NCBI GenBank assembly: GCA_913057205.1
Contig: CAJXNO010000011.1
Span: forward strand, 20,966-84,965
Direction: 5' to 3'
Origin: an uncultured Flavobacteriales bacterium
GTDB taxonomy: Bacteria > Bacteroidota > Bacteroidia > Flavobacteriales_G > Salibacteraceae
Length of the DNA: 64,000 nucleotides
Shown here: positions 1 to 64,000 of the stretch, piece by piece
Position numbering within the stretch: position 1 is the first letter of the stretch
Layout: each line of letters opens with the position of its first letter
Made by a program: the position numbers and the translations under genes
Notes under the pieces: generated by a model
Told to the model about the DNA's origin: nothing
What the model saw: the letters and a program-made list of their open reading frames with translations, nothing else
Databases searched by the model: none

Positions 1-32
1 GCTTCGAAACCGCCACAAGCCATATGCAAAAC

Positions 33-1229
33 GTTGGCAGTTATTAGAAAAAAATGAGATGAAAAAAATAATCACAATTAGCTGCGTCCTACTATTTTGC
101 CTTCCTGCGCTTGCTCAGTCAGGCTTTGATGAGGACTATTACTATATGAAGTGCGGCACTAAACTTGGCAAAAAATCAGAACTAATAGAGGGCTGTGTAA
201 GTGCGATTCCAAAAGAATATCATGATGCATATCGGGAACAAGCCAAGGTATGTGCCTGCTTAATGAGAACCATAGCAAAACACTATACTTACAAAGAACT
301 TGAATCTCTCGTCAAAATATATGGTTCAGATTTTTCAAAAGTAATATATAAAGACGGTGATTTGGAAGTAGTTTCAGACCTTGAAGATTGTGCAATGACC
401 TATATTGACCAAAGTTTCAATATCACCAAAGATGGTGAAAGTTTTGAGGAAGGATTTATGATTGGGTGTATCAGAGAACTAAAAAATAACCCCGACTTAA
501 AGGAAGTAGATATTGATGAATTCGTTTATTGCGATTGCATTAAAGAAGAAATTCAAAAGAGAGGTTTTTCATTATCTCAACTTGACGAAATTGAAGATGA
601 AAATTCAGTTCTTTTTAATGAAGTATTCATTTCCTGTTTGAGCAAGCCTGGAGTGCTAAAAGAATCATCAACTTCAACCAATGATGTAGTTGGTTATTCA
701 AAATCTGACCATGTTTCCTTAATAAATTATGGGGTAGCTTTCAAGGTTAAAATCAAAGTTGGCAGTTTATCAAAATACTTCATTCTTGACAGTGGGGCAA
801 GTGATGTTTTGATTTCCAGTGATTTTGAAAGAGAATTATTATTAGATGGGCTTATAAGTAGAGAGAACTATCTGACAGATGACTATTATTCCCTTGCTGA
901 CGGTTCAATAGTAAAGTGCAGGCGTATTTTATTGGACGGCTTTGAAATTGGTGACTTTACTGTGAATAATGTAACTGTTGCTATCGTTGACAATTCAGAC
1001 AATAGCTTACTGCTTGGAAAGTCATTCCTTGACAAGTTCGCTAACTGGTCGATTGACAACAAAAACTCGACACTGTATTTAGAAAAAAAGTGAAAATAAA
1101 CGTGCCACAACATCGGCTAAGAAAACATGCGGGCTGACACGGTAAAATGAACATTACAACACATAACAAAACTTGATTCTCGGCTGACAAATACGTATTC
1201 CAAAACCCGCACGTTTCTTAGCCAGAGCC
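33..1229 (+). mobile_element. Integron-like gene cassette 1 (retropepsin-like protease)
   Basis: Starts at GTTGGCAG (33-40), has one ORF, and ends in an attC-like imperfect hairpin (1103-1238) whose right end is GTTGGCA. Confidence 0.6.
59..1093 (+). CDS. Secreted retropepsin-like (clan AA) aspartic protease
   Basis: N-terminal signal peptide; FILDSGASDVLIS catalytic motif and downstream LLLGKSFLDKF typical of single-domain aspartyl proteases. Confidence 0.7.
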   Translation: MKKIITISCVLLFCLPALAQSGFDEDYYYMKCGTKLGKKSELIEGCVSAIPKEYHDAYREQAKVCACLMRTIAKHYTYKELESLVKIYGSDFSKVIYKDGDLEVVSDLEDCAMTYIDQSFNITKDGESFEEGFMIGCIRELKNNPDLKEVDIDEFVYCDCIKEEIQKRGFSLSQLDEIEDENSVLFNEVFISCLSKPGVLKESSTSTNDVVGYSKSDHVSLINYGVAFKVKIKVGSLSKYFILDSGASDVLISSDFERELLLDGLISRENYLTDDYYSLADGSIVKCRRILLDGFEIGDFTVNNVTVAIVDNSDNSLLLGKSFLDKFANWSIDNKNSTLYLEKK

Positions 1230-1238
1230 GTTGGCAGC
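1103..1238 (+). repeat. attC-like recombination site 1 (~136 bp imperfect hairpin)
   Basis: Left arm GCCACAACATC-GGCTAAGAAAACATGCGGG pairs with right arm CCCGCACGTTTCTTAGCC-AGAGCC-GTTGGC. Confidence 0.6.
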
Positions 1239-2820
1239 CATAAAAAAAGACAGACAATGAGAAAGACATTATTATTTCTATTTTTTCTAATTACAGCAAT
1301 AAGTCTCAAAGGACAAGACTTAAGCGGATTCAAATATGTTTTTGTTCCAACACTAACCTATCAAAACGGTGGAACAGATATTTGGAGCATATCATCGAAA
1401 TTAAGGACATCATTTATGCAAAAGGGGTTCATTGTTCTAGACGAATCATCTACAGCACCGCAAGAATTACAAAAAGACCCATGTCTACTTTTAAGGTGTT
1501 TTATTGATCATACAAACGTTACCTACGGTACAAACTCTGTTAATCTTACACTTAAAGATTGTAATGACAGAATTGTGCTTACAAGTAAAGGAAGTGCAGC
1601 AGGTTGGTCTGTTCAAGACGATTTTAATAAAGCCACGAGAAGGGCATTTGATAAAATAAGTGACCTTCCATATAGGTTTAACACTTCCAAAACACCCAAA
1701 CTTGATTTACCAGAAGTTGAAAAAACTGAAGAAACTGAACAATCACTAACTGCATATTTTGACTCAAATGCTTTAGACGAAATTGAAGGTATTTATAAAT
1801 CCTACCAGTCTGACCAATTAGGCTATTACAAAATTGGAATCAAAAAATTCGGGAGCAAGTATAAGGCTATAATAATTGAATCTGATCTCAACCATTGGAA
1901 GCAAGGTGAAGTCAAAGCCGTTTTTGAGACTAGCTCAATGAAAGGGTTTTATTCAACAAAATGGTATATGGGGAATAAAACACCATTTGAAACATTCGCT
2001 TTAATGGAAAACCCTGCTTTACTGACAGTTGAGTTTAAAGATGACAAAACAGGCGAAAAGCGAACCGATCAATTTATCAAAATGTATCCGTCAGCGGATG
2101 TAAGCGCCTCTACTGCCATTGATGGTATAAAAGCAACAGGGAGTGGTTTTGTTATTTCTACTGATGGTGTTATTGCCACAAATGCCCATGTAATTGAAGA
2201 TGCTGACAGAATCGAAATACACCTTAATAATGAATTTGGTACAAAAACATATTCTGCTTCAGTTCTTCTAAAGGACGAATCAAACGATGTTGCTTTATTA
2301 AAAATAGATGATGATGAATTCAAAGGATTCAATTCATTGCCATATTCAATTCTTCAAACTACTGAAATTGGTGAAGACGTTTTTACAATTGGCTTTCCAT
2401 TGAGTAGTTTAATGGGTGACAATTACAAAGTAACAAATGGAATTATCAGTTCAAATAGTGGTTTAAAGGACGATGTGCGTTTCATTCAAATCACAGCACC
2501 AATTCAACCAGGAAATTCAGGTGGACCACTTTTTAATAGGGATGGAAATGTGGTTGGTCTGACAACTTCTAAACTAAATGAAAGAGCAATTGGAACATCA
2601 ATTGAAAATGTAAACTATGCAATCAAGGCGACTTACTTGATTAACATATACAACATGCTTCCAAACAAAGAACAACTAAGCAAGAGCTCGACATTATCTG
2701 ACAAGGAGTTAAAAGACCAAGTTAAGGTTCTAAAGAATTATATCTGTCTGATAAAAATATATTAAAAAATACGACTGTCAACAAAAGCTATAGGGCATTA
2801 AAAAGCCCCATAGCCAAACC
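1230..2820 (+). mobile_element. Integron-like gene cassette 2 (trypsin-like protease)
   Basis: Starts GTTGGCAGC (1230); its own hairpin begins ACTGTCAAC, nearly complementary to that start. Confidence 0.6.
1257..2765 (+). CDS. Secreted trypsin-like serine protease (HtrA/S1C-like catalytic domain)
   Basis: Signal peptide; GSGFVISTDGVIATNAHVIEDA, DVALLKIDD and QPGNSGGPLFNRDGNVVGL give the His/Asp/Ser triad context. Confidence 0.85.
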   Translation: MRKTLLFLFFLITAISLKGQDLSGFKYVFVPTLTYQNGGTDIWSISSKLRTSFMQKGFIVLDESSTAPQELQKDPCLLLRCFIDHTNVTYGTNSVNLTLKDCNDRIVLTSKGSAAGWSVQDDFNKATRRAFDKISDLPYRFNTSKTPKLDLPEVEKTEETEQSLTAYFDSNALDEIEGIYKSYQSDQLGYYKIGIKKFGSKYKAIIIESDLNHWKQGEVKAVFETSSMKGFYSTKWYMGNKTPFETFALMENPALLTVEFKDDKTGEKRTDQFIKMYPSADVSASTAIDGIKATGSGFVISTDGVIATNAHVIEDADRIEIHLNNEFGTKTYSASVLLKDESNDVALLKIDDDEFKGFNSLPYSILQTTEIGEDVFTIGFPLSSLMGDNYKVTNGIISSNSGLKDDVRFIQITAPIQPGNSGGPLFNRDGNVVGLTTSKLNERAIGTSIENVNYAIKATYLINIYNMLPNKEQLSKSSTLSDKELKDQVKVLKNYICLIKIY

Positions 2821-2829
2821 GTTGTAAGC
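2774..2829 (+). repeat. attC-like recombination site 2 (short, 56 bp)
   Basis: ACTGTCAACAAAAGCTATAGGGC...GCCCCATAGCCAAACCGTTGTAAGC imperfect inverted repeat. Confidence 0.6.
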
Positions 2830-2853
2830 AATTGAAGAACTCAAATAGGCTTC
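2818..2853 (+). repeat. 36-bp direct repeat, copy 1
   Basis: ACCGTTGTAAGCAATTGAAGAACTCAAATAGGCTTC, identical to 5339-5374. Confidence 0.9.
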
Positions 2854-3313
2854 AATCATCATCGGACTCAACACCAAAGCATTGTAAAGACGATGCTATA
2901 CACCCACATATTGGGTTATACTATACCCTCGAAACCCTGACCAAAACAAGAAACCGATTTAGAATCACACACCCCCAAGGTGATTCGATGCCCTAGGTTT
3001 TAGCTTTCAGGTTTTAGTTGACTTTCAATCAATTACTGAGGTTTTTTATAGCCACCCCTACACTCTAGAGTAACCCCTAACATTTACTCACCTGTGCTTG
3101 TATAGGTCATAGTCAAAAATGATTAACCAGCGTATCCAATACATTCTGAGTAGTTTAGTTTTGTTATTGGGCGTTCCAGAAGTGGTTAATTTAAGCTGTA
3201 TCTTAATAATGGCCTTATCAAAACGCTAAGTTAACATGCTGAAAAAAAGAGTATAAATCCGTTAAACGTCAACTTTATAAGCGATAATAAGTGTGCGCTA
3301 ATAAAACAAGAAC

Positions 3314-4198
3314 ATGCCTAGAGAAATAATATTTGGAGAAATAACAGGGGTTCAAGAGGGTCATTGGTTCGAAGGACGCAAGGAAATGATGCCAGCAAGC
3401 TTTCATCGTAATTGGGGAGCAGGTATTGACGGAAATGGTTCTGAAGGAGCTGCGGCAATTGTCCTCTCTGGTGGCTATGAGGATGATAAAGATCTCGGTG
3501 ATGAAATAATTTACACTGGTGCAGGTGGTAATGATGCAAATTCAGGTAAACAAGTAGCAGATCAAAAATGGACTAATAGAGGAAATGCGGGTTTACTAAA
3601 AAGCATGAACGAGGGACTACCTGTTAGAGTGATCAGAGGATACAAGCACAAATCTCCATTCTCACCTACCTCTGGCTATACATACGCTGGTTTGTATAGT
3701 GTTGTCGATGCTTGGCAAGAAACGGGTAAAAGCGGATTCAAAATTTGTCGCTATAGATTGCTCTATGTGGGAGATAATACCGAAAGGAAATCTGCTGAGG
3801 AAGTTGAATTAGACTTAGATCATAATGTCAGAGAAAAGAAGCGTGTAAAAGGCACTGTTCTGAGAATAGTTCGTGATACAAAATTAGCCCATGATATAAA
3901 AGCACTGTATAATCATAAATGTCAGGTTTGCGATTTTGCTATTCCAACAAAAAATGGATTTTACTCAGAGGGAGCGCATATTAAACCCTTGGGAAAGCCA
4001 CATAATGGTGATGACAGTTTAGCTAACTTAATTTGCCTTTGTCCAAATCATCATGTTATGTTCGACAAAGGCTCTTTTTCAATCTCTGATAATTATGAAT
4101 TACTTGGTGCAGAGTCAGGACAATTAGCAGTGCATACTCAGCATAAAATCGATAAGGAAAATTTAAACTACCACAGAGGAAGTCATGGGTATAATTAA
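3314..4198 (+). CDS. SRA/YDG domain - HNH endonuclease (type IV, modified-DNA-dependent restriction-like)
   Basis: N-terminal GEITGVQEGHWFEGR..GIDGNGSEGAAAIVLSGGYEDDKDLGDEIIYTGAGG is a YDG/SRA signature; C-terminal CQVCDF..GAHIKPLGKPHNGDDSLANLICLCPNHHVMFDKG is an HNH nuclease. Confidence 0.9.
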   Translation: MPREIIFGEITGVQEGHWFEGRKEMMPASFHRNWGAGIDGNGSEGAAAIVLSGGYEDDKDLGDEIIYTGAGGNDANSGKQVADQKWTNRGNAGLLKSMNEGLPVRVIRGYKHKSPFSPTSGYTYAGLYSVVDAWQETGKSGFKICRYRLLYVGDNTERKSAEEVELDLDHNVREKKRVKGTVLRIVRDTKLAHDIKALYNHKCQVCDFAIPTKNGFYSEGAHIKPLGKPHNGDDSLANLICLCPNHHVMFDKGSFSISDNYELLGAESGQLAVHTQHKIDKENLNYHRGSHGYN

Positions 4199-4598
4199 GG
4201 TTGTATGTGGTGTCATTTACGACAATGACAAAGTTTTCATTTGCCGCAGAAAGGAGGGGAAATCTCTTGCTAGTTTTTGGGAGTTTCCTGGGGGTAAAGT
4301 TGAACAAAACGAAACAGATCAACTTGCTTTAAAACGAGAACTTCAAGAGGAACTTGAAATGGAAATAAATATTATAGGTCTTGTTGGCCAATCTAACCAC
4401 GATTATGGGAGTTTTCAAGTTGAATTATACGGATACGCTTGTGATTTAGTCAATTATCAGGGCAAGTTAACCGACCATGATGCTTACAAATGGGTGGATA
4501 TTGCTAAACTAGACGAGTACAAACTTGCTCCTGCAGATATTCCAATTAAACGAATGATAGAAAACAAAAATCGCACAACAAAACCTAAACTGCATTAA
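4185..4598 (+). CDS. Nudix hydrolase, MutT / NudG (CTP pyrophosphohydrolase)-like
   Basis: Nudix box GGKVEQNETDQLALKRELQEEL; N-term VVCGVIYDNDKVFICRRKEGKSLASFWEFPGGK; overlaps the upstream nuclease gene by 14 bp. Confidence 0.85.
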   Translation: MGIIKVVCGVIYDNDKVFICRRKEGKSLASFWEFPGGKVEQNETDQLALKRELQEELEMEINIIGLVGQSNHDYGSFQVELYGYACDLVNYQGKLTDHDAYKWVDIAKLDEYKLAPADIPIKRMIENKNRTTKPKLH

Positions 4599-4626
4599 AA
4601 CGCAGCTTAGCCAAAACGTTATGTGC
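4573..4626 (+). repeat. attC-like recombination site 3 (short, 54 bp)
   Basis: GCACAACAAAACCTAAACTGC-attaaaac-GCAGCTTAGCCAAAACGTTATGTGC imperfect inverted repeat. Confidence 0.6.
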
Positions 4627-5341
4627 AACTAAAAAATAGGAACATATGAAAAAAACGACAGCAACTTTAATCCTAACAATCTTGACAGCCTTTGCATTTG
4701 GGCAGATTGACGACAATTTGACGAAAGCACAGTGGAAACCAGGAAAGGAAAACATCATTTATGAAAATACAATTTTGCGACATGAAGGAAAAAATGATCT
4801 TGGTGGTATACTTAATGTTGGCTTCCAAACATTCGCTCAGGTTAAGGCAGACATAGAGCAAAGAGCTGACAAAGAAATGTGGACACCTGAAAAGAAAAAG
4901 GAAACAGTTGAAGCCTTTGAGAAACTTGCACTCGGTGGTATGATACATTTATACCTTACTCGTCTAACGATCGACGCTGCGAACACTGAAATGTTTACTG
5001 TTGTTGTAAGAGACTCATCTGACAGCAATGAAATCTTAAGGAAAGACCTTAAGAGTGATATTCCAAATACACCGTCAAGTGGGAGTGACTATTGGTGGAA
5101 TTATACTGCAATTCCAATTTCAGAACCTGTCAACGGAAAAATCTATATCTACATAATAGACAAGTTGGGTGGGGACAACAACAAGTTTAAGTTTGAAGTA
5201 AACCTATAAAAGCAGCACATAACAATGGGTATAAAAACATAGGGCGGACGATGGTTTCCGTAAGTTTTTGGCACATAGTAAACTTAGTCTAGGTGGACAG
5301 GAAAGCAGATCCGAAATGCCCTACATTTCATACCCGAGACC
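4618..5341 (+). mobile_element. Integron-like gene cassette 4 (hypothetical secreted protein)
   Basis: Starts GTTATGTGC (4618-4626) and its own hairpin starts with the exact reverse complement GCACATAAC (5215-5223). Confidence 0.65.
4646..5209 (+). CDS. Hypothetical secreted protein
   Basis: 187-aa ORF with signal peptide MKKTTATLILTILTAFAFGQ; sole ORF of cassette 4. Confidence 0.65.
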   Translation: MKKTTATLILTILTAFAFGQIDDNLTKAQWKPGKENIIYENTILRHEGKNDLGGILNVGFQTFAQVKADIEQRADKEMWTPEKKKETVEAFEKLALGGMIHLYLTRLTIDAANTEMFTVVVRDSSDSNEILRKDLKSDIPNTPSSGSDYWWNYTAIPISEPVNGKIYIYIIDKLGGDNNKFKFEVNL

Positions 5342-5350
5342 GTTGTAAGC
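5215..5350 (+). repeat. attC-like recombination site 4 (136 bp imperfect hairpin)
   Basis: GCACATAACAATGGGTATAAAAACATAGGGC...GCCCTACATTTCATACCCGAGACCGTTGTAAGC. Confidence 0.65.
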
Positions 5351-5374
5351 AATTGAAGAACTCAAATAGGCTTC
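5339..5374 (+). repeat. 36-bp direct repeat, copy 2
   Basis: Identical to 2818-2853. Confidence 0.9.
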
Positions 5375-5495
5375 TGTAATGCACCCCAAATTTAAGACAG
5401 GGAGTCAAGTTAGGAAAAGACCTAAATTTAACAACCTGAACAATGAAAAGACGTACAAGACAGGCTTAATGAAATGCTCTACGGATTGGAACAGG

Positions 5496-5891
5496 TCAAA
5501 GATGCATGTCCTTCGTTAAGTAGTCATAGCAAATAGCGCGGTCGCCCACGTCCTTACTTGCATAATATGCCACTCCGTAGGTGGAGTCCACTTGACCGAA
5601 GTTTCCGATTGCTTTAGGGTTGCGGCTTAAGTTAGCTCCAATTGCCACATCCTTAATTGTCAAATCTTCATCTTTAACCTCCAGAATCAGATGCATGTGG
5701 TTCATGCTGTTCTGTCTGTCTCGCTCGACTGGGTAAAAGACCTTTTTTATGGCTGTTACGTTTGTGATTAAACGGGTCGCTAGTTTGTAGGCAGACATCT
5801 CCGTAAACGGAAAGTGTCGGCGTATAGTTGCTGTGTAAGACCAGTCTGTTTCTGAGAGGAAATTACCCCATTCTCTTGCTATTATATTCAT
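5496..5891 (-). CDS. Putative HUH-type replication/relaxase-like endonuclease (small Rep)
   Basis: NHMHLILEV has an H-U-H motif (HMH); YYASK fits YxxxK catalytic Tyr motif; WSYTATIRRHFPF N-terminal context. Confidence 0.5.
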   Translation of the reverse strand: MNIIAREWGNFLSETDWSYTATIRRHFPFTEMSAYKLATRLITNVTAIKKVFYPVERDRQNSMNHMHLILEVKDEDLTIKDVAIGANLSRNPKAIGNFGQVDSTYGVAYYASKDVGDRAICYDYLTKDMHL

Positions 5892-6153
5892 GTGCTTCGT
5901 AGTTTACTTCGTTGGTGATGGGACATACCGAGGGTATATGGGAACCCCATTAGATTATATACGAAGAATCGGTAAATCCGTTTTGAATTCGTGCCTTCTA
6001 GTCCTGCTAGGGTTGATGATTTCAGGCTCAATTCTTCTTGGATAACGCCAAGAAATCTTAGGCTTGTTCAACTGTTAGAAGTTGGTCTTAATGGACAGAA
6101 GGGGCGGCTTGGGAGGGTAGTGAAATCGCACCTGGTCGAGTCTTATGAGTATA

Positions 6154-6429
6154 TCAGTTCACAACATCGATAGTGAATGTCTTTAGACTTTCGCCCACTT
6201 GCATAGTATTCTCTACCGCTTTCATTTTAGGTAGTACAAGATTTGCTAGCTTAATAAACACATCAATTCTGTCCTTTGGGGATAAGCTATCAATATCATT
6301 TTGAAGGGTCTCTACATTGCTACTTACTAAATCCGCGAATACTTCTCTTACGTATTCTTGAACCTTATTTGCTGACCCTTTTGGTCTTCCTGCGGGGTTA
6401 CCGCTATGTCCTTTTTCAAATCGTGCCAT
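6154..6429 (-). CDS. DUF5681-like protein (phage/mobile-element associated)
   Basis: FEKGHSGNPAGRPKGSANK N-terminal signature. Confidence 0.65.
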   Translation of the reverse strand: MARFEKGHSGNPAGRPKGSANKVQEYVREVFADLVSSNVETLQNDIDSLSPKDRIDVFIKLANLVLPKMKAVENTMQVGESLKTFTIDVVN

Positions 6430-6605
6430 CTCTCTGTTATTAATCTGTTGTTAGTGTACAATAGATATACGATTGAATCGCCGTTTTGTAGCAATTTCAA
6501 AGGTTATTCTGAGATATAGTAAGTCGTAGAATTAGCGGAATTATCCGAAGAGGATATGCCCAAGGTTTAGAAAAATTAACCTTTATTTTTGCTCGAAACA
6601 CAGTT

Positions 6606-7445
6606 ATGAGAATCACCATCCTTGCAGCACTTTTCATATTGGTTTCATGTGATGGGACCGACCAATCAGAGTACGAAGAAGCAATTCACTCGCTTGAGAG
6701 TTCATTTGTTGTTGGTAGAGGAATTAGCAAGATGGATTCAGGAGACTATCGCGGGGCAATAGAAGACTTCAACAAAGCAATTCAGCATGACCCGAATGAT
6801 GCTTTTGCCTACAACAGTAGAGGAATGAGCAAGAGGAATTTAGGAGACTATCGCGGGGCGATAGAAGACTATAGTAGAGCAATTGAACTTGACCCGAATG
6901 ATGCCCTGGGATATGTCGGTAGAGGAATTAGCAAGAAGAATTTAGGAGACTATCGCGGGGCAATAGAAGACTTCAACAAAGCAATTCAGCATGACCCGAA
7001 TGATGCTTTTGCCTACAACAGTAGAGGAGCAATCAAATCACTATTATATGACCATCGCGGAGCTATAGAAGACTATAATAGAGCAATTCAACTTGACCCA
7101 AATAATGCCCAGAGATATGTCGGTAGAGGAATTAGCAAGGCTGATTTAGGAGACTATCGCGGGGCGATAGAAGACTATAATAGAGCAATTCAGCTTGACC
7201 CAAATAATGCCCAGGGATATGTCGGTAGAGGAATTAGCAAGAAGAATTTAGGAGACTATCGCGGAGCAATAGAAGACTTCAACAAAGCAATTCAGCTTGA
7301 CCCGAATGATGCTATTGCCTACAACAATAGAGGAATGAGCAAGCTTTTAATAGGAGATTTTAACGGTGGTTGCCTCGATTTAAGCAGAGCTGGAGAGCTG
7401 GGGCAAATGGAAGTATATGACCTGATTAGAAAGTATTGCCAGTAA
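6606..7445 (+). CDS. Tetratricopeptide repeat lipoprotein
   Basis: Lipobox-like LVSC; six near-identical 34-aa TPR units GDYRGAIEDxxxAIxxDPNxAxxYxxRGxSKxxL. Confidence 0.9.
   Translation: MRITILAALFILVSCDGTDQSEYEEAIHSLESSFVVGRGISKMDSGDYRGAIEDFNKAIQHDPNDAFAYNSRGMSKRNLGDYRGAIEDYSRAIELDPNDALGYVGRGISKKNLGDYRGAIEDFNKAIQHDPNDAFAYNSRGAIKSLLYDHRGAIEDYNRAIQLDPNNAQRYVGRGISKADLGDYRGAIEDYNRAIQLDPNNAQGYVGRGISKKNLGDYRGAIEDFNKAIQLDPNDAIAYNNRGMSKLLIGDFNGGCLDLSRAGELGQMEVYDLIRKYCQ
6740..7350 (+). repeat. 102-bp tandem TPR-coding repeats with a 204-bp higher-order period
   Basis: GACTTCAACAAAGCAATTCAGCATGACCCGAATGATGCTTTTGCCTACAACAGTAGAGGA occurs twice, 204 bp apart. Confidence 0.85.
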
Positions 7446-7455
7446 AAGAGATAAT

Positions 7456-7668
7456 ATGAAACACATCAAAATACTAATCCTTTTTGCTATCCCATTGCTG
7501 CTACTTGGGTTTACGCACTCCCGCATATCAAATGATTACGCTACAACGCTTAAAGAGACCTTAGAATGTAAATTCAGCCAGTGTCAGGCTATAGCTAAAA
7601 GCACAGGGAAACAATGTAAGCGCTGTGTTTCAAATAAGGGAGACTTGTATTGTTGGCAGCACGATTAA
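7456..7668 (+). CDS. Small secreted Cys-rich (zinc-ribbon-like, DUF5763-like) protein
   Basis: CQAIAKSTGKQCKRCVSNKGDLYCWQH pattern after a hydrophobic N-terminus. Confidence 0.5.
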   Translation: MKHIKILILFAIPLLLLGFTHSRISNDYATTLKETLECKFSQCQAIAKSTGKQCKRCVSNKGDLYCWQHD

Positions 7669-7802
7669 TTTCTAAATCACGAGTTTCTCCTTCATCTTGA
7701 AGAGTATTTGAGGTTTTACCCACCCTATTTGTACCTTATTTGTACCCTGTACGGATAACTATTTGATTACTAGACTTAGTTACTTTTTGTATCGGAAAGT
7801 GA

Positions 7803-9320
7803 TCAAATTCCCTCCGGAAGGGCCTCCCCCACCATATTGATCTCCGTGATGCGGTCCGCTTTGATCAGCATCTTATGACTGCTGCTGGATAGATTAGTGA
7901 CGTACACCTTCTTCCCTGCTTTATGGTATCGCTCTGTGAGCTTGTTCAAGGCTTCGATGGCCGACATATCTGCCACGCGACTCTCCTTGAAGTCGATCAT
8001 CACCTCCTCTGGGTCATTCTCGACATCAAACTTTTCGTTGAATACCGAAACCGACCCGAAGAATAGCGGACCGTAGATCTCATAGTGCTTCACCCCATTG
8101 TCATCAATGCGTTTACGGGCACGTATGCGCTTCGCATTATCCCACGCAAAAACCAGTGCGGCGATGATCACCCCGGCCAATACAGCCAAGGCCAGGTTAT
8201 GCAGAAAGATGGTCACCAGAGTCACCAGCATCATGATGAAGATGTCTGACTTAGGAAACTTATTGAAGGTGCGCAAACTGGCCCACTCAAAGGTTCCTAT
8301 GGATACCATGATCATCAATCCAGTGAGCGCTGCCATGGGAACCTTTTCAATCAATGAGGATCCAATCATCACAAACATCAAAAGCATAACGGATGCTACG
8401 ATTCCCGATAACCTTGCGCGTGCGCCGTTAGAAACGTTGATCAAACTTTGTCCGATCATCGCGCAGCCACCCATACCAGAGAACAAGCCTGAAACAACAT
8501 TCGCCATACCTTGAGCGATGGCTTCCTTGTTACCTCGACCGCGCGTAGCTGTGATCTCATCAACAATATTCAATGTCAACAAGCTCTCGATCAACCCTAC
8601 CCCAGCTACAATGGCGGCATAGGGAAAAATGATGGTCAAGGTCTCCCATGCCATAGGGATGGAAGGCAGGTGAAAGGGTGGAAAGCCGCCTTGAATGGAT
8701 GCCAGATCGCCTACAGTCTTGGTGTCAATCCCAAGAAGACTAACCAAAGCAAACACCACTAAAATGGCGGTAAGTGAAGCAGGCACCACCTTGGTCAGCT
8801 TTGGTAAGCCCCAAATGATGAACATCGTAAGTAGAACCAATGCCAATAGTATGTAAAGTGCGCTTCCGGTCAACCAATCGCCAGAGGCGTCTTGAAACTG
8901 TACCAGCTGCGACATGAATATGATGATGGCCAATCCGTTCACAAAACCAAATACCACCGGGTGCGGCACCAAGCGCATGAGCTTGCCCAAACGAAGGAAT
9001 CCAGCTGCCATCTGCATCAGACCGGCAAGGATCACCGTGGCAAAAACGTATTCTACCCCATAATCCTTTACCAAGCTCACCAGGACCACAGCCACTGCCC
9101 CAGTTGCTCCACTGATCATACCTGGCCTACCACCGAAGATCGAAGTCACCAGTCCCATAGTGAACGCAGCATACAAGCCAACCAATGGCGATAAGCCAGC
9201 GATCATGGCAAATGCAACCGCCTCAGGAACAAGCGCCAGTGCCACAGTGATTCCGGATAGCACCTCGGTCTTATAATCTACCTTCTGCGAAAAATCAAAT
9301 ATGTTCAGTACCTGCTTCAT
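7803..9320 (-). CDS. SulP family inorganic anion transporter with C-terminal STAS domain
   Basis: VALALVPEAVAFAMIAGLSPLVGLYAAF and C-terminal STAS; start placed at MKQVLNIFDFSQ rather than the ORF-track start 9464. Confidence 0.9.
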   Translation of the reverse strand: MKQVLNIFDFSQKVDYKTEVLSGITVALALVPEAVAFAMIAGLSPLVGLYAAFTMGLVTSIFGGRPGMISGATGAVAVVLVSLVKDYGVEYVFATVILAGLMQMAAGFLRLGKLMRLVPHPVVFGFVNGLAIIIFMSQLVQFQDASGDWLTGSALYILLALVLLTMFIIWGLPKLTKVVPASLTAILVVFALVSLLGIDTKTVGDLASIQGGFPPFHLPSIPMAWETLTIIFPYAAIVAGVGLIESLLTLNIVDEITATRGRGNKEAIAQGMANVVSGLFSGMGGCAMIGQSLINVSNGARARLSGIVASVMLLMFVMIGSSLIEKVPMAALTGLMIMVSIGTFEWASLRTFNKFPKSDIFIMMLVTLVTIFLHNLALAVLAGVIIAALVFAWDNAKRIRARKRIDDNGVKHYEIYGPLFFGSVSVFNEKFDVENDPEEVMIDFKESRVADMSAIEALNKLTERYHKAGKKVYVTNLSSSSHKMLIKADRITEINMVGEALPEGI

Positions 9321-9548
9321 GGTTGGAGCGCTTTTAAAAAACAAACGTTTCGCCGAACTATCGATTTGAAAATCAATACTTCCGTTAGCGAAACGCCTCT
9401 TCACCCATTGTTTTGGGGCTGCGAAGGTACGCGGAATAATTGGCCCGAAAAACCAGCCTCCCATCGAGATTCAATGAGCTGTTTTTAGTTCGAAGCACGT
9501 TACCTTTCACTTCGGCTCACTATATTCACTTTCGAAAATTCAATTCAA

Positions 9549-10070
9549 ATGAACCGAACTACCCCTTTTAAATGGCTTAGCATGCTCGCTTTGGTCGCCT
9601 TGATGACCGCATGTGGAAGCACTGTTGAGCAAGAAGTTAGCCTTCAATTAGAGGCCGCAGCTGTTGGACCATTCTTCGCCGGTCCGAACAGTCTGATCGC
9701 AGACTACACCGTTGATTATCCGTCGCTCTTCCCGGATCAGGCAGTTACCGCTAAGCAGATCAAAAGTGTTGGATTGAAAACGGCCACGGTCCAATTGAAT
9801 GCCGATAGTTTGGATTTTGCGGCATTCACGAGCGCCTCCTTGCAGTTTGTATCTGACAATGAAGGCATGGTCAGCGCCGCCATCTTAAATCCGATTGAAT
9901 CGAATGGACAAAGCATTACGCTTCAGACCAGCGCAGAAGCTGACCTTGGAACATTTTTTAAAGGCGAGGCGTTTACCTGTGTCCTCGATTTGGATTTCAA
10001 AGACGATGACTACCGCGATGAACTGAGCACCACCATTGAAATGACATTCAATACAACCTTAAAGCAATAA
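9549..10070 (+). CDS. Hypothetical lipoprotein
   Basis: LMTACGS lipobox; 173 aa. Confidence 0.7.
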   Translation: MNRTTPFKWLSMLALVALMTACGSTVEQEVSLQLEAAAVGPFFAGPNSLIADYTVDYPSLFPDQAVTAKQIKSVGLKTATVQLNADSLDFAAFTSASLQFVSDNEGMVSAAILNPIESNGQSITLQTSAEADLGTFFKGEAFTCVLDLDFKDDDYRDELSTTIEMTFNTTLKQ

Positions 10071-10072
10071 TC

Positions 10073-10534
10073 ATGAAGCATTTGATCCTCTCTCTCTTTG
10101 TTCTCGCTCTGAGCGTGAATGTGATGGCGCAAGACGCAGAAGCCGACCGTTTGATCGGCGTATGGGAACCCAGCCATGGAAAGGCCAAAGTCAAGATCGA
10201 CAAAATCGGATCTAAGTACTACGGAAGGATCGTATGGCTCAAGGAACCCAATGATCCAGAAACGGGTGAGCCTAAGTTGGACAAAAACAATCCAGATGAG
10301 AGCCTCCGCTCTACTCCGCTGCGCGGTTACCGTATTCTGAAAGATTTTGAATACACCGGAGAAGACGAATGGTCAGAGGGCACCATTTATGACCCTGAAA
10401 ACGGCAGCACTTACAGCTGTACGATTAAGATGCCAGACGATAACACCTTAGATATTCGAGGCTACATCGGGATTTCCACCTTTGGACGTACCGATGTTTG
10501 GAAACGTCTTAAGGTTCCTTCAAAGAAGAAGTAG
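10073..10534 (+). CDS. DUF2147 domain-containing protein
   Basis: IGVWEPSHGKAKVKI..YYGRIVWLKEPNDPETGEPKLDKNNPDESLRSTPLRGYRIL..EGTIYDPENGSTY. Confidence 0.85.
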   Translation: MKHLILSLFVLALSVNVMAQDAEADRLIGVWEPSHGKAKVKIDKIGSKYYGRIVWLKEPNDPETGEPKLDKNNPDESLRSTPLRGYRILKDFEYTGEDEWSEGTIYDPENGSTYSCTIKMPDDNTLDIRGYIGISTFGRTDVWKRLKVPSKKK

Positions 10535-10565
10535 TTCCTTCCCATTTCATTCAAATACCTGAACC

Positions 10566-11678
10566 ATGAACCGATACCTACTGATCATTTGTGGGGTGCT
10601 TAGCATTGGAGTAGTCCGTGCGCAGGAAGACAGCACCCATGTGGAAGAAGAAGACTGGAGTATTTACGATGACCTGGATTATGCAGAGGAAGGCACGAAG
10701 AGCTATGCCAACGCAAAGATCAGTGGCATCAGTCCGGCACGACTCATTTCGGTAGGTTATGATTTCCAAGGTCCGTTTGACATCACTGCTGGAAGCAGTA
10801 TGGGAGGCAGTATCAAGGATCAAACGGCCAATGTGATCAACGAAGAATCCGGTAGAGTAACTTCAGCTCAAGGGTTTCGACTCGCGGCAAACGTTCCGGT
10901 GTACTCAACCAACAAGCTGATCGTTCAGCTCGGTGGACAGATCTGGGACGTAAACTATGGTTTTGAGAACGCCAACAACCTTACTCACCCGTTGCTGCGA
11001 ACGCTGAATGAGAATGGCTTGCGCACCTTCGGACTTAACTCTACCATTTACAAGCCGCTTAATGAATTCGCTTTTATCCTGGTACAATTAGGTGCAGACA
11101 TGAGCGGCGATTGGAGTTATACCGGACTTCAACCGCTGGACCATACGCGCTATTCTGTTGCTGCCCTCTGGGGTCGACGAACAAGCGACTACTTTCAGTG
11201 GGCAGTGGGTGCATCCCGTACCTATAGGGCAGGTGAGCAGAACTACGTACCCATTGTGATGTTGAACTGGACCTCGAAAACCACCAAATGGGGAGCAGAG
11301 ATGTTGTTGCCTGCGCGGGGTCATTTGCGGTACAGCTTCAATCGACAGAGCATGCTTTTCTTTGGCTTTGAGCTGGAAGGAAACAGCTATTTGGTAGGGA
11401 ACCAAAACCCAGGATTCTACAACAACGGCCTACAGAATCTAGAGATTCGCAGAAGTGAACTTCGCTTCAGAACCATGTACCAGCGCAAGCTGGTCGGATT
11501 CATCTGGATCGCCGGTGAGTTCGGATACCGTTACAACTGGTTATTTGACATCGATCAAGTTGGGGATGATGGGAGCGACTTCTTCCGTGGTTTCTTCGGT
11601 ACACAGCCCTATGCCTTCCAAAATCAAATGGGGAATCCGTTATACTTCAACATCAGCCTGAACCTGGTAAGCCCATAA
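10566..11678 (+). CDS. Outer membrane beta-barrel protein (DUF6268-like)
   Basis: Signal peptide, alternating amphipathic strands, long C-terminal barrel region. Confidence 0.55.
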   Translation: MNRYLLIICGVLSIGVVRAQEDSTHVEEEDWSIYDDLDYAEEGTKSYANAKISGISPARLISVGYDFQGPFDITAGSSMGGSIKDQTANVINEESGRVTSAQGFRLAANVPVYSTNKLIVQLGGQIWDVNYGFENANNLTHPLLRTLNENGLRTFGLNSTIYKPLNEFAFILVQLGADMSGDWSYTGLQPLDHTRYSVAALWGRRTSDYFQWAVGASRTYRAGEQNYVPIVMLNWTSKTTKWGAEMLLPARGHLRYSFNRQSMLFFGFELEGNSYLVGNQNPGFYNNGLQNLEIRRSELRFRTMYQRKLVGFIWIAGEFGYRYNWLFDIDQVGDDGSDFFRGFFGTQPYAFQNQMGNPLYFNISLNLVSP

Positions 11679-11681
11679 CCG

Positions 11682-12680
11682 TTAGCAGATCCTTGGAAGC
11701 TGCTCTCCAGCCAGCATATTCACGACGCGCCTTCCTCCCAAACCGCTGGTCATCACGACCTTTTGCGGATGCTCGTGGGTGACCTGGCCGATCACCGCTG
11801 CCCTTGAACTCTCTGAGAAGCTACTGAGCAACTGTATTACAACCGCTGCAACTTCTTGCGCCACTACGGCGATGAACATCCCTTCATCGGTGACGTACAA
11901 AGGATCGATCCCCAGCACTTCACACGCCGATGCTACCGTTTCATCAATGGGTATAGCGTGATCTTCTAGATCGATCCCGCACTTAACTTGAGTTGCGATC
12001 TCATTCAAAACCGTTCCAACGCCTCCCCGTGTAGGGTCGCGTAGTAGCTTAATGGTTTCCGGAAAGGTTTCTAACAATGCCAAAACTGGCGTATTCAGCG
12101 GACGAGAATCACTCTCCATCGGAGCATCAAAATGTAGACCCTCGCGCTGTATCATGATGGTCATGCCATGATGTGCAATGCTGTGACTCACAATTACCGC
12201 CTCGCCCGGAACAATCCTTTTATGGTCGATCAAAACACCAGGGAGCAGCGCCTATGCCTGAGGTATTGATAAAGATGTGATCCCCTTTTCCGCGTTCTAC
12301 CACTTTGGTATCGCCCGTTACTACCTCCACGCCTGCCCTATCAGCGGCATATTCGATGGATAGCAGCATTCCCCAGTAAGCATCCATCATCAACCCTTCT
12401 TCCAAGATCATGGCCAAGGAGAGGTAGCACGGCATCGCGCCACACATAAGCAGGTCGTTCACCGTTCCATTCACTGCGAGATCTCCGATGTTACCTCCCG
12501 GAAAGAAAAGCGGAGAAACCACAAAGCTATCGGTGGTGAAAGCCAAACATCCTCTTAAGTCACCCAGAACTACACCATCATGTCGCTCTTGAAGTTACTT
12601 GTTCTTAAACCGCTTGAATACACCCTCTTCCAACAGTCGATTCGTCAAGAGTCCACCGCTCCCATGACCTAAAGTAGTAC
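11682..12680 (-). pseudogene. hypE: Decayed hydrogenase maturation factor HypE
   Basis: LGHGSGG (near 12660), [78 protein letters not shown]; in-frame TAA at 12595-12597, +1 indel at ~12241-12243, no start codon retained. Confidence 0.85.
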
Positions 12681-13114
12681 TTCGTGAGGTGGTGCATGAT
12701 ATTCAGGCAAGCTTGCATGCGATGATGGCAGAAAACAATGCTAAGCTAACCATTGTGAATCCCGACATGGAGTTGAATGTCTATCCGACCCACTTCCACC
12801 GCATTTTACTTAACCTGATCCAAAATGGCATCAAATTCAGGCAAGAAGAAACGCCTAAAATCATCGTAAAAGCGAGTGAAACAAGAAATTACTGGCAGAT
12901 TGAAGTAGAGGATAACGGTATTGGCATCGAAGAAGAGCAATTGCCCCATATCTTCAAGTTATTCTACCATAAGAACCTCAAGTCAAACTCTGAAAGCCAT
13001 GGAATTGGTTTAAGCGTTGTTCGACGACTTGTTCAAGAACATGAAGGAAGCATTCGGGTAAAATCTGAAGTTGGAAAAGGAACAACTTTTATTTTTACAA
13101 TCCTTAAGGCCTAA
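12671..13114 (+). pseudogene. N-terminally truncated sensor histidine kinase (HATPase domain only)
   Basis: NLIQNGIKF, VEDNGIGIEEEQLPHIF, SHGIGLSVVRRLV; no DHp/HisKA; in-frame stop immediately upstream (12665-12667). Confidence 0.7.
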
Positions 13115-13125
13115 TGACGAGATAG

Positions 13126-13533
13126 ATGAATGAATCAAGCGTAGAAGTTTTACTCGTAGATGATGATGAAATGACCCTTTTGATCCACGAGAAAATATTG
13201 GACCGATGTTCCATGAATCACCCTTATCGATCCTTCAGTACGGGTGAGGGTTGTTTGGAGTACATCTTGGATGAATCCAATAACGCAAAAAAGTTCATTA
13301 TCCTTCTTGACATCAACATGTCAGGCATAAGCGGTTGGGGCGTTTTAGATGAACTGAATGCCTCCGGGGTGGATAGCAATCGATGCTTGGTGATCATGGC
13401 AACTTCTTCCGTTGATTATGAGGATCGCGTTAAAGCTTCAGAGTATTCGAATGTGATCGACTTTTTTGAAAAGCCGCTGACCATCTCTAGCTGCGAAAGC
13501 CTCGCCAACCTACCCGAGGTAGCATCCTTTTAG
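13126..13533 (+). CDS. Response regulator receiver domain protein
   Basis: LLVDDDEMTLLIHEKIL..IILLDINMSGISGW..IMATSS..FFEKPL. Confidence 0.9.
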   Translation: MNESSVEVLLVDDDEMTLLIHEKILDRCSMNHPYRSFSTGEGCLEYILDESNNAKKFIILLDINMSGISGWGVLDELNASGVDSNRCLVIMATSSVDYEDRVKASEYSNVIDFFEKPLTISSCESLANLPEVASF

Positions 13534-13541
13534 CTCTATGG

Positions 13542-13790
13542 ATGGCAGACCTTGATGCCAACAACAATGCTGCGGAGTTAATGGGCCTCGTGCGAACAAG
13601 TATGCCGTTTGGAAAGTATAAAGGCACCCTGTTAGCAGACCTTCCCGTTTACTACTTGGAGTGGTTTGCTCGAAAGGGAATGCCGAAAGGGAAGCTCGGA
13701 ACCCAACTTGACCTCGTATTGACCCTGAAGTCAAATGGACTGGATCATATCCTTAGGCAACTAAAGGACCTCGATGATGGTCAAGGATAA
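13542..13790 (+). CDS. DUF3820 family protein
   Basis: MPFGKYKGTLLADLPVYYLEWFARKGMPKGKLG. Confidence 0.8.
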   Translation: MADLDANNNAAELMGLVRTSMPFGKYKGTLLADLPVYYLEWFARKGMPKGKLGTQLDLVLTLKSNGLDHILRQLKDLDDGQG

Positions 13791-14721
13791 CTACACCCCT
13801 CCTCTGTTCCATCGTTCAAGCTTGTTGGCTACCATATTGCCGAACGTACTGCGGCCTGTTGACCCCATTCAATGGACGATTCAAGAGCATCAAACAGCAG
13901 ATAACGATGTCTTCATAACTGGCAGCCTGAAGCAAGACAGCAGCGCATGCGTAGTACTTCTCCACGGACTCGAAGGGAGTATCGATTCTCGCTACATGCT
14001 TGGTATGGCACATGCGTTCTACACGGAGGGGAATGACATCATTGCGCTCAATCACCGCGGCTGTGGCGGTTACAACAACCTGCAACCTTCAAGCTACCAT
14101 AGCGGTTTCACGCAAGACCTCAGTCAACTGATAGCAAGCCTCACTCAAAACTACAAACAGCTCTGGCTGATCGGATTTAGCTTAGGTGGAAACATCGCAC
14201 TTAAGTATGCCTTAGAGGAAGACCTACCATCCGAACTTCAAGGAGCCATTGCCATCTCAGCACCCATTGATTTAGCCGGTTCATCCGCTCGACTGGGGGC
14301 CTCTCATAACTGGATCTACCAACAACGCTTTTTACGCTCGCTTAAACGAAAAGCAGCCTTGAAAAAACAGGAGCATCCAGCAAGTGCATTTGACTTAGAT
14401 GCCGTAAGCGCTGCAAGCACGATCGAAGCTTTTGATGACGTATATACAGCACCGGTAAATGGATTCAAGCATGCACGAGACTACTACGAACAATGCAGCA
14501 CGTACTTGTCGCTGCCTTTTATCAAGCTCCCCACCCTACTGATCAATGCAAAGAATGACAGCTTCTTGAGCGATCGCTGTTTTCCAAGCTCTACCGAAAA
14601 CTTGCATGTGCGCTCACCTCGTTACGGAGGACATGTGGGGTTTGCCCTGGATAACGCCATGCGTAAGCAATTCTGGCATGAGGTAAAAGCCAAGGAATTT
14701 ATCAAGACCTTTACACCGTGA
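13774..14721 (+). CDS. Alpha/beta hydrolase, YheT family
   Basis: VVLLHGLEGS..NHRGCGG..LWLIGFSLGGNIALKY. Confidence 0.85.
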   Translation: MMVKDNYTPPLFHRSSLLATILPNVLRPVDPIQWTIQEHQTADNDVFITGSLKQDSSACVVLLHGLEGSIDSRYMLGMAHAFYTEGNDIIALNHRGCGGYNNLQPSSYHSGFTQDLSQLIASLTQNYKQLWLIGFSLGGNIALKYALEEDLPSELQGAIAISAPIDLAGSSARLGASHNWIYQQRFLRSLKRKAALKKQEHPASAFDLDAVSAASTIEAFDDVYTAPVNGFKHARDYYEQCSTYLSLPFIKLPTLLINAKNDSFLSDRCFPSSTENLHVRSPRYGGHVGFALDNAMRKQFWHEVKAKEFIKTFTP

Positions 14722-15989
14722 CTTTCGAAGAACTTCAATTAAACGACCAGCTTATCGAATCCATCAGCTACATGGGATTCGAAAAAGCGACACCCATTCA
14801 AGAGCAAGCCATACCATTGATCATGGAAGGCAGCGATATGATCGCTTGCGCTCAAACCGGCACGGGTAAGACCGCCGCTTTCATCCTTCCCGTTTTGCAT
14901 AAACTCATAGAGGGAGAAAGCTCTGGTAAGATCAGTACCGTGGTGATCTGTCCTACGCGTGAACTCGCCATCCAAATCGATCAACAAATCCAAGGCTTTA
15001 CCTATTTCACCTCCATTGAAAGTATTGCTATCTACGGAGGTGGTGATGGCGAAGATTGGGTGGAAGAAAAGAGAGCAATCCAAAAAGGAGTAGACATCAT
15101 CGTTGCCACACCCGGTAAGTTCATTGCCCATCTAAACATGGGTTACATGGATCTAAGTGCGGTGAAATATGCCATTTTGGATGAAGCAGACCGCATGTTG
15201 GATATCGGTTTTCATGACGATATCGTTAAGATCTTCAAGCACATCTCAGACCAGCGGCAGACCTTGATGTTCAGTGCTACCATGCCTCCAAAGATTCGCC
15301 AATTGGCATCTCAAATCCTCAAGGACCCCAAAGAGGTCAGCATCGCCATATCAAAGCCGGCTGAAGGCGTATTACAAGCTGCTTACCTGTGTTATGACAC
15401 CAACAAAGCTGCCTTCATTAAGCATCTGATCGAAGACAAACCCTCCTGCAAGAGTATTATCATCTTCACTTCCACTAAGAAAGAAGTGAGCGAACTGGTG
15501 CGCACCTTGCGGAATAAGAATTACAAGGTAGAAGGCATCTCGTCAGACCTCGAGCAAAGTGAACGGGAAGAGGCACTACGACGCTTCAGGAGCCGCGAGA
15601 CCCGCGTGGTGGTTGCTACTGATGTGCTTAGCCGAGGTATCGACATCAAAGACATCAACCTAGTCATCAACTACAGCGTTCCAGGCGACGCCGAAGACTA
15701 TGTGCACCGCATCGGGCGAACCGCTCGTGCCGATACCACAGGTATTGCCGTTACCTTGATCAACCCTGACGATCAATACAAGTTCTTGCGTATTGAACGC
15801 CTCATGGAACGCGAGGTCATGAAGCTTCCTATCTCTGAAACCATCGGCGAGAGTCCGGCGTGGAGTCCTACCAGCGGTGGAGGAAAAGGCAAGGGAAAAG
15901 GCGGAAAGAAGCCTTTCCGTAAAGGTGGCGGAAAAGGTAGAAGACACCATCGCTCAGGAGGCGGAGGGCATCAGCAAAAGAACAAGTAA
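14718..15989 (+). CDS. DEAD/DEAH box RNA helicase
   Basis: AQTGTGKT, PTRELA, DEAD, SAT, HRIGRTAR; Gly/Lys-rich C-terminus. Confidence 0.97.
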   Translation: MTFEELQLNDQLIESISYMGFEKATPIQEQAIPLIMEGSDMIACAQTGTGKTAAFILPVLHKLIEGESSGKISTVVICPTRELAIQIDQQIQGFTYFTSIESIAIYGGGDGEDWVEEKRAIQKGVDIIVATPGKFIAHLNMGYMDLSAVKYAILDEADRMLDIGFHDDIVKIFKHISDQRQTLMFSATMPPKIRQLASQILKDPKEVSIAISKPAEGVLQAAYLCYDTNKAAFIKHLIEDKPSCKSIIIFTSTKKEVSELVRTLRNKNYKVEGISSDLEQSEREEALRRFRSRETRVVVATDVLSRGIDIKDINLVINYSVPGDAEDYVHRIGRTARADTTGIAVTLINPDDQYKFLRIERLMEREVMKLPISETIGESPAWSPTSGGGKGKGKGGKKPFRKGGGKGRRHHRSGGGGHQQKNK

Positions 15990-16005
15990 TGCCCACCTAC
16001 TGAGC

Positions 16006-17673
16006 TCAAAAGAGTCCAGTAATCACCCCATTTTCATCGATGTCAATGCCTTCAGCAGATGGCTTAGCGGGTAAACCAGGCATGCGCATCATATCTCCTG
16101 TTAATGGCACGAGGAATCCAGCTCCTACTGCAACCTCAATCTCCCTTACCGTGATCTGAAAGCCTCTAGGTCTGCCGGTCTTGCTTGGATCATCAGACAG
16201 TGACTTCTGCGTTTTCGCGATGCACACAGGCAATTGCCCTATCCCTAGCTCATCGATCTTCTTCAAATCCTTGAGCGCCCTTGCCGTGAACTGAACACCA
16301 TCAGCTCCATACACCGATCTGGCTACTTTCTCGATCTTCTGTTCTACAGTGTCTGACCGCTCATACATGGGTTTAAATGGAACGGTATTAGCCTCAGCTG
16401 TTGCAATCACTGCCTTGGCCAGTTCCTCTGCGCCAGACCCTCCTTTACCCCAAACTTCGGCTTCAAAACACGGAACTTCTTGTTCGGAACAAAATGCTTG
16501 CACAGCAGCAATCTCTTCCGGTACATCTTGGGTAAAGCGATTGATCGCTACCACTCCGGGTAGCCCGAAGGCCTTTAAGGTTTCAAGGTGTTTCTCCAAA
16601 TTCACCAATCCACGCTTTACGGCGTCAGCGTCAGGAGCATTCAACTCCTTCAGAGAAACACCTCCATGGTACTTCAATGCACGGATAGTGGCTACAACAA
16701 CTACTGCGGCAGGAGACAATCCAGCACTCTGGCACTTGATGTCTAAAAACTTCTCGGCCCCCAGGTCCATGCCAAAGCCAGCTTCTGTAACCACGAAATC
16801 GCTCAGCGAAAGGCCCATCTTGGTAGCGATTACCGTATTGGTGCCCTGGGCAATGTTGGCAAAGGGCCCGCCGTGAATGATGGCTGGGTTTCCTTCCAAT
16901 GTTTGAACGAGATTAGGTTTGATGGCATCCTTGAGCAATGCAGCCATCGCTCCAGCGGCTTTCAGGTCACGTGCATAGATGGGCTGCTTGTCGAAGGTGT
17001 AGCCGACGAAGATGTTACCTAAGCGTTCTTTGAGGTCTTTCAGGTCTTTAGAAAGGCATAAGATCGCCATGATCTCAGAAGCTGCCGTGATGTCAAAACC
17101 CGATTCGCGCGGAACCCCCATACCGAGTCCTCCTAATCCAACGATGGTGTGACGAAGCGCTCGATCGTTCATATCCAGTACCCGTTTCCAAGATACGGTG
17201 CGCGGGTCTATGTTGAGTTGACCTGATTTCCGCTGGAGGTCATTATCGATCATGGCCGCAAGCAAATTATGCGCCTTCTCAATGGCTGCAAAATCGCCCG
17301 TAAAGTGAAGGTTGATCTCTTCCATGGGGATCACCTGGCTGTAGCCACCGCCGGTAGCCCCCCCTTTAATGCCGAATACAGGCCCCATCGATGGTTCGCG
17401 AAGTACTACCGTGGTTTGCTTCCCTACCTTGTTCATCGCTTCAGACAAGCCAATGGATACGGTGGTCTTTCCTTCACCGGCGGGTGTGGGTGAGATCGCT
17501 GTAACCAAGATGAGTTTGTTTTTAGATACAGCTTCTTCGTTGATGTAGTGCAGGGGAAGCTTTGCTTTGAAACGACCGTATTGCTCCAAATCGTCAGCAG
17601 CAACGCCTAGTTTGCTTGCCATCTCTGTAATGGGCTTTAGCTCCGCCTTAGCGGCGATCTCTTGATCTGTCAT
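16006..17673 (-). CDS. fhs: Formate--tetrahydrofolate ligase
   Basis: ITAISPTPAGEGKTTVSIGL, REPSMGPVFGIKGGATGGGYSQVIPMEEINLHFTGD. Confidence 0.97.
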   Translation of the reverse strand: MTDQEIAAKAELKPITEMASKLGVAADDLEQYGRFKAKLPLHYINEEAVSKNKLILVTAISPTPAGEGKTTVSIGLSEAMNKVGKQTTVVLREPSMGPVFGIKGGATGGGYSQVIPMEEINLHFTGDFAAIEKAHNLLAAMIDNDLQRKSGQLNIDPRTVSWKRVLDMNDRALRHTIVGLGGLGMGVPRESGFDITAASEIMAILCLSKDLKDLKERLGNIFVGYTFDKQPIYARDLKAAGAMAALLKDAIKPNLVQTLEGNPAIIHGGPFANIAQGTNTVIATKMGLSLSDFVVTEAGFGMDLGAEKFLDIKCQSAGLSPAAVVVVATIRALKYHGGVSLKELNAPDADAVKRGLVNLEKHLETLKAFGLPGVVAINRFTQDVPEEIAAVQAFCSEQEVPCFEAEVWGKGGSGAEELAKAVIATAEANTVPFKPMYERSDTVEQKIEKVARSVYGADGVQFTARALKDLKKIDELGIGQLPVCIAKTQKSLSDDPSKTGRPRGFQITVREIEVAVGAGFLVPLTGDMMRMPGLPAKPSAEGIDIDENGVITGLF

Positions 17674-17782
17674 GGGTTAAGATTTGTTGGATTCAAACGT
17701 ACGAAGTCCATCGACAGGAATAGGTGATCTGTATCATACTACCTCCTGCAAAATGACTGCCATTACGGTTCAGACATCCTGC

Positions 17783-17790
17783 TAGCTTTG
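17783..17790 (+). promoter_or_regulatory. Putative Bacteroidetes -7 element (TAGCTTTG)
   Basis: Matches TAnnTTTG; its first base is 12 nt upstream of the mnmH ATG. Confidence 0.45.
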
Positions 17791-17794
17791 TGGA

Positions 17795-18808
17795 ATGCGC
17801 GTACCCGTAGAGACTATGCTTTCTGACCACCCTTTGATCGATGTTCGATCCCCTTCCGAATTCGAGAAAGGGCATGTTCCGGGTGCGCATAACATTCCGT
17901 TGTTATCAGATCAGGAACGTCATCAGGTTGGAATTTGCTACAAGCAGCAAGGACAGAAAGCGGCCATTGAGTTGGGATTGGAACTGGTTGGAGGAAAGTT
18001 CGAGGGATTTATCAACGACGCACAACGCTTAGCAGAGCACCGCGCTTTGAATGTATACTGCTGGCGCGGGGGCATGCGGAGCGCCGCCATGAGTTGGCTG
18101 TTTGAACAAACCGGCTTACAAGCCAAGACCCTCGAAGGCGGTTACAAAGCTTGGCGTCAGTTTGCATTAAAAACCCTGCGAACCCCAAGGAAATACATCT
18201 CTCTCACAGGATACACAGGAGTGGGTAAAACAAACATCCTACATGCCCTACGTGCATTAGGAGAACAAGTACTGGATTTGGAAGGTATCGCCAACCATGA
18301 GGGCTCAGCATTCGTATCTGCTAAGCGCCAACAACCTTCCACCGAACATTTCGAAAACCTCGTTGCAAAGCAATTGCTGGAATTTGATGCTTCCCAACCG
18401 ATCTGGGTGGAAGATGAGAGTCGCTCCATCGGAAAGGTATTCATGGATACCGGCTTCTTTGAACTGATCAGAACGGCAGACGTGGTATTGGTCAATCGAC
18501 CCTACGAAGACCGAATTCGCTTTTTATGCGATACCTACGGTGAAAAAGAAATGGAACTTCTACGGGAAGGCTTTGAGCGCATCCGCAAGCGATTGGGCGG
18601 ACAGAACGTAAAAGCAGCCCTATCGTACCTAGCGCAAGGAAACATAGACGCTGCCGCACGCATTGCCATGCAGTACTATGACAAAGCTTACCTGAACAGT
18701 ATGAGTACATCGAAAAGAATCCCGCTTACAAGTGTAAGTTTGAGAGACAAGACCTATTGCGAATTGGCAACCGAATTGAAAGGATGGAAAGATACGAGGA
18801 AATGGTGA
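17795..18808 (+). CDS. mnmH: tRNA 2-selenouridine synthase (rhodanese + P-loop)
   Basis: LIDVRSPSEFEKGHVPGAHNIPLLSDQERHQVGICYKQQGQKAAIELG; YCWRGGMRS; GYTGVGKT. Confidence 0.95.
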   Translation: MRVPVETMLSDHPLIDVRSPSEFEKGHVPGAHNIPLLSDQERHQVGICYKQQGQKAAIELGLELVGGKFEGFINDAQRLAEHRALNVYCWRGGMRSAAMSWLFEQTGLQAKTLEGGYKAWRQFALKTLRTPRKYISLTGYTGVGKTNILHALRALGEQVLDLEGIANHEGSAFVSAKRQQPSTEHFENLVAKQLLEFDASQPIWVEDESRSIGKVFMDTGFFELIRTADVVLVNRPYEDRIRFLCDTYGEKEMELLREGFERIRKRLGGQNVKAALSYLAQGNIDAAARIAMQYYDKAYLNSMSTSKRIPLTSVSLRDKTYCELATELKGWKDTRKW

Positions 18809-19839
18809 GACCCAGTTTAACAAGCTTGAGTACGGGATCTGGTTGTGGGTGCAAAATTGCTCCCCTGGAATTGGAGCAGATACTAGACCGCATCTCCCCA
18901 AAGGTCAAAACGCAGGTACTGCTTGATCATCAACATGCAGACGATGCCGCCATCATTCGATGGGAAGGTGAACAAGCGGTGATCATGACCAATGACTTCT
19001 TCACTCCGATTGTAGATGACCCTCTTGCCTTTGGCAAGATCGCAGCTACCAACGCCATCAATGATGTGTATGCTATGGGCGGTAAGCCGATCGCTGCACT
19101 CTCGATCCTTGGTTGGCCCATTGAGGTACTTGGCACAGAGAGTGCGAATGCCGTGTTGCAAGGAGCGAATGCGGTTTGCAATGCATTGGGTGTGGCACTC
19201 GTGGGCGGACACAGCATTGAAAGCAAAGAGCCTTTCTTTGGCCTTTCGGTGACCGGTTCCGTATCAGCTGACCACGTCCTCAGGAATAAAGGAATGCAGG
19301 AAGGAGATTGCTTGTATTTGACGAAACCAATTGGCAGCGGAATGATGAGCAGCGCTTTAAAGCGCGGGAAACTTGACAATCCTAATATCGAACTATTGAT
19401 CGACTGGCTAACCACGCCAAACCGCCTTGGGGAGGGCCTGGGTCAGTACAGCTTCGTACACGCGATGACCGATGTAACCGGGTTTGGACTCCTGGGTCAT
19501 TCCTTGGAAATGTGTTCCGACGAACTGGGCGTAAGCATTTCATTCGAACAACTCCCGTTGATAAATGCAGACTTGATCAAATCATTGAGCGGAGGTTTCA
19601 TTGTTCCCAACAACACGATGCGCAATCTCAAGGCCTTTCATGAACGCAGTACAAAGCTGAGTGCCTTGCAACTTCATGTTGTCTGTGATCCTCAAACTAG
19701 TGGTGGGCTGCTGATCGCGGTTGATGCCGATGAAAAGTTAGCCTTCGAAGCCTTGGCCAAAGAGCAAGTAATATCGGTCCACCAAATTGGAACTGTGAAA
19801 CGCATCAAGGAAGGAGAAAAGCCCTTTGAACTGATCTAA
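18802..19839 (+). CDS. selD: Selenide, water dikinase
   Basis: GSGCGCKIAPLELEQIL; DDAAIIRW; TNDFFTPIVDDP; start chosen at ATG overlapping the mnmH stop. Confidence 0.95.
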   Translation: MVRPSLTSLSTGSGCGCKIAPLELEQILDRISPKVKTQVLLDHQHADDAAIIRWEGEQAVIMTNDFFTPIVDDPLAFGKIAATNAINDVYAMGGKPIAALSILGWPIEVLGTESANAVLQGANAVCNALGVALVGGHSIESKEPFFGLSVTGSVSADHVLRNKGMQEGDCLYLTKPIGSGMMSSALKRGKLDNPNIELLIDWLTTPNRLGEGLGQYSFVHAMTDVTGFGLLGHSLEMCSDELGVSISFEQLPLINADLIKSLSGGFIVPNNTMRNLKAFHERSTKLSALQLHVVCDPQTSGGLLIAVDADEKLAFEALAKEQVISVHQIGTVKRIKEGEKPFELI

Positions 19840-20597
19840 GGCTGGATCACGATGCCCACCGGACAGTGATCACTGCCTTCTACATCGTCAAGGATGAAGG
19901 CATCTTCCAATTTATCTACCAAACCACTGCTGACAAGGAAATAATCAATGCGCCATCCAATGTTGCGGGCGCGGGCATTGGCCCGGAAACTCCACCAAGT
20001 GAAGCGCTCCTGTTCTGGATGAAAATGCCGAAAACTATCTACCAAACCACCAGCGATGAGGGCATCCATACCATCGATCTCCTTTTGGGTATAGCCAGCT
20101 GATTTGTTGTAGTTCGATTTATCGTTCTTGATATCCAAGGGCTTGTGCGCCACATTCAAATCGCCACAGAGCACCACAGGCTTCGTTTCTTCGAGCTGCT
20201 TGATGTATGCTTGGAAGGCTTGATCCCAAGTGGATCGATAGTCTAAACGTGCAAGTCCATTCCCTGAATTGGGGGTATAGACGGTAACCAAATAGAACGA
20301 AGGATACTCGGCACAGATAACTCGCCCTTCTTGATCATGCTCGGAAACGCCCATGTCATTGGTCACCGAAATCGGTTCCAGTTTAGACAGAATTGCCGTT
20401 CCAGAATACCCTTTGCGCTCCGCACTGTTGCTGTAAATATGATAGTCGATTCCAAAAAGCGCAGTCCGCACTTGGTCGTCTTGCGCCTTGGTCTCTTGTA
20501 AGCAGATCACGTCTGGATCGAGTTCCTGTAGTTTCTCTGCAAACCCCTTGCTCATCGCAGCACGGATCCCATTCACATTCCAAGACAACAGCTTCAT
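19836..20597 (-). CDS. xthA: Exodeoxyribonuclease III
   Basis: MKLLSWNVNGIRAAMSKGF; CLQETKAQDDQV; GDLNVAHKPLDI; SDHCPVGI. Confidence 0.93.
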   Translation of the reverse strand: MKLLSWNVNGIRAAMSKGFAEKLQELDPDVICLQETKAQDDQVRTALFGIDYHIYSNSAERKGYSGTAILSKLEPISVTNDMGVSEHDQEGRVICAEYPSFYLVTVYTPNSGNGLARLDYRSTWDQAFQAYIKQLEETKPVVLCGDLNVAHKPLDIKNDKSNYNKSAGYTQKEIDGMDALIAGGLVDSFRHFHPEQERFTWWSFRANARARNIGWRIDYFLVSSGLVDKLEDAFILDDVEGSDHCPVGIVIQP

Positions 20598-20715
20598 ACG
20601 CTTAAAATTTTGACCAAGGTACACCCTCCCAAGCAGTCTCCCAAACCGCTTGTTTGATCGTAAGTCAATCAGCTGAACGACTGATAAATATCAATTGCCC
20701 CGGCACCTATCCAGC

Positions 20716-20723
20716 TAACTTTG
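20716..20723 (+). promoter_or_regulatory. Putative Bacteroidetes -7 element (TAACTTTG)
   Basis: Matches TAnnTTTG with TTG about 20 bp upstream; its first base is 12 nt upstream of the ATG at 20728. Confidence 0.5.
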
Positions 20724-20727
20724 TACC

Positions 20728-21252
20728 ATGATGCACAGGTTAGGATATTTACTCTTTTTCGTGGTCTTCTTCTCCATGTGGATCCCATCAGCTCGAGCCA
20801 TACCGGTGAAGTTGAAATTTGAGATCCTGGATGAGCGCGAAGATCCCATTAGAGGCACCACGGTAAAGGTTTACAGAGACAATCAACTCCTACAAGAACG
20901 CTATTTCAAAAGGACTAAGATCAAGTTGCTCTTGGATGACTGGAACGACGATTACTACACCCTAGAGGTAAGTAAGGATAACTATGTCGTGAAACGCATC
21001 GGAATTCGATCAGGGGTTGATGCTGAAGGCTTGGAGATGATTCTAGATAATAAATTCAAGTTTTTAATTGAATTGGAGAAAGAAAGCAAATACGTGAAAT
21101 ACGATGACCCAGAAGACTATACAGATTATCCAGCAGCGCTGGTGGAGTTTGACGCAGAACAGGGCGCGTTCTACTACAACCAAAGCTATTGGATCAGCAC
21201 ACGGAAGCACTATGCTCGTCTGAAAGCTACCCTCACGACGCCTAATTTCTAA
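20728..21252 (+). CDS. Hypothetical secreted protein
   Basis: Signal peptide; Ig/carboxypeptidase-regulatory-like N-terminal strand pattern. Confidence 0.6.
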   Translation: MMHRLGYLLFFVVFFSMWIPSARAIPVKLKFEILDEREDPIRGTTVKVYRDNQLLQERYFKRTKIKLLLDDWNDDYYTLEVSKDNYVVKRIGIRSGVDAEGLEMILDNKFKFLIELEKESKYVKYDDPEDYTDYPAALVEFDAEQGAFYYNQSYWISTRKHYARLKATLTTPNF

Positions 21253-21304
21253 TGGACCTTACTTTTATTTCCCGCTTTCGAACATTATTTCGTGCTTTGC
21301 AAGC

Positions 21305-22192
21305 ATGATAAAGCGATCGATTACAGCAAGTTTAGTTTGGCTTTGCGTCTTTTTGATGATGGGAGTCGAAAGTCAAGCGCAAGGTGTTCTCCATAAGGTA
21401 AGCATCAGCAACGGTGCAGATGATGCAGACGAGAAGGATGGCATTGTGGAGGTCTATGACCTGGAACTGGACATGGGTTGGGAACAAGGCACGATGAGCA
21501 CTACCGCTCTTTACTTCAGAGACGTACACCTTGAAGCTGGCGCACAAGTGAGCTCCATCACCCTGCAGTTAACCACACAACAAGAGCTAGAAGATACGAT
21601 CAGGCTACGGATTCGAGTTGAAGACAACGCCTTTCCTGCGCGACTCACCGATACCATTTCCTTGGTAGTAGCCAGGTCTTTTGTTGACGATGAAGTCGTA
21701 TGGGAAATACCTCCTGCTGAACAGAATTCTAAAAGACAATCTCCGGAATTGCTCGACTTAATTCAACCTGTGCTCAATTCCGCAAGCTGGGAAGCGGCAA
21801 GTGGACTCTATCTCATATTGGAGCCGGCCGACCCTGCTCCAGACAGTGGATCTCTCGAATACCAATGCTATTCCTATGACCAATTGGATAGCACAAGACG
21901 CCCAACACTGCGCTTCTTTGTGGATTCCAATGACATCAATGGCATCAGTGCTCCTGTGCAGCCTGGATTTAGGGTTTACCCGAATCCAAGCGACGGCCAG
22001 TTAAGACTTCATAGCACGCTTCAGAGGGAAGAATCCTTCAGCCTTTACACAAGCGACGGTCGATTGGTGAAGCAGTTCACTAAACCCTCTGCGATTAGCG
22101 TCATGGAGCTTGACCTCGGTGAACTTAAGACCGGTGTCTACGTAATGCTAAGTGGAACTGCCGGAGAGCGCAGACGCATCCTTCTTCGTTGA
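21305..22192 (+). CDS. T9SS type A sorting domain-containing protein
   Basis: C-terminal GFRVYPNPSDGQLRL..LYTSDGRLV..LKTGVYVMLSG. Confidence 0.85.
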   Translation: MIKRSITASLVWLCVFLMMGVESQAQGVLHKVSISNGADDADEKDGIVEVYDLELDMGWEQGTMSTTALYFRDVHLEAGAQVSSITLQLTTQQELEDTIRLRIRVEDNAFPARLTDTISLVVARSFVDDEVVWEIPPAEQNSKRQSPELLDLIQPVLNSASWEAASGLYLILEPADPAPDSGSLEYQCYSYDQLDSTRRPTLRFFVDSNDINGISAPVQPGFRVYPNPSDGQLRLHSTLQREESFSLYTSDGRLVKQFTKPSAISVMELDLGELKTGVYVMLSGTAGERRRILLR

Positions 22193-22388
22193 TTTGCGTC
22201 TTAACCAGCTTAATTTCGGGTCACTTCCAGACTGATAGTTTCTTACTAGTTTATCTTAGTTATCTGTGGGGTTTAAGCACCTTTTGGAGGATGCTATTAT
22301 TCTTGGGGCATCATTTACGTTTTACGTTTCTTCGTGTCCAAGGTTTCAATCATACAAACAACATTAACCCAAATTGTTCTCTTAGCCC

Positions 22389-22952
22389 ATGATCAGTTAC
22401 CTGCAAGTTGGTATTGACCACATCTTAGATGTGAACGGATACGACCATATGCTCTTTATTGCGGTTTTGCTTTCTGGCGTGTCACCGAAAGCGTGGAAAT
22501 CTGTCCTCTGGTTGATAACTGCCTTCACTATCGGACATTCGTTGACCTTGGCTTACACCGTACTTTTTGATCCTTTGATCCCATCGGCATGGGTGGAGTT
22601 CTTTATTCCGATCACGATTATGCTCACTGCTGCTGGGAACTTCCGCAAAGAAGAGAAAAGCCTCCATTGGAAGGTGGTAATTACCATTTGTTTCGGATTG
22701 ATCCATGGAATGGGCTTTGCAGGCTACCTGTCTTCCCTCCTACCTCCTGATATGCCGCTTTGGCAGCCCTTGCTGTTCTTCAATCTGGGTGTTGAACTCG
22801 GACAAATCCTTTTCGCAGCAGTATTGGTGGGTCTTTTCTTATTGACACGGTACATCACGGAAAACGCCGTTCGGCCTGCACAAATCGGTCTCAGCATTGT
22901 TGGCTTCGGGGTATCGTTACTTTTGGCAATCGAAAAATGGCCCCTATCATGA
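22389..22952 (+). CDS. HupE/UreJ family membrane protein
   Basis: GYDHMLFIAVLL..FTIGHSLTLA..LIHGMGFAG..FNLGVELGQ. Confidence 0.88.
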   Translation: MISYLQVGIDHILDVNGYDHMLFIAVLLSGVSPKAWKSVLWLITAFTIGHSLTLAYTVLFDPLIPSAWVEFFIPITIMLTAAGNFRKEEKSLHWKVVITICFGLIHGMGFAGYLSSLLPPDMPLWQPLLFFNLGVELGQILFAAVLVGLFLLTRYITENAVRPAQIGLSIVGFGVSLLLAIEKWPLS

Positions 22953-25225
22953 AGCAGTTGATCTTATTCTCATTCCTTCTTTCATCCTTCAGCACATTTG
23001 CGCAGCACAAGTTCGCTCAATTGGGAACAGACCTACCAACACCCAACGTGTATCGCACGGCATCTGGGGCTCCTGGGCATGAATACTATCAGCAGCAAGC
23101 GGATTATGAGATGGACATCCACTTGGATGATGCCAATCAAAAGATCACAGGAAAGGAGCGCGTTACCTACACCAACAACTCTCCTGACGCTTTGCATTAC
23201 TTATGGGTTCAGCTCGATCAGAACATGCGCGCTAAGGACTCGGATACGAAGAAAATCGCTACGATGAGTCTAGATGAAGGGACCTCCTTCAACGAATTGA
23301 AGCGCCTACACAACGAATTCGATGGAGGGTTCAAGTTGGAAGCCGTAACCGATGATCAAGGGAATGCGCTTCCCTATACAGTGGTAAAAACCATGATGCG
23401 TATTGACCTACCCAGCCCTTTGAAAACCGGCGAATCATTCAGTTTTCGAATCAATTATTGGTACAACATCAACAATCGTCAAGAGATCGGCGGACGCTCG
23501 GGTTTTGAGTACTTCGAAGACGAGGATAACTACCTCTACACCATCGCACAGTTCTATCCGAGAATGTGTGTTTACAACGAAGTGGAAGGCTGGCAGAACA
23601 AGCAGTTTCTTGGGCGCGGGGAATTTACATTACCATTTGGAAACTACACCGTAAACATCACTGTTCCAGATGATCATGTAGTCGCATCTACAGGAACACT
23701 TCAAAACGAGGACGAGGTACTCACGGAAACACAAAAGGAGCGTTTGAAGGAAGCAAGAAACGCCAACACTCCCGTTATGATCGTGAATCAAAAAGAGGCA
23801 GAAAAGGCCGAAAAAGGAAAACCTAAAGGAGAGAAAACATGGACATACTATGCTGAGAATGTGCGTGACTTTGCCTTTGCTTCATCCAGAAAATTTATTT
23901 GGGATGCGATGGGCGTTGAGGTGGAAGGAAAGAACATCCTCTGCATGAGCTACTACCCCAAGGAAGGGAATCCACTTTGGGAGCGCTACAGCACAGAAGT
24001 AGTAGCACACACGATTCGCACCTACAGCAAGTATACCATCCCCTACCAATACCCCGTAGCGATCTCTGTTCACACCGATCGCATTGGTATGGAATATCCG
24101 ATGATCTGCTTCAACGGCGGAAGACCGGAGCCAGATGGAACCTACTCTGAAGGAACCAAACACGGCATGATCAGTGTGATCATACACGAAGTAGGTCACA
24201 ACTTCTTCCCGATGATCATCAACTCAGATGAACGTCAATGGACCTGGATGGATGAAGGACTGAACACCTTCGTACAGTATTTGACCGAAGTGGAATGGGA
24301 CCCCAACTACCCCTCGCGCAGAGGCAACCCTGCCAAGATTGTCAACTACATGAAAGGCGACCAGAGCTACATCAGTCCGATCATGACCAACAGCGAAAGC
24401 ATCTTCCAATTCGGCAACAATGCCTATGGTAAACCAGCTACTGCACTGAACATCCTACGTGAGACCATCCTGAGCAGAGAACTCTTTGATTTTGCTTTCA
24501 AGACCTATGCCGAGCGGTGGGCCTACAAGCACCCGACTCCGGCTGATTTTTTCCGAACGATGGAGGACGCATCCGGAGTTGACCTCGACTGGTTCTGGAG
24601 GGGCTGGTTCTTCACTACAGATCCCGTTGATATCTCCATCGATGAGGTTACCCTCTACACGATCAACTCCAAGAATCCTGACAAGGAGCTAGCCTATCAG
24701 GAGGCGCGTGCGAACGAAGAACCGATCTTTCTTGGCGACGAGATCAATAATAAAACAATCACTTCACCTGTAATATCTCAAAAACCTGAATTACAAGACT
24801 TTTATAACCGATATGATCGGTACGAGGCGACCGATTATGATCGTGACCAATTCAAGAAATACATCGAAGGACTCAGTGATGAAGAGAAGGAAATCCTCGG
24901 CTATGATTGGAACTATTACCAGGTGAAATTTACCAACGAAGGCGGCTTGCCGATGCCGATTATCTTAGACTTCATCTATACGGATAATTCAAGTGAACGG
25001 GTATACATTCCAGCTGAGATCTGGAAGATGGATGACAAGCAAGTGAGCAAGGTATTCTTCACGAAGAAAGAAGTAAAAGAGATCCAACTGGATCCTCAAC
25101 TTCAGACCGCCGACATCGACCGTAGTGACAATTACTGGCCACCAAGAACGTCGCAAAGCAGGTTTGAGTTATTCAAATACAACCGTTCGGGCGAACCCAA
25201 CCCGATGCAGAAGGCGAAGAAGTAG
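22949..25225 (+). CDS. M1 family metallopeptidase
   Basis: VIIHEVGHNFFPMIINSDERQWTWMDEGLNTFVQYL (HExxH-18-E); start chosen at ATGA overlap with upstream stop. Confidence 0.93.
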   Translation: MKQLILFSFLLSSFSTFAQHKFAQLGTDLPTPNVYRTASGAPGHEYYQQQADYEMDIHLDDANQKITGKERVTYTNNSPDALHYLWVQLDQNMRAKDSDTKKIATMSLDEGTSFNELKRLHNEFDGGFKLEAVTDDQGNALPYTVVKTMMRIDLPSPLKTGESFSFRINYWYNINNRQEIGGRSGFEYFEDEDNYLYTIAQFYPRMCVYNEVEGWQNKQFLGRGEFTLPFGNYTVNITVPDDHVVASTGTLQNEDEVLTETQKERLKEARNANTPVMIVNQKEAEKAEKGKPKGEKTWTYYAENVRDFAFASSRKFIWDAMGVEVEGKNILCMSYYPKEGNPLWERYSTEVVAHTIRTYSKYTIPYQYPVAISVHTDRIGMEYPMICFNGGRPEPDGTYSEGTKHGMISVIIHEVGHNFFPMIINSDERQWTWMDEGLNTFVQYLTEVEWDPNYPSRRGNPAKIVNYMKGDQSYISPIMTNSESIFQFGNNAYGKPATALNILRETILSRELFDFAFKTYAERWAYKHPTPADFFRTMEDASGVDLDWFWRGWFFTTDPVDISIDEVTLYTINSKNPDKELAYQEARANEEPIFLGDEINNKTITSPVISQKPELQDFYNRYDRYEATDYDRDQFKKYIEGLSDEEKEILGYDWNYYQVKFTNEGGLPMPIILDFIYTDNSSERVYIPAEIWKMDDKQVSKVFFTKKEVKEIQLDPQLQTADIDRSDNYWPPRTSQSRFELFKYNRSGEPNPMQKAKK

Positions 25226-25449
25226 TTCTCCGTTCTCCCTTTCTAGCCTTCTCACTGCTTCAAGGGCAACTAGAACCGTCGGAACTTTCCTATTCATGTG
25301 ACAAGGCATCTGCCCTTCTCGGCAATTTGTCACCCTCTCTACTGCCGTTTGTCAACGATTTAACCCGATGGTCAGACTTCGCTGACGTTCTGTCTTATTC
25401 TCCGGATTGGTACGATTTTGTTGTGTTGTTTTGAAAAATAAATCTGAAC

Positions 25450-26028
25450 ATGAAACTATTGAGACTTAGCTTCCTTTCTGGCCTGATGGCCGTTCTGCTT
25501 TCCAGTTGTGGTTACAATAACATGGTGGAAAAGGATGAGATCATTGCTAAATCTTGGGCCGATGTAGAGACCCAATACCAGCGACGTGCAGACCTGATCC
25601 CAAATTTGGTCAACACCGTGAAGGGTTATGCAGACTTTGAAAAAGAGACCCTATCTGCCGTCATTGAGGCTCGTTCTAAGGCAACAAGCATGAACATCAA
25701 TGCAGATGAGATCACCCCGGAAAACATTCAAAAGTTCCAAGCAGCACAGTCTGAATTGTCCGGAGCCCTCTCTCGCCTATTGGTGACTGTAGAACGTTAT
25801 CCTGATCTAAAAGCGAATCAGAACTTCCTCGAGCTTCAGGCTCAGCTAGAAGGTACCGAAAACAGAATCAGCGTAGCGCGCCAGAAGTTCAATGCAGCCG
25901 TTCAAGATTACAACAGCTACATCCGCAGCTTCCCGAGGGTGATCTATGCAGGATGGTTTGATTTTGAGAAGAAAGGCTACTTCGAAGCAGAGGCTGGAAC
26001 GGAGAATGCACCAAAGGTTGAATTCTGA
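25450..26028 (+). CDS. LemA family protein
   Basis: KSWADVETQYQRRADLIPNLVNTVKGYADFEKETLSAVIEARSKA. Confidence 0.95.
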   Translation: MKLLRLSFLSGLMAVLLSSCGYNNMVEKDEIIAKSWADVETQYQRRADLIPNLVNTVKGYADFEKETLSAVIEARSKATSMNINADEITPENIQKFQAAQSELSGALSRLLVTVERYPDLKANQNFLELQAQLEGTENRISVARQKFNAAVQDYNSYIRSFPRVIYAGWFDFEKKGYFEAEAGTENAPKVEF

Positions 26029-26468
26029 TGTTTGAGCAACCTCCTTTTACAAAAGCAGAAGAACAGCGCATTGTAGATGCCATTAAGGCGGCCGAGGAGA
26101 ATACCTCTGGCGAGATCCGGATCCACATCGAGCGGAAGTGCAAGAAAGATGTATATGCAGAAGCCGTAGAGGTCTTCGAGAGGCTTGGCATGACCAAGAC
26201 CGAATTAAGAAACGGAGTACTGATCCTGGTGGCACTAGACGATCATAAATTCGCCATCATTGGTGACAAAGGCATCAATGAAAAAGTGCCTCAAAACTTC
26301 TGGGAAGAAACCAAAGACTTGATGCTCGCTCATTTCAAAGAGGGACGCATCGCAGATGGAATCATCGAAGGCATCACCGATGCTGGCGCACAACTGAAGC
26401 AGTACTTCCCCTATCAATCAAACGACGAAAACGAACTGGATGATGACATCAGCTATGGTAAATCTTAA
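26028..26468 (+). CDS. TPM domain-containing protein
   Basis: IVDAIKAAEENTSGEIRIHIE..VFERLGMTKTELRNGVLILVALDDHKFAIIGDKGI. Confidence 0.88.
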   Translation: MFEQPPFTKAEEQRIVDAIKAAEENTSGEIRIHIERKCKKDVYAEAVEVFERLGMTKTELRNGVLILVALDDHKFAIIGDKGINEKVPQNFWEETKDLMLAHFKEGRIADGIIEGITDAGAQLKQYFPYQSNDENELDDDISYGKS

Positions 26469-27195
26469 ATACGCGCTGATCGGCATACTGTTCTTCGTTG
26501 CTCAGACCAGTTTTGGTTTGGAGATTCCTGAGCGTCCGAACCGATTGGTGAACGATTACGCTGGAATGATGAGCTCCGCTGAAACACGGGCTTTGGAGCG
26601 CAAATTGGTGGCCTACAACGACTCTACATCAACCCAAATAGCCATCGTGACCATTCCTTCCTTAGAAGGAGACGATCTCTTTGACTACAGCCAGCGATTG
26701 GCAGAAGCATGGGGGATTGGAGGTAAGGAGAACGATAATGGCGTGCTCCTTTTAATCTCACAGGCCGAACGCAAGATCCGCATTCATACAGGCTATGGAA
26801 CGGAAGGCGCAATACCGGATGCCATTGCCAAGCGAATCATAGAGCAAGAAATCAAACCAGCATTCCAACAGGGAAACATCTACGGAGGTATTGATGATGC
26901 TACCAATGCGATGATTGCCGCTTTGGCGGGTGAATACAAAGCCTCTGGCAAAAAGAAAGGTGGACGCAAGAACCCCCCTGCATTTTTTGGGACCCTCGCT
27001 CTTTTCCTCATCTTGTTTGTCTTCGGTGGTCGCCGGCGATACACTGGATACGGCAACAGCGGTAGGCGCTACTATGGCACCCCTTTCATCGGAGGATTTG
27101 GTTCCGGCGGCGGCTTTGGCGGCGGCGGTGGTGGTGAATTTGGAGGCTTCGGTGGCGGTGGCTTTGGCGGCGGTGGTGCTAGCGGTGGTTGGTAA
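26440..27195 (+). CDS. TPM domain membrane protein (YgcG family), Gly-rich C-terminus
   Basis: RPNRLVNDYAGMMSSAETRALERKL..RKIRIHTGYGTEGAIPD; GFGGGGGGEFGGFGGGGFGGGGASGGW. Confidence 0.92.
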   Translation: MMTSAMVNLKYALIGILFFVAQTSFGLEIPERPNRLVNDYAGMMSSAETRALERKLVAYNDSTSTQIAIVTIPSLEGDDLFDYSQRLAEAWGIGGKENDNGVLLLISQAERKIRIHTGYGTEGAIPDAIAKRIIEQEIKPAFQQGNIYGGIDDATNAMIAALAGEYKASGKKKGGRKNPPAFFGTLALFLILFVFGGRRRYTGYGNSGRRYYGTPFIGGFGSGGGFGGGGGGEFGGFGGGGFGGGGASGGW

Positions 27196-27382
27196 TTTTT
27201 TACGTCCTACCAAACACATTCAATATCGGTTTCATGATGGAGGTATAAAACCCACATTATGAAACTTCTTATCGTTGACGGCCTTTCAGTCTGGCGTCTA
27301 TTGGATTCGCGTGAGCGACGATGCAGCGTCTTACGATCTGAAGATGATCGTGGCGCACTGATCTTACAGCATCTGAATGATG

Positions 27383-27416
27383 AAGACCGGTGGAAGTTTT
27401 TCCATCGGTCTTTTTT
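27383..27416 (+). terminator. Rho-independent terminator
   Basis: AAGACCGGTGGAAGTTTTTCCATCGGTCTTTTTT. Confidence 0.75.
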
Positions 27417-28293
27417 ATGCTTCTCTACAAAGAAGAGCGAGCTTCCAGAGATCAAAGAGAAGTAGTCTTGGGTGCTCTCCTTTCAAATTACGCATGATCC
27501 AGCTCTCTCTTGAAAGAATCAATTTGGAGAAAAGGAAAGTTAGCTTCCATCGCTCAAGCAGCAAATAATACCTCACCAAGGGTATTCCACCACCCACCTT
27601 TCCTCGCTGGATCAACTGTGCTAAGTTTCGAATGGCGTTGCGGGATTTCTCTAGGAACACATCAGCATCCTCCACCCCGATATGTTCAATGGGGTTGTCG
27701 ATATGCCGAACTTCGAAGCTGGCACGCTTCAGTTCTGCGGCAAAAAGCGTGTCTTCGTGTCCATAACCGCTCAGGGCTTCGTCCATTCTCACCTGTTCAT
27801 ACACCTTTCGTTGAACCATGAAGTTATTGGTCATGAAGGCCTTATACGGGGCTCGTTCACGATCTGCTACTGCGACCTCCTCCTTGTGTTTGCCGCAAAA
27901 CCAATGGAAGTAGCGTTCTAGTTCAACAGGAGCTTGATCTGCATAGGTTCGACCGCCATACACAACATGAGCATCCGAATGTTCAAGGTAGCGTTCCAAA
28001 TAATCTGATCGCACAACGCGTCCGTCACAATCCAAAAACAACAGAAGTTCAAATTTCGACACTTCGAGTAATCGATTCCGTATGCCGCTTCGTCCTAGGT
28101 TGCGCTCTACCTCCAGATAGCGCACATGAGGAAGGTTTGTAAGTGTAGTGTGGAGCTTCTTGAAATGATCTTCACTCACATCATCCAAGCAGATGATCTC
28201 AACTTCTGGTGAAATCCGCCCCGCCTGTTCTGACAAATCCTTGACGAATTCACGTACGTCAAAATTGAAAATGGGAATGAGGATGCTGAGCAT
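27415..28293 (-). CDS. Glycosyltransferase family 2
   Basis: LSILIPIFNFDVREFV..EIICLDDVSEDHF..LLFLDCDGRV; GYGHEDTLFAAEL. Confidence 0.9.
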   Translation of the reverse strand: MLSILIPIFNFDVREFVKDLSEQAGRISPEVEIICLDDVSEDHFKKLHTTLTNLPHVRYLEVERNLGRSGIRNRLLEVSKFELLLFLDCDGRVVRSDYLERYLEHSDAHVVYGGRTYADQAPVELERYFHWFCGKHKEEVAVADRERAPYKAFMTNNFMVQRKVYEQVRMDEALSGYGHEDTLFAAELKRASFEVRHIDNPIEHIGVEDADVFLEKSRNAIRNLAQLIQRGKVGGGIPLVRYYLLLERWKLTFLFSKLILSRESWIMRNLKGEHPRLLLFDLWKLALLCREA

Positions 28294-28304
28294 GGTCAGC
28301 GGGC

Positions 28305-29003
28305 TTAATCGGTCTGATCGGATTGCATCTCACTCGCTTTTGAGTCGATGACCTTTCCATCTTCACACCGAAGGGTACGGTTACCATACTTACTCATCTG
28401 CGCATAGTCATGGGTTGCCATGAGCACAGAACGGTCGCTTTTGCTGATATCGTGCAGGAGCTTGAGGATATTCTCGGAGGTTTCAGGATCCAAATTTCCT
28501 GTTGGCTCATCGGCTAGAATCAATACGGGATCATTGATCAGGGCCCGCGCTATGGCCACGCGCTGCTGCTCTCCCCCACTCAACTCATAAGGCATCTTAA
28601 AACCCTTGGTAGCTAACCCTACCATATCCAAGACCTCCTCGATCCTATTCTTCATCTCCACCTTATCCTTCCAGCCGGTAGCTTTCATCACAAAAATCAG
28701 GTTCTCTGCCACCGATCGATCGGTCAGCAACTGAAAGTCTTGAAAGACGATGCCAAGCTTGCGTCGTAAGAATGGGACTTGTTTGCGCTTTAACTTTCTA
28801 AGATCGAATTCCGCAACGTTTCCGCTTCCTTCCGTCATCGGCAACTCCCCATAGAGGGTCTTGAGCAAGCTGCTCTTACCGGTTCCGGTCTTACCAATGA
28901 GGTAAACGAACTCATTCTTATGAATTTCAAAATTCACATCAGACAGCACCAGGTGCTTTTCGATGTAGATGTTACAGTCTTTGATCGCGACAATTGGCTC
29001 CAT
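28305..29003 (-). CDS. ftsE: ABC transporter ATP-binding protein, FtsE-like
   Basis: [55 protein letters not shown]; start moved to [10 protein letters not shown]. Confidence 0.85.
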
Positions 29004-29011
29004 AGTTGAAA

Positions 29012-29019
29012 CAAAGTTA
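29012..29019 (-). promoter_or_regulatory. Putative Bacteroidetes -7 element (TAACTTTG on minus strand)
   Basis: Plus strand CAAAGTTA, 8 bp upstream of the ftsE-like start codon. Confidence 0.4.
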
Positions 29020-29090
29020 AACTTGCATTGTCCTGCCTGAACCACTTCTTTCTCGGAGTTGTGGACAGGCGGAATGTGAAAAACCTCGGT

Positions 29091-29591
29091 ATGAAACTCG
29101 GCATCATCAGCGATACACACGGCTACCTAGACGACCGTATCTTACATCACCTCAGCGACTGCCATCATGTGCTGCACGCTGGAGACATCGGCCCAGGAGC
29201 GATCATCGACCAATTGGAAGAGGCACATCCGTGCACCGCGGTGTACGGCAACATTGATGATGCTGCAACCCGTGCGCGGCATCCAGAATATGTGCTGCTT
29301 GACTTTGAAGGGGTATCCGTGCTGATGATCCACATTGCCGGAGCCATCGAGCGCTACAACACAAATACGAGGAAACTGATCGAACAGCACCAGCCCGATG
29401 TTTTGATCTGCGGACACTCACACATCCTCAAGGTAAAACAAGACCAACGCTTCGGGTTGCTTCACATCAACCCAGGAGCAGCGGGAAGGCATGGGTTTCA
29501 TAAAACCCGTACCCTGTTGACCGTAGAAGCGGAAAATGGATCATTGAAAGACCTAAAGCTCATTGAGCTTGGCCCTAGAAGTAAAGGCTAA
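29091..29591 (+). CDS. YfcE/MJ0936-type metallophosphoesterase
   Basis: MKLGIISDTHGYLD; LHAGDIG; VYGNIDD; ICGHSHI; INPGAAGRHG. Confidence 0.92.
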   Translation: MKLGIISDTHGYLDDRILHHLSDCHHVLHAGDIGPGAIIDQLEEAHPCTAVYGNIDDAATRARHPEYVLLDFEGVSVLMIHIAGAIERYNTNTRKLIEQHQPDVLICGHSHILKVKQDQRFGLLHINPGAAGRHGFHKTRTLLTVEAENGSLKDLKLIELGPRSKG

Positions 29592-30037
29592 CGCAAGCGG
29601 TCTACCGACTTTACCAGGTCCTCATCCTTTTTGATTGCTTTCAAGGCCATCCAACTCAGAACTGCACACAAAGTCGGAATGAGCACAGCAATTCCGTAGC
29701 TCATTTCTATGGCTTCAGGTCCACCCAAGGACTCCATACTCCAATAGTGATCCAATGCAAAACCACCCAAAGCCAGAAAAGCGGCAATAATGGCAAAACG
29801 AGCATTCCGCATCTGCTGCTTCCTGTTCTTGAATTGAGCAATTGTGGCGACCAACACGCCTAATAACAAGGCCCACAAAAAGGACAACGTGCTAGCAGAC
29901 AGCCCTTCATCACTACCGAAAGGCTTGAGGGCAAGGCTAAGCTCACCAACACGGTAAACGACCCAGTTTAAGAAGAAGCCGAGTACAACGAGTACGGCAG
30001 CGATGAGAAGATAAAGGCTTTGAATGCGTTGAATCAT
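29588..30037 (-). CDS. DUF4293 family membrane protein
   Basis: MIQRIQSLYLLIAAVLVVLGFFLN with four TM segments. Confidence 0.75.
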   Translation of the reverse strand: MIQRIQSLYLLIAAVLVVLGFFLNWVVYRVGELSLALKPFGSDEGLSASTLSFLWALLLGVLVATIAQFKNRKQQMRNARFAIIAAFLALGGFALDHYWSMESLGGPEAIEMSYGIAVLIPTLCAVLSWMALKAIKKDEDLVKSVDRLR

Positions 30038-30225
30038 CGAAAGATTATTTGCTGCAAAAATTGGAAATCAAGTGGAATAAATAGAAAAACAGTTATTATT
30101 GCAACGCGGTACTACGCAACAACTATTCCCTCTCTTTCCAACAAACAATCTTGGTTTCTTTTAAAGAGAGTTTCACGAATCTTTACTTACTGGTTGATTT
30201 TCACATTCCACTACATCCAAACTTT

Positions 30226-31965
30226 ATGTACGACATTATAGAATTGAACGAGAAGTTGGTCTCTGAGCTGAAGGATATTGCAAAGGGGTTAAATGTCAAG
30301 AAATACGAAAAGCTGAAGAAGCAAGACCTCATCTACCAAATCTTGGACGCCCAGGCGATGAACCCCAAGAAGGTGGAGGAGCTCAAAGGTGATGCACCTG
30401 CGAAAGCATTCGAAAGCAGCGACAACAATAGCGACGAAAAGCCTAAGCGCACACGCCAGCCAAAACCGAAGCCAGCTCCCAGAGAGAACGCTTCCACGGA
30501 ACAAAAGGCGAGTGATTCGGCAGACCAAAAGCCAAATCAAGACACGAACAACAGCGATAAAGGAAGATCTTCTTCTAATGATAACCGTCGTCGCTCCAAC
30601 AAAGACAGTGGATCATCGAACGATCGATCATCCAATAATCAGGGTCGTCCGCCAAGCAACCAAAAAAGCGATGATCAAAAGAACGATGATCAGCGCGGAG
30701 GTCGCTCGAATGATTCCCGTGGTCAACAACACAATGATAACAACGATCAGAAGCGAGATAGCAACAATGATCAGAAGCGCGACAACAATGATGATACCCG
30801 CGGACGTGGACGTCAGAAGAAAGAGAAGATCGAATACAAGTATGAATTCGATGAGATCGTAAGTGCGGAAGGTTGTTTGGAGATCATGAAGGAAGGTTAT
30901 GGCTTCCTGCGTTCTGCCGATTACAGCTACCTGAGCTCACCGGATGATGTGTATGTATCCCAATCACAGATCAAGTTATTCGGTCTGCGTACCGGTGATA
31001 CCATTCGTGGTACCATACGTCCTCCGAAGGATGGCGAAAAGTACTACCCGCTTATCCGCATTGAGAAGATCAATGGTCTCGATCCTGCTGATGTGCGTGA
31101 TCGCGTGCCATTCGACTATTTGAAGCCGCTTTTCCCAGAGAAGAAGTTCAACTTGACTGGTCATCGAAAGCAAACCATGTCATCCCGCATCATTGACCTA
31201 TTCACACCGATCGGTAAAGGTCAGCGTGGATTGATCGTTGCACAGCCAAAGACGGGTAAGACAGAGATTTTGAAGGAAGTGGCCAACGCCATTGCACTGA
31301 ATCACCCAGAGGTTTACTTGATGGTGCTGCTCATTGATGAGCGTCCGGAAGAGGTAACCGATATGGAACGAAGCGTAAACGCTGAAGTAGTTGCATCCAC
31401 TTTTGATGAACCAGCTGATCGCCACGTGAAGGTTTCCAACATTGTTCTAGAAAAAGCCAAGCGATTGGTTGAGTGTGGGCATGATGTGGTCATTCTATTG
31501 GACTCGATTACTCGCCTTGCACGTGCCTATAATACGGTGGCACCTGCTTCTGGTAAGGTCTTGACCGGTGGTGTAGATGCCAACGCGTTGCACAAGCCTA
31601 AGCGCTTCTTCGGTGCAGCTCGAAACATCGAGCACGGTGGTTCGCTTACCATCATTGCAACGGCGCTTACAGAGACTGGCTCGAAGATGGATGAAGTGAT
31701 CTTTGAAGAGTTCAAGGGCACGGGTAACATGGAGCTTCAATTGGATCGTAAGCTGAGTAACCGAAGGGTATTTCCAGCGATCGATTTGGTTGCATCGAGT
31801 ACACGTCGCGACGACCTGTTGGTGGAGCGAGATACATTGCAACGCATTTGGATCCTTCGCAAGCACCTGTCTGATATGAACACCATTGAAGCGATGGAGT
31901 TCCTCAAGCAGCAAATGCACAACACCAAGTCAAACGAGGAGTTCCTCATCGCCATGAACGGCTAG
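30226..31965 (+). CDS. rho: Transcription termination factor Rho
   Basis: [50 protein letters not shown]; low-complexity N/D/S/R/K-rich insertion; start moved to [12 protein letters not shown]. Confidence 0.97.
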
Positions 31966-31984
31966 GGTTGATTTACCGAATTCT

Positions 31985-32021
31985 AACGCCTGCACGATGT
32001 ACCTTCGCTGCAGGCGTTTTT
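31985..32021 (+). terminator. Rho-independent terminator downstream of rho
   Basis: AACGCCTGCACGATGTACCTTCGCTGCAGGCGTTTTT. Confidence 0.85.
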
Positions 32022-32034
32022 ATTTTCAGCACCG

Positions 32035-32565
32035 ATGCAGCACCCCATAAGAAATATAGCCTTGATTGCCGCCTTCGCTTCGATCATTGCCAAGATGCTC
32101 TACTTCATTTTTCTAGCGCCTGATAAGGCCTTTGACATGTACGTACGGTTCTTTTATTTGCTCTGCTTTCTAGCCGCCTTGTTTTTCGGTGTGCGCAGTT
32201 GGAAGATTCAACGAGGAGCGAGTGCTTTTACAGATGATATAAAATCTGGTATGAAGGTCGCATCCATTTATGCGCTTGTGGTTTCAGGGTTCACCTGGCT
32301 CTACTATGCGAAGATCAATCCAGGCTACTTTGCACAGCGAATCGAAGAAAGGGTTCATGCGGCTGAACAAGCTATTGCAGCCGGGGCAGAAAATGCAGAT
32401 CAGATCGATCTAGCCCAAGTTGAACAGACCGTAGGTTTCATTTTCAACGCCTTCACGCACGCCAGCCTTACCCTTTTCGGCCTCATGGCCCTAGGGTTCT
32501 TTTACACGATCATCATCGTGATGCTCTTTCGTTGGAAACCGCGTCCGTTCGGGATCACGGGTTAA
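32035..32565 (+). CDS. DUF4199 family membrane protein
   Basis: GVRSWKIQRGASAFTDDIKSGMKVASIYALV..YFAQRIEE. Confidence 0.75.
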   Translation: MQHPIRNIALIAAFASIIAKMLYFIFLAPDKAFDMYVRFFYLLCFLAALFFGVRSWKIQRGASAFTDDIKSGMKVASIYALVVSGFTWLYYAKINPGYFAQRIEERVHAAEQAIAAGAENADQIDLAQVEQTVGFIFNAFTHASLTLFGLMALGFFYTIIIVMLFRWKPRPFGITG

Positions 32566-33916
32566 GCAAACGTTCAGCGAGTTCTTCCACCTTGATACCA
32601 CCAAAGTTTCCAGAACTCATCATCAAGAGGTTGCTGCTACCCCACTCCTGCTCCATCAGAAAAGCTTCAAGCGCAGCACTATCGGTAAAAACGATCAAAT
32701 CATCGCGGTCAAAGCTTTGTTTGATCTGATCCGTAGTAATGGGATCTAAATGCTTCTGGGCCACCGTTTCTTCTTTGAAAAACACTACCGCTACATCAGC
32801 AGAAGCCATGGTGCCGGCATATTCCAAGAGGAATGCTTTGGTAAGGCTTGAAAACGTATGCAGCTCCATGCAGGCCACAAGTCGACGCGCTGGCCACTGT
32901 TTCTTCACGGCTTCCGTAGTTGCTTTGAGTTTTGACGGCGAATGCGCAAAATCTTTGTACACTACCGTATTGGCGTTGCGCCCAACCTCTTCTAATCGAC
33001 GTGCGGCTCCTTTGAAGGAAGCGATGGCTTTGAAAAACGCGTCTTCATCTATTCCCAGTGCCTCGCAAACGGCTTGAGCCCCCATCAGGTTCTGCAAATT
33101 GTGGTCACCGAAAACACTCACCTCAGACAACGTTCCATTTGAACGCTCGATGAAGATCTTGCCTTCTTTGATGGTGTACGCAGGCGTTCGGTATGCCACA
33201 CGATCCAAGTGTGGACCAAACTCCATGACCGTTTCCTCGAGCTGTTCGTCGGCAGCACAGTAAATCAACTTCGCATCATCCATCATTTGATCGATGAAGA
33301 CTTCAAACTGCTCTAAGTAGTTCTCGAAGGTTGGAAAGACATTGATATGATCCCACGCTATACCGGAAAGCAAGGCGATGTGCGGATCGTACAAGTGAAA
33401 CTTGGGCCTTCGATCAATAGGTGAGCTCAGGTACTCATCCCCTTCTAACACGATCAGCGGAGCATCTGAAAGCTGCACCATCGTATCAAATCCTTCGATC
33501 TGTGCTCCTACGAGGTAGTCAAAGGAACGATTGTGGTACTTCAACACATGCAAGATCATGGAAGTGATGGTGGTTTTGCCGTGACTACCACCGATAACGA
33601 CCCGTTCTTTCTGTACACTTTGTTCGTGGATGAAGGATGGGTAGGAATAGACAAGCAGGTCCAGTTCTTGCGCTCTTGCCAGTTCAGGGTTATCTGGTCG
33701 CGCGTGCATCCCAAGGATCACCGCGTCAATCTCTTCATGGATTCGTTCAGGGAACCAACCCATTTGATCAGGTAGCAGTCCATGCTTTTCCAATCGGCCC
33801 TTGGAGGGATCAAAAATCTGATCGTCAGACCCGGTAACTTCATGTCCGTTCTGTTTTAAAGCGATGGCGAGGTTATGCATGGCTGCACCTCCGATTGCGA
33901 TTAAATGTATCCTCAT
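32555..33916 (-). CDS. Mur ligase family, Mpl-like (UDP-MurNAc : tripeptide ligase)
   Basis: IHLIAIGGAAMHNLAIALKQNGHEVTGSDDQIFDPSK; VIGGSHGKTTITSMILHVL; VVYKDFAHSPSKLKAT. Confidence 0.9.
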   Translation of the reverse strand: MRIHLIAIGGAAMHNLAIALKQNGHEVTGSDDQIFDPSKGRLEKHGLLPDQMGWFPERIHEEIDAVILGMHARPDNPELARAQELDLLVYSYPSFIHEQSVQKERVVIGGSHGKTTITSMILHVLKYHNRSFDYLVGAQIEGFDTMVQLSDAPLIVLEGDEYLSSPIDRRPKFHLYDPHIALLSGIAWDHINVFPTFENYLEQFEVFIDQMMDDAKLIYCAADEQLEETVMEFGPHLDRVAYRTPAYTIKEGKIFIERSNGTLSEVSVFGDHNLQNLMGAQAVCEALGIDEDAFFKAIASFKGAARRLEEVGRNANTVVYKDFAHSPSKLKATTEAVKKQWPARRLVACMELHTFSSLTKAFLLEYAGTMASADVAVVFFKEETVAQKHLDPITTDQIKQSFDRDDLIVFTDSAALEAFLMEQEWGSSNLLMMSSGNFGGIKVEELAERLLNP

Positions 33917-34028
33917 GGGGTGCTAAATTCTGACATTTATCACCATCTCCAAGTTTAAATCGAGAAAAATAAAGTTTGGTCAGCTCATTAAAAATGGGTT
34001 AAATTTGTTTTACCTCAATTAATCTAAT

Positions 34029-34913
34029 ATGAAAAAGAATTCTACTCTAAGCGACAAGCTCAAAAAGCGCCTTAAGGCGTACTCACTCACAGCGGGAGCT
34101 TTGGCAGCAGGTGTTACTGGTGCCGATGCGCAAATCTTATACACAGATGTAGACCCAGATGCAGAGGCAGATGGTGTTGACAGTGTATTCCTAGATTTGA
34201 ATGCTGATGGGATTGATGATTTCAAATTCTATGTAAACAACGGCGCTACAGCTTCTAACGCGTACAACGTATATCGTGCATTTGCTTCGGCTCGAAACAA
34301 CAATGCGATTGTGGGTACTTACAGTTCATCTGGAGGTTATTCATATCCATATGCAGTCAATGCAGGTGATACCATCAATGAGAGCCTAACTTTCCAAAAT
34401 GGAACGTTCCAGACCATCGGTTGGGATTATTTCTATTACACCAACTCTTCAACAGCTCCTTTTACCTTCGGTAATGTGCGTTGGGGTAGCGGTGATCAGT
34501 ACCTAGGACTTCGTCTTGAAGTAGATGGTAACACACACTATGGTTGGGCTCGCATCGAGCTTGACAATACTGGTGGAGGTGCTGGTGTAATGATTTTGAA
34601 AGATTACGCCCTCGAGCTTACTCCAGATTTGGGTATCCCAGCAGGTGATACGGCATATCCTGCACCTCCTGCAGGTATCGCTGATCAATCTGAGTTGGGC
34701 TACAACATGTTTGCAACCGGTAATGAAATCCGCGTGAACGCTACTGAAACCATCGATCGTATGACCGTTACTTCTGTTGGAGGTAAGGTTGTTGCTCAAT
34801 TGAGCGATGTTCGTGGTAACAAAACCGTTCAACTGGGCACTGCGTCGGGTGTCTACTTCGTTCGTGTTGAAACAGCGAAGGGAACACGTGTAGAGAAATT
34901 CTACATTGACTAA
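34029..34913 (+). CDS. T9SS type A sorting domain protein with DAQILYTDVDPD N-terminus
   Basis: LKKRLKAYSLTAGALAAGVTGADAQILYTDVDPD leader; C-terminal VRVNATETIDRMTVTSVGG..GVYFVRVETAKGTRVEKFYID; paralogous to 37958-39562. Confidence 0.75.
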   Translation: MKKNSTLSDKLKKRLKAYSLTAGALAAGVTGADAQILYTDVDPDAEADGVDSVFLDLNADGIDDFKFYVNNGATASNAYNVYRAFASARNNNAIVGTYSSSGGYSYPYAVNAGDTINESLTFQNGTFQTIGWDYFYYTNSSTAPFTFGNVRWGSGDQYLGLRLEVDGNTHYGWARIELDNTGGGAGVMILKDYALELTPDLGIPAGDTAYPAPPAGIADQSELGYNMFATGNEIRVNATETIDRMTVTSVGGKVVAQLSDVRGNKTVQLGTASGVYFVRVETAKGTRVEKFYID

Positions 34914-34934
34914 GCCGTATTATTAAGCTATTCA

Positions 34935-34966
34935 AAGCATCGATCGCAAGGTCGATGCTTTTTTTT
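34935..34966 (+). terminator. Rho-independent terminator
   Basis: AAAGCATCGATCGCAAGGTCGATGCTTTTTTTT. Confidence 0.85.
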
Positions 34967-34979
34967 GATACCTATACCC

Positions 34980-35153
34980 ATGGCTGATAAACGAAGACAG
35001 CAATACAAAATCCCACTGGAAGGTTCTCTTGGACTTCTTGCTCTTGGATACGAGGGATTGGTCGCATGGCGAAAAGTACGTCACGATGCAGGGCAATTGA
35101 AAGAGATGAACATCAACAAGCAGAAGAAAGAAAAAGGCGAAGGCGCAGAATGA
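34980..35153 (+). CDS. Small hypothetical protein
   Basis: 57-aa ORF from MADKRRQQYK; stop overlaps the next start by ATGA. Confidence 0.5.
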   Translation: MADKRRQQYKIPLEGSLGLLALGYEGLVAWRKVRHDAGQLKEMNINKQKKEKGEGAE

Positions 35154-37900
35154 AAGCGAAAAGGGTTCTATTGATCGGCTGGGATGCAGCCGACTGGAAA
35201 GTAATTGATCAACTCATGGCGCGTGGGCATATGCCTACGCTGCAGTCTATGGTGAAAAACGGCGTTCGAGGGAACCTCAGCACTTTACAACCTGTGCTTT
35301 CCCCTATGCTCTGGTCATCCATAGCCACTGGAAAGTTTGCAGACAAACACGGCATACACGGCTTTACAGAGCCAGACTATGAAGGCGGAAGCATTCGTCC
35401 GATCTCCAGTAGATCCAGAAAGGCCCGAGCGATCTGGAACATCCTCACCCATCAAGGAAAAAAATCCAATGTATTCAGCTGGTGGCCTAGTAATCCAGCA
35501 GAACCGATCAATGGCATCATGGTCAGCAACCTCTATCAGCGCGCAAACAAGCCGCTCGCAGATGGATGGCCAATGCTACCAGGAACCGTTCACCCAGAAG
35601 ACAAGGAGCGCCTCTTCAAACGATGCCGTGTGCATCCAGATGAACTCACATCAGCACACATCCTCCCCTTCGTTCCGAACGCGGGTAAGATCGATCAAAA
35701 AAATGACAAGCGCATCGGGGCATTATCAAAGATGATAGCAGATGCCGCTTCCGTTCACGCCGCATCTACCTGGGCCATGGAAAACTCAGAATGGGACTTC
35801 ACCGCAGTTTATCACGATGCTATCGATCACTCCTGCCACGGTTTCATGAAGTTTCGTGAACCACGCATGCCCGGTGTTCCGGAAGACTTGTTTCAGAACT
35901 ACAAAGATGTGGTTGACGGTATGTACCGCTTCCATGATATGATGCTTGAGCGATGCCTGCAACTCGCTGGGCCAGATACCAACGTCATTCTGATCTCTGA
36001 TCACGGCTTCCAATCGGATCACCTTCGTCCACTTTCTCTACCGCAAGAACCAGCAGCACCTGCAGCCGAGCATCGCCAGCATGGCATCATTTGTTGCTAT
36101 GGTCCTGACTTCAAGAAAGGACATACGATCTACGGATCAAGCATCCTCGATATTACACCAACATTGCTTACCCTTTTCGGTCTTCCCGTAGGTAAGGACA
36201 TGGATGGCAAGCCTCTGATTCAAGCTTTTGAAGAAGTGCCAACGGTGAAGTCCATCGACTCAGGGGAAATGGTTGAAGGTCACTTCGGCGAACACGACAG
36301 AGACCACAAGGTGAATGCGGAAGACGCAAAGGCCGCCCTGAAACAGTTGGTTGAACTCGGCTATATTGAAGATCCGGGGGAAGACGTCAAAAAGGCGATG
36401 AAGAACACCGCCATAGAGCTGAAGTACAACCTCTCCAAGGTATACGCATCCACCGGGCGACCCAAACAAGCATTGGAACTTCTGGAAGAGATCCTAAGTG
36501 AAAAGGATGAATACCGCTTTCGAATCAGAATAGCAGAGAACCTCAAGCGCTTAGAGCGCTATGATGACGCATTGAGCATGCTCGATGAGATCGACCGGAT
36601 GCTTCAAGACGAACGGAAACGCACGAATAAACGCTTGCAGGAAAAATCAAGCGAAGAGGCAAAAGATGAGGAGAAGGACGACAAGAAAGACAAGGTAAAG
36701 TCAGAATTGGCCCAGCTGAAGAAGCAAAAGGCAGAGACGAAAAAACGCTTCATGTCTGTGCAGTTATTGATGGCCGATATCTACAAAAGCCAGAAAGTAT
36801 TTGAAAAGGCGATTGAAGTGCTACAACAGCTCTCGGAGAGAGCTCCCAACTCGATATCGGTACTCAAAAGCACTGCAGATTGCTTGATCAAGATGGAAAA
36901 ATGGAAAGACGCACGAAATGCCTATATCTCCATCTTGAACATTGATCCACACGATCATGGTGCTCATCGTGGGTTGGCCTTTTGCAACAATAAATTGGGC
37001 AAATTTGAGGAAGCGGTAGAGTCAGCTCTAACCGCAACAGAGTTGGTCTACCAATACCCTGCTGCACACTTCATTCTAGGAGACTCATTGTATCACCTCG
37101 GCCAAGATGAATACGCAGCTAAATCACTAGAAGTGGCCTTGGCCATGCGTCCAGCCTACACCGCACCTCGTATCCTGTTGGATAAGATGGCCAAGGAGGG
37201 TAGGTACACACCATCCGATGCACGAGAACTCACCATTGAAGAAATGGACAGTAGTTCCATCAACCAACAACTCGTGGTACAAGCCGAGAAGAACGCTGGA
37301 GTAAAAACCTATACGGGTACGAAGCACGGTGAAATAACGGTGGTATCTGGACTTCCTCGATCTGGTACTTCCTTGATGATGCAGATGCTGCACGCCGGTG
37401 GAATGGAAATCTTTACCGACGAAGTGCGTGAAGCCGACGAGAACAATCCGAAAGGCTTTTATGAGCATGAAAAGGTTAAGCGGCTAGCCACAAATAACGC
37501 TTGGATCAAAGAGGCTCGTGGTAAGGTCATGAAGGTGGTGAGCCAACTGACCAAGTTCTTACCTCCTAACCATGACTACAAGGTGGTAGTCATGAAGCGT
37601 GACATCGGTGAAGTTACCCTATCACAACACAAAATGCTCGTACGTCTTGGGAAAGCGAAACAGTCAGACAGCTATCCATTAAGGCTCGAAAAGACGCTCC
37701 GTGCACAGTATGATGGAGCGAAGAAATGGATGGAGGCCCAAGACCACGTTTCGTTCATCGAGGTAGATTACCATGATACGCTCAACAATCCAGCAGTCAT
37801 CGCCAAGCAAATCAGCACTTTCTTGGGCAAAGACTTAGACATCGATGCCATGATTGCTCAGGTGGATAAGGACCTGTACAGGAGCAAAACGAAAAAATAA
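35150..37900 (+). CDS. Alkaline-phosphatase-superfamily (type I phosphodiesterase-like) / TPR / sulfotransferase fusion protein
   Basis: N-term KRVLLIGWDAADWKVIDQLMARGHMPTLQSMVKNGVRG..SPMLWSSIATGK..VILISDHGF; central TPRs; C-term VVSGLPRSGTSLMMQMLHAGGMEIFTD PAPS-loop. Confidence 0.85.
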   Translation: MKAKRVLLIGWDAADWKVIDQLMARGHMPTLQSMVKNGVRGNLSTLQPVLSPMLWSSIATGKFADKHGIHGFTEPDYEGGSIRPISSRSRKARAIWNILTHQGKKSNVFSWWPSNPAEPINGIMVSNLYQRANKPLADGWPMLPGTVHPEDKERLFKRCRVHPDELTSAHILPFVPNAGKIDQKNDKRIGALSKMIADAASVHAASTWAMENSEWDFTAVYHDAIDHSCHGFMKFREPRMPGVPEDLFQNYKDVVDGMYRFHDMMLERCLQLAGPDTNVILISDHGFQSDHLRPLSLPQEPAAPAAEHRQHGIICCYGPDFKKGHTIYGSSILDITPTLLTLFGLPVGKDMDGKPLIQAFEEVPTVKSIDSGEMVEGHFGEHDRDHKVNAEDAKAALKQLVELGYIEDPGEDVKKAMKNTAIELKYNLSKVYASTGRPKQALELLEEILSEKDEYRFRIRIAENLKRLERYDDALSMLDEIDRMLQDERKRTNKRLQEKSSEEAKDEEKDDKKDKVKSELAQLKKQKAETKKRFMSVQLLMADIYKSQKVFEKAIEVLQQLSERAPNSISVLKSTADCLIKMEKWKDARNAYISILNIDPHDHGAHRGLAFCNNKLGKFEEAVESALTATELVYQYPAAHFILGDSLYHLGQDEYAAKSLEVALAMRPAYTAPRILLDKMAKEGRYTPSDARELTIEEMDSSSINQQLVVQAEKNAGVKTYTGTKHGEITVVSGLPRSGTSLMMQMLHAGGMEIFTDEVREADENNPKGFYEHEKVKRLATNNAWIKEARGKVMKVVSQLTKFLPPNHDYKVVVMKRDIGEVTLSQHKMLVRLGKAKQSDSYPLRLEKTLRAQYDGAKKWMEAQDHVSFIEVDYHDTLNNPAVIAKQISTFLGKDLDIDAMIAQVDKDLYRSKTKK

Positions 37901-37957
37901 TTTACAACGGAACGGACGATGGCTTGACAAATTACGTCTTATGGAAAAACCATCTAC

Positions 37958-39562
37958 ATGAACCCCACTTTAAAGAAACGCCTGCAGGCCTACTCCCTGA
38001 CAGCAGGTAGTATAGTTGCAGGCCTCGGAAGTCAAGCTCAAATCCTCTACACCGATGTTGAGCCTGATACCACGGTTGACCTTTTCAACGCGTTGTATGA
38101 GCTAGACTTGAACAATGACAATATCAATGACTTTGAGCTCCAGGCCATCAGTCAAGCGTACTCCTACTACAGCTATGTGAGTTCTGTACAGGCGGTGAAT
38201 GTGACGCCATTGATGAGTAATTCAGTGGCCGGATACTCGTACGAAAGCTATCCCTATGCCCTCCTCACGGGTGATAACATCGGTCCGAACCTCAGTTTCT
38301 CAAGCTACTCATACAACTTACTGAACGGCTTCTTCTTCTACTCTGGACCCTACGGCTCTTATTATTTTCCACTTGGCAACTGGCCAACCAATCAAGACCG
38401 ATACCTGGGTTTGAAATTGATTTTGAATGGCAACACACATTATGGTTGGGCGCGTATTTCTGTACTCGGTCCGTCTTCAATGATTTTGCGAGATTATGCC
38501 GTTGAACTTACCCCTGATGCACCGATCGTGGCGGGTGATACCTTCTCTATTCCATTTGACACCATAGATGTTGGAATGAACGTGACCGCAGCCGATGCGG
38601 GTGAGGCAGGAAACGGTGGCGACATTGAGGTGTTTTTCAATAGAGCTGCAGATGAATCCGATATTCAGGAATACCGAGTGATCGCTGTTAAGGCATCACA
38701 AGTGGCCTCATTTAACCTGGCCAACGCTACCCAAATGACCGGTTCTCAATATTTAGGCATTACACCAAACGGCAATGATATCACCACCCGACTCAGTCAG
38801 AATGCCTTAGACAGCGATGGAGATCCGATTACATCCGGTCAGCCCTATCGTATATTCGTTTATAGTGTTGGTGTTGCTTCATTCAATGGCCTTGAAGCCC
38901 TTTCTGAACCATCCAATGAGGTTACCTTAATCACCCCTATACTGCTGGATGCGGTTCAGAACGTACAGCTTTTTGATGTTGACGATCAATACGACGAACG
39001 CGACTTGGAAGTAAGCTTCAACGCCCTTCCCAATGAAGCTGGCGTAGCAGAATACCGTGTGATCATCGCAACTACCGAACAAGCGTTCACCTTCTCATTA
39101 GAAGATGCAGCCGCGCTAGCGAGCAATCGCTATACAAGTGTGAATCCGTCAGGAAATAACATTACCACCGGTATCGGCCAAAACAAACGCGATGCGTCTG
39201 GTAACGCAATCATGGCTGCCATACCCTACCGGGCTTTTGTATATGCTGTTCCAGATGGAACCATTGCCAATGTTGGTAGCCTATCGCCCGTGTCGAATGA
39301 AATGATACTCAACCCACCTCAAGGTAAGACCGATGAAATGAAGGCTTCTGCCATCAAGGTCTACGTTGCAAATGATGCGCTGATGCTATCCGGTGTTGCA
39401 ACAAACGCTGATCTGGCCATCTACGATGTACAAGGTCGAATGGTACAACAAACGGTCTATCAACCAGGAGATCAGGTTACATTGAGTGCACTGGGTCGAG
39501 GAACGTACTTGGTACGCATCCAATCAGAAGCCGGTTTCCATCATGCCAAAATCGTTTTCTAA
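37958..39562 (+). CDS. T9SS type A sorting domain protein (paralog of 34029 gene, with two internal Fn3-like repeats)
   Basis: LKKRLQAYSLTAGSIVAGLGSQAQILYTDVEPDT; internal RVIAVKASQ../RVIIATTEQ.. repeats; C-term LAIYDVQGRMVQQTVY..GTYLVRI. Confidence 0.8.
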   Translation: MNPTLKKRLQAYSLTAGSIVAGLGSQAQILYTDVEPDTTVDLFNALYELDLNNDNINDFELQAISQAYSYYSYVSSVQAVNVTPLMSNSVAGYSYESYPYALLTGDNIGPNLSFSSYSYNLLNGFFFYSGPYGSYYFPLGNWPTNQDRYLGLKLILNGNTHYGWARISVLGPSSMILRDYAVELTPDAPIVAGDTFSIPFDTIDVGMNVTAADAGEAGNGGDIEVFFNRAADESDIQEYRVIAVKASQVASFNLANATQMTGSQYLGITPNGNDITTRLSQNALDSDGDPITSGQPYRIFVYSVGVASFNGLEALSEPSNEVTLITPILLDAVQNVQLFDVDDQYDERDLEVSFNALPNEAGVAEYRVIIATTEQAFTFSLEDAAALASNRYTSVNPSGNNITTGIGQNKRDASGNAIMAAIPYRAFVYAVPDGTIANVGSLSPVSNEMILNPPQGKTDEMKASAIKVYVANDALMLSGVATNADLAIYDVQGRMVQQTVYQPGDQVTLSALGRGTYLVRIQSEAGFHHAKIVF

Positions 39563-39644
39563 CTGGCCGGGCTTCTTTACGTTGGTTTAAGGAAAAGCTT
39601 TTGCCGATTACTACATTTGCGGCCACAAACCACAAATTGAAATC

Positions 39645-40724
39645 ATGGCAGGAGTTCTGAATGCAAAAGAGGCCTTGGCTCTTTTCGAAGTAGCGAAAAA
39701 GCATGGATTCGCATTTCCAGCAGTCAACGTTGTAAGCACCCAATCGGTAAACGCGGTACTGGAGGCGGCAAAAGAGGCCAACAGTCCCGTAATGGTACAA
39801 TTCAGCAATGGCGGTGCATCTTACTATGCAGGCAAAGCGGTTTCCAATGAAGCGGAGAAAGCTGCGATCGCTGGTGCCGTTTCTGGCGCGAAGCATGTGC
39901 ACATGATGGCTGAGCTCTACGATGTAGATGTGGTTTTACATACCGATCACGCTGCGCGTAAGCTGCTGCCTTGGATCGATGGTTTGATTGATGCCGGTGA
40001 AGCGCATTACAAGGAAACGGGTAGACCTCTGTTCACCAGCCACATGATCGACCTGAGCGAAGAGCCGATCAAGGAAAACCTTGCTACATGCGTGGAATAC
40101 CATAAACGTATGAGCGCCATTGATATGATCCTAGAGATCGAGTTGGGTGTAACGGGTGGTGAAGAAGACGGTGTAGACAATACAGGTATAGACAGTTCAA
40201 AGTTATACACTCAGCCGGATGAAGTCGGCTTTGCATATGAAGAGCTTTCAAAGGTGTCTCCTAACTTCACCATTGCAGCTGCATTTGGTAATGTGCATGG
40301 CGTGTACAAACCTGGCAATGTAGAGCTAACCCCTGTAATCCTTCGAAACAGCCAAGACCACATCAAGAAAACTTACCACATCGATCACGAGAATCCGGTG
40401 AACTTCGTTTTCCACGGCGGATCAGGTTCGTCGAGAGAAGAGATCCGCGAAGCGATCGGTTATGGCGTAATCAAGATGAACATCGACACGGATACCCAAT
40501 GGGCGTTTTGGGACGGTGTGCGAGCGTATGAAGCAAAGCACCACGACTACCTGCAAGGGCAACTAGGCAACCCTGAAGGCGAAGAGAAACCAAATAAGAA
40601 ATACTACGATCCTCGCAAGTGGCTTCGAGAGGGTGAAAAAGCGATGGTAAAGCGATTGCTTACCGCTTTTGAAGACCTCAATGCGCACCATGCGAATAAG
40701 GCATGGAAAGCAGGACAAGCATAA
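39645..40724 (+). CDS. fbaA: Class II fructose-bisphosphate aldolase
   Basis: FAFPAVNVVSTQSVNAVLEAAKEANSPVMVQFSNGGA; LHTDHAARKLLPWID; VFHGGSGSSREEIREAIGYGVIKMNIDTDTQWAFWDG. Confidence 0.96.
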   Translation: MAGVLNAKEALALFEVAKKHGFAFPAVNVVSTQSVNAVLEAAKEANSPVMVQFSNGGASYYAGKAVSNEAEKAAIAGAVSGAKHVHMMAELYDVDVVLHTDHAARKLLPWIDGLIDAGEAHYKETGRPLFTSHMIDLSEEPIKENLATCVEYHKRMSAIDMILEIELGVTGGEEDGVDNTGIDSSKLYTQPDEVGFAYEELSKVSPNFTIAAAFGNVHGVYKPGNVELTPVILRNSQDHIKKTYHIDHENPVNFVFHGGSGSSREEIREAIGYGVIKMNIDTDTQWAFWDGVRAYEAKHHDYLQGQLGNPEGEEKPNKKYYDPRKWLREGEKAMVKRLLTAFEDLNAHHANKAWKAGQA

Positions 40725-40745
40725 GGACCCAAAAGCATTGATGCT

Positions 40746-41612
40746 ATGAAATTACATGTTGTTAATACGGGAAATTTCAAACTAGACGGAGGCGCGATGT
40801 TTGGCGTGGTACCAAAATCGCTGTGGTCGCGCACCAATCCACCGGATGACAACAACATGTGTACCTGGGCCATGCGCTCTCTGCTGATCGAAGATGGAGA
40901 TCGCTTGATGCTGATCGACACAGGTATCGGAAATAAGCAAAGCGAAAAATTCTTTAGCCACTATTACCTGCATGGTGATGACAGCTTGGATGGAAATCTG
41001 AAGCAACTTGGCTTTCATCGGGATGACATCACCGATGTATTCTTGACCCACTTGCACTTTGACCATTGCGGAGGCGCTATTGAATTTGACAGATCTGCTG
41101 ATGCCTTTCGTCCGGCCTTTAAAAATGCGCGGTTTTGGAGCAATGAAGACCATTGGAAGTGGGCTACAGAACCAAACCTCAGAGAAAAGGCATCCTTCTT
41201 GAAGGAAAACATCCTTCCGATTCAGGAAAGTGGACAATTGAATTGGGTTTCTGTGCCGGAAGACGGCGACCGAAGTAAAATCGTATTCGATGGCATCGAT
41301 GTGTTCTTTGCTGACGGACATACCGATAAGCAAATGATTCCGATCATCTCCTACAAAGGAAAGAAGCTGGTATTCATGGCCGATCTCCTTCCGAGCACAG
41401 GACATATACCACTTCCTTATGTGATGGGCTACGATACACGACCACTGCTCACCATGCAAGAGAAGAAAGCATTCTTGGATGAGGCAGCAAGTGAAGAATA
41501 CATTCTCTTTCTAGAGCATGATGCAGTGAATGAGTGCTGCACCGTTCAGCACACAGAGAAAGGAGTTCGCTTAAAAGACAGCTTCTCCTTTGCCGAGGCA
41601 TTTGGGGCTTAA
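40746..41612 (+). CDS. MBL-fold metallo-hydrolase
   Basis: VFLTHLHFDHCGGAIEF (HxHxDH), FADGHTDKQMIPII. Confidence 0.92.
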   Translation: MKLHVVNTGNFKLDGGAMFGVVPKSLWSRTNPPDDNNMCTWAMRSLLIEDGDRLMLIDTGIGNKQSEKFFSHYYLHGDDSLDGNLKQLGFHRDDITDVFLTHLHFDHCGGAIEFDRSADAFRPAFKNARFWSNEDHWKWATEPNLREKASFLKENILPIQESGQLNWVSVPEDGDRSKIVFDGIDVFFADGHTDKQMIPIISYKGKKLVFMADLLPSTGHIPLPYVMGYDTRPLLTMQEKKAFLDEAASEEYILFLEHDAVNECCTVQHTEKGVRLKDSFSFAEAFGA

Positions 41613-43664
41613 GCAAAGACTGAAAGGGGCATCCTGTTCGAGATCTCTCCACTGGATCCCTCTTTGGCCAGCAGCTCTTATCCACGCTTCTTTCTCAACA
41701 GAATCCAAACCGGCAGACAAAATCACCCATCTGGGCTGATGCAGTTCTAGGTAGTCAAGTGGTTCAGCGCTCACCGGAATCGTAACCCACAGGATATCCG
41801 CCGGGATTTCATTGAGCCACTCTATCTCAGTGGACGGGATGATCACCCTGATTCCTCCCATCAGGTAGTACACCTCCTGCAGGGTATCTTGGCTTCGGTG
41901 TTCGTCGGGAATATCCAATGCAGCCCAATGCGCTTCAACCGATTGCTTGTCATATTCACTCTGCCAAAATACAGCTGTAGCGATGGTATGGACCCTCTCT
42001 CCATGTACGAATGAAAGCACATCACCTTGTGTGGATCGGTAGAACCATAGCTCCTTAGAATTCAAAGTGCTCCAGTAGCTAAATGTTGCAGAAGCGATCA
42101 AAAGAATGGAACTCACCAAGGTCATGCCCAACCAAAATGATCGCTTCGTTATCAAGTAATAGACCAGAAGCATGATACCCATATACAAGAGGTACAATTC
42201 ATGCAGTTGAATGTAGAAGCCATCCAGTGCTGCAAAGGGTAAAGCTTTGATCCATGAAACCCCGTCATTCATGTAAACACCGAGGAAAGCGATTGCCTCA
42301 GCCAAGAGGCTTCCGATCAGCGATACCTGATTAAGCAAGAGATATGCAATTCCCGAAGGCAATAGAGCACTTGCAATCGGTATCACCATAAGGTTACTGA
42401 GTAAAAAGTACAGTGGAAACTGGTGAAAATAGTAGAGCGCCAACGGAAAGGTAGCGACCTGCGCGGCCAAGGAAACACTTGTCAAGGCCCAAACCTTGTC
42501 AACAAGCCACCACCTGCTCTTTCCGAACCATGCGTAGACCATGGGCTGCAGAGCCACAATACCGAAGACTGCAACATAAGACAACTGGAAACCGACCTCC
42601 AACAAGAGTCCAGGCTCAAAACACAAAAGCAACAAAGCACTTCCGAGGAGTGCATGAAAAACTCCGCCTTTTCTAGACATGGCTTCTCCTAGCACAATGA
42701 AACTGAACATGGTAGCTGCACGCGTTACACTTGGAGAAAAACCTGTGATCCCCGCAAAGAGCCAAAGTGAAAGGAATAAAAGCAGCACACGCAACCACCT
42801 ACTCCATCGATGGTGTGTTAAAAAAAAGAACAAGGTTGAAAGCATGAGGTAGATGATACCAACGTGTAATCCGCTCACCGCCAAAACATGCATGGCCCCC
42901 GCCTGCGCAAAGGCATCTCGCTGATCTACGCTAAGCTCACGTTTATCCCCTAACATCAAGGCGATCATCAGGCCCTGCACCTCGTCTGGCAGCTGCGAGT
43001 CTCGCACAGCTTTGATCAATGAGGCCTGCCAATCCAACAGATTGAAACGCGGACGGTCAAGTTGACCTAAGACATGTAAGGAGGCTGCAGGAATATATGT
43101 ACGGAGATGCACATTACGCTTTGCCATATACGCTCCATAGTCAAATGCAAATGGATTAACCCGCTCGGCAAGGGGTTGCAAGCGTGCCTTGAAGACGATC
43201 ACCGTACCTGCTGCTAGCGCTTGAATGGAACTATCCTTTTCTACATAAGTCAATATCTTCATGTCATCGAGCGGCACAATGTCATCTTGACCAACCCTAT
43301 GCGTAAGCTGGATTATGGTTTTATAGCTGGATTCCTTCGCTTGAAAAGGCTCCATGACCACAGCACGTAGTGTTTGCTGGCTGGTAGTCCACGAATGAGG
43401 TTGATAATGGATCCTTTGTCTATGGATACTTCCTAAGGCTGTTCCTGCCAACAAGAACACAAGCATCGCGATGCAAGCACGCGTCCAGGCAAAAGGCCAT
43501 GGAAGCAGTAACAGGCACCAACAAAGCAATGCTGAAACCGCAAATACGATGGTGTCAAAGTCCAACGGCAGCGTTAACCCGACCAACAAGCCCAAAAGAA
43601 AGGGCGCAACGGGGCGCAACAGCGGGACTTGATTCCAAACATAGCTAGTCCTCTTCCGTAGCAT
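41571..43664 (-). CDS. ComEC/Rec2-family competence protein
   Basis: LMLGDKRELSVDQRDAFAQAGAMHVLAVSGLHVGIIYLML; TRAATMFSFIVLGEAMSRKGG. Confidence 0.92.
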   Translation of the reverse strand: MLRKRTSYVWNQVPLLRPVAPFLLGLLVGLTLPLDFDTIVFAVSALLCWCLLLLPWPFAWTRACIAMLVFLLAGTALGSIHRQRIHYQPHSWTTSQQTLRAVVMEPFQAKESSYKTIIQLTHRVGQDDIVPLDDMKILTYVEKDSSIQALAAGTVIVFKARLQPLAERVNPFAFDYGAYMAKRNVHLRTYIPAASLHVLGQLDRPRFNLLDWQASLIKAVRDSQLPDEVQGLMIALMLGDKRELSVDQRDAFAQAGAMHVLAVSGLHVGIIYLMLSTLFFFLTHHRWSRWLRVLLLFLSLWLFAGITGFSPSVTRAATMFSFIVLGEAMSRKGGVFHALLGSALLLLCFEPGLLLEVGFQLSYVAVFGIVALQPMVYAWFGKSRWWLVDKVWALTSVSLAAQVATFPLALYYFHQFPLYFLLSNLMVIPIASALLPSGIAYLLLNQVSLIGSLLAEAIAFLGVYMNDGVSWIKALPFAALDGFYIQLHELYLLYMGIMLLVYYLITKRSFWLGMTLVSSILLIASATFSYWSTLNSKELWFYRSTQGDVLSFVHGERVHTIATAVFWQSEYDKQSVEAHWAALDIPDEHRSQDTLQEVYYLMGGIRVIIPSTEIEWLNEIPADILWVTIPVSAEPLDYLELHQPRWVILSAGLDSVEKEAWIRAAGQRGIQWRDLEQDAPFSLCLSPKCLGKGEAVF

Positions 43665-45030
43665 GTTCTTGGTCTTTTCTCCCTATGAGAAAGACCAAAA
43701 TAGCTAAAAACTGGATGAGTGGCAAGAGGCGACATTGCAGGCGTTCATAAACGTTAGCAAGAACTCCGGTGATGGATGCATTGAAGAAATAGGCTGCAAG
43801 AAAGAGCAACAAAAGAAGCGCGAGTTCAGCACTCAAGTGTCGATAAAGAACGGCTCTCCCTAGGACGAGTATGGAAAGCATCAAACTGATGTAGTTCATC
43901 CAGCGAAAGAATGGTAAGGGCAACGCATCGCCCTTGTTCTGTACGCTTGTGAGGTATTCGTTCAACTCCTGCTTAAAATGTTCCTTCATGGGCCAATAGG
44001 GTGGAGAGCCTTCACCGTAGGCATATTGGAGTCCACTACCCAACTCAATTTGCGCCATCTGTTGAAGGGTACTTTTTACTGCAGCAAACAGAAACCATTT
44101 CAAGTAGCGCGGCTGTGTGAGAAAGTCATGAACGATGGGAGCCATTGCATCATTGGCCCCCGCCCAGCCTTCAGGATGCTGGTTTACTGGTCCGTTTGGA
44201 TCCCATAAGTAACCATAGGTTTCGCGAGGTAGTTTGTCTTTCCACGGACAAAGGATCAACGTTTGCTGACCACACTGTTCGTCTAAGTACATCTTTAACA
44301 CCCCCATCTCACCGAGATTGGCCGTGATGAAAGCATTTGAAGCCAAGCTGATTCGGAATCCAAAACCATGAACTGCATTGAACGATGAAATCGTTAAGAA
44401 ACTTGCAAGGAGCAGCACACTCCAGATCAACAACGCTTTCTTCTGAATAACCTGTTGATAGCGCGTGACTGTACGAGCGCCAAGCAAGGTAATGAGCAAC
44501 AACAGCAGCATAGGGATATGTGAGAGGTGCGTGAGCAGCCCGAAGTAGCTGATGATCGAATAAGCAGAAAGTCGCTTCCAATTGGCAGCTCGATCCAACA
44601 CGATCAAACCCAATGAGAGCACCGAGATCAGGGTCCACACATCTGGCATCAACTGCGCGGCATACCACGAAACGGAACTGAAGAAACTCAACAAGACAAC
44701 ACTTGTGAAATGCCAAACATAGCGGGTAGCCCGTGGCGCAAAAACATCCACATACCGATAGATCAAATAGCTGATTAACAACCCTTGAATCAAGATCAGC
44801 GGCCAGTTGCTGATGTGCAATCCCGTGAACTTGATCAAAAGAGGATAGCCCAAAGCACGGTGATAGCTTGGTTCCAAGTTCACAGCCATCTCCATGTAGG
44901 CACCACTATCAAAGTACATCAGCGGGTAGCGGTTGTACCAGGCAGGCCCAACAACGATCATACCGGTGGTGAACAGGTATAGTAGGTGATAAAACTTAAG
45001 TACCCAATTACGCATGTAACCCGGATTCAA
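43645..45030 (-). CDS. Polytopic membrane protein, possible GT-C type glycosyltransferase
   Basis: 461-aa multi-TM; RYPLMYFDSGAYMEMAVNLEPSYHRALGYPLLIKFTG early loop. Confidence 0.55.
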   Translation of the reverse strand: MNPGYMRNWVLKFYHLLYLFTTGMIVVGPAWYNRYPLMYFDSGAYMEMAVNLEPSYHRALGYPLLIKFTGLHISNWPLILIQGLLISYLIYRYVDVFAPRATRYVWHFTSVVLLSFFSSVSWYAAQLMPDVWTLISVLSLGLIVLDRAANWKRLSAYSIISYFGLLTHLSHIPMLLLLLITLLGARTVTRYQQVIQKKALLIWSVLLLASFLTISSFNAVHGFGFRISLASNAFITANLGEMGVLKMYLDEQCGQQTLILCPWKDKLPRETYGYLWDPNGPVNQHPEGWAGANDAMAPIVHDFLTQPRYLKWFLFAAVKSTLQQMAQIELGSGLQYAYGEGSPPYWPMKEHFKQELNEYLTSVQNKGDALPLPFFRWMNYISLMLSILVLGRAVLYRHLSAELALLLLLFLAAYFFNASITGVLANVYERLQCRLLPLIQFLAILVFLIGRKDQEHATEED

Positions 45031-45559
45031 TGTGAGGCAAATATCGTTCTTTCAAGACCTTTGCATGATGAAGCGTATGACCAGCAGAAACGAAGAGTAA
45101 GAGGTCTACACGAACCTGATAGCCGCTGGCCACTCCGGTTTTGAGCATTTGATCTACCGAGAAGGTTCTGGCCAAGGTCATCGTTCCACTCCGAATATGA
45201 TCGAAAAAGGCAATCCACTCCTCCATCCGCAATTGGTCGATTACCGCATTCGCTGCGTAGGTATCCTCATCAAAGCCGCGAAGATTGAGCTCATTCGGGT
45301 CGCGAGCGATGCTCAAGGCTCGATAAACGAAAATCATTTCCGTATCGATTACGTGCTGGACGAGCTGAGCCACCGTCCACTTGTCTGGGGCATACCTCAA
45401 GGATAACGATGATTCTGGTAACTCTTTTAAGAGGCTTACAAACCCCTCTGAAGAACGCCGCAGTTCTTGCTGCACATCATTCGATTCGATGTACTGAAGG
45501 TAGTTATCGAAATAAGGCGCATAAGCCAATGACTGGAAAGCAGGTCCTCTCATACCCAA
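45008..45559 (-). CDS. DinB family protein
   Basis: YAPDKWTVAQLVQHVIDTEMIFVYRALSIARDP; AGHTLHHAKVLKERYL. Confidence 0.9.
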   Translation of the reverse strand: MGMRGPAFQSLAYAPYFDNYLQYIESNDVQQELRRSSEGFVSLLKELPESSLSLRYAPDKWTVAQLVQHVIDTEMIFVYRALSIARDPNELNLRGFDEDTYAANAVIDQLRMEEWIAFFDHIRSGTMTLARTFSVDQMLKTGVASGYQVRVDLLLFVSAGHTLHHAKVLKERYLPHIESGLHA

Positions 45560-45572
45560 CGAAAATCGAAAT

Positions 45573-45597
45573 AAAAAAAGCGGCCGAAGCCGCTTTT
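45573..45597 (-). terminator. Rho-independent terminator (minus strand)
   Basis: Minus strand AAAAGCGGCTTCGGCCGCTTTTTTT downstream of the DUF4139 gene. Confidence 0.8.
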
Positions 45598-45723
45598 ACC
45601 CTTAAACTTTCTTTCGAATAGTTTAACCACTAACAAAGCTTTATACTCTAATGCACAACTAAGGGTTACATGATCCTTCGATTTTTTTCCGATAAAAATC
45701 ATAAATCTCTGTTTTACAACGTA

Positions 45724-47322
45724 CTAAAAATTAATCTTTCGATCCGCTGGATACTTAACACTGTAAACAAAGCGTGCCCTGTCGGTAGTATTTGACGGAA
45801 TCACACGTGTCCAACGAAGTACTCCTGAGCTCTGCAGGTGCTTCGCCTCTCCTGCTTCCTCCAGATCAACCTCGATGTCTTTATCGCTACTGATCGGAAT
45901 CTGGTCCTCGATGACCAATGTGATCTGAGAACGCTTGGTATTCTTGATGGTGATCTCGATTCCAATGCTTTCCTTCTTGCTGCTACCAACTTTCTTCGAT
46001 GCGGTGAACTCCTTCACCTTCTCTCGTTTCACCACAATACTCTGGTCGCATCCGAGCGAAAGATCTAAGGAATCGTCCACTACGTTGGGATTAAGAAATG
46101 TTTTTCCAACATAGGTATTCGATAGGAAAAGATTGGCTTCACCGGGTAACATCTCATACTGTTCGAAATCAGCAACACGAGCTATCAAGAAGGCCGATGG
46201 ATCGAGTTTTGGTGCGGTATAGTACTCGTACTTGGCAGGCATCGTAAATACATCAATGCTAATAGCTTGTGGCTTGCCGTTAGACGGGATGCTGTGCTTC
46301 GTCTTGATCACAAACTGGGTTACGGCTTCATTGGCTGGATAGTCGATTTCTACAAAGTCGTCCTGCTCGATGCCTAGGACGCTCACCTCTTCTGTCCGAG
46401 CCATTTCCAAAGCCTTGTTCGACATCGGAACGGCTTGTCGGTAGAGCATTTGGTCTTCAATGAATCGCAGTCGACAAGGATAGAGTTCAGGTACGTTACC
46501 ACTTATGCTCGGGTTGGCATTCGTTAGGGTTAGGCTCACCTTGTCCCAATCGGTACCTGTATTCTGGTAGACCTTTGCATTGTAGCTCACTTGAAGGGGC
46601 TGATCCACTTCTACGGCGTTCACATTGTAGCTCGGACTCCAACCCGCATTATAAACCATGTAACTCAAGGTAAAAGATGCGTTTCCATTGGTAGTTGCAT
46701 TGACTTCTACCAAAATTGTACCTGTAGACCGATCTCTTTTATTGGCGTACTCATTCAAGGCAACCTTCAACCTGCTGATGTTCCGATTCAATCGCTCTTG
46801 CTTGCTTTGAAGCTCCATCTCCTTTAACATGATATCTGCCAACCTTTCGCGGTAGAAGTCTGATAGGTCTTCCAGGTCCTCAATGATGAAGTCAGATGAT
46901 TCCCAGCCCACCTTTTGATTAGCAAGAATCATGTTTCGCTCCTGCTGATAAACACCCAACATGTTCTGATTGAACTTGAAGTCAAAATTGTAGCTGTCTA
47001 AACTGTCTTTCAGTTCTTGGGCAACGTTCGGTAATTGCTTCTTCTGGTTTGGATCGATCTCCGTTGAAACACTGAGTACACTGATGCCATTGCTTGCTGA
47101 TACTCCCACACTTGAAGGGTCAATTTCCGATGGCAGCCCGATGAATCGAATGATCTGTCTACCGGAGGTCAGGAACTTTTGTGCCGTATGCTCCATCTGA
47201 GCGCCTCTCGGATAAACCGTGACAGCACTCAAAACAGGATCAACATCTGTTGACTTCTGGGCAACAGACAATAATGGAAACAATAAACCGAAAGAAAAGA
47301 TGGTGACTATTAGAAAACGCAT
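45724..47322 (-). CDS. DUF4139 / mucoidy inhibitor MuiA-like family protein
   Basis: VTVYPRGAQMEHTAQ..LPSEIDPSSVGVSASNGISVLSV; YMVYNAGWSPSYNV; EYYTAPKLDPSAFLIARV. Confidence 0.88.
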   Translation of the reverse strand: MRFLIVTIFSFGLLFPLLSVAQKSTDVDPVLSAVTVYPRGAQMEHTAQKFLTSGRQIIRFIGLPSEIDPSSVGVSASNGISVLSVSTEIDPNQKKQLPNVAQELKDSLDSYNFDFKFNQNMLGVYQQERNMILANQKVGWESSDFIIEDLEDLSDFYRERLADIMLKEMELQSKQERLNRNISRLKVALNEYANKRDRSTGTILVEVNATTNGNASFTLSYMVYNAGWSPSYNVNAVEVDQPLQVSYNAKVYQNTGTDWDKVSLTLTNANPSISGNVPELYPCRLRFIEDQMLYRQAVPMSNKALEMARTEEVSVLGIEQDDFVEIDYPANEAVTQFVIKTKHSIPSNGKPQAISIDVFTMPAKYEYYTAPKLDPSAFLIARVADFEQYEMLPGEANLFLSNTYVGKTFLNPNVVDDSLDLSLGCDQSIVVKREKVKEFTASKKVGSSKKESIGIEITIKNTKRSQITLVIEDQIPISSDKDIEVDLEEAGEAKHLQSSGVLRWTRVIPSNTTDRARFVYSVKYPADRKINF

Positions 47323-47331
47323 AAGAAGGTT

Positions 47332-48015
47332 TCAGTCTCTACTTCCTCCAAACGCCAGGATGAAATAGAGCAGTTGAGTAATGGCTGCTAAGGTAGCAAC
47401 AACGTAAGTACTTGCCGCCCACTGCAAGGCATTCTTCGCTTTTTCATGTTCTTGTCCGACCGTGATCTTAGAAGCATTCAACCATTGCAATGCACGGTTT
47501 GAAGCATCGAATTCTACCGGCAACGTAACCAGACTGAATAGGGTAATCACCGCTTGCGCGATGATGACCACCATGAACATTTGTGGCATGAGTCCGAAGA
47601 CAACCCCGCCAAAGATGGCCGTGATAAAAATGATATTCATGAGTTTGGAACTCAGGTTCACCACCGGCACCATTGCTGAACGAAACTGAAGCATGGAATA
47701 TGCGGTGGCATGTTGAACTGCATGACCGGTTTCGTGAGCAGCTACTGCTGCGGCAGAAACATTCCTCCCGTGGTACACAGCTCTGCTGAGGTTGATGGTT
47801 TTATCCTTTGGGTTGTAGTGATCCGTTAGTTCTCCTGCTACAGAAACAACACGTACATCTCTGATATTATTGTCGCGCAGCATGCGCTCTGCGATCTCTG
47901 CACCTGACATTCCGCTTGAAGTAGGAACTTCAGCATATTCTCGGAACCTGCTCTTCAACTTACTACTCACCCACCAACTGAGGATTCCAAAACCGATTAA
48001 AATGATCCAATACAT
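47332..48015 (-). CDS. Zinc metallopeptidase, YugP-like
   Basis: SGMSGAEIAERMLRDNNI; YHGRNVSAAAVAAHETGHAVQHA. Confidence 0.93.
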   Translation of the reverse strand: MYWIILIGFGILSWWVSSKLKSRFREYAEVPTSSGMSGAEIAERMLRDNNIRDVRVVSVAGELTDHYNPKDKTINLSRAVYHGRNVSAAAVAAHETGHAVQHATAYSMLQFRSAMVPVVNLSSKLMNIIFITAIFGGVVFGLMPQMFMVVIIAQAVITLFSLVTLPVEFDASNRALQWLNASKITVGQEHEKAKNALQWAASTYVVATLAAITQLLYFILAFGGSRD

Positions 48016-48112
48016 GTTCTTTGTTATTTACGGTGAAGATAACAAGCGATGTGCCCTTTTGCTTGCTAAGAAATGTTGTCAGTTAAAAAATTGTTTTAAA
48101 CGGTTCAAGGCA

Positions 48113-48139
48113 TAAAAAAAGCCCCAAAAAGGGGCTTTT
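48113..48139 (-). terminator. Rho-independent terminator (minus strand)
   Basis: AAAAGCCCCTTTTTGGGGCTTTTTTT. Confidence 0.85.
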
Positions 48140-48162
48140 CATGTCATTATCGCAGTTGAGCA

Positions 48163-49236
48163 CTACTTGATCACAACGCGCTCAAAGTGTTGCTGGTTTG
48201 CTGTAGCGATCTTCATCATGTAAACGCCATCCGGCAAATTGCTCACATTGATGCTTTGGAAGTCATCCGCGCTGAACTGGTCCGCATAAACCTGCTTGCC
48301 GAGCAAATCAATCAAGCTTACTTCAAAATCTTGTGCTGAAGAAAGGCGAATGTTCAATTCGGATTGTGCTGGGTTCGGATACACTTGGAAATCCAATGCT
48401 TCCACTTCTCCGAAACCTACAGGCCAAGTACCAGGAGGATAGATGATTGGAGCATCTGTTCCATAACCTACTTTCAACTCACCTTCTTGCCACATCTTTT
48501 GCCCATTGATGTACCACAGGTCATTCGGGTCGGCTGGATTCTCCATCCAAAGGGTAGTGATGAAATACAAGTTATCCCAATCCCACTCTTCGTCCACTTC
48601 AACCATGTACTTCTTTTCAATCACTTCGCCTGCACTCGCAGGACCTTCAAGGATCACGTTGTTTGAGTCCATTGCAGTGAACCATTTACGCACGACCATC
48701 TTGTGCTCTACGTCACCTGTTTGTCCATTTTGTTCTTCAACCACTTTATCTTCAACCACGAACACTTTCAGGTGAAAATTACCATTCACACCCTCAAAGA
48801 ACTTCGTCTTGGTTTGAATGATGATGGTATCTGCCAACACCATGTCTAATGCATATGCAGGAACCGCGATTACCGGTGCACTACCGAAGGTATCAACGAT
48901 GGATTCAGCCTGAGCTACAGCGGTACCTTGGTCTAGACCGTTCCCCGCAAAGTTTGGTGTGCCTCCAAAACCAATCTCATTTGCAATTTCTTCCGCAGCG
49001 GAATTGTAAAGCTTGCTAGAAGAAGGAGCGTAGAGCGAAATCACGATGTTCTCGTCACCATAGTTGGTCAACAGATCACTCATAGCGTCCCAGCCCCAGG
49101 TGCCGCAAGGCGCACACCAAGTTGCTGTTATTTTCGTAAGCAAACCGACGTTTTCTTGGGGCACGGTCCATTCGCCTTGGGCGAAGAGACCGGTGGACAA
49201 GCCCATTGTCAGGAGAAAAGTGTAGAGTTTTTCCAT
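48163..49236 (-). CDS. T9SS-sorted Omp28-like/thioredoxin-fold protein with CAPC motif
   Basis: LLTKITATWCAPCGTWGWDAMSDL; C-terminal FQVYPNPAQSELNIRLS..LPDGVYMMKI. Confidence 0.85.
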   Translation of the reverse strand: MEKLYTFLLTMGLSTGLFAQGEWTVPQENVGLLTKITATWCAPCGTWGWDAMSDLLTNYGDENIVISLYAPSSSKLYNSAAEEIANEIGFGGTPNFAGNGLDQGTAVAQAESIVDTFGSAPVIAVPAYALDMVLADTIIIQTKTKFFEGVNGNFHLKVFVVEDKVVEEQNGQTGDVEHKMVVRKWFTAMDSNNVILEGPASAGEVIEKKYMVEVDEEWDWDNLYFITTLWMENPADPNDLWYINGQKMWQEGELKVGYGTDAPIIYPPGTWPVGFGEVEALDFQVYPNPAQSELNIRLSSAQDFEVSLIDLLGKQVYADQFSADDFQSINVSNLPDGVYMMKIATANQQHFERVVIK

Positions 49237-49263
49237 AAAATAAGTTATTTCTTAACCAAAGAT

Positions 49264-49293
49264 AAAAAAAGCCCTCACGCAATGGGAGGGCTT
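49264..49293 (-). terminator. Rho-independent terminator (minus strand)
   Basis: GAAGCCCTCCCATTGCGTGAGGGCTTTTTTT. Confidence 0.75.
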
Positions 49294-49352
49294 CTCATTA
49301 AGTTACTCAATATGGGCAGTTTAAATCAGTCCATTATTGAAGTCTTATCTAC

Positions 49353-50573
49353 TTACTGTAGGATGAATTTAACGCGATGAGTGAAGCTTTCACCTGCGAT
49401 CTGCATCACGTAAACACCGGCTGACAACCCATTACTCGAAACGGCCGCGCGATGTTCACCTTGCATCAATTCTTGCGTGTATACTGAACGAACAGTGCGT
49501 CCTTCCAAGTCAGTGACATACACATTCACCATTTGAGAAGCAGGTACCGTGAAGTAGGCGACCCCAACATCGGTCATCGGATTCGGGAAGAAACGAATCT
49601 CGTTGCTCGTTCCATGCCCCTCATTCAACCCGGTTGGCCAGTAGTCTCGATTGAACACGCTGTTTGGGTTCTCTGGATTCTCTGGATGGTTCGGGTCAGT
49701 AGGATCTTCTGAATCATATTCCGTAAAGGAATTTGACTTCGCCACGTTGACTACGGCATTCGACCCGAGGTCATTGCCGTCGTAATCTGCTACAAAACCT
49801 ACAACTTTCAGGTCTTCGACAGCATATTTATTCGGAACAGTGTAGGTAAATGTGCTGGTGTAGCGGGCGCCCTCTGGAACCTCATTTGGAATAACATCAT
49901 CCACACCATCAAACGTAGATGGATTGGCGATCACTACATCGTTGTGCATGAAGCTATCCAATGTATCCGTCAGGAAGTAGTTCGTATCGTTTGGATCGAT
50001 AAACAAACCACATAGCGAATTATCAAGGGAATCAAATCGTTGAATTCCTAGTTGATTGTCAGCTGCGACATAAAGGAAGAATCGGAAGTCTTTCAACTCA
50101 ATACTTTCTTTTTGAAAATCTATCTGAACCCGCGCAAAGATTTCACGAGTAGCTGGATCATAAAGCACCTCTGGCATGGTAACCAATGCGATCGCTGAAC
50201 GATTGATACGAGCAGCGATGGTATCATTCCATAAAGAACGACCAAGTACCAGGTTGTTTCCATTGTAACTGACACGATCTACAAAACCTTGTCCGAAACC
50301 GGGTGTACCGTAAATGTTCCACCACTGATCTGAGGCTTGATTGAAGAAAGGATCCTCGGTAGCCATAGGACCCTGGAATTCATCCGGGTGGTAGCTGAGG
50401 ATGGCGAGTTCATCACCAAAATTGGAGCGCATGGTCTCTTTTAAACAGATGGTACGAGCGTTGTCTTGGGTATATACGGACTCCGATATCTCCAAAAGCG
50501 AGGTACGAGGCGCTTGCGCAAAGAGTGTTCCTGCGATCAAGGTGGTTGTAAGAAGTGTAAAGATTCGTCGCAT
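49353..50573 (-). CDS. T9SS type A sorting domain protein, Omp28-like N-terminus
   Basis: SNEIRFFPNPMTDVGVAYF..LSAGVYVMQIAG; N-terminal similarity in layout to 48163 gene. Confidence 0.8.
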   Translation of the reverse strand: MRRIFTLLTTTLIAGTLFAQAPRTSLLEISESVYTQDNARTICLKETMRSNFGDELAILSYHPDEFQGPMATEDPFFNQASDQWWNIYGTPGFGQGFVDRVSYNGNNLVLGRSLWNDTIAARINRSAIALVTMPEVLYDPATREIFARVQIDFQKESIELKDFRFFLYVAADNQLGIQRFDSLDNSLCGLFIDPNDTNYFLTDTLDSFMHNDVVIANPSTFDGVDDVIPNEVPEGARYTSTFTYTVPNKYAVEDLKVVGFVADYDGNDLGSNAVVNVAKSNSFTEYDSEDPTDPNHPENPENPNSVFNRDYWPTGLNEGHGTSNEIRFFPNPMTDVGVAYFTVPASQMVNVYVTDLEGRTVRSVYTQELMQGEHRAAVSSNGLSAGVYVMQIAGESFTHRVKFILQ

Positions 50574-50656
50574 ATGATAAGGATTGAATTTGGGGTGAAA
50601 TTAATACATTTTGAGCATCGGGTTTCCTAGCTTCGCAAAGACGTAATTCAAGGTAC

Positions 50657-51424
50657 ATGAGTAAGGGAATCAAAATACTGGTAACGAACGATGATGGATT
50701 TCATGCACCGGGAATTCAAGCGCTTACGGAAGTAGCACGGCAATTTGGTGAGGTGATCAAGATTGCACCAGACAAGCCACAGAGCGGAATGGGACATGCC
50801 ATCACCATCAACTCCACGTTGAGGATCGAAAAAATGTCCAATGCGGATGGATACGAGGCGTATCAGTGCACTGGAACGCCGGTAGACTGTGTAAAAATTG
50901 CTTTGGACGTCATTATGGACGAAGCCCCAGACCTTATCGTCAGCGGTATAAACCACGGCTCCAACGCAAGTGTAAATGTCATTTACTCAGGTACGATGAG
51001 TGCAGCACTGGAAGGCTATATCGAAGGCGTGCCGAGTATCGGGTTTTCGTTGCTTGACCATAGTGTTGATGCTGATTTCACCGCAGCCAAACACTTCGTT
51101 CACCAAGTGATTGAAATGGTCCTTTCGAAAGAGAAGCTAAACTTTTGCCTCAACGTCAACATCCCTAACCAGCCGCTGGATACCATTAAAGGATTAAAGT
51201 TCTGTAGACAAGCGCATGCGAAATGGCAAGAAGAGTTCGACCAAAGGAAGGATCCCTCTGGCAGGCCCTACTACTGGTTAACAGGGCACTTTGTGCCATT
51301 TGAAGAGCACGAAGAAGACACTGACCTTTACGCGCTGCAAAATGGCTACGTGAGCATCGTGCCGGTGAACCATGACCTTACCCACTTCAAAACCTTGGAT
51401 GTACTGAAAGGTTGGATGGAATGA
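50657..51424 (+). CDS. surE: 5'/3'-nucleotidase SurE
   Basis: ILVTNDDGFHAPGIQALTEVA; APDKPQSGMGHAITI; VSGINHGSNASVNVIYSGTMSAALEG. Confidence 0.96.
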   Translation: MSKGIKILVTNDDGFHAPGIQALTEVARQFGEVIKIAPDKPQSGMGHAITINSTLRIEKMSNADGYEAYQCTGTPVDCVKIALDVIMDEAPDLIVSGINHGSNASVNVIYSGTMSAALEGYIEGVPSIGFSLLDHSVDADFTAAKHFVHQVIEMVLSKEKLNFCLNVNIPNQPLDTIKGLKFCRQAHAKWQEEFDQRKDPSGRPYYWLTGHFVPFEEHEEDTDLYALQNGYVSIVPVNHDLTHFKTLDVLKGWME

Positions 51425-51714
51425 ACGCAGCCTTAAACAAAACATGGATCGGACTCATTGCTGGACTGATCGGTCCGGTCATCGGATACCTGTTGTTCTA
51501 CCTCATTACCTCATCCCATCGAACGCTGATGGCATTCAGCAAGATGATCCTGAACAACGGCGACACCCACAGTGCCATCATTTCCGTATCGCTCATCTTT
51601 AACCTGGTCTTCTTTTTTGCTGCACTCAGAAAGGACTGGCTCTACGCTGCTCGAGGGGTAATCTTGGCAACACTGATCTACGCTCCCCTGGTTGTCTACT
51701 TCAAGTATGGCTAA
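51421..51714 (+). CDS. Small membrane protein
   Basis: Three hydrophobic segments; between surE and lpxB, start chosen at second Met (MNAALNKTW). Confidence 0.6.
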   Translation: MNAALNKTWIGLIAGLIGPVIGYLLFYLITSSHRTLMAFSKMILNNGDTHSAIISVSLIFNLVFFFAALRKDWLYAARGVILATLIYAPLVVYFKYG

Positions 51715-52825
51715 GGTCTTTATCATAGCAGGCGAACCCAGCGGAGATTTGCACGGTGCGAACTTGGTGAAGGCCTTACTGAATCAAGATGTTTCACTTG
51801 AGCTGGCATGTTGGGGTGGTGACCGCATGGAAGCCGCCGGAGCTCGTGTGATGAAGCACGTTGACGAACTCGCATTCATGGGCTTCGTTGAAGTGGTGGC
51901 CAACTTGAGGACTATTCTACGCAATTTCAACTTATGTGAAGAACAGATCAAAGCTTTTCAACCCGATCTCGTTGTATTCATTGACTACCCAGGCTTCAAT
52001 CTCCGGATGGCCAAAAAGGTGAAGGCTTTAGGCATCACTACCGCATACTACATCTCTCCACAGATCTGGGCATGGAAAGAGAACCGAGTGAGCAAGATTA
52101 AGGCATTCATCGATCATGTCTTCGTGATCCTACCTTTCGAGAAAGATTTCTTTGCCAAGCACGGCGTAGACGCCACTTATGTAGGACATCCCCTCCTCGA
52201 TGAAATCAAGCATATTGAGACCACACCTGAGATGCTCCGGAAATCTTTGGGCATTCCTGAGCAGAAACCAATCATCGCTCTGCTACCTGGAAGTAGAACC
52301 CAAGAGATCAAGTTACTCTTAGAACCGATGGCTCAAGTGATTGCAGCCTTCCCAGATCATGCGTTTGTGGTCTCAAAGGTGGCGTGGCAGCCCAAAAGGC
52401 TCTACGAACAATTGCCCAATCGCGTTCATTTATTGGAGGGAAACACCTATGCACTCTTACAAGCGGCAGAGGCAGCATTGGTGACCTCTGGAACCGCCAC
52501 CCTAGAAACAGCGCTGATTGGAACACCCCAGGTGGTCGTTTATAAAGCGAACCCACTCAGTGTTTGGATCGCTCGGCGATTGGTCAAAGTAAAGTACATC
52601 AGCTTGGTGAACCTGATCATGGATCGTGCGGTGGTTAGCGAGTTGATTCAAGGTGATGTTCAAGCAAAACGCATCAAAAAGGAACTCGAAGCTATTCTAC
52701 CCGAAGGACAAAATGGAACACAAATACTAGCTGATTATGCGGCGTTAAAGCAGAAACTGGGTGGCGAAGGAGCTTCCAGAATTACTGCAACTGCATTGTT
52801 GAAAATCCTTGCTCTATCCAAATAG
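51707..52825 (+). CDS. lpxB: Lipid-A-disaccharide synthase
   Basis: KVFIIAGEPSGDLHGANLVKAL; WGGDRMEAAGARV; YISPQIWAWKENR; LLPGSRTQEIKLLL; ALVTSGTATLETAL. Confidence 0.96.
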   Translation: MAKVFIIAGEPSGDLHGANLVKALLNQDVSLELACWGGDRMEAAGARVMKHVDELAFMGFVEVVANLRTILRNFNLCEEQIKAFQPDLVVFIDYPGFNLRMAKKVKALGITTAYYISPQIWAWKENRVSKIKAFIDHVFVILPFEKDFFAKHGVDATYVGHPLLDEIKHIETTPEMLRKSLGIPEQKPIIALLPGSRTQEIKLLLEPMAQVIAAFPDHAFVVSKVAWQPKRLYEQLPNRVHLLEGNTYALLQAAEAALVTSGTATLETALIGTPQVVVYKANPLSVWIARRLVKVKYISLVNLIMDRAVVSELIQGDVQAKRIKKELEAILPEGQNGTQILADYAALKQKLGGEGASRITATALLKILALSK

Positions 52826-52843
52826 CCAAGCTCATTTCGAGGG

Positions 52844-52851
52844 TATTTTTG
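52844..52851 (+). promoter_or_regulatory. Putative Bacteroidetes -7 element (TATTTTTG)
   Basis: Matches TAnnTTTG; its first base is 12 nt upstream of the ATG at 52856. Confidence 0.4.
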
Positions 52852-52855
52852 TGGT

Positions 52856-54016
52856 ATGCGATTCTTCCTCATCTTCACCTTTCTCGTGCTTACTGTTCAG
52901 CTGCGCGCGTCCAATAAGGTGCTTGACATTGGACTTTTTTGGAAGGAAGAACCTACAGAAATTACGATTCAAACGGCAAACGGAGGTTACGTCATCCTCG
53001 GCAACGGTCGCGAAGTATTGCGCTTGGAAGACAAGATGATCGTTCACATCCGCAACGTGAACGGACTGATCAACGTTCACACCCTATCGCAAGACCTGGG
53101 AAGCTTCTACCAAGTAGAATTGGAACGAACGGTTTGGGGAAGTAGTTTAAACATCCAGCGCAAAGGTCATCCGAAGAGCGATGAGTTCGAAGACAATTTT
53201 GAGATCAAGCCCTATCGCGGCAAATTGCGCATCATCAACCACGTCTACATCGAACACTACGTAGCAGGAGTGGTGGAATCAGAAGCAGGCAGCAGAGAAC
53301 CGAAGGAGTACTACAAAGTACAAGCGGTGATCTGCAGGACCTATGCCTTAAACAATCGACGAAAGCATGAGGCAGAAGGCTTTCAGTTGTGTGACAAAGT
53401 GCATTGCCAAGTCTATCACCGAAAAAGCGAGGCAAACGCCGACATTGTTCGCGCAACCCAAGAGACCATTGGAATTGTGATCGTAGATAGCGACATCAAC
53501 CTGATAACAGCTGCATTCCACAGTAACTGCGGCGGCTACACCGCAAACAGTGAGGATGTCTGGAGCGGTCGACTGAGTTACTTACGGGAACGCGTAGACG
53601 ACCATTGCTTGCAAGAAAACCACTCCTATTGGCGGACCAGCTTTCATCGATCTAAGTGGCTAGACTACCTCAGTGTGAAACACCGTTTTCCGGTTTATGA
53701 CGAATTTGCCCAGACCAAGGCCTTGAATTATTGTCCAGATGAACGTGAACATTACTTGGCCTACGCAGATCATCAAGTGCCATTCAAGAACATTCGGTAC
53801 GACCTTGGATTACAGTCTGCGTTTTTCTCGATTGATGCGGTACAAGATTCAGTGATCTTAGAGGGTTGGGGCTATGGACACGGCGTAGGCTTATGCCAAG
53901 AAGGCGCGATGAACATGGCGAAACATGGGCATTCCTATGACCAGATCTTACACTACTATTATAAGGATGTGCATTTGGTCAACCTATCCGTGATCGACTT
54001 CTTCCGGGCAAACTGA
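52856..54016 (+). CDS. SpoIID/LytB domain protein
   Basis: YRGKLRIINHVYIEHYVAGVVESEAG..EYYKVQAVICRTYAL; FHSNCGGYTANSEDVW; GWGYGHGVGLCQEGAM. Confidence 0.93.
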   Translation: MRFFLIFTFLVLTVQLRASNKVLDIGLFWKEEPTEITIQTANGGYVILGNGREVLRLEDKMIVHIRNVNGLINVHTLSQDLGSFYQVELERTVWGSSLNIQRKGHPKSDEFEDNFEIKPYRGKLRIINHVYIEHYVAGVVESEAGSREPKEYYKVQAVICRTYALNNRRKHEAEGFQLCDKVHCQVYHRKSEANADIVRATQETIGIVIVDSDINLITAAFHSNCGGYTANSEDVWSGRLSYLRERVDDHCLQENHSYWRTSFHRSKWLDYLSVKHRFPVYDEFAQTKALNYCPDEREHYLAYADHQVPFKNIRYDLGLQSAFFSIDAVQDSVILEGWGYGHGVGLCQEGAMNMAKHGHSYDQILHYYYKDVHLVNLSVIDFFRAN

Positions 54017-55453
54017 TCACCTACTGGGTAAGTAGCTTGTTCTATCCCAAGGCGCCGCGGGAAAATGCTCCAAGGAATGGTATGATTGGAAATAGATTCT
54101 TCCTGTCTTGCCCTCAACGCTGAATTCCGTTTTGCCAATCCCCCCTTGTTTCGAACGCATCTCTAAGGTGAGCTGATTGTTGCCTTCCTGCAAGGGAATA
54201 CGTTGGTAGTGGATCGTGTGGGGTAAGGTTTGCCAGTTGCGTGTATCTGCCTTCTCAGTGACCGCATTACCAATGGTGGCCAACAATCCCAAGGTTTCAT
54301 TCTGCTCTGCCAGCTTGATCTCTGCCACTTTCTTTGTGGCTAAGCGAAGCAAAGCCTTCGCCATTTCTCTCACGAAGCGATCTTCCAGTGTTTTAAAAGC
54401 GATCGCATTGATGTTCTGAGCAGGTTCTAAGGAATAGCGCTCGTCTCCGAGTACGATACTCGCATCACGGTAGTAGCTTGGTCTCTCCAAGTATTTCGGG
54501 AAAGCTACCCGTATCACCTTCAAAGCAAGGAGTTCATTCCGTTTCTCAGGGTCATCGCCTACATGGAACGGGAAGGATAGGCCGAGTTCTTCGTTCTCAA
54601 AGACTACTACTCCATCCCCACCTGGTGTTGCGATGAAATTAACCGACCACTCGTCTTTCACTGGTCCCATTCCATTGTGCCAAAGCATCACTACCTCTCC
54701 TGCCCCTTCTGAGCTCGGATCATGGGTTAAACCAAAGCGATCCACATACCATTGGTACTCCTGCATAAAACCCAGCTGATAGGTAGTTCTTAGCAAGTCC
54801 TTCTTTAATTGATTCGGCACATCCAACCCGAAATACCCGTGCTCACCCTCATACACCTCAAATGCATTTCGATAAGCGATGAAGGCATTGTTGAGTTCGC
54901 CAGATGCTTCATAGGCCAATCCAATCAGAATGTGCGCAAAGGCATCGGCTTGATAGCGATTCTTCCGATCTGGATAGCGATCGTTCATGCGGTTCAAGAG
55001 AAGGTTCATCCTCCGCGCTTCTACCAGGGCTGCATCATAGTTGGTCAGCTTCAGGTAGTTGATCGCCTTATAGTAATGAATCATCACCGTCTCAAAATCC
55101 TCTATGCGGTATGGATTCACCTCAGGATTAGAAACCAGTGCCAGTGCCTCGGTTGCATAGTTGCGATCGTAGTCTTCAACCATTAGATCTGCCTCGTTGA
55201 AGTACCTATTGCTTTCCTCGTACTCCTGCTGGAGGTGATTGACAAAGCCCATGTTCAATAAGTAGAGCAAGCGATTGCGGTCTCGCTGCGCACGCTTATC
55301 TCCTTCCAACATCTTCGCAGCATGTTGCAAGTCACCACGAGCTACTTCTGCCTGAAACTCCATGTTACGCTGGTAGTAACTGGCACAAGCTGACAGTAAG
55401 AACACGAGAAACAGAACAGGAGCAAATCGCATGAAGGAAGGGCTTGATAGCAA
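54017..55453 (-). CDS. COG3014-like lipoprotein (TPR-containing)
   Basis: LLSACASYYQ lipobox; NYAALVEARRMNLLLN-like region; YEASGELNNAFIAYRNAFEVY. Confidence 0.75.
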   Translation of the reverse strand: MLSSPSFMRFAPVLFLVFLLSACASYYQRNMEFQAEVARGDLQHAAKMLEGDKRAQRDRNRLLYLLNMGFVNHLQQEYEESNRYFNEADLMVEDYDRNYATEALALVSNPEVNPYRIEDFETVMIHYYKAINYLKLTNYDAALVEARRMNLLLNRMNDRYPDRKNRYQADAFAHILIGLAYEASGELNNAFIAYRNAFEVYEGEHGYFGLDVPNQLKKDLLRTTYQLGFMQEYQWYVDRFGLTHDPSSEGAGEVVMLWHNGMGPVKDEWSVNFIATPGGDGVVVFENEELGLSFPFHVGDDPEKRNELLALKVIRVAFPKYLERPSYYRDASIVLGDERYSLEPAQNINAIAFKTLEDRFVREMAKALLRLATKKVAEIKLAEQNETLGLLATIGNAVTEKADTRNWQTLPHTIHYQRIPLQEGNNQLTLEMRSKQGGIGKTEFSVEGKTGRIYFQSYHSLEHFPAAPWDRTSYLPSR

Positions 55454-55489
55454 AAGCGTTGCCCGGAATCCAAGCGACGCTTCTTATTT

Positions 55490-56074
55490 TTAGTCCTTGA
55501 TGTACTTCTTGATCTTTTTATCACCAATCCAGACCACCTCGTTGGTTTCCATATTGGTTAACTGAAGGTCGATCTGGTATTCAACTGCCTTCTCTCTGCG
55601 GTATTCATCCACGGTGCTATTCAAAACTCCTTGGAGCATGTAGTCAGCACCTACTTCCAATCCCCATTGTTTCATGGTGCTTTGACTGCTGAACTCTTGT
55701 TGATCGGCACGCTCGTTGCGCAGCTCATCGCGCATCTCACCTCCTTGAACCAGACGAACCTTCTGAGAAGTGATGAACGACTTCTCTAAATCTTTACAGA
55801 ACGTCTCTGTGGTGATGTGCTCATGGGATTTGTTGCGAACCATGCCTACAATGACCACTGGGCGCTCGCTGTTGTTCTCTCGCAAGTGATTGGCCAACCA
55901 CGGACCGGTAAGGATCTGTTCGATCATTGCATTTGCGGTCAGTTTTGAATCGGTATCGTTCCACCTGCCGCTGAGGTCGATGGTTTCGTTCGGGTCAACA
56001 CGTTGAACTTTTCGGTTAGCGCAACCGGTTGCAAACAAAGCAACCAAGGCAAAGAGGAGAATTCGAGATGTCAT
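55490..56074 (-). CDS. Penicillin-binding protein activator LpoB-like lipoprotein
   Basis: DLSGRWNDTDSKLTANAMIEQIL..PVVIVGMVRNKSHEHITTETFCKDLEKSFI; GADYMLQGVLNSTVDEY. Confidence 0.9.
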   Translation of the reverse strand: MTSRILLFALVALFATGCANRKVQRVDPNETIDLSGRWNDTDSKLTANAMIEQILTGPWLANHLRENNSERPVVIVGMVRNKSHEHITTETFCKDLEKSFITSQKVRLVQGGEMRDELRNERADQQEFSSQSTMKQWGLEVGADYMLQGVLNSTVDEYRREKAVEYQIDLQLTNMETNEVVWIGDKKIKKYIKD

Positions 56075-56280
56075 CTTAGTAATGGTTTTTAATTAACGTA
56101 ATGTCGGAGTGAAGACAATTGCCATGCCAAATGTATTCGATTCCATACATCGAGCATTCAAAGGTGATTTTTTAGAGGTCTTTAAGAAATAGTAAGATTT
56201 CCTAACCATTGAAGTCGATACCCTATCGTACAGAGTTCTAAATTCGCGGCTTTGCGTCCAATCAAATCTGAGATCGAACG

Positions 56281-59200
56281 ATGATGAATTATCAAAAACT
56301 GAATAACCTGGTTGGCTGGCTGGTTTTTGCCGTTGCTGCCTTTACATATACCAGCACGGTTGAGCCTACCGCTAGCTTCTGGGATTGCGGAGAATACATT
56401 GCCACCTCGTACCGCCTTGAGGTAGGACACCCACCGGGGGCACCTACCTTTCTTTTAGTTGGTCGGCTATTCTCCATGTTCGTTGCACCTGAGAATGTTG
56501 CCCTTGCAGTTAACATGATCTCTGCTCTTTCGAGTGCATTTACGATCCTTTTCCTGTTCTGGACCATTACCGCGTTGGCAAGAAAGCTCTTCTTGATGCG
56601 CAGCGAAGAGGAGGAATTGAGCATGGGTAACACCTTTGCAATTCTAGGCGCGGCCATCGTTGGAAGCTTGGCTTACACTTGGTCTGACACCTTCTGGTTC
56701 TCTGCAGTTGAGGGTGAGGTTTACGCCCTATCCTCCATGATGACCGCCATCACCTTCTGGGCAATCCTGAAGTGGGAGACAAAGGTCCACGAGCCAAAAG
56801 CAGATCGTTGGCTAATTTTGATTTCCTACTTGATCGGACTGTCGATCGGTATCCACTTATTGAACCTCTTGGCCATCCCTGCGATCGCCTATGTGGTCTA
56901 TTTCAAAAAATATAAGCCCAGCTTACCGGGAATCCTTATTGCAGGTGCCATTGGCGTGGTAACGTTGGGTGGTATTCAAAGCCTGATCATACCGGGCATT
57001 GTTAGCTGGGCCGCTGGTTTCGAGTTCATCATGGTAAACTCACTTGGACTCCCCTTCCACATGGGGTCGGCCATTTTTATGGTATTGATGCTCGGTGCGA
57101 TCGTCTTCGGCATCTATTACACGATCAAGAAGAATATGCCGGTTTGGAACACGGCACTCCTTTCGCTCTTGGTATTGATCATCGGATACTCCTCTTTCGT
57201 TCTTATCATGATCCGCTCGAATGCCAATACGCCGATCGATGAGAACAATCCTGAAAACCTTGTGAACCTGCTCGCATACTTAAACCGTGAGCAGTACGGA
57301 GATTTCCCATTGCTTTATGGCCAGTACTTCAATACGCCCCTAGACCGGCAAGAGCCCTACCTCGATGGAGATCCCGTCTACTTCCCGAACGAGAAGACCG
57401 GCAAGTACGAAATTGCAGACGACAGGAAGAACTCTATACCCAACTATGAAGATGAATTTGAAGCCTTCTTCCCGCGTATGTGGAGTCCGAAAAAAAACCA
57501 CGTTAGGGCCTACAAAGAGTGGAGTGATTTTGAAGGAAAACCAGTCAAATACCGCGATGCCCGAGGTCAGAACATAACCGTTCGCAAACCGACCTTTGGC
57601 GAGAACATGCGTTTCTTCTTCCGTTATCAAGTGGGCTGGATGTACTTCCGCTACTTCCTTTGGAACTTTACGGGGCGACAAAACGACACACAAGGGCATG
57701 GAAACTTCATGGATGGCAACTGGATGACCGGCATCGACTTCATTGATGAAGCACATGTTGGAAACCAAGAACAGCTTCCAAGTTACCTTCAAGATCAGAA
57801 AGCAAGGAACTTCTTCTTTGCGCTTCCACTGATCATTGGACTGTTAGGCATGCTCTTTCATTTTAGAAGTGACCTACAAGGAGCATGGGTGGTCTTACTG
57901 CTCTTCTTCTTTACGGGATTAGCCATCGTGCTCTACCTGAACCAATATCCTTTCCAGCCGCGTGAACGGGATTATGCCTACGCAGGCTCTTTTTATGCCT
58001 TTGCGATTTGGATCGGTTTCGGGGTGCTGGCGCTGTACGATGCAGCGCGCAACTTAACTCAAAAAGAACTGGGTCAAACCATCGGCTGGGCTATCGGCGG
58101 TGCCGTTGCCATTACCTTGGTGGGCTCCGTGCTTGGTGGCGATAAAGCCTTTGCATACCTCATGCTTTACATGGCCGTAGTTGGATCAGCCCTTCTTACG
58201 GTGATGTATGGTATCGGACAGGCCGTAAAGGATGGCAAGACCCAAGCGGTTCTCGCAACGGTATTGTGTTTATCGGCCCCCGTGGTAATGGCGAAAGACG
58301 GATGGGACGACCATGACCGCTCTGATCGTTACACGGCACGCGACATTGCCAAGAACTACTTGGATTCCTGTGAGAAAGATGCGATTCTCTTCACCAATGG
58401 AGACAATGACACCTTCCCGCTCTGGTACTTGCAAGAAGTAGAAGGATATCGCACGGATGTGCGCATCGTGAACCTCACCTTGGCCAGTACGGAATGGTTC
58501 ATCGATATGATCAGGCGACAAGCCTATGAAGGAAAGCCGATCAAGCTTTCGATGGAGAAAGAGGACTATCGACAAGGAACACGAGACTACGTGCCGATTG
58601 TAGAGCAGAAGAAATCGAACCGACACGTGAATGTATCTGATCTGGTTGCGTTTGTACTAGATGACAGCAAGCAGGAGATGTTTGGTGGCGGTCAGCGCAT
58701 GAACTACTTCCCTACACGTAACTTCCGAGTGCCTGTAGACAGCGCAACGGTAGTCAGCAATGGAACGGTTTCAGCTGGATATGAAGACCGTGTATTGGAA
58801 GCGATTGAATGGAAGGTAAGCGGACAGTACATCCTTAAGAGTGAGCTTGTAATCCTCGACATCCTGGCCAACAACAATTGGGAGCGTCCGATCTATTTTG
58901 CGAATACGATGCCTCGCAACAGCTATTTTGGTTTGGAGGATTACATGCAGCATGAAGGATTCTCATACCGCCTGGTTCCGTATAAAGTGAACGTTGACCG
59001 CAACCAGTTTGGTTACTTCGGTGAGGTGGAGCCAGACATCATGTATCAAAACATGATGGAAGACTTCGCCTTTGGAAACATGCAAGACCCCTCCATTTTC
59101 TTGGATGAGAACAACCTCCGTTTTGTAACGAACCTTCGCTTGAACTTCTCTCGATTGGCTGATGTTTTGGCGAAAAGAGGTGATGCTGAGCGCGCTGAGA

Positions 59201-59556
59201 AGGTACTGGATAAATGTGTTGAGGTCACCGTGAACAGCAATACACCGAAAGACATCACCTTGATTCAAGTGACCGAATCCTATTTTGAGATCGGTAAAGA
59301 GGAGAAAGGTTTAGCGTTGGCGCAACAGATGGGTGACAACTATATGGAATACCTCCGCTTCTATGCCTCTTTGGATAAGCACTACGCTGCGACCGTAAAC
59401 CGTGAGATCAATCAGGCGTATGCGGTTCTCCAGCAGTTGAACAACATCTCACGTCAGTACAAGTCTGAAGCACTCGGCAACTATGTCGATCCTTTACTTC
59501 AGGAGGCAGAAGGTTTGTACCAAACCATCGTTGGAAACGGTACACAGCTGCAGTAG
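56281..59556 (+). CDS. DUF2723 (GT117-type) membrane protein
   Basis: VEPTASFWDCGEYIATSYRLEVGHPPGAPTFLLVGRLFSMF; NQYPFQPRERDYAYAGSFYAFAIWIG; LFTNGDNDTFPLWYLQEVEGYRTDVRIVNLTL. Confidence 0.95.
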   Translation: MMNYQKLNNLVGWLVFAVAAFTYTSTVEPTASFWDCGEYIATSYRLEVGHPPGAPTFLLVGRLFSMFVAPENVALAVNMISALSSAFTILFLFWTITALARKLFLMRSEEEELSMGNTFAILGAAIVGSLAYTWSDTFWFSAVEGEVYALSSMMTAITFWAILKWETKVHEPKADRWLILISYLIGLSIGIHLLNLLAIPAIAYVVYFKKYKPSLPGILIAGAIGVVTLGGIQSLIIPGIVSWAAGFEFIMVNSLGLPFHMGSAIFMVLMLGAIVFGIYYTIKKNMPVWNTALLSLLVLIIGYSSFVLIMIRSNANTPIDENNPENLVNLLAYLNREQYGDFPLLYGQYFNTPLDRQEPYLDGDPVYFPNEKTGKYEIADDRKNSIPNYEDEFEAFFPRMWSPKKNHVRAYKEWSDFEGKPVKYRDARGQNITVRKPTFGENMRFFFRYQVGWMYFRYFLWNFTGRQNDTQGHGNFMDGNWMTGIDFIDEAHVGNQEQLPSYLQDQKARNFFFALPLIIGLLGMLFHFRSDLQGAWVVLLLFFFTGLAIVLYLNQYPFQPRERDYAYAGSFYAFAIWIGFGVLALYDAARNLTQKELGQTIGWAIGGAVAITLVGSVLGGDKAFAYLMLYMAVVGSALLTVMYGIGQAVKDGKTQAVLATVLCLSAPVVMAKDGWDDHDRSDRYTARDIAKNYLDSCEKDAILFTNGDNDTFPLWYLQEVEGYRTDVRIVNLTLASTEWFIDMIRRQAYEGKPIKLSMEKEDYRQGTRDYVPIVEQKKSNRHVNVSDLVAFVLDDSKQEMFGGGQRMNYFPTRNFRVPVDSATVVSNGTVSAGYEDRVLEAIEWKVSGQYILKSELVILDILANNNWERPIYFANTMPRNSYFGLEDYMQHEGFSYRLVPYKVNVDRNQFGYFGEVEPDIMYQNMMEDFAFGNMQDPSIFLDENNLRFVTNLRLNFSRLADVLAKRGDAERAEKVLDKCVEVTVNSNTPKDITLIQVTESYFEIGKEEKGLALAQQMGDNYMEYLRFYASLDKHYAATVNREINQAYAVLQQLNNISRQYKSEALGNYVDPLLQEAEGLYQTIVGNGTQLQ

Positions 59557-59580
59557 TTAAAGAATAAACAAAGGTTTCAA

Positions 59581-59600
59581 AGGGGCTTCGGCCCCTTTTT
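59581..59600 (+). terminator. Rho-independent terminator
   Basis: AGGGGCTTCGGCCCCTTTTT. Confidence 0.85.
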
Positions 59601-59732
59601 GTATGGTGATAATCGAGTTCAAATCCTTGCCATTTAATCGAGTACTTTACTTTTAACGTTCAACCAGAGAATGTAACAATTTATCATCAGAAGTAATCTG
59701 AAAAGATCACTTGGTAGTTCATTTTCCCTGGA

Positions 59733-61964
59733 TTGAGAAACCGAACAACACTTCGACCTATGTATCGATCTTTCGTGGGCCATGTATCCTTGGCTTTAGT
59801 ATTGCTTTTAAGCGCACTTCTTCCATCTGAAATCTACACCCAAGCACCCCAGGGCATCAACTATCAAGCTGTTGTAAGATCAGCTGATGGTGAGCCGCTA
59901 GCAGATACCACCTTTTTACTGATCATCACCATCGCTCAAGATGTTAACCTTAACACACAGGATTACGTCTAGGCAAACGAGGATAGTTCGAATGAATTTG
60001 GTCTGTTTACAATCATCATCGTACAGGGAGCACCCAATTTCAACACCTTCAATGCGATCGACTGGTCAACCGGTGATAAATTCGTCAACATTCAAACAGA
60101 GCGCCTTGACCTAGGTACCTCGTAACTCATGTCAGTACCGTACGCACTCTATGCGGGCAGTGCGGGTGGTTCAAGTGTAACAGGAGACGATGGAGATTGG
60201 GATACTTCGAACGTTGCTGTATTCACCAACAAATCAGTAGGTATTGGAACCGGGTTTCCGGCTGGAGACCTGAACGTGGTCAACGACAACAATATGGCTG
60301 TCATCGGCCTACAAGGGGCTGGAGATAATTTCACGTATTCCGCTATTGAACTGGGCAACCGAGAAAACGATCGCTTCTTCCGAATCACCCAAAGCAAACT
60401 TGCCAGTGAGCGGAACAATTTCGTGATCGACTATTGGGATGGTACACAATAACTTCCGCGGCTGGCCATTGACACAACCGGTCGTGTAGGTATCGGTGAA
60501 ACCCAACCAGAAGCCAATCTTGACGTAACGGGTAGCTTGAAGACAGACACCCTCCGCATAAGCGATGTTTACACATTTCCATCGTTGAATGGTACTGCCG
60601 GACAGGTGATGATTACCGACGGCGCTGGAAACATCACCTGGCAAAACAGTGCAGACTCCTTACAAGTATTTGAAGTTGTAAACGACACCACCCTCCGGAT
60701 CATTGAAGGAAACGGTGAGGTTTTTGACGTTTCCTTGGATCATTTCGCCACGGACATCGAGCTGAGTGATGTTCAGATCGGCTTGCTTGCTGAGATAGAT
60801 GCAGACAGCACCTACCTGAACGACAGCATTGATCAAGTAGCGGCCGACTTAGCAAACTTCATTGCGAACAGTACAGACATCAAGATTACTGAAGGAATGA
60901 TCATTGGCACAGACCTAGCACTAATCAACAGCGTAGGAGATCCAGTAATCATCGACATCGCTTCCCTGGCTACCGATGCTGAGGTGGCAGATATTGAAAC
61001 CGCTATTTACAATGAGATCGATGCCGAGAGCACCTATTTGAATGATAGCATTGTTCAAGTGGCTGCCAACTTGTTGGATGAGGTCACCTTTTTACTCAAT
61101 GAACTGGCCGATGACTCTACCTACTTGAACGATAGCATTGATCAGGTCGCCCTTGACCTCGCCAATTACATCGCTACGAATTTTGACACCAACATCACGG
61201 AGGGACTCATCGTAGGTACCGACCTCGCGCTCATCAACAGCGCTGGTGAAACGTGAGCTTAACGAAAAGGGCGAAACCATTCTTTACGCGTATCGATCAG
61301 CCGAACTCAAACGAGATGACTTAGATATGCTGGATGCGATGGTGGCTGAATGGCAGAAGGATTCTTCTGATGCGATTCAGATCCAATCCCATAGCGATAA
61401 AGCTGAAGAACGCGGCAGCTATTCCTTTTCAGCAGAAGGATCCGTGGCCGTAGCAAGATACCTGCATGAACAAGGGGTGCCGTTGTCTGCCTTATTCATC
61501 AGTAACTGGGAAAGTGAGAAGCCAGCTGTTGACTGTGAAAGTGGCGATTGCAGTGAAGATGACCGTGCGAAGAATCGCAGGTCAGAATTACAAACGATAG
61601 AAGCAGAAGGACTCGCATCAGAACCTGACTTCATCATCACCTTCGGCTTTAATGAATGGCGATTAAGTCCTGAGGCCGAAAAAACCGTTTATCGGGTGCT
61701 TCAAACCTTACGTGCCGATCCTACACAAGAAGTTCGCATTGATGGATTCACAGACACCTAGGGAAGCTTCGAAAGCAATCAAAGGGTTTCTGAGCTACGT
61801 GCCAAGAACATACGCAACCTCCTGCAGTTGAGGGGAGTTTCAGAAGGTAACATGGAGGTCGTTTTCCATTGTAAAACCATACCTCGTGGACCATGTATCC
61901 TGAACTACCCTTGTCCGGTAGAGTTACGTGATACAAACCGACGCGTAGAGATCAGGCTCAAATA
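59733..61964 (+). pseudogene. Interrupted fibre-like / OmpA C-terminal domain protein
   Basis: Single reading path APQGINYQAVVRSADGEPL..NEFGLFTII..IDWSTGDKFVNI..LGTS*LMSVPYALYA..OmpA-like GFTDT*GSFESNQRVSELRAKNIR..NRRVEIRLK, broken by stops at 59970, 60123, 60450, 61759 and a frameshift near 61245. Confidence 0.75.
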
Positions 61965-62043
61965 AGCTGCGCCAAACGCGCTCCGATACAAAATTTCCAT
62001 AACTTGGCGGCTTTGCAAATGCTCATGGCTTCGAAGTAAGACC

Positions 62044-62051
62044 TACCTTTG
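62044..62051 (+). promoter_or_regulatory. Putative Bacteroidetes -7 element (TACCTTTG)
   Basis: Matches TAnnTTTG upstream of the YfiR-like gene. Confidence 0.4.
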
Positions 62052-62065
62052 AAAGGATTTCTACC

Positions 62066-62599
62066 GTGAAGAGACTACTTCTCATCATATGGTTGCTGTT
62101 CGCACTAGCTAGTACTGGCTATGCCCAAGGAGGCATGAACCAGATGAATACGCGGGCGAAATTCAAGTCGATGTACATTTTGAACTTCACGAAGTACACC
62201 GAATGGCCAGCAGCATACAAACAAGGAGATTTCATCATTGGGGTTGTTGATGACGACGATCTCGCTGGGCACTTGGAAACCATTGCCAAGACCAAGAAAG
62301 TCAACAGCCAAAACATTGTGGTGAAGCGCTTCTCGAGTCCTTCACAAGTTACCAAATGCCACCTGCTCTATGTGAACGGCAGCGCGGCTGAGGTAGAACC
62401 CTACGTCAAAAAAGCCAAAGAATACAACTGCCTTGTGGTAACAGAAGGCAAAGGAATGATCGATCGATTATCGGCGATCAATTTCATCGTTGTAGGAACG
62501 GCCATTAAATATGAAATGAATCGGGCCTTGTTCAAGGAGCAGGACCTGATCGTTAGTAATACACTGGAAAACCTCGCCGCGAAAGTGATCAATAAATGA
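62066..62599 (+). CDS. YfiR family protein
   Basis: RAKFKSMYILNFTKYTEWPAAYKQGDFIIGVVDDDDLAGHLETIAKTKKVNSQNIVVKRF..NFIVVGTAIKYEMN. Confidence 0.88.
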   Translation: MKRLLLIIWLLFALASTGYAQGGMNQMNTRAKFKSMYILNFTKYTEWPAAYKQGDFIIGVVDDDDLAGHLETIAKTKKVNSQNIVVKRFSSPSQVTKCHLLYVNGSAAEVEPYVKKAKEYNCLVVTEGKGMIDRLSAINFIVVGTAIKYEMNRALFKEQDLIVSNTLENLAAKVINK

Positions 62600-63507
62600 A
62601 ACGACTCATAACCATAGCGGTGGTCTTATTACTGATGGTACCGATTGGGCTACGGGCTCAGCTCGATCCGGTATCGCTAGCACTTCGTGCTTATCAGGCT
62701 GGAGACCTACCCAAAGCACAGGAGCTCATCGAAATTGCCGTCGATGATGATAACTTCAATAAGATTACCAAAACTTGGTACTTCAGAGGTTACATCTACA
62801 AGGATCTTTACAAGCAAGCAAAAGAAGGTCAGAGCAAGAAACAATCCTTTGAGTACCGTGACGCTTCTGTTGAGTCGTTCAGAACTACGGTAGAACTCGA
62901 GCCCCAAGGAGAGTTGGTTGAAGACTGCAACAATTCATTGAAATACCTGTCTAGCACCATTTATAATGACGCGGCCTTTGCGCTAGACACCAACAATTTC
63001 GAAGACGCACAGCGTTTGTATGATCAATACCAAGACATCACCACTGTTACCAACCCAGAAATGGACCTTACACAACGAACCATTGAGTTCAAGTTGTACA
63101 AAGCCAATAAGTACTCTGCCCTCTTCGATGCAGCAAGCACAGAGGAGGATAAAGAGAAGTACAGCCAAAAGGTAACCGAGGTCTATAAAGAGGTTCTCAG
63201 CCTAGACAGCAACAACATTTCTGCGAACTATAATCTCGCGATTCACTTCTACAACCAAGGGGTGAACATCATCGAGAACATGGATTACGATACCGACTTC
63301 GAAACCCTGTTTGCGATACAAGCGCAAGTGATGGAATTGTTTGGTGCTGCCTTACCCTATATGAAGAAGGCATATCAACTCAATCCAAAACGCAAGGAAA
63401 CCTTGGTGGGCTTATCTGGTATCTATTTCGGCTTGAACGATATTGAGAAATCAGAGTACTACCAGGAGGAATTAAAGAAGCTTCAAGAAAGCGAGGGAAA
63501 TCAATAA
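62596..63507 (+). CDS. TPR-containing secreted protein
   Basis: Signal peptide; AYQAGDLPKAQELIEIA; overlaps upstream stop (ATGA). Confidence 0.75.
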   Translation: MKRLITIAVVLLLMVPIGLRAQLDPVSLALRAYQAGDLPKAQELIEIAVDDDNFNKITKTWYFRGYIYKDLYKQAKEGQSKKQSFEYRDASVESFRTTVELEPQGELVEDCNNSLKYLSSTIYNDAAFALDTNNFEDAQRLYDQYQDITTVTNPEMDLTQRTIEFKLYKANKYSALFDAASTEEDKEKYSQKVTEVYKEVLSLDSNNISANYNLAIHFYNQGVNIIENMDYDTDFETLFAIQAQVMELFGAALPYMKKAYQLNPKRKETLVGLSGIYFGLNDIEKSEYYQEELKKLQESEGNQ

Positions 63508-63519
63508 ATCGTAGAAAAT

Positions 63520-64000
63520 ATGTTCGCACGTTTCAGCATTGGACGTAAGATAAGCTTAGGCTTCGCGGTGGTCATCGTTTCTACGATCATCGCCTTTTAT
63601 ATCACCAACAAAACCTTTGTTGAAAGTCAGGAGATCAACGAAGAAATCACGAACAACCATACACCTTCCATTGCAAAATTGGAAGAGTTGAAGCTGATGA
63701 TCGTTCGATCTAAAATGCTCATCAACAACTGGGTTTACCTCTCCTCTCCCAGTGAGAACGAAGACAAGGTTTCTCTGAATAAGCTCACCGTGGCGGAGTA
63801 TCCTAAACTGAAGATCGAACTAGAAAGTTTAGCCAATCAATGGGAAGACAGTACTAGGCAAGAACTACCTCCACTTTTCATGAAGATCGAGGAGCTGTGG
63901 TCTAGCCATGACATGATCAAGCAGACCTTGAACGGTGTAGAAGCCTACAATGAGGAGATGAATACATTTATGCCGAATTCCATGGTGGAACAAGGTGGTG
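63520..64000 (+). CDS. Sensor protein, N-terminal part (TM + four-helix-bundle-like sensor), runs off window
   Basis: Open frame from ATG 63520 to window end: MFARFSIGRKISLGFAVVIVSTIIAFYITNKTFVESQEINEEITNNHTPSIAKLEELKLMIVRSK. Confidence 0.7.
   Translation, partial: MFARFSIGRKISLGFAVVIVSTIIAFYITNKTFVESQEINEEITNNHTPSIAKLEELKLMIVRSKMLINNWVYLSSPSENEDKVSLNKLTVAEYPKLKIELESLANQWEDSTRQELPPLFMKIEELWSSHDMIKQTLNGVEAYNEEMNTFMPNSMVEQGG

Follow-up and report, generated by a model that had tools for sequence, protein, structure and literature searches.

An integron-like system with an insertion-less recombinase, probably widespread in Bacteroidota, and a cassette array of this kind in an uncultured Flavobacteriales bacterium

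A small array of gene cassettes at the start of a 64,000-nt stretch of DNA from an uncultured Flavobacteriales bacterium (the window, Table 1) points to an integron-like system that is very probably widespread in Bacteroidota and in which a recombinase without the IntI-specific insertion would act at attI, the array of the window being a CALIN of this system. It is classed here as a variant integron whose integrase is non-canonical and presumably active. The array architecture, the covariation of each cassette's own end with its own start, the breakpoints at G^TT, the bottom-strand bias and the linkage of recombinase and array are all apparent in the sequences compared.

The first-pass annotation had described four attC-like hairpins between positions 33 and 5350, each 3' of one or more co-oriented genes, and had read them as an integron-like array. 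The four hairpins were confirmed, as were their unequal spacers, the right one exceeding the left by 2-3 nt (e.g., 3/6, 4/6), and in their arms one or two bases are mismatched or extrahelical. Two features had been overlooked, a truncated attC at 1-40 (attC_0) and a 36-nt repeat (2818-2853, identical to 5339-5374). The truncated site gives a weak covariance-model match (R2 positions 38-71) and shares 48 nt at 98% identity with one attC in G004 (L061). Sites similar to attC_A occur in G014, G066, and G023, with matches that end at the attC_A bounds, and attC_C has 15 matches in relatives (80-95%) spanning essentially this site alone. Cassette C begins with ~490 nt of non-coding DNA, in which positions 2894-3093 are a dispersed repeat.

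Table 1. Features of the cassette array and of the right island end (window positions)
Feature	Positions	Strand	Description
attC_0	1..40	+	Fifth attC, right half only, left side cut; marks cassette A start, crossover G33^T34
Cassette A	34..1230	+	Single ORF 59-1093, secreted, PF13650 aspartyl protease domain
attC_A	1102..1239	+	AAC 1109-1111, GTT 1230-1232
Cassette B	1231..2821	+	ORF 1257-2765, trypsin-like peptidase PF13365
attC_B	2773..2830	+	AAC 2780-2782, GTT 2821-2823; own-start match 8/10
Cassette C	2822..4618	+	ORFs 3314-4198 (SRA + HNH) and 4185-4598 (NUDIX)
attC_C	4570..4627	+	AAC 4577-4579, GTT 4618-4620; covariance-model match
Cassette D	4619..5342	+	ORF 4646-5209, secreted; no Pfam match
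attC_D	5214..5351	+	AAC 5221-5223, GTT 5342-5344; own-start match 9/10
Fifth cassette	5343..5374	+	Initial 32 nt, then broken off; identical to cassette C start
16-nt direct repeat	7785..7800	+	Repeat of mnmE 3' end, right island end; other copy C11:13888-13903

Structure by itself is no decisive proof that these hairpins are attC sites. With an AAC-stem-GTT score (cut-off 17), attC_A scored 37, attC_B 21, and attC_D 18, attC_C stayed under the cut-off, and the remaining 56 kb of the window contained 90 matches scoring 17-32. Since this score failed to separate attC_B to attC_D from the background, we relied on complementarity to the own cassette start, on homology, and on a covariance model. 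The attC structure was set by hand after RNAalifold returned zero consensus pairs for the first alignment, and the model comprised 16 short sites, attC_B and attC_C included. In the window it retrieved attC_B (E 3.5e-12) and attC_C (E 5.3e-12) and nothing else, and in the 2.8-Mb genome only the arrays of contigs C4 and C11; an Rfam search of positions 1-8000 gave no match. The left ends of attC_B and attC_D are complementary to their own cassette starts at 8/10 and 9/10 positions (neighbour, 6/10). Cassettes A (4/10) and C (6/10) failed this test and thus look degraded or composite.

DNA matches in other genomes span the window hairpins and end where the hairpins end, and relatives conserve the hairpins while the adjoining genes differ. 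The first-pass annotation had named a fixed gene order and hairpin boundaries away from breakpoints as observations that would speak against its reading; in relatives, gene order is variable and hairpin ends fall at breakpoints, which supports an integron array. It is extremely unlikely that these are single-gene units with the hairpins as their ordinary transcription terminators. The hairpins do fold and sit just 3' of stop codons, and chance hairpins are numerous in the window, but the left arm has its pairing partner in the beginning of the same cassette, ~1 kb away, and not in the adjoining end, the hairpins are conserved in other genomes next to unrelated genes, and breakpoints fall at G^TT. 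Nor do they resemble intrinsic terminators (a GC-rich stem with a T run and no link to distant sequence), as their right ends run on as GTTG/GTTA without a T run. The window hairpins are thus read as integron cassette sites, not as terminators.

The same structure was recovered in the wider family. For hairpins called from structure alone, the match to the own start averaged 4.8/7 and to the neighbour 2.7/7 (p=5e-12). Each of the four Watson-Crick pair types occurs in the R stem, where pairing reaches 98% (36% in a re-paired control), and positions 12-14 covary too, though they were left out of the search. A fixed A.C mismatch (top strand) occupies nt 11 of the R stem and is followed by 3 further pairs, and the bottom strand is the more stable fold in 131/142 sites. 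Imperfect palindromes, R and L boxes, a GTT crossover, and bottom-strand folding are therefore all present, as expected of attC, but strict GTTRRRY is not: it was found in just 8 of the 142 sites, which bears out the earlier remark on non-canonical right-end heptamers. Co-oriented cassettes that complete their attC with their own start are seen in the family and in window cassettes B and D, not in A and C, and the longest ORF runs in the forward direction in 131/133 cassettes. Miniature mobile elements inserting after genes, independently of cassettes, would place the same hairpin next to unrelated genes, as is seen; own-start covariation and the sharing of cassettes from GTT onward nevertheless require that gene and hairpin move together, leaving this explanation exceedingly improbable.

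On contig C4, a 397-aa tyrosine recombinase is followed by an attC array of the window kind, in which the starts of 5/5 cassettes complement their own attC left end at 10/10 positions (neighbour, 3-6/10). Its homologues are found across Bacteroidota and are common in the class of the source bacterium; cultured strains such as Cognatitamlana/Algibacter onchidii XY-114 (L096, 10-link array) and Winogradskyella ursingii HL4150 (L099) are among the carriers. The catalytic R-K-H-R-H-Y is unchanged in 25/25 family enzymes, and the IntI-specific insertion (the additional domain around patch III) is absent from the C4 enzyme and every family member measured, the spacing from GKG to HxLRH being 64-66 residues versus 107 in IntI. 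Family enzymes score 190-207 bits against TIGR02249 (cut-off 265) and branch outside the canonical IntI clade. By sequence, the C4 enzyme is closest to the XerA-like NF040815 ("site-specific tyrosine recombinase/integron integrase", 236 bits), and the top fold match of the AlphaFold2 model is 2a3v. The family genes are oriented towards the array and encode an extra N-terminal domain, for which a search gave no significant match (best E 0.09); there is a weak likeness to HARP/DUF5710 domains in its sequence and to the archaeal XPB damage-recognition domain in its predicted fold, so that any role given to it is a guess.

Chains of at least two links lie directly 3' of the recombinase in 36/50 family loci (up to 15 links), versus 0/33 other recombinases and 21/500 shuffles, the family loci being partly non-independent (L067 and L094 form one contig, and L061 and L062 have near-identical integrases) and a few links depending on weak hairpins. 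Chains of at least four links were found in 20/50 family loci and 3/500 shuffles. The other 14/50 had no chain or one link; some of these contigs are short, and some arrays may be lost. Two-link chains in L345, L346, and L349 were set aside as too short for evidence. In C4 and the family, the first cassette begins at GTT, mostly 8-180 nt after the integrase stop codon, which locates attI. Between L061 and L062, integrase and attI flank are 97% identical and the first cassettes diverge from GTT onward; between L062 and L069, attI is unrelated and a cassette is shared, beginning exactly at GTT.

The resemblance of the family enzyme to XerA-like proteins could suggest that host XerC/XerD or another recombinase acts on the arrays and that the family enzyme is merely nearby. 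We judge this very improbable given the short distance from stop codon to attI, a linkage repeated across many genera and families with none among the other recombinases, and the inheritance of integrase and attI as one block as far as G^TT. XerA acts in chromosome dimer resolution at dif. The family differs from XerA-like proteins (NF040815; PDB 4a8e, 5hxy) in its tie to attI and cassette arrays and in its N-terminal domain. Nor are these XerCD/dif modules (genes flanked by 28-bp double-stranded dif sites), because long imperfect hairpins that covary with the own start form the boundaries, in place of short dif-like repeats.

It is also very improbable that an ordinary IntI assembled the cassettes, with the C4 recombinase an unrelated or degenerate gene beside them. 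Other classes of the phylum often carry canonical IntI (107/393 genomes above the cut-off), which has similar chained arrays there; however, only one genome of the same class carried it in that sample, and the source genome has none over the cut-off. Canonical IntI loci, our positive control, had the same kind of chains but on the divergent side, whereas those of the family are 3' of the integrase and co-oriented with it, and the family R stem differs (A.C at nt 11, 3 further pairs). In both IntI integrons (TIGR02249; 2a3v, IntI4 of Vibrio cholerae) and the family, attI adjoins the integrase gene, cassettes with one ORF each form arrays, and the attC hairpins have R and L stems with spacers of unequal length, a bottom-strand bias, and the G^TT crossover. 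The family differs in lacking the insertion, in the extra N-terminal domain, in an integrase facing the array, in an R'' that is seldom GTTRRRY, and in an R stem that is longer and contains a fixed wobble. The chromosomal integron of Treponema likewise has an integrase transcribed towards attI, in the cassette direction, but the Treponema enzyme is counted as an IntI (PMC3607928), whereas the family lacks the insertion and lies on separate branches.

The window array appears to be a small CALIN carried by an integrative island of ~15 kb, which is inserted at the mnmE 3' end. Its four sites (1109-5344) are spaced 0.7-1.8 kb, in agreement with the IntegronFinder definition (two or more attC no further than 4 kb apart, no integrase) by which it is assigned here, although, compared with known CALINs, its attC are of a new type and it lies on a mobile island. 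No attI next to an integrase exists at the array itself, and nothing integrase-like adjoins it, so the earlier statement that no integrase is in view was right for the window; the probable partner, a recombinase on another contig that is itself no canonical IntI, lay beyond its view. The island's tyrosine integrase (L011, 5 kb upstream on the contig) was rejected as array integrase, being of Arm-DNA-bind type and adjoining mnmE.

In the system proposed, the recombinase, lacking the insertion, carrying the extra N-terminal domain, and encoded directly upstream of attI and facing it, would insert and excise circular cassettes at G^TT. It would recognise the folded attC bottom strand, in which each cassette would form a 9-10 bp R stem from its own end and its own start, with a T.G wobble fixed on the bottom strand; beyond the wobble, ~3 more pairs would form, the L stem lying on the other side. 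The family recombinase itself presumably carries out this reaction, which would proceed by single-strand folding, and the C4 enzyme probably serves the window array in trans. More tentatively, and as a possibility we rate below even, Bacteroidia may have their own integron class, recognising attC without the IntI insertion, with the N-terminal domain reading the folded, wobble-containing single-strand site instead. As a counterpoint, the insertion is considered essential for integron function in a passage of PMC8138268 that cites MacDonald 2006, and in PMC9668308.

Integron surveys choose candidates by the IntI-specific domain (PMC2426708), and recombinases without it are therefore invisible to them; IntegronFinder 2 names one complete Bacteroidetes integron, in Salinibacter (PMC9024848). 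Within the open-access literature (closed-access papers and preprints lay outside the search), we did not find integrons with such integrases described, and an entire integron branch seems to have been overlooked. The cargo of the window cassettes includes proteases, an SRA-HNH nuclease for modified DNA, and a NUDIX enzyme. If the proposal is true, a common route of gene capture would have been missed in a major phylum, cultured strains included, and the family would offer a natural way to test if recombination of folded single-stranded DNA really needs the insertion.

The four hairpins of the window array (sites A to D, listed in the table with the other features) were described in the first-pass annotation as each lying 3' of one ORF or a pair of ORFs in the same orientation, with GTTG or GTTA at the end and with unequal left and right spacers. 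All of this was recovered in the sequence (spacers of, e.g., 3/6 and 4/6), and the arms are interrupted by one or two mismatched or extrahelical bases. Hairpin shape alone is little proof, because 90 chance hairpins in the same score range occur elsewhere in the window. A covariance model trained on 16 short sites, B and C included, matched only these two within the window; across the entire genome its matches were confined to the window array and one array on another contig, C4. Complementarity between the left end of an attC and the start of its own cassette is the trace expected of circular-cassette recombination at G^TT. In the window, this own-start match reaches 8/10 for B and 9/10 for D, and it was not present when tested for cassettes A and C.

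Seven proteins of the genome carry a phage-integrase domain. The C4 tyrosine recombinase (397 aa) is followed, 25 nt past its stop, by an attI-like junction and then by cassettes with attC hairpins on the same strand; in five successive cassettes the hairpin's left-end 10 nt complement the cassette's own first 10 nt exactly, versus just 3-6/10 for the neighboring cassette start. Against the integron-integrase model (cut-off 265), the C4 enzyme and its homologues (hereafter, the family) score 189-207 bits and three canonical IntI 389-478. The IntI-specific insertion is missing from the family: the GKG-to-HxLRH distance is 64-66 residues, versus 107 in canonical IntI, and the alignment to IntI4 (2a3v) breaks exactly at this interval. 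The catalytic residues are invariant in 25/25 members, and the best fold match of an AlphaFold2 model (mean pLDDT 84) is 2a3v. In a quick tree, which does not resolve the family as a single clade, canonical IntI form a clade of their own (support 99) that excludes the family, and the whole set stands apart from XerC/XerD. The N-terminal domain (~75 residues) weakly resembles DUF5710/HARP, its fold shows a non-significant resemblance to the N-terminal region of archaeal XPB, and any role for it would be hypothetical.

Family homologues were chosen on protein similarity alone, and chains were built from a GTT just past the integrase stop, each hairpin being required to match its own cassette start at 8/9 positions. 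Of the 50 family loci having 3 kb or more of downstream sequence, 36 gave chains with a minimum of two links (maximum 15), compared with 21/500 shuffled controls and, under the same rule, 0/33 other tyrosine recombinases; chains of at least four links were found in 20/50 loci versus 3/500 shuffles. A non-circular test, with hairpins defined by structure only, gave 4.8/7 for the own start versus 2.7/7 for the neighbor (p=5e-12). Natural breakpoints fall at the same position: loci L061 and L062 share integrase and flank at 97% identity and their first cassettes differ from GTT onward, while L062 and L069 differ in attI and have a common cassette (82% over 337 bp) that starts exactly at GTT. Judging by genomic linkage and breakpoints, the C4 enzyme and its family would act on these attC sites.

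Among 142 sites, the R stem has 9-10 freely covarying bp, with about three further covarying pairs past nt 11. At nt 11, 75% of sites set an A from the cassette start against a C from the cassette end, an A.C mismatch on the top strand and a T.G wobble on the bottom strand; one L-stem position pairs throughout on the bottom strand only (16/16 versus 6/16). The bottom strand is the stabler fold in 131/142 sites (mean -4.2 kcal/mol, DNA parameters), whereas mid-cassette controls lean the opposite way. The longest ORF is forward in 131/133 cassettes. The right ends are non-canonical, as had been noticed in the window, with GTTRRRY matched in only 8/142 sites.

As a positive control, 20 canonical IntI loci of the same phylum gave the same kind of chains; however, these lie on the divergent side of the integrase, whereas family arrays lie downstream on the integrase strand, and the canonical R stem has 10-11 bp without the fixed nt 11 mismatch. 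Co-orientation of integrase and cassettes is already known from Treponema (PMC3607928). Integron surveys use the IntI additional domain as a selection criterion (PMC2426708), and acceptance of archaeal integrons rested on it (PMC9668308); one classification finds the insertion incompletely conserved in an integron-like subgroup, yet terms it essential (PMC8138268). In the open-access literature, family recombinases together with their arrays were not found described.

The family profile matches 135/393 sampled phylum genomes, an upper bound, as shorter relatives that lack the N-terminal domain are also counted. Among the cultured hosts are Algibacter onchidii (now Cognatitamlana), Winogradskyella ursingii, Flavobacterium aciduliphilum, Algoriphagus ornithinivorans and Seonamhaeicola aphaedonensis. 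Canonical IntI exceed the curated cut-off in 107/393, only one of the window's class (Bacteroidia); the 106 from other classes are far above the one complete Bacteroidetes integron named by IntegronFinder 2, in Salinibacter ruber M1 (PMC9024848). Bacteroidia was taken as the class on the grounds that one contig is shared by a same-class genome (G048) and the Flavobacteriales MAG JABWBQ01 (loci L067 and L094). A family-like recombinase occurs in another class of the phylum (L339), and others, with N-terminal domains, in MAGs labelled Spirochaetota (L108), Undinarchaeales (L110) and Firmicutes (L101), where mis-binning is possible. Many family draft contigs (e.g., L077-L083) break off at attI, within ~140 nt past the integrase stop codon, as though the arrays disrupted assembly; array numbers taken from draft genomes are thus lower bounds.

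Coordinates in the window and its genome (G000; C11, contig of the window)
Feature	Position	Remark
attC-like sites A, B, C, D	window 1102-1239, 2773-2830, 4570-4627, 5214-5351	each closes the cassette of the same letter
Fifth attC	window 1-40	right half only
Mobile island	G000:C11:13888-28765 (window up to 7800)	~15 kb, integrative, at mnmE 3' end
16-nt direct repeats from mnmE 3' end	C11:13888-13903 and window 7785-7800	enclose array and Arm-DNA-bind integrase
TPR ORF	window 6606-7445	seven similar repeats of 102 nt, encoding TPRs; just within island right end
Dispersed repeat	window 2894-3093; G000:C11:20264-20465; G000:C21:36938-37026 and 39309-39435; L345, L346	~200 bp

Plain terminators would be expected to keep fixed ORF order together with conserved hairpins. 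The relatives show the opposite, in line with the cassette-array reading: against 100 related genomes, most top matches of the array DNA outside the dispersed repeat fall on hairpins rather than genes, and those of sites A, C and D, re-inspected with flanks, start near AAC and stop near GTT (74-95% identity), flanked by unrelated sequence. In this genome the first 32 nt of cassette C stand behind both attC_B and attC_D, and in a same-genus genome they follow another attC. Within the genus, the dispersed repeat reappears between genes of unrelated kinds, among them those of a type I restriction system, with a small tyrosine-recombinase ORF nearby in L345 and on C21. Several copies are preceded by an attC plus the cassette start TTGTAAGCAATTGAAGAACTC, and the repeat may therefore be a 5' cassette segment that recurs, or a cassette lacking an ORF.

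The window array is cut within an attC on the left, whose left half was sought upstream without a match, and 32 nt into a cassette on the right; its original platform is lost. Besides the Arm-DNA-bind integrase, the island contains HTH_17 and AAA_25 genes. Of ten same-genus loci inspected, three have a relative of this integrase next to mnmE; in the remaining loci none was found next to this gene. Cut at both ends and lying with that integrase between the mnmE repeats, the array is therefore a cluster of cassettes carried by a mobile island, and the C4 enzyme plausibly serves this cluster in trans.

Follow-up and report, generated by a model that had tools for sequence, protein, structure and literature searches.

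Descriptions of type IV restriction enzymes treat them as stand-alone proteins, and the escape of their hosts from self-cutting is usually put down to absent C5-methyltransferases. In the literature, SauUSI, TagI-type, EVE-HNH and McrA enzymes are recorded as reading 5-methylcytosine (5mC) and 5-hydroxymethylcytosine (5hmC), and TagI cleaves DNA carrying either mark and spares glucosylated 5hmC (PMC6212794). MutT homologues beside Streptococcus homologues of SauUSI appear in a figure legend of Bell and colleagues without a functional proposal (PMC7641849), and a Nudix protein of this kind is already a single-gene candidate in PADLOC, PDC-S07. A word search of two reviews, one recent and the other older, and of the VcaM4I and SauUSI structure papers turned up neither a Nudix nor a MutT partner, and no earlier report of an SRA-HNH gene paired with a Nudix gene was found in the open literature, of which coverage was incomplete. 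Among Nudix enzymes, E. coli NudG acts on 5-methyl-dCTP with a kcat/Km of 1.3e6 M-1 s-1 and on CTP with one of 4.7e4 M-1 s-1, and takes other nucleotides too, 2-OH-dATP among them (PMC5158307); in a published catalogue, the structure 2RRK is listed under 5-methyl-dCTP pyrophosphatase (PMC5389931).

The locus described here combines both kinds of protein. It lies in a window of 64,000 nucleotides, the whole stretch of DNA analysed, from an uncultured Flavobacteriales bacterium, and consists of two genes on the + strand. The first (3314..4198) encodes a nuclease of 294 aa, assigned by Pfam and by phmmer comparison to TagI as an SRA-HNH, TagI-type modification-dependent (type IV) restriction endonuclease. 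The second (4185..4598) encodes a NudG-like Nudix hydrolase of 137 aa, assigned by its matches to NUDIX_4 and PDC-S07 and by its predicted fold. The two reading frames share 14 bp, from the ATG of the Nudix gene to the stop codon of the SRA-HNH gene. An earlier sequence-only reading had described both frames and this overlap; its coordinates are exact, and matches to SAD_SRA, HNH_2 and NUDIX_4 in Pfam agree with its domain assignments.

That reading had also taken the fusion of SRA to HNH for a type IV architecture, which holds. The SAD_SRA match (E 3.3e-47) covers aa 7-150 of the nuclease (3332..3763, +) and the HNH_2 match (E 5.1e-13) covers aa 203-257 (3920..4084, +), while the nearest solved structure is TagI (6ghs), aligned by phmmer over aa 6-289 with E 1.9e-72. 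The first part of this alignment is ungapped, and the residues of the flipped-base pocket given in the TagI paper (PMC6212794), Tyr55, Asp58, Tyr67 and Thr68, recur in the window enzyme with identical identities and numbers. In the HNH domain, with a constant offset of 7, C203, C206, H222, D234 and N238 align to TagI C210, C213, H229, D241 and N245, and C243, H246, H247 and D251 to TagI C250, D253, H254 and D258. All catalytic residues (H222, N238, H247, D251) are thus in place, and the Zn ligands are C203, C206, C243 and H246. The one difference among these ligands is that Asp253 of TagI is a histidine in the window nuclease, giving CxxH in place of CxxD, a variant that is itself named in the TagI paper (PMC6212794). 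Since TagI cuts 5mC and 5hmC DNA and spares glucosylated 5hmC, the same specificity is predicted for the window enzyme by analogy. A profile search of its own genome returned no C5-methyltransferase (PF00145), which is compatible with cleavage dependent on 5mC or 5hmC and expected for the host of an active enzyme. The SRA-HNH gene was missed by PADLOC. Relatives were absent from the viral contigs searched, and the sole match in phage records was to the HNH-side part of the protein (query residues 146-268) in a haloarchaeal virus.

Genes for a tyrosine recombinase, an HTH protein, an AAA protein and a DUF6371 protein lie next to mnmE, upstream of the pair on the same contig, and the pair looks like part of an integrated element beside mnmE. 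Hairpins resembling attC sites repeat at gene ends between window positions 1 and 5350 in an integron-like array, with z values of -0.5 to -3.2 and DNA folds that are no more than suggestive. On the + strand, one hairpin of repeat family D3 (2774..2832, z -2.27) could form the left border of a two-gene cassette; a second member of the same family just 3' of the Nudix gene (4572..4626), weak with z -0.47, could form the right border; and a third (5212..5352, z -3.17) follows the next gene (4646-5209). A purpose-made pattern scan at a strict threshold detected no attC sites in the window, and no integron integrase in the genome exceeded the TIGR02249 cut-off of 265, the best match reaching 111 bits. 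The mobile cassette proposed in the sequence-only reading is plausible, with the upstream recombinase and the hairpins in its favour and the lack of an integron integrase above the cut-off against it. An exact 36-bp direct repeat (window 2818-2853 and 5339-5374) flanks the two genes together with the next one, and its 27-bp core has only two copies in the genome. Further downstream, 102-bp DNA repeats encode a tetratricopeptide-like repeat protein (window 6606-7445). Similar hairpins were seen at another locus, L060 (1907-2008), and around the SRA-HNH gene of L054 (1340-1470 and 2370-2440), which has no Nudix neighbour and where a partial tyrosine recombinase lies about 1 kb upstream.

A neighbourhood search, with lack of recurrence as the outcome that would have spoken against the pairing, found the same two genes elsewhere in Bacteroidota. 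An independent scan of genome contigs yielded seven full-length SRA-HNH relatives with 69-80% identity, each of the seven followed directly by a Nudix gene with the same 14-bp overlap, and four more distinct loci of the same geometry (L019, L065, L066, L068) came from genomes sampled by phylum, class and a second family. Counting the window and leaving out L064 and L067 as duplicates of L012 and L013, there are 12 distinct paired loci, and by locus comparison the overlap (4185..4198, +, in the window) is kept in all 12. Because the same pair with the same overlap occurs in 11 other distinct loci, its arrangement is not due to chance. Named hosts include Algoriphagus, a Flavobacteriia MAG, Sphingobacterium, Aquimarina and Chitinophaga, and in several Bacteroidota families the two genes have been passed on as a unit. 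In the tree, the 12 partner Nudix proteins group as a single clade (support 100/99). In the nuclease tree (n=20), the paired genes fall into one supported group (99/99) that also holds two genes lacking a Nudix, those of L054 and L020. The C-terminal HG(Y/F), which in the other loci overlaps the Nudix start, is still present in these two, and this suggests a secondary loss of the Nudix gene. At about 42-51% identity, the SRA-HNH genes of L048, L021, L069, L070 and L058 have no Nudix neighbour.

In the one Sphingobacterium pair with measurable dS, the nuclease had a dN/dS of 0.04 and the Nudix protein one of 0.11, and both are therefore under purifying selection. Distance matrices of the two proteins correlated over the 12 loci (r 0.77, p 0.0004). 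After thinning of the Sphingobacterium cluster the correlation was weak (r 0.28, p 0.11), and it was dropped as proof of co-evolution for this reason. A defence-island context was seen among relatives and not in the window itself: in Algoriphagus the pair has Septu-like PDC-M62 candidate genes upstream and a DpdF/PsyrT-like helicase downstream, and in Sphingobacterium it is followed by an HNH_4 and HIT gene pair. A protein of 338-341 aa (HNH_4 in L012) together with a HIT-family protein recurs near these modules (L012 5264-6666, L020, L128, L171) and is possibly an undescribed defence pair.

The Nudix protein of the window matches NUDIX_4 with E 6.6e-21 and PDC-S07 with E 2.1e-47. By alignment, its Nudix box GGKVEQNETDQLALKRELQEELEMEI (4290..4367, +) carries the catalytic residues, with E in place of G in the consensus EExG. 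A LAPADIP motif (4524..4544, +) is shared with E. coli NudG, where E. coli MutT has FPPANEP. Within it, the aspartate of PAD (D118), as opposed to the PAN of MutT, is the residue given functional weight as a mark of NudG. The predicted model (mean pLDDT 89) has E. coli ORF135/NudG, 2rrk, as its best fold match in the PDB; MutT2 with 5m-dCTP follows at rank 15 and E. coli MutT first appears at rank 31. The protein scored 86.3 bits against the NCBIfam equivalog for NudG-type enzymes (NF007834, cut-off 156) and 82.3 bits against that for MutT (TIGR00586, cut-off 97.9). As both scores lie below their cut-offs, we call it NudG-like and not NudG, and infer its substrate. Simple identity with MutT was rejected as the best label by the PAD motif, the fold ranking and the equivalog cut-offs. 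The sequence-only reading had offered "NudG/MutT-like", which was right, and the LAPADIP motif and fold ranking make NudG-like the better of its two terms.

Neighbour counts for relatives of the Nudix come from samples taken by genome search. A search of 395 Bacteroidia genomes with the PDC-S07 profile yielded 61 strong matches in 58 of them, and 59 further Bacteroidia Nudix neighbourhoods were taken, 3 of them lacking a readable Nudix frame. Among the 56 readable loci, 27 have a SauUSI-like PLD-helicase-DUF3427 gene directly downstream, always on the strand of the Nudix gene and overlapping it or a few bases away. Conversely, all 16 Bacteroidia genes with DUF3427 scores above 230 bits have the Nudix; 22 genes with weaker DUF3427 scores divide into 10 with it, 5 at contig ends and 7 without, so that 7 of 17 interior SauUSI-like genes of this weaker type lack it. 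Two further Nudix domains of the same family occur in fusions with a Schlafen-group-3 helicase (L109 1035-3389; L128 3125-5497).

About half of the Bacteroidia relatives adjoin other, varied genes, mostly of housekeeping appearance, and the PDC-S07 profile picks up E. coli MutT and NudG as well. The profile is for this second reason too broad to mark the module, and on both counts it was rejected as defence-specific. The same two observations lend some weight to the idea that a general Nudix enzyme, acting on 8-oxo-dGTP, CTP or (p)ppGpp, merely travels with defence genes, for example limiting mutation after nuclease damage, as do the reported activity of NudG on 2-OH-dATP (PMC5158307) and its study in (p)ppGpp metabolism (PMC7593582). 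We nevertheless regard this as quite unlikely, since the tight coupling recurs with several unrelated kinds of modified-cytosine nuclease and the PAD motif and fold are closer to NudG than to MutT.

This recurrence extends to plasmid records. There, the window Nudix is matched best by a Staphylococcus aureus protein, which aligns to PDB 5x1x from end to end (286 bits); one base after its stop codon begins a frame matching residues 1-499 of SauUSI (7clg) with 1095 bits. The SauUSI frame is interrupted in this record (L169 4886-7366), which may stem from a sequencing mistake, the record perhaps being a piece of chromosome deposited as a plasmid. On a Sphingomonas plasmid the Nudix gene stands beside an EVE-HNH gene similar to VcaM4I (6yex, E 4.9e-85). 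On Priestia plasmids it overlaps by 4 bp the gene of an HNH enzyme. The HNH part of this enzyme gives matches to McrA and to PADLOC mREase_IV; the McrA match is confined to this part, with the N-terminal sensor region outside it. Hymenobacter and Latilactobacillus have Nudix genes beside SauUSI-like genes, and a Paenibacillus plasmid encodes an HNH-Nudix fusion. In the plasmid loci of Selenomonas, Pusillibacter, Butyrivibrio, Sphingomonas parapaucimobilis and Rhizobium no type IV gene is directly adjacent. In the Nudix tree the partners of HNH-type enzymes lie apart from those of SauUSI-like enzymes, a split that is not firmly supported (86/92). The Nudix gene at 2995-3381 of plasmid record L180, which overlaps a type IV-like HNH gene, is labelled "8-oxo-dGTP diphosphatase MutT", which is probably wrong for genes of this type. 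Genes annotated as nucleotide pyrophosphohydrolase were also noticed beside a DEAD helicase in Lactiplantibacillus (L183 6304) and beside a DUF2075 gene in Priestia aryabhattai (L181 4665-4994), a further kind of nucleotide-cleaning enzyme in similar surroundings.

The Paenibacillus fusion, together with the coupled translation that the fixed 14-bp overlap of the SRA-HNH pairs suggests, could point instead to a regulatory relationship in which the Nudix protein would hold the nuclease in check by binding it, like an antitoxin, or would respond to a nucleotide signal and so set it free. This seems very improbable, as the catalytic residues of the Nudix are conserved, many relatives of the nuclease do without it, and gene order and spacing vary between nuclease kinds.

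Taken together, the sequence-only claim of a two-gene module is strongly supported by the fixed geometry across loci and by the pairing of Nudix relatives with other modified-cytosine nucleases. That the relatives pair with such enzymes also argues for a modified-dCTP substrate, and the window Nudix is inferred to hydrolyse 5-methyl-dCTP or 5-hydroxymethyl-dCTP. A two-gene module with a modified-dCTP Nudix is thus, in our assessment, likely. If it is one, self-protection would be the probable purpose of the Nudix, starvation of the phage an unlikely one, and a combination of the two less likely again. Overall, we give a slight preference to a two-gene type IV restriction module in which the Nudix removes modified dCTP mainly to protect the cell from its own nuclease. 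The nuclease would cut incoming DNA containing 5mC or 5hmC, and a cell with such a nuclease could not tolerate 5mC in its own DNA. Degradation of modified foreign DNA would release modified nucleotides that might be rephosphorylated and then incorporated into the chromosome, and the Nudix would clean 5-modified dCTP from the pool before DNA synthesis. It would thereby be the counterpart of the methyltransferase of restriction-modification systems, except that the mark is removed rather than added.

Alternatively, the Nudix may take part in the attack, draining the 5hm-dCTP or 5m-dCTP pool of cytosine-replacing phages, with the nuclease dealing with any modified DNA that is still made. The same pairing evidence fits this, 5-methyl-dCTP is a substrate of NudG-type enzymes (PMC5158307), phages with such pools are known (PMC6212794), and the defence-island context in Algoriphagus would suit it. 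A drained pool, on the other hand, would leave less of the mark that the nuclease reads, the Nudix would add nothing against sparsely methylated DNA, and little is known of fully modified phages that infect these hosts. We therefore hold an attacking role to be unlikely. Two points speak for self-protection over starvation. Nucleases among the partners, SauUSI for one, also act on sparsely methylated DNA, which does not arise from phage dNTP pools, and SauUSI is active in E. coli without its Nudix. This cloning host has a NudG of its own. The activity of SauUSI alone was established by cloning there (PMC3874153). Against the preferred reading stands the evolutionary dispensability of the Nudix: SRA-HNH relatives outside the clade are without it, L054 and L020 inside the clade appear to have lost it, and it is missing beside 7 of the 17 interior SauUSI-like genes of the weaker DUF3427 type. 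The activity of SauUSI alone, the other neighbours of about half of the Bacteroidia relatives, the equivalog scores below both cut-offs, the action of NudG on further nucleotides, the restriction of the Priestia match with McrA to the HNH part and the weak distance correlation after thinning also count against it.

The presence of Nudix relatives beside at least three other, unrelated nuclease kinds points to a dedicated partner for many "single-gene" type IV enzymes, one that probably excludes modified cytosine from the DNA of its own cell. Tentatively, and with a little more doubt than conviction, the Nudix may be a second part common to type IV restriction directed at modified cytosine, which SRA-HNH, SauUSI-like, EVE-HNH and McrA-type nucleases would each have acquired separately and which would keep the mark out of host DNA precursors. 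If true, a nucleotide-pool partner would be the missing half of type IV restriction and the NudG group would gain a physiological role. The vague candidate PDC-S07 would become a system with a predicted mechanism, the SRA-HNH gene of the window would join defence annotation, and the defence hypothesis would be directly testable in E. coli.

Among described systems, the SRA-HNH family (TagI, ScoA3IV, TbiR51I) likewise has an N-terminal SRA and a C-terminal HNH domain with the same pocket and catalytic residues; its members outside the clade of the window lack the overlapping Nudix gene that distinguishes this clade. SauUSI with its neighbouring MutT/NudG-like protein is also a 5mC/5hmC-dependent enzyme beside a Nudix of the same family, although its nuclease architecture is unrelated to SRA-HNH and the Nudix gene comes first. 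E. coli NudG/Orf135 is the best structural match to the window Nudix and has the same LAPADIP motif, but nudG has no adjacent nuclease gene in the E. coli record examined. PDC-S07 of PADLOC, finally, is a single-gene candidate that the window Nudix matches, whereas the window holds a two-gene pair.
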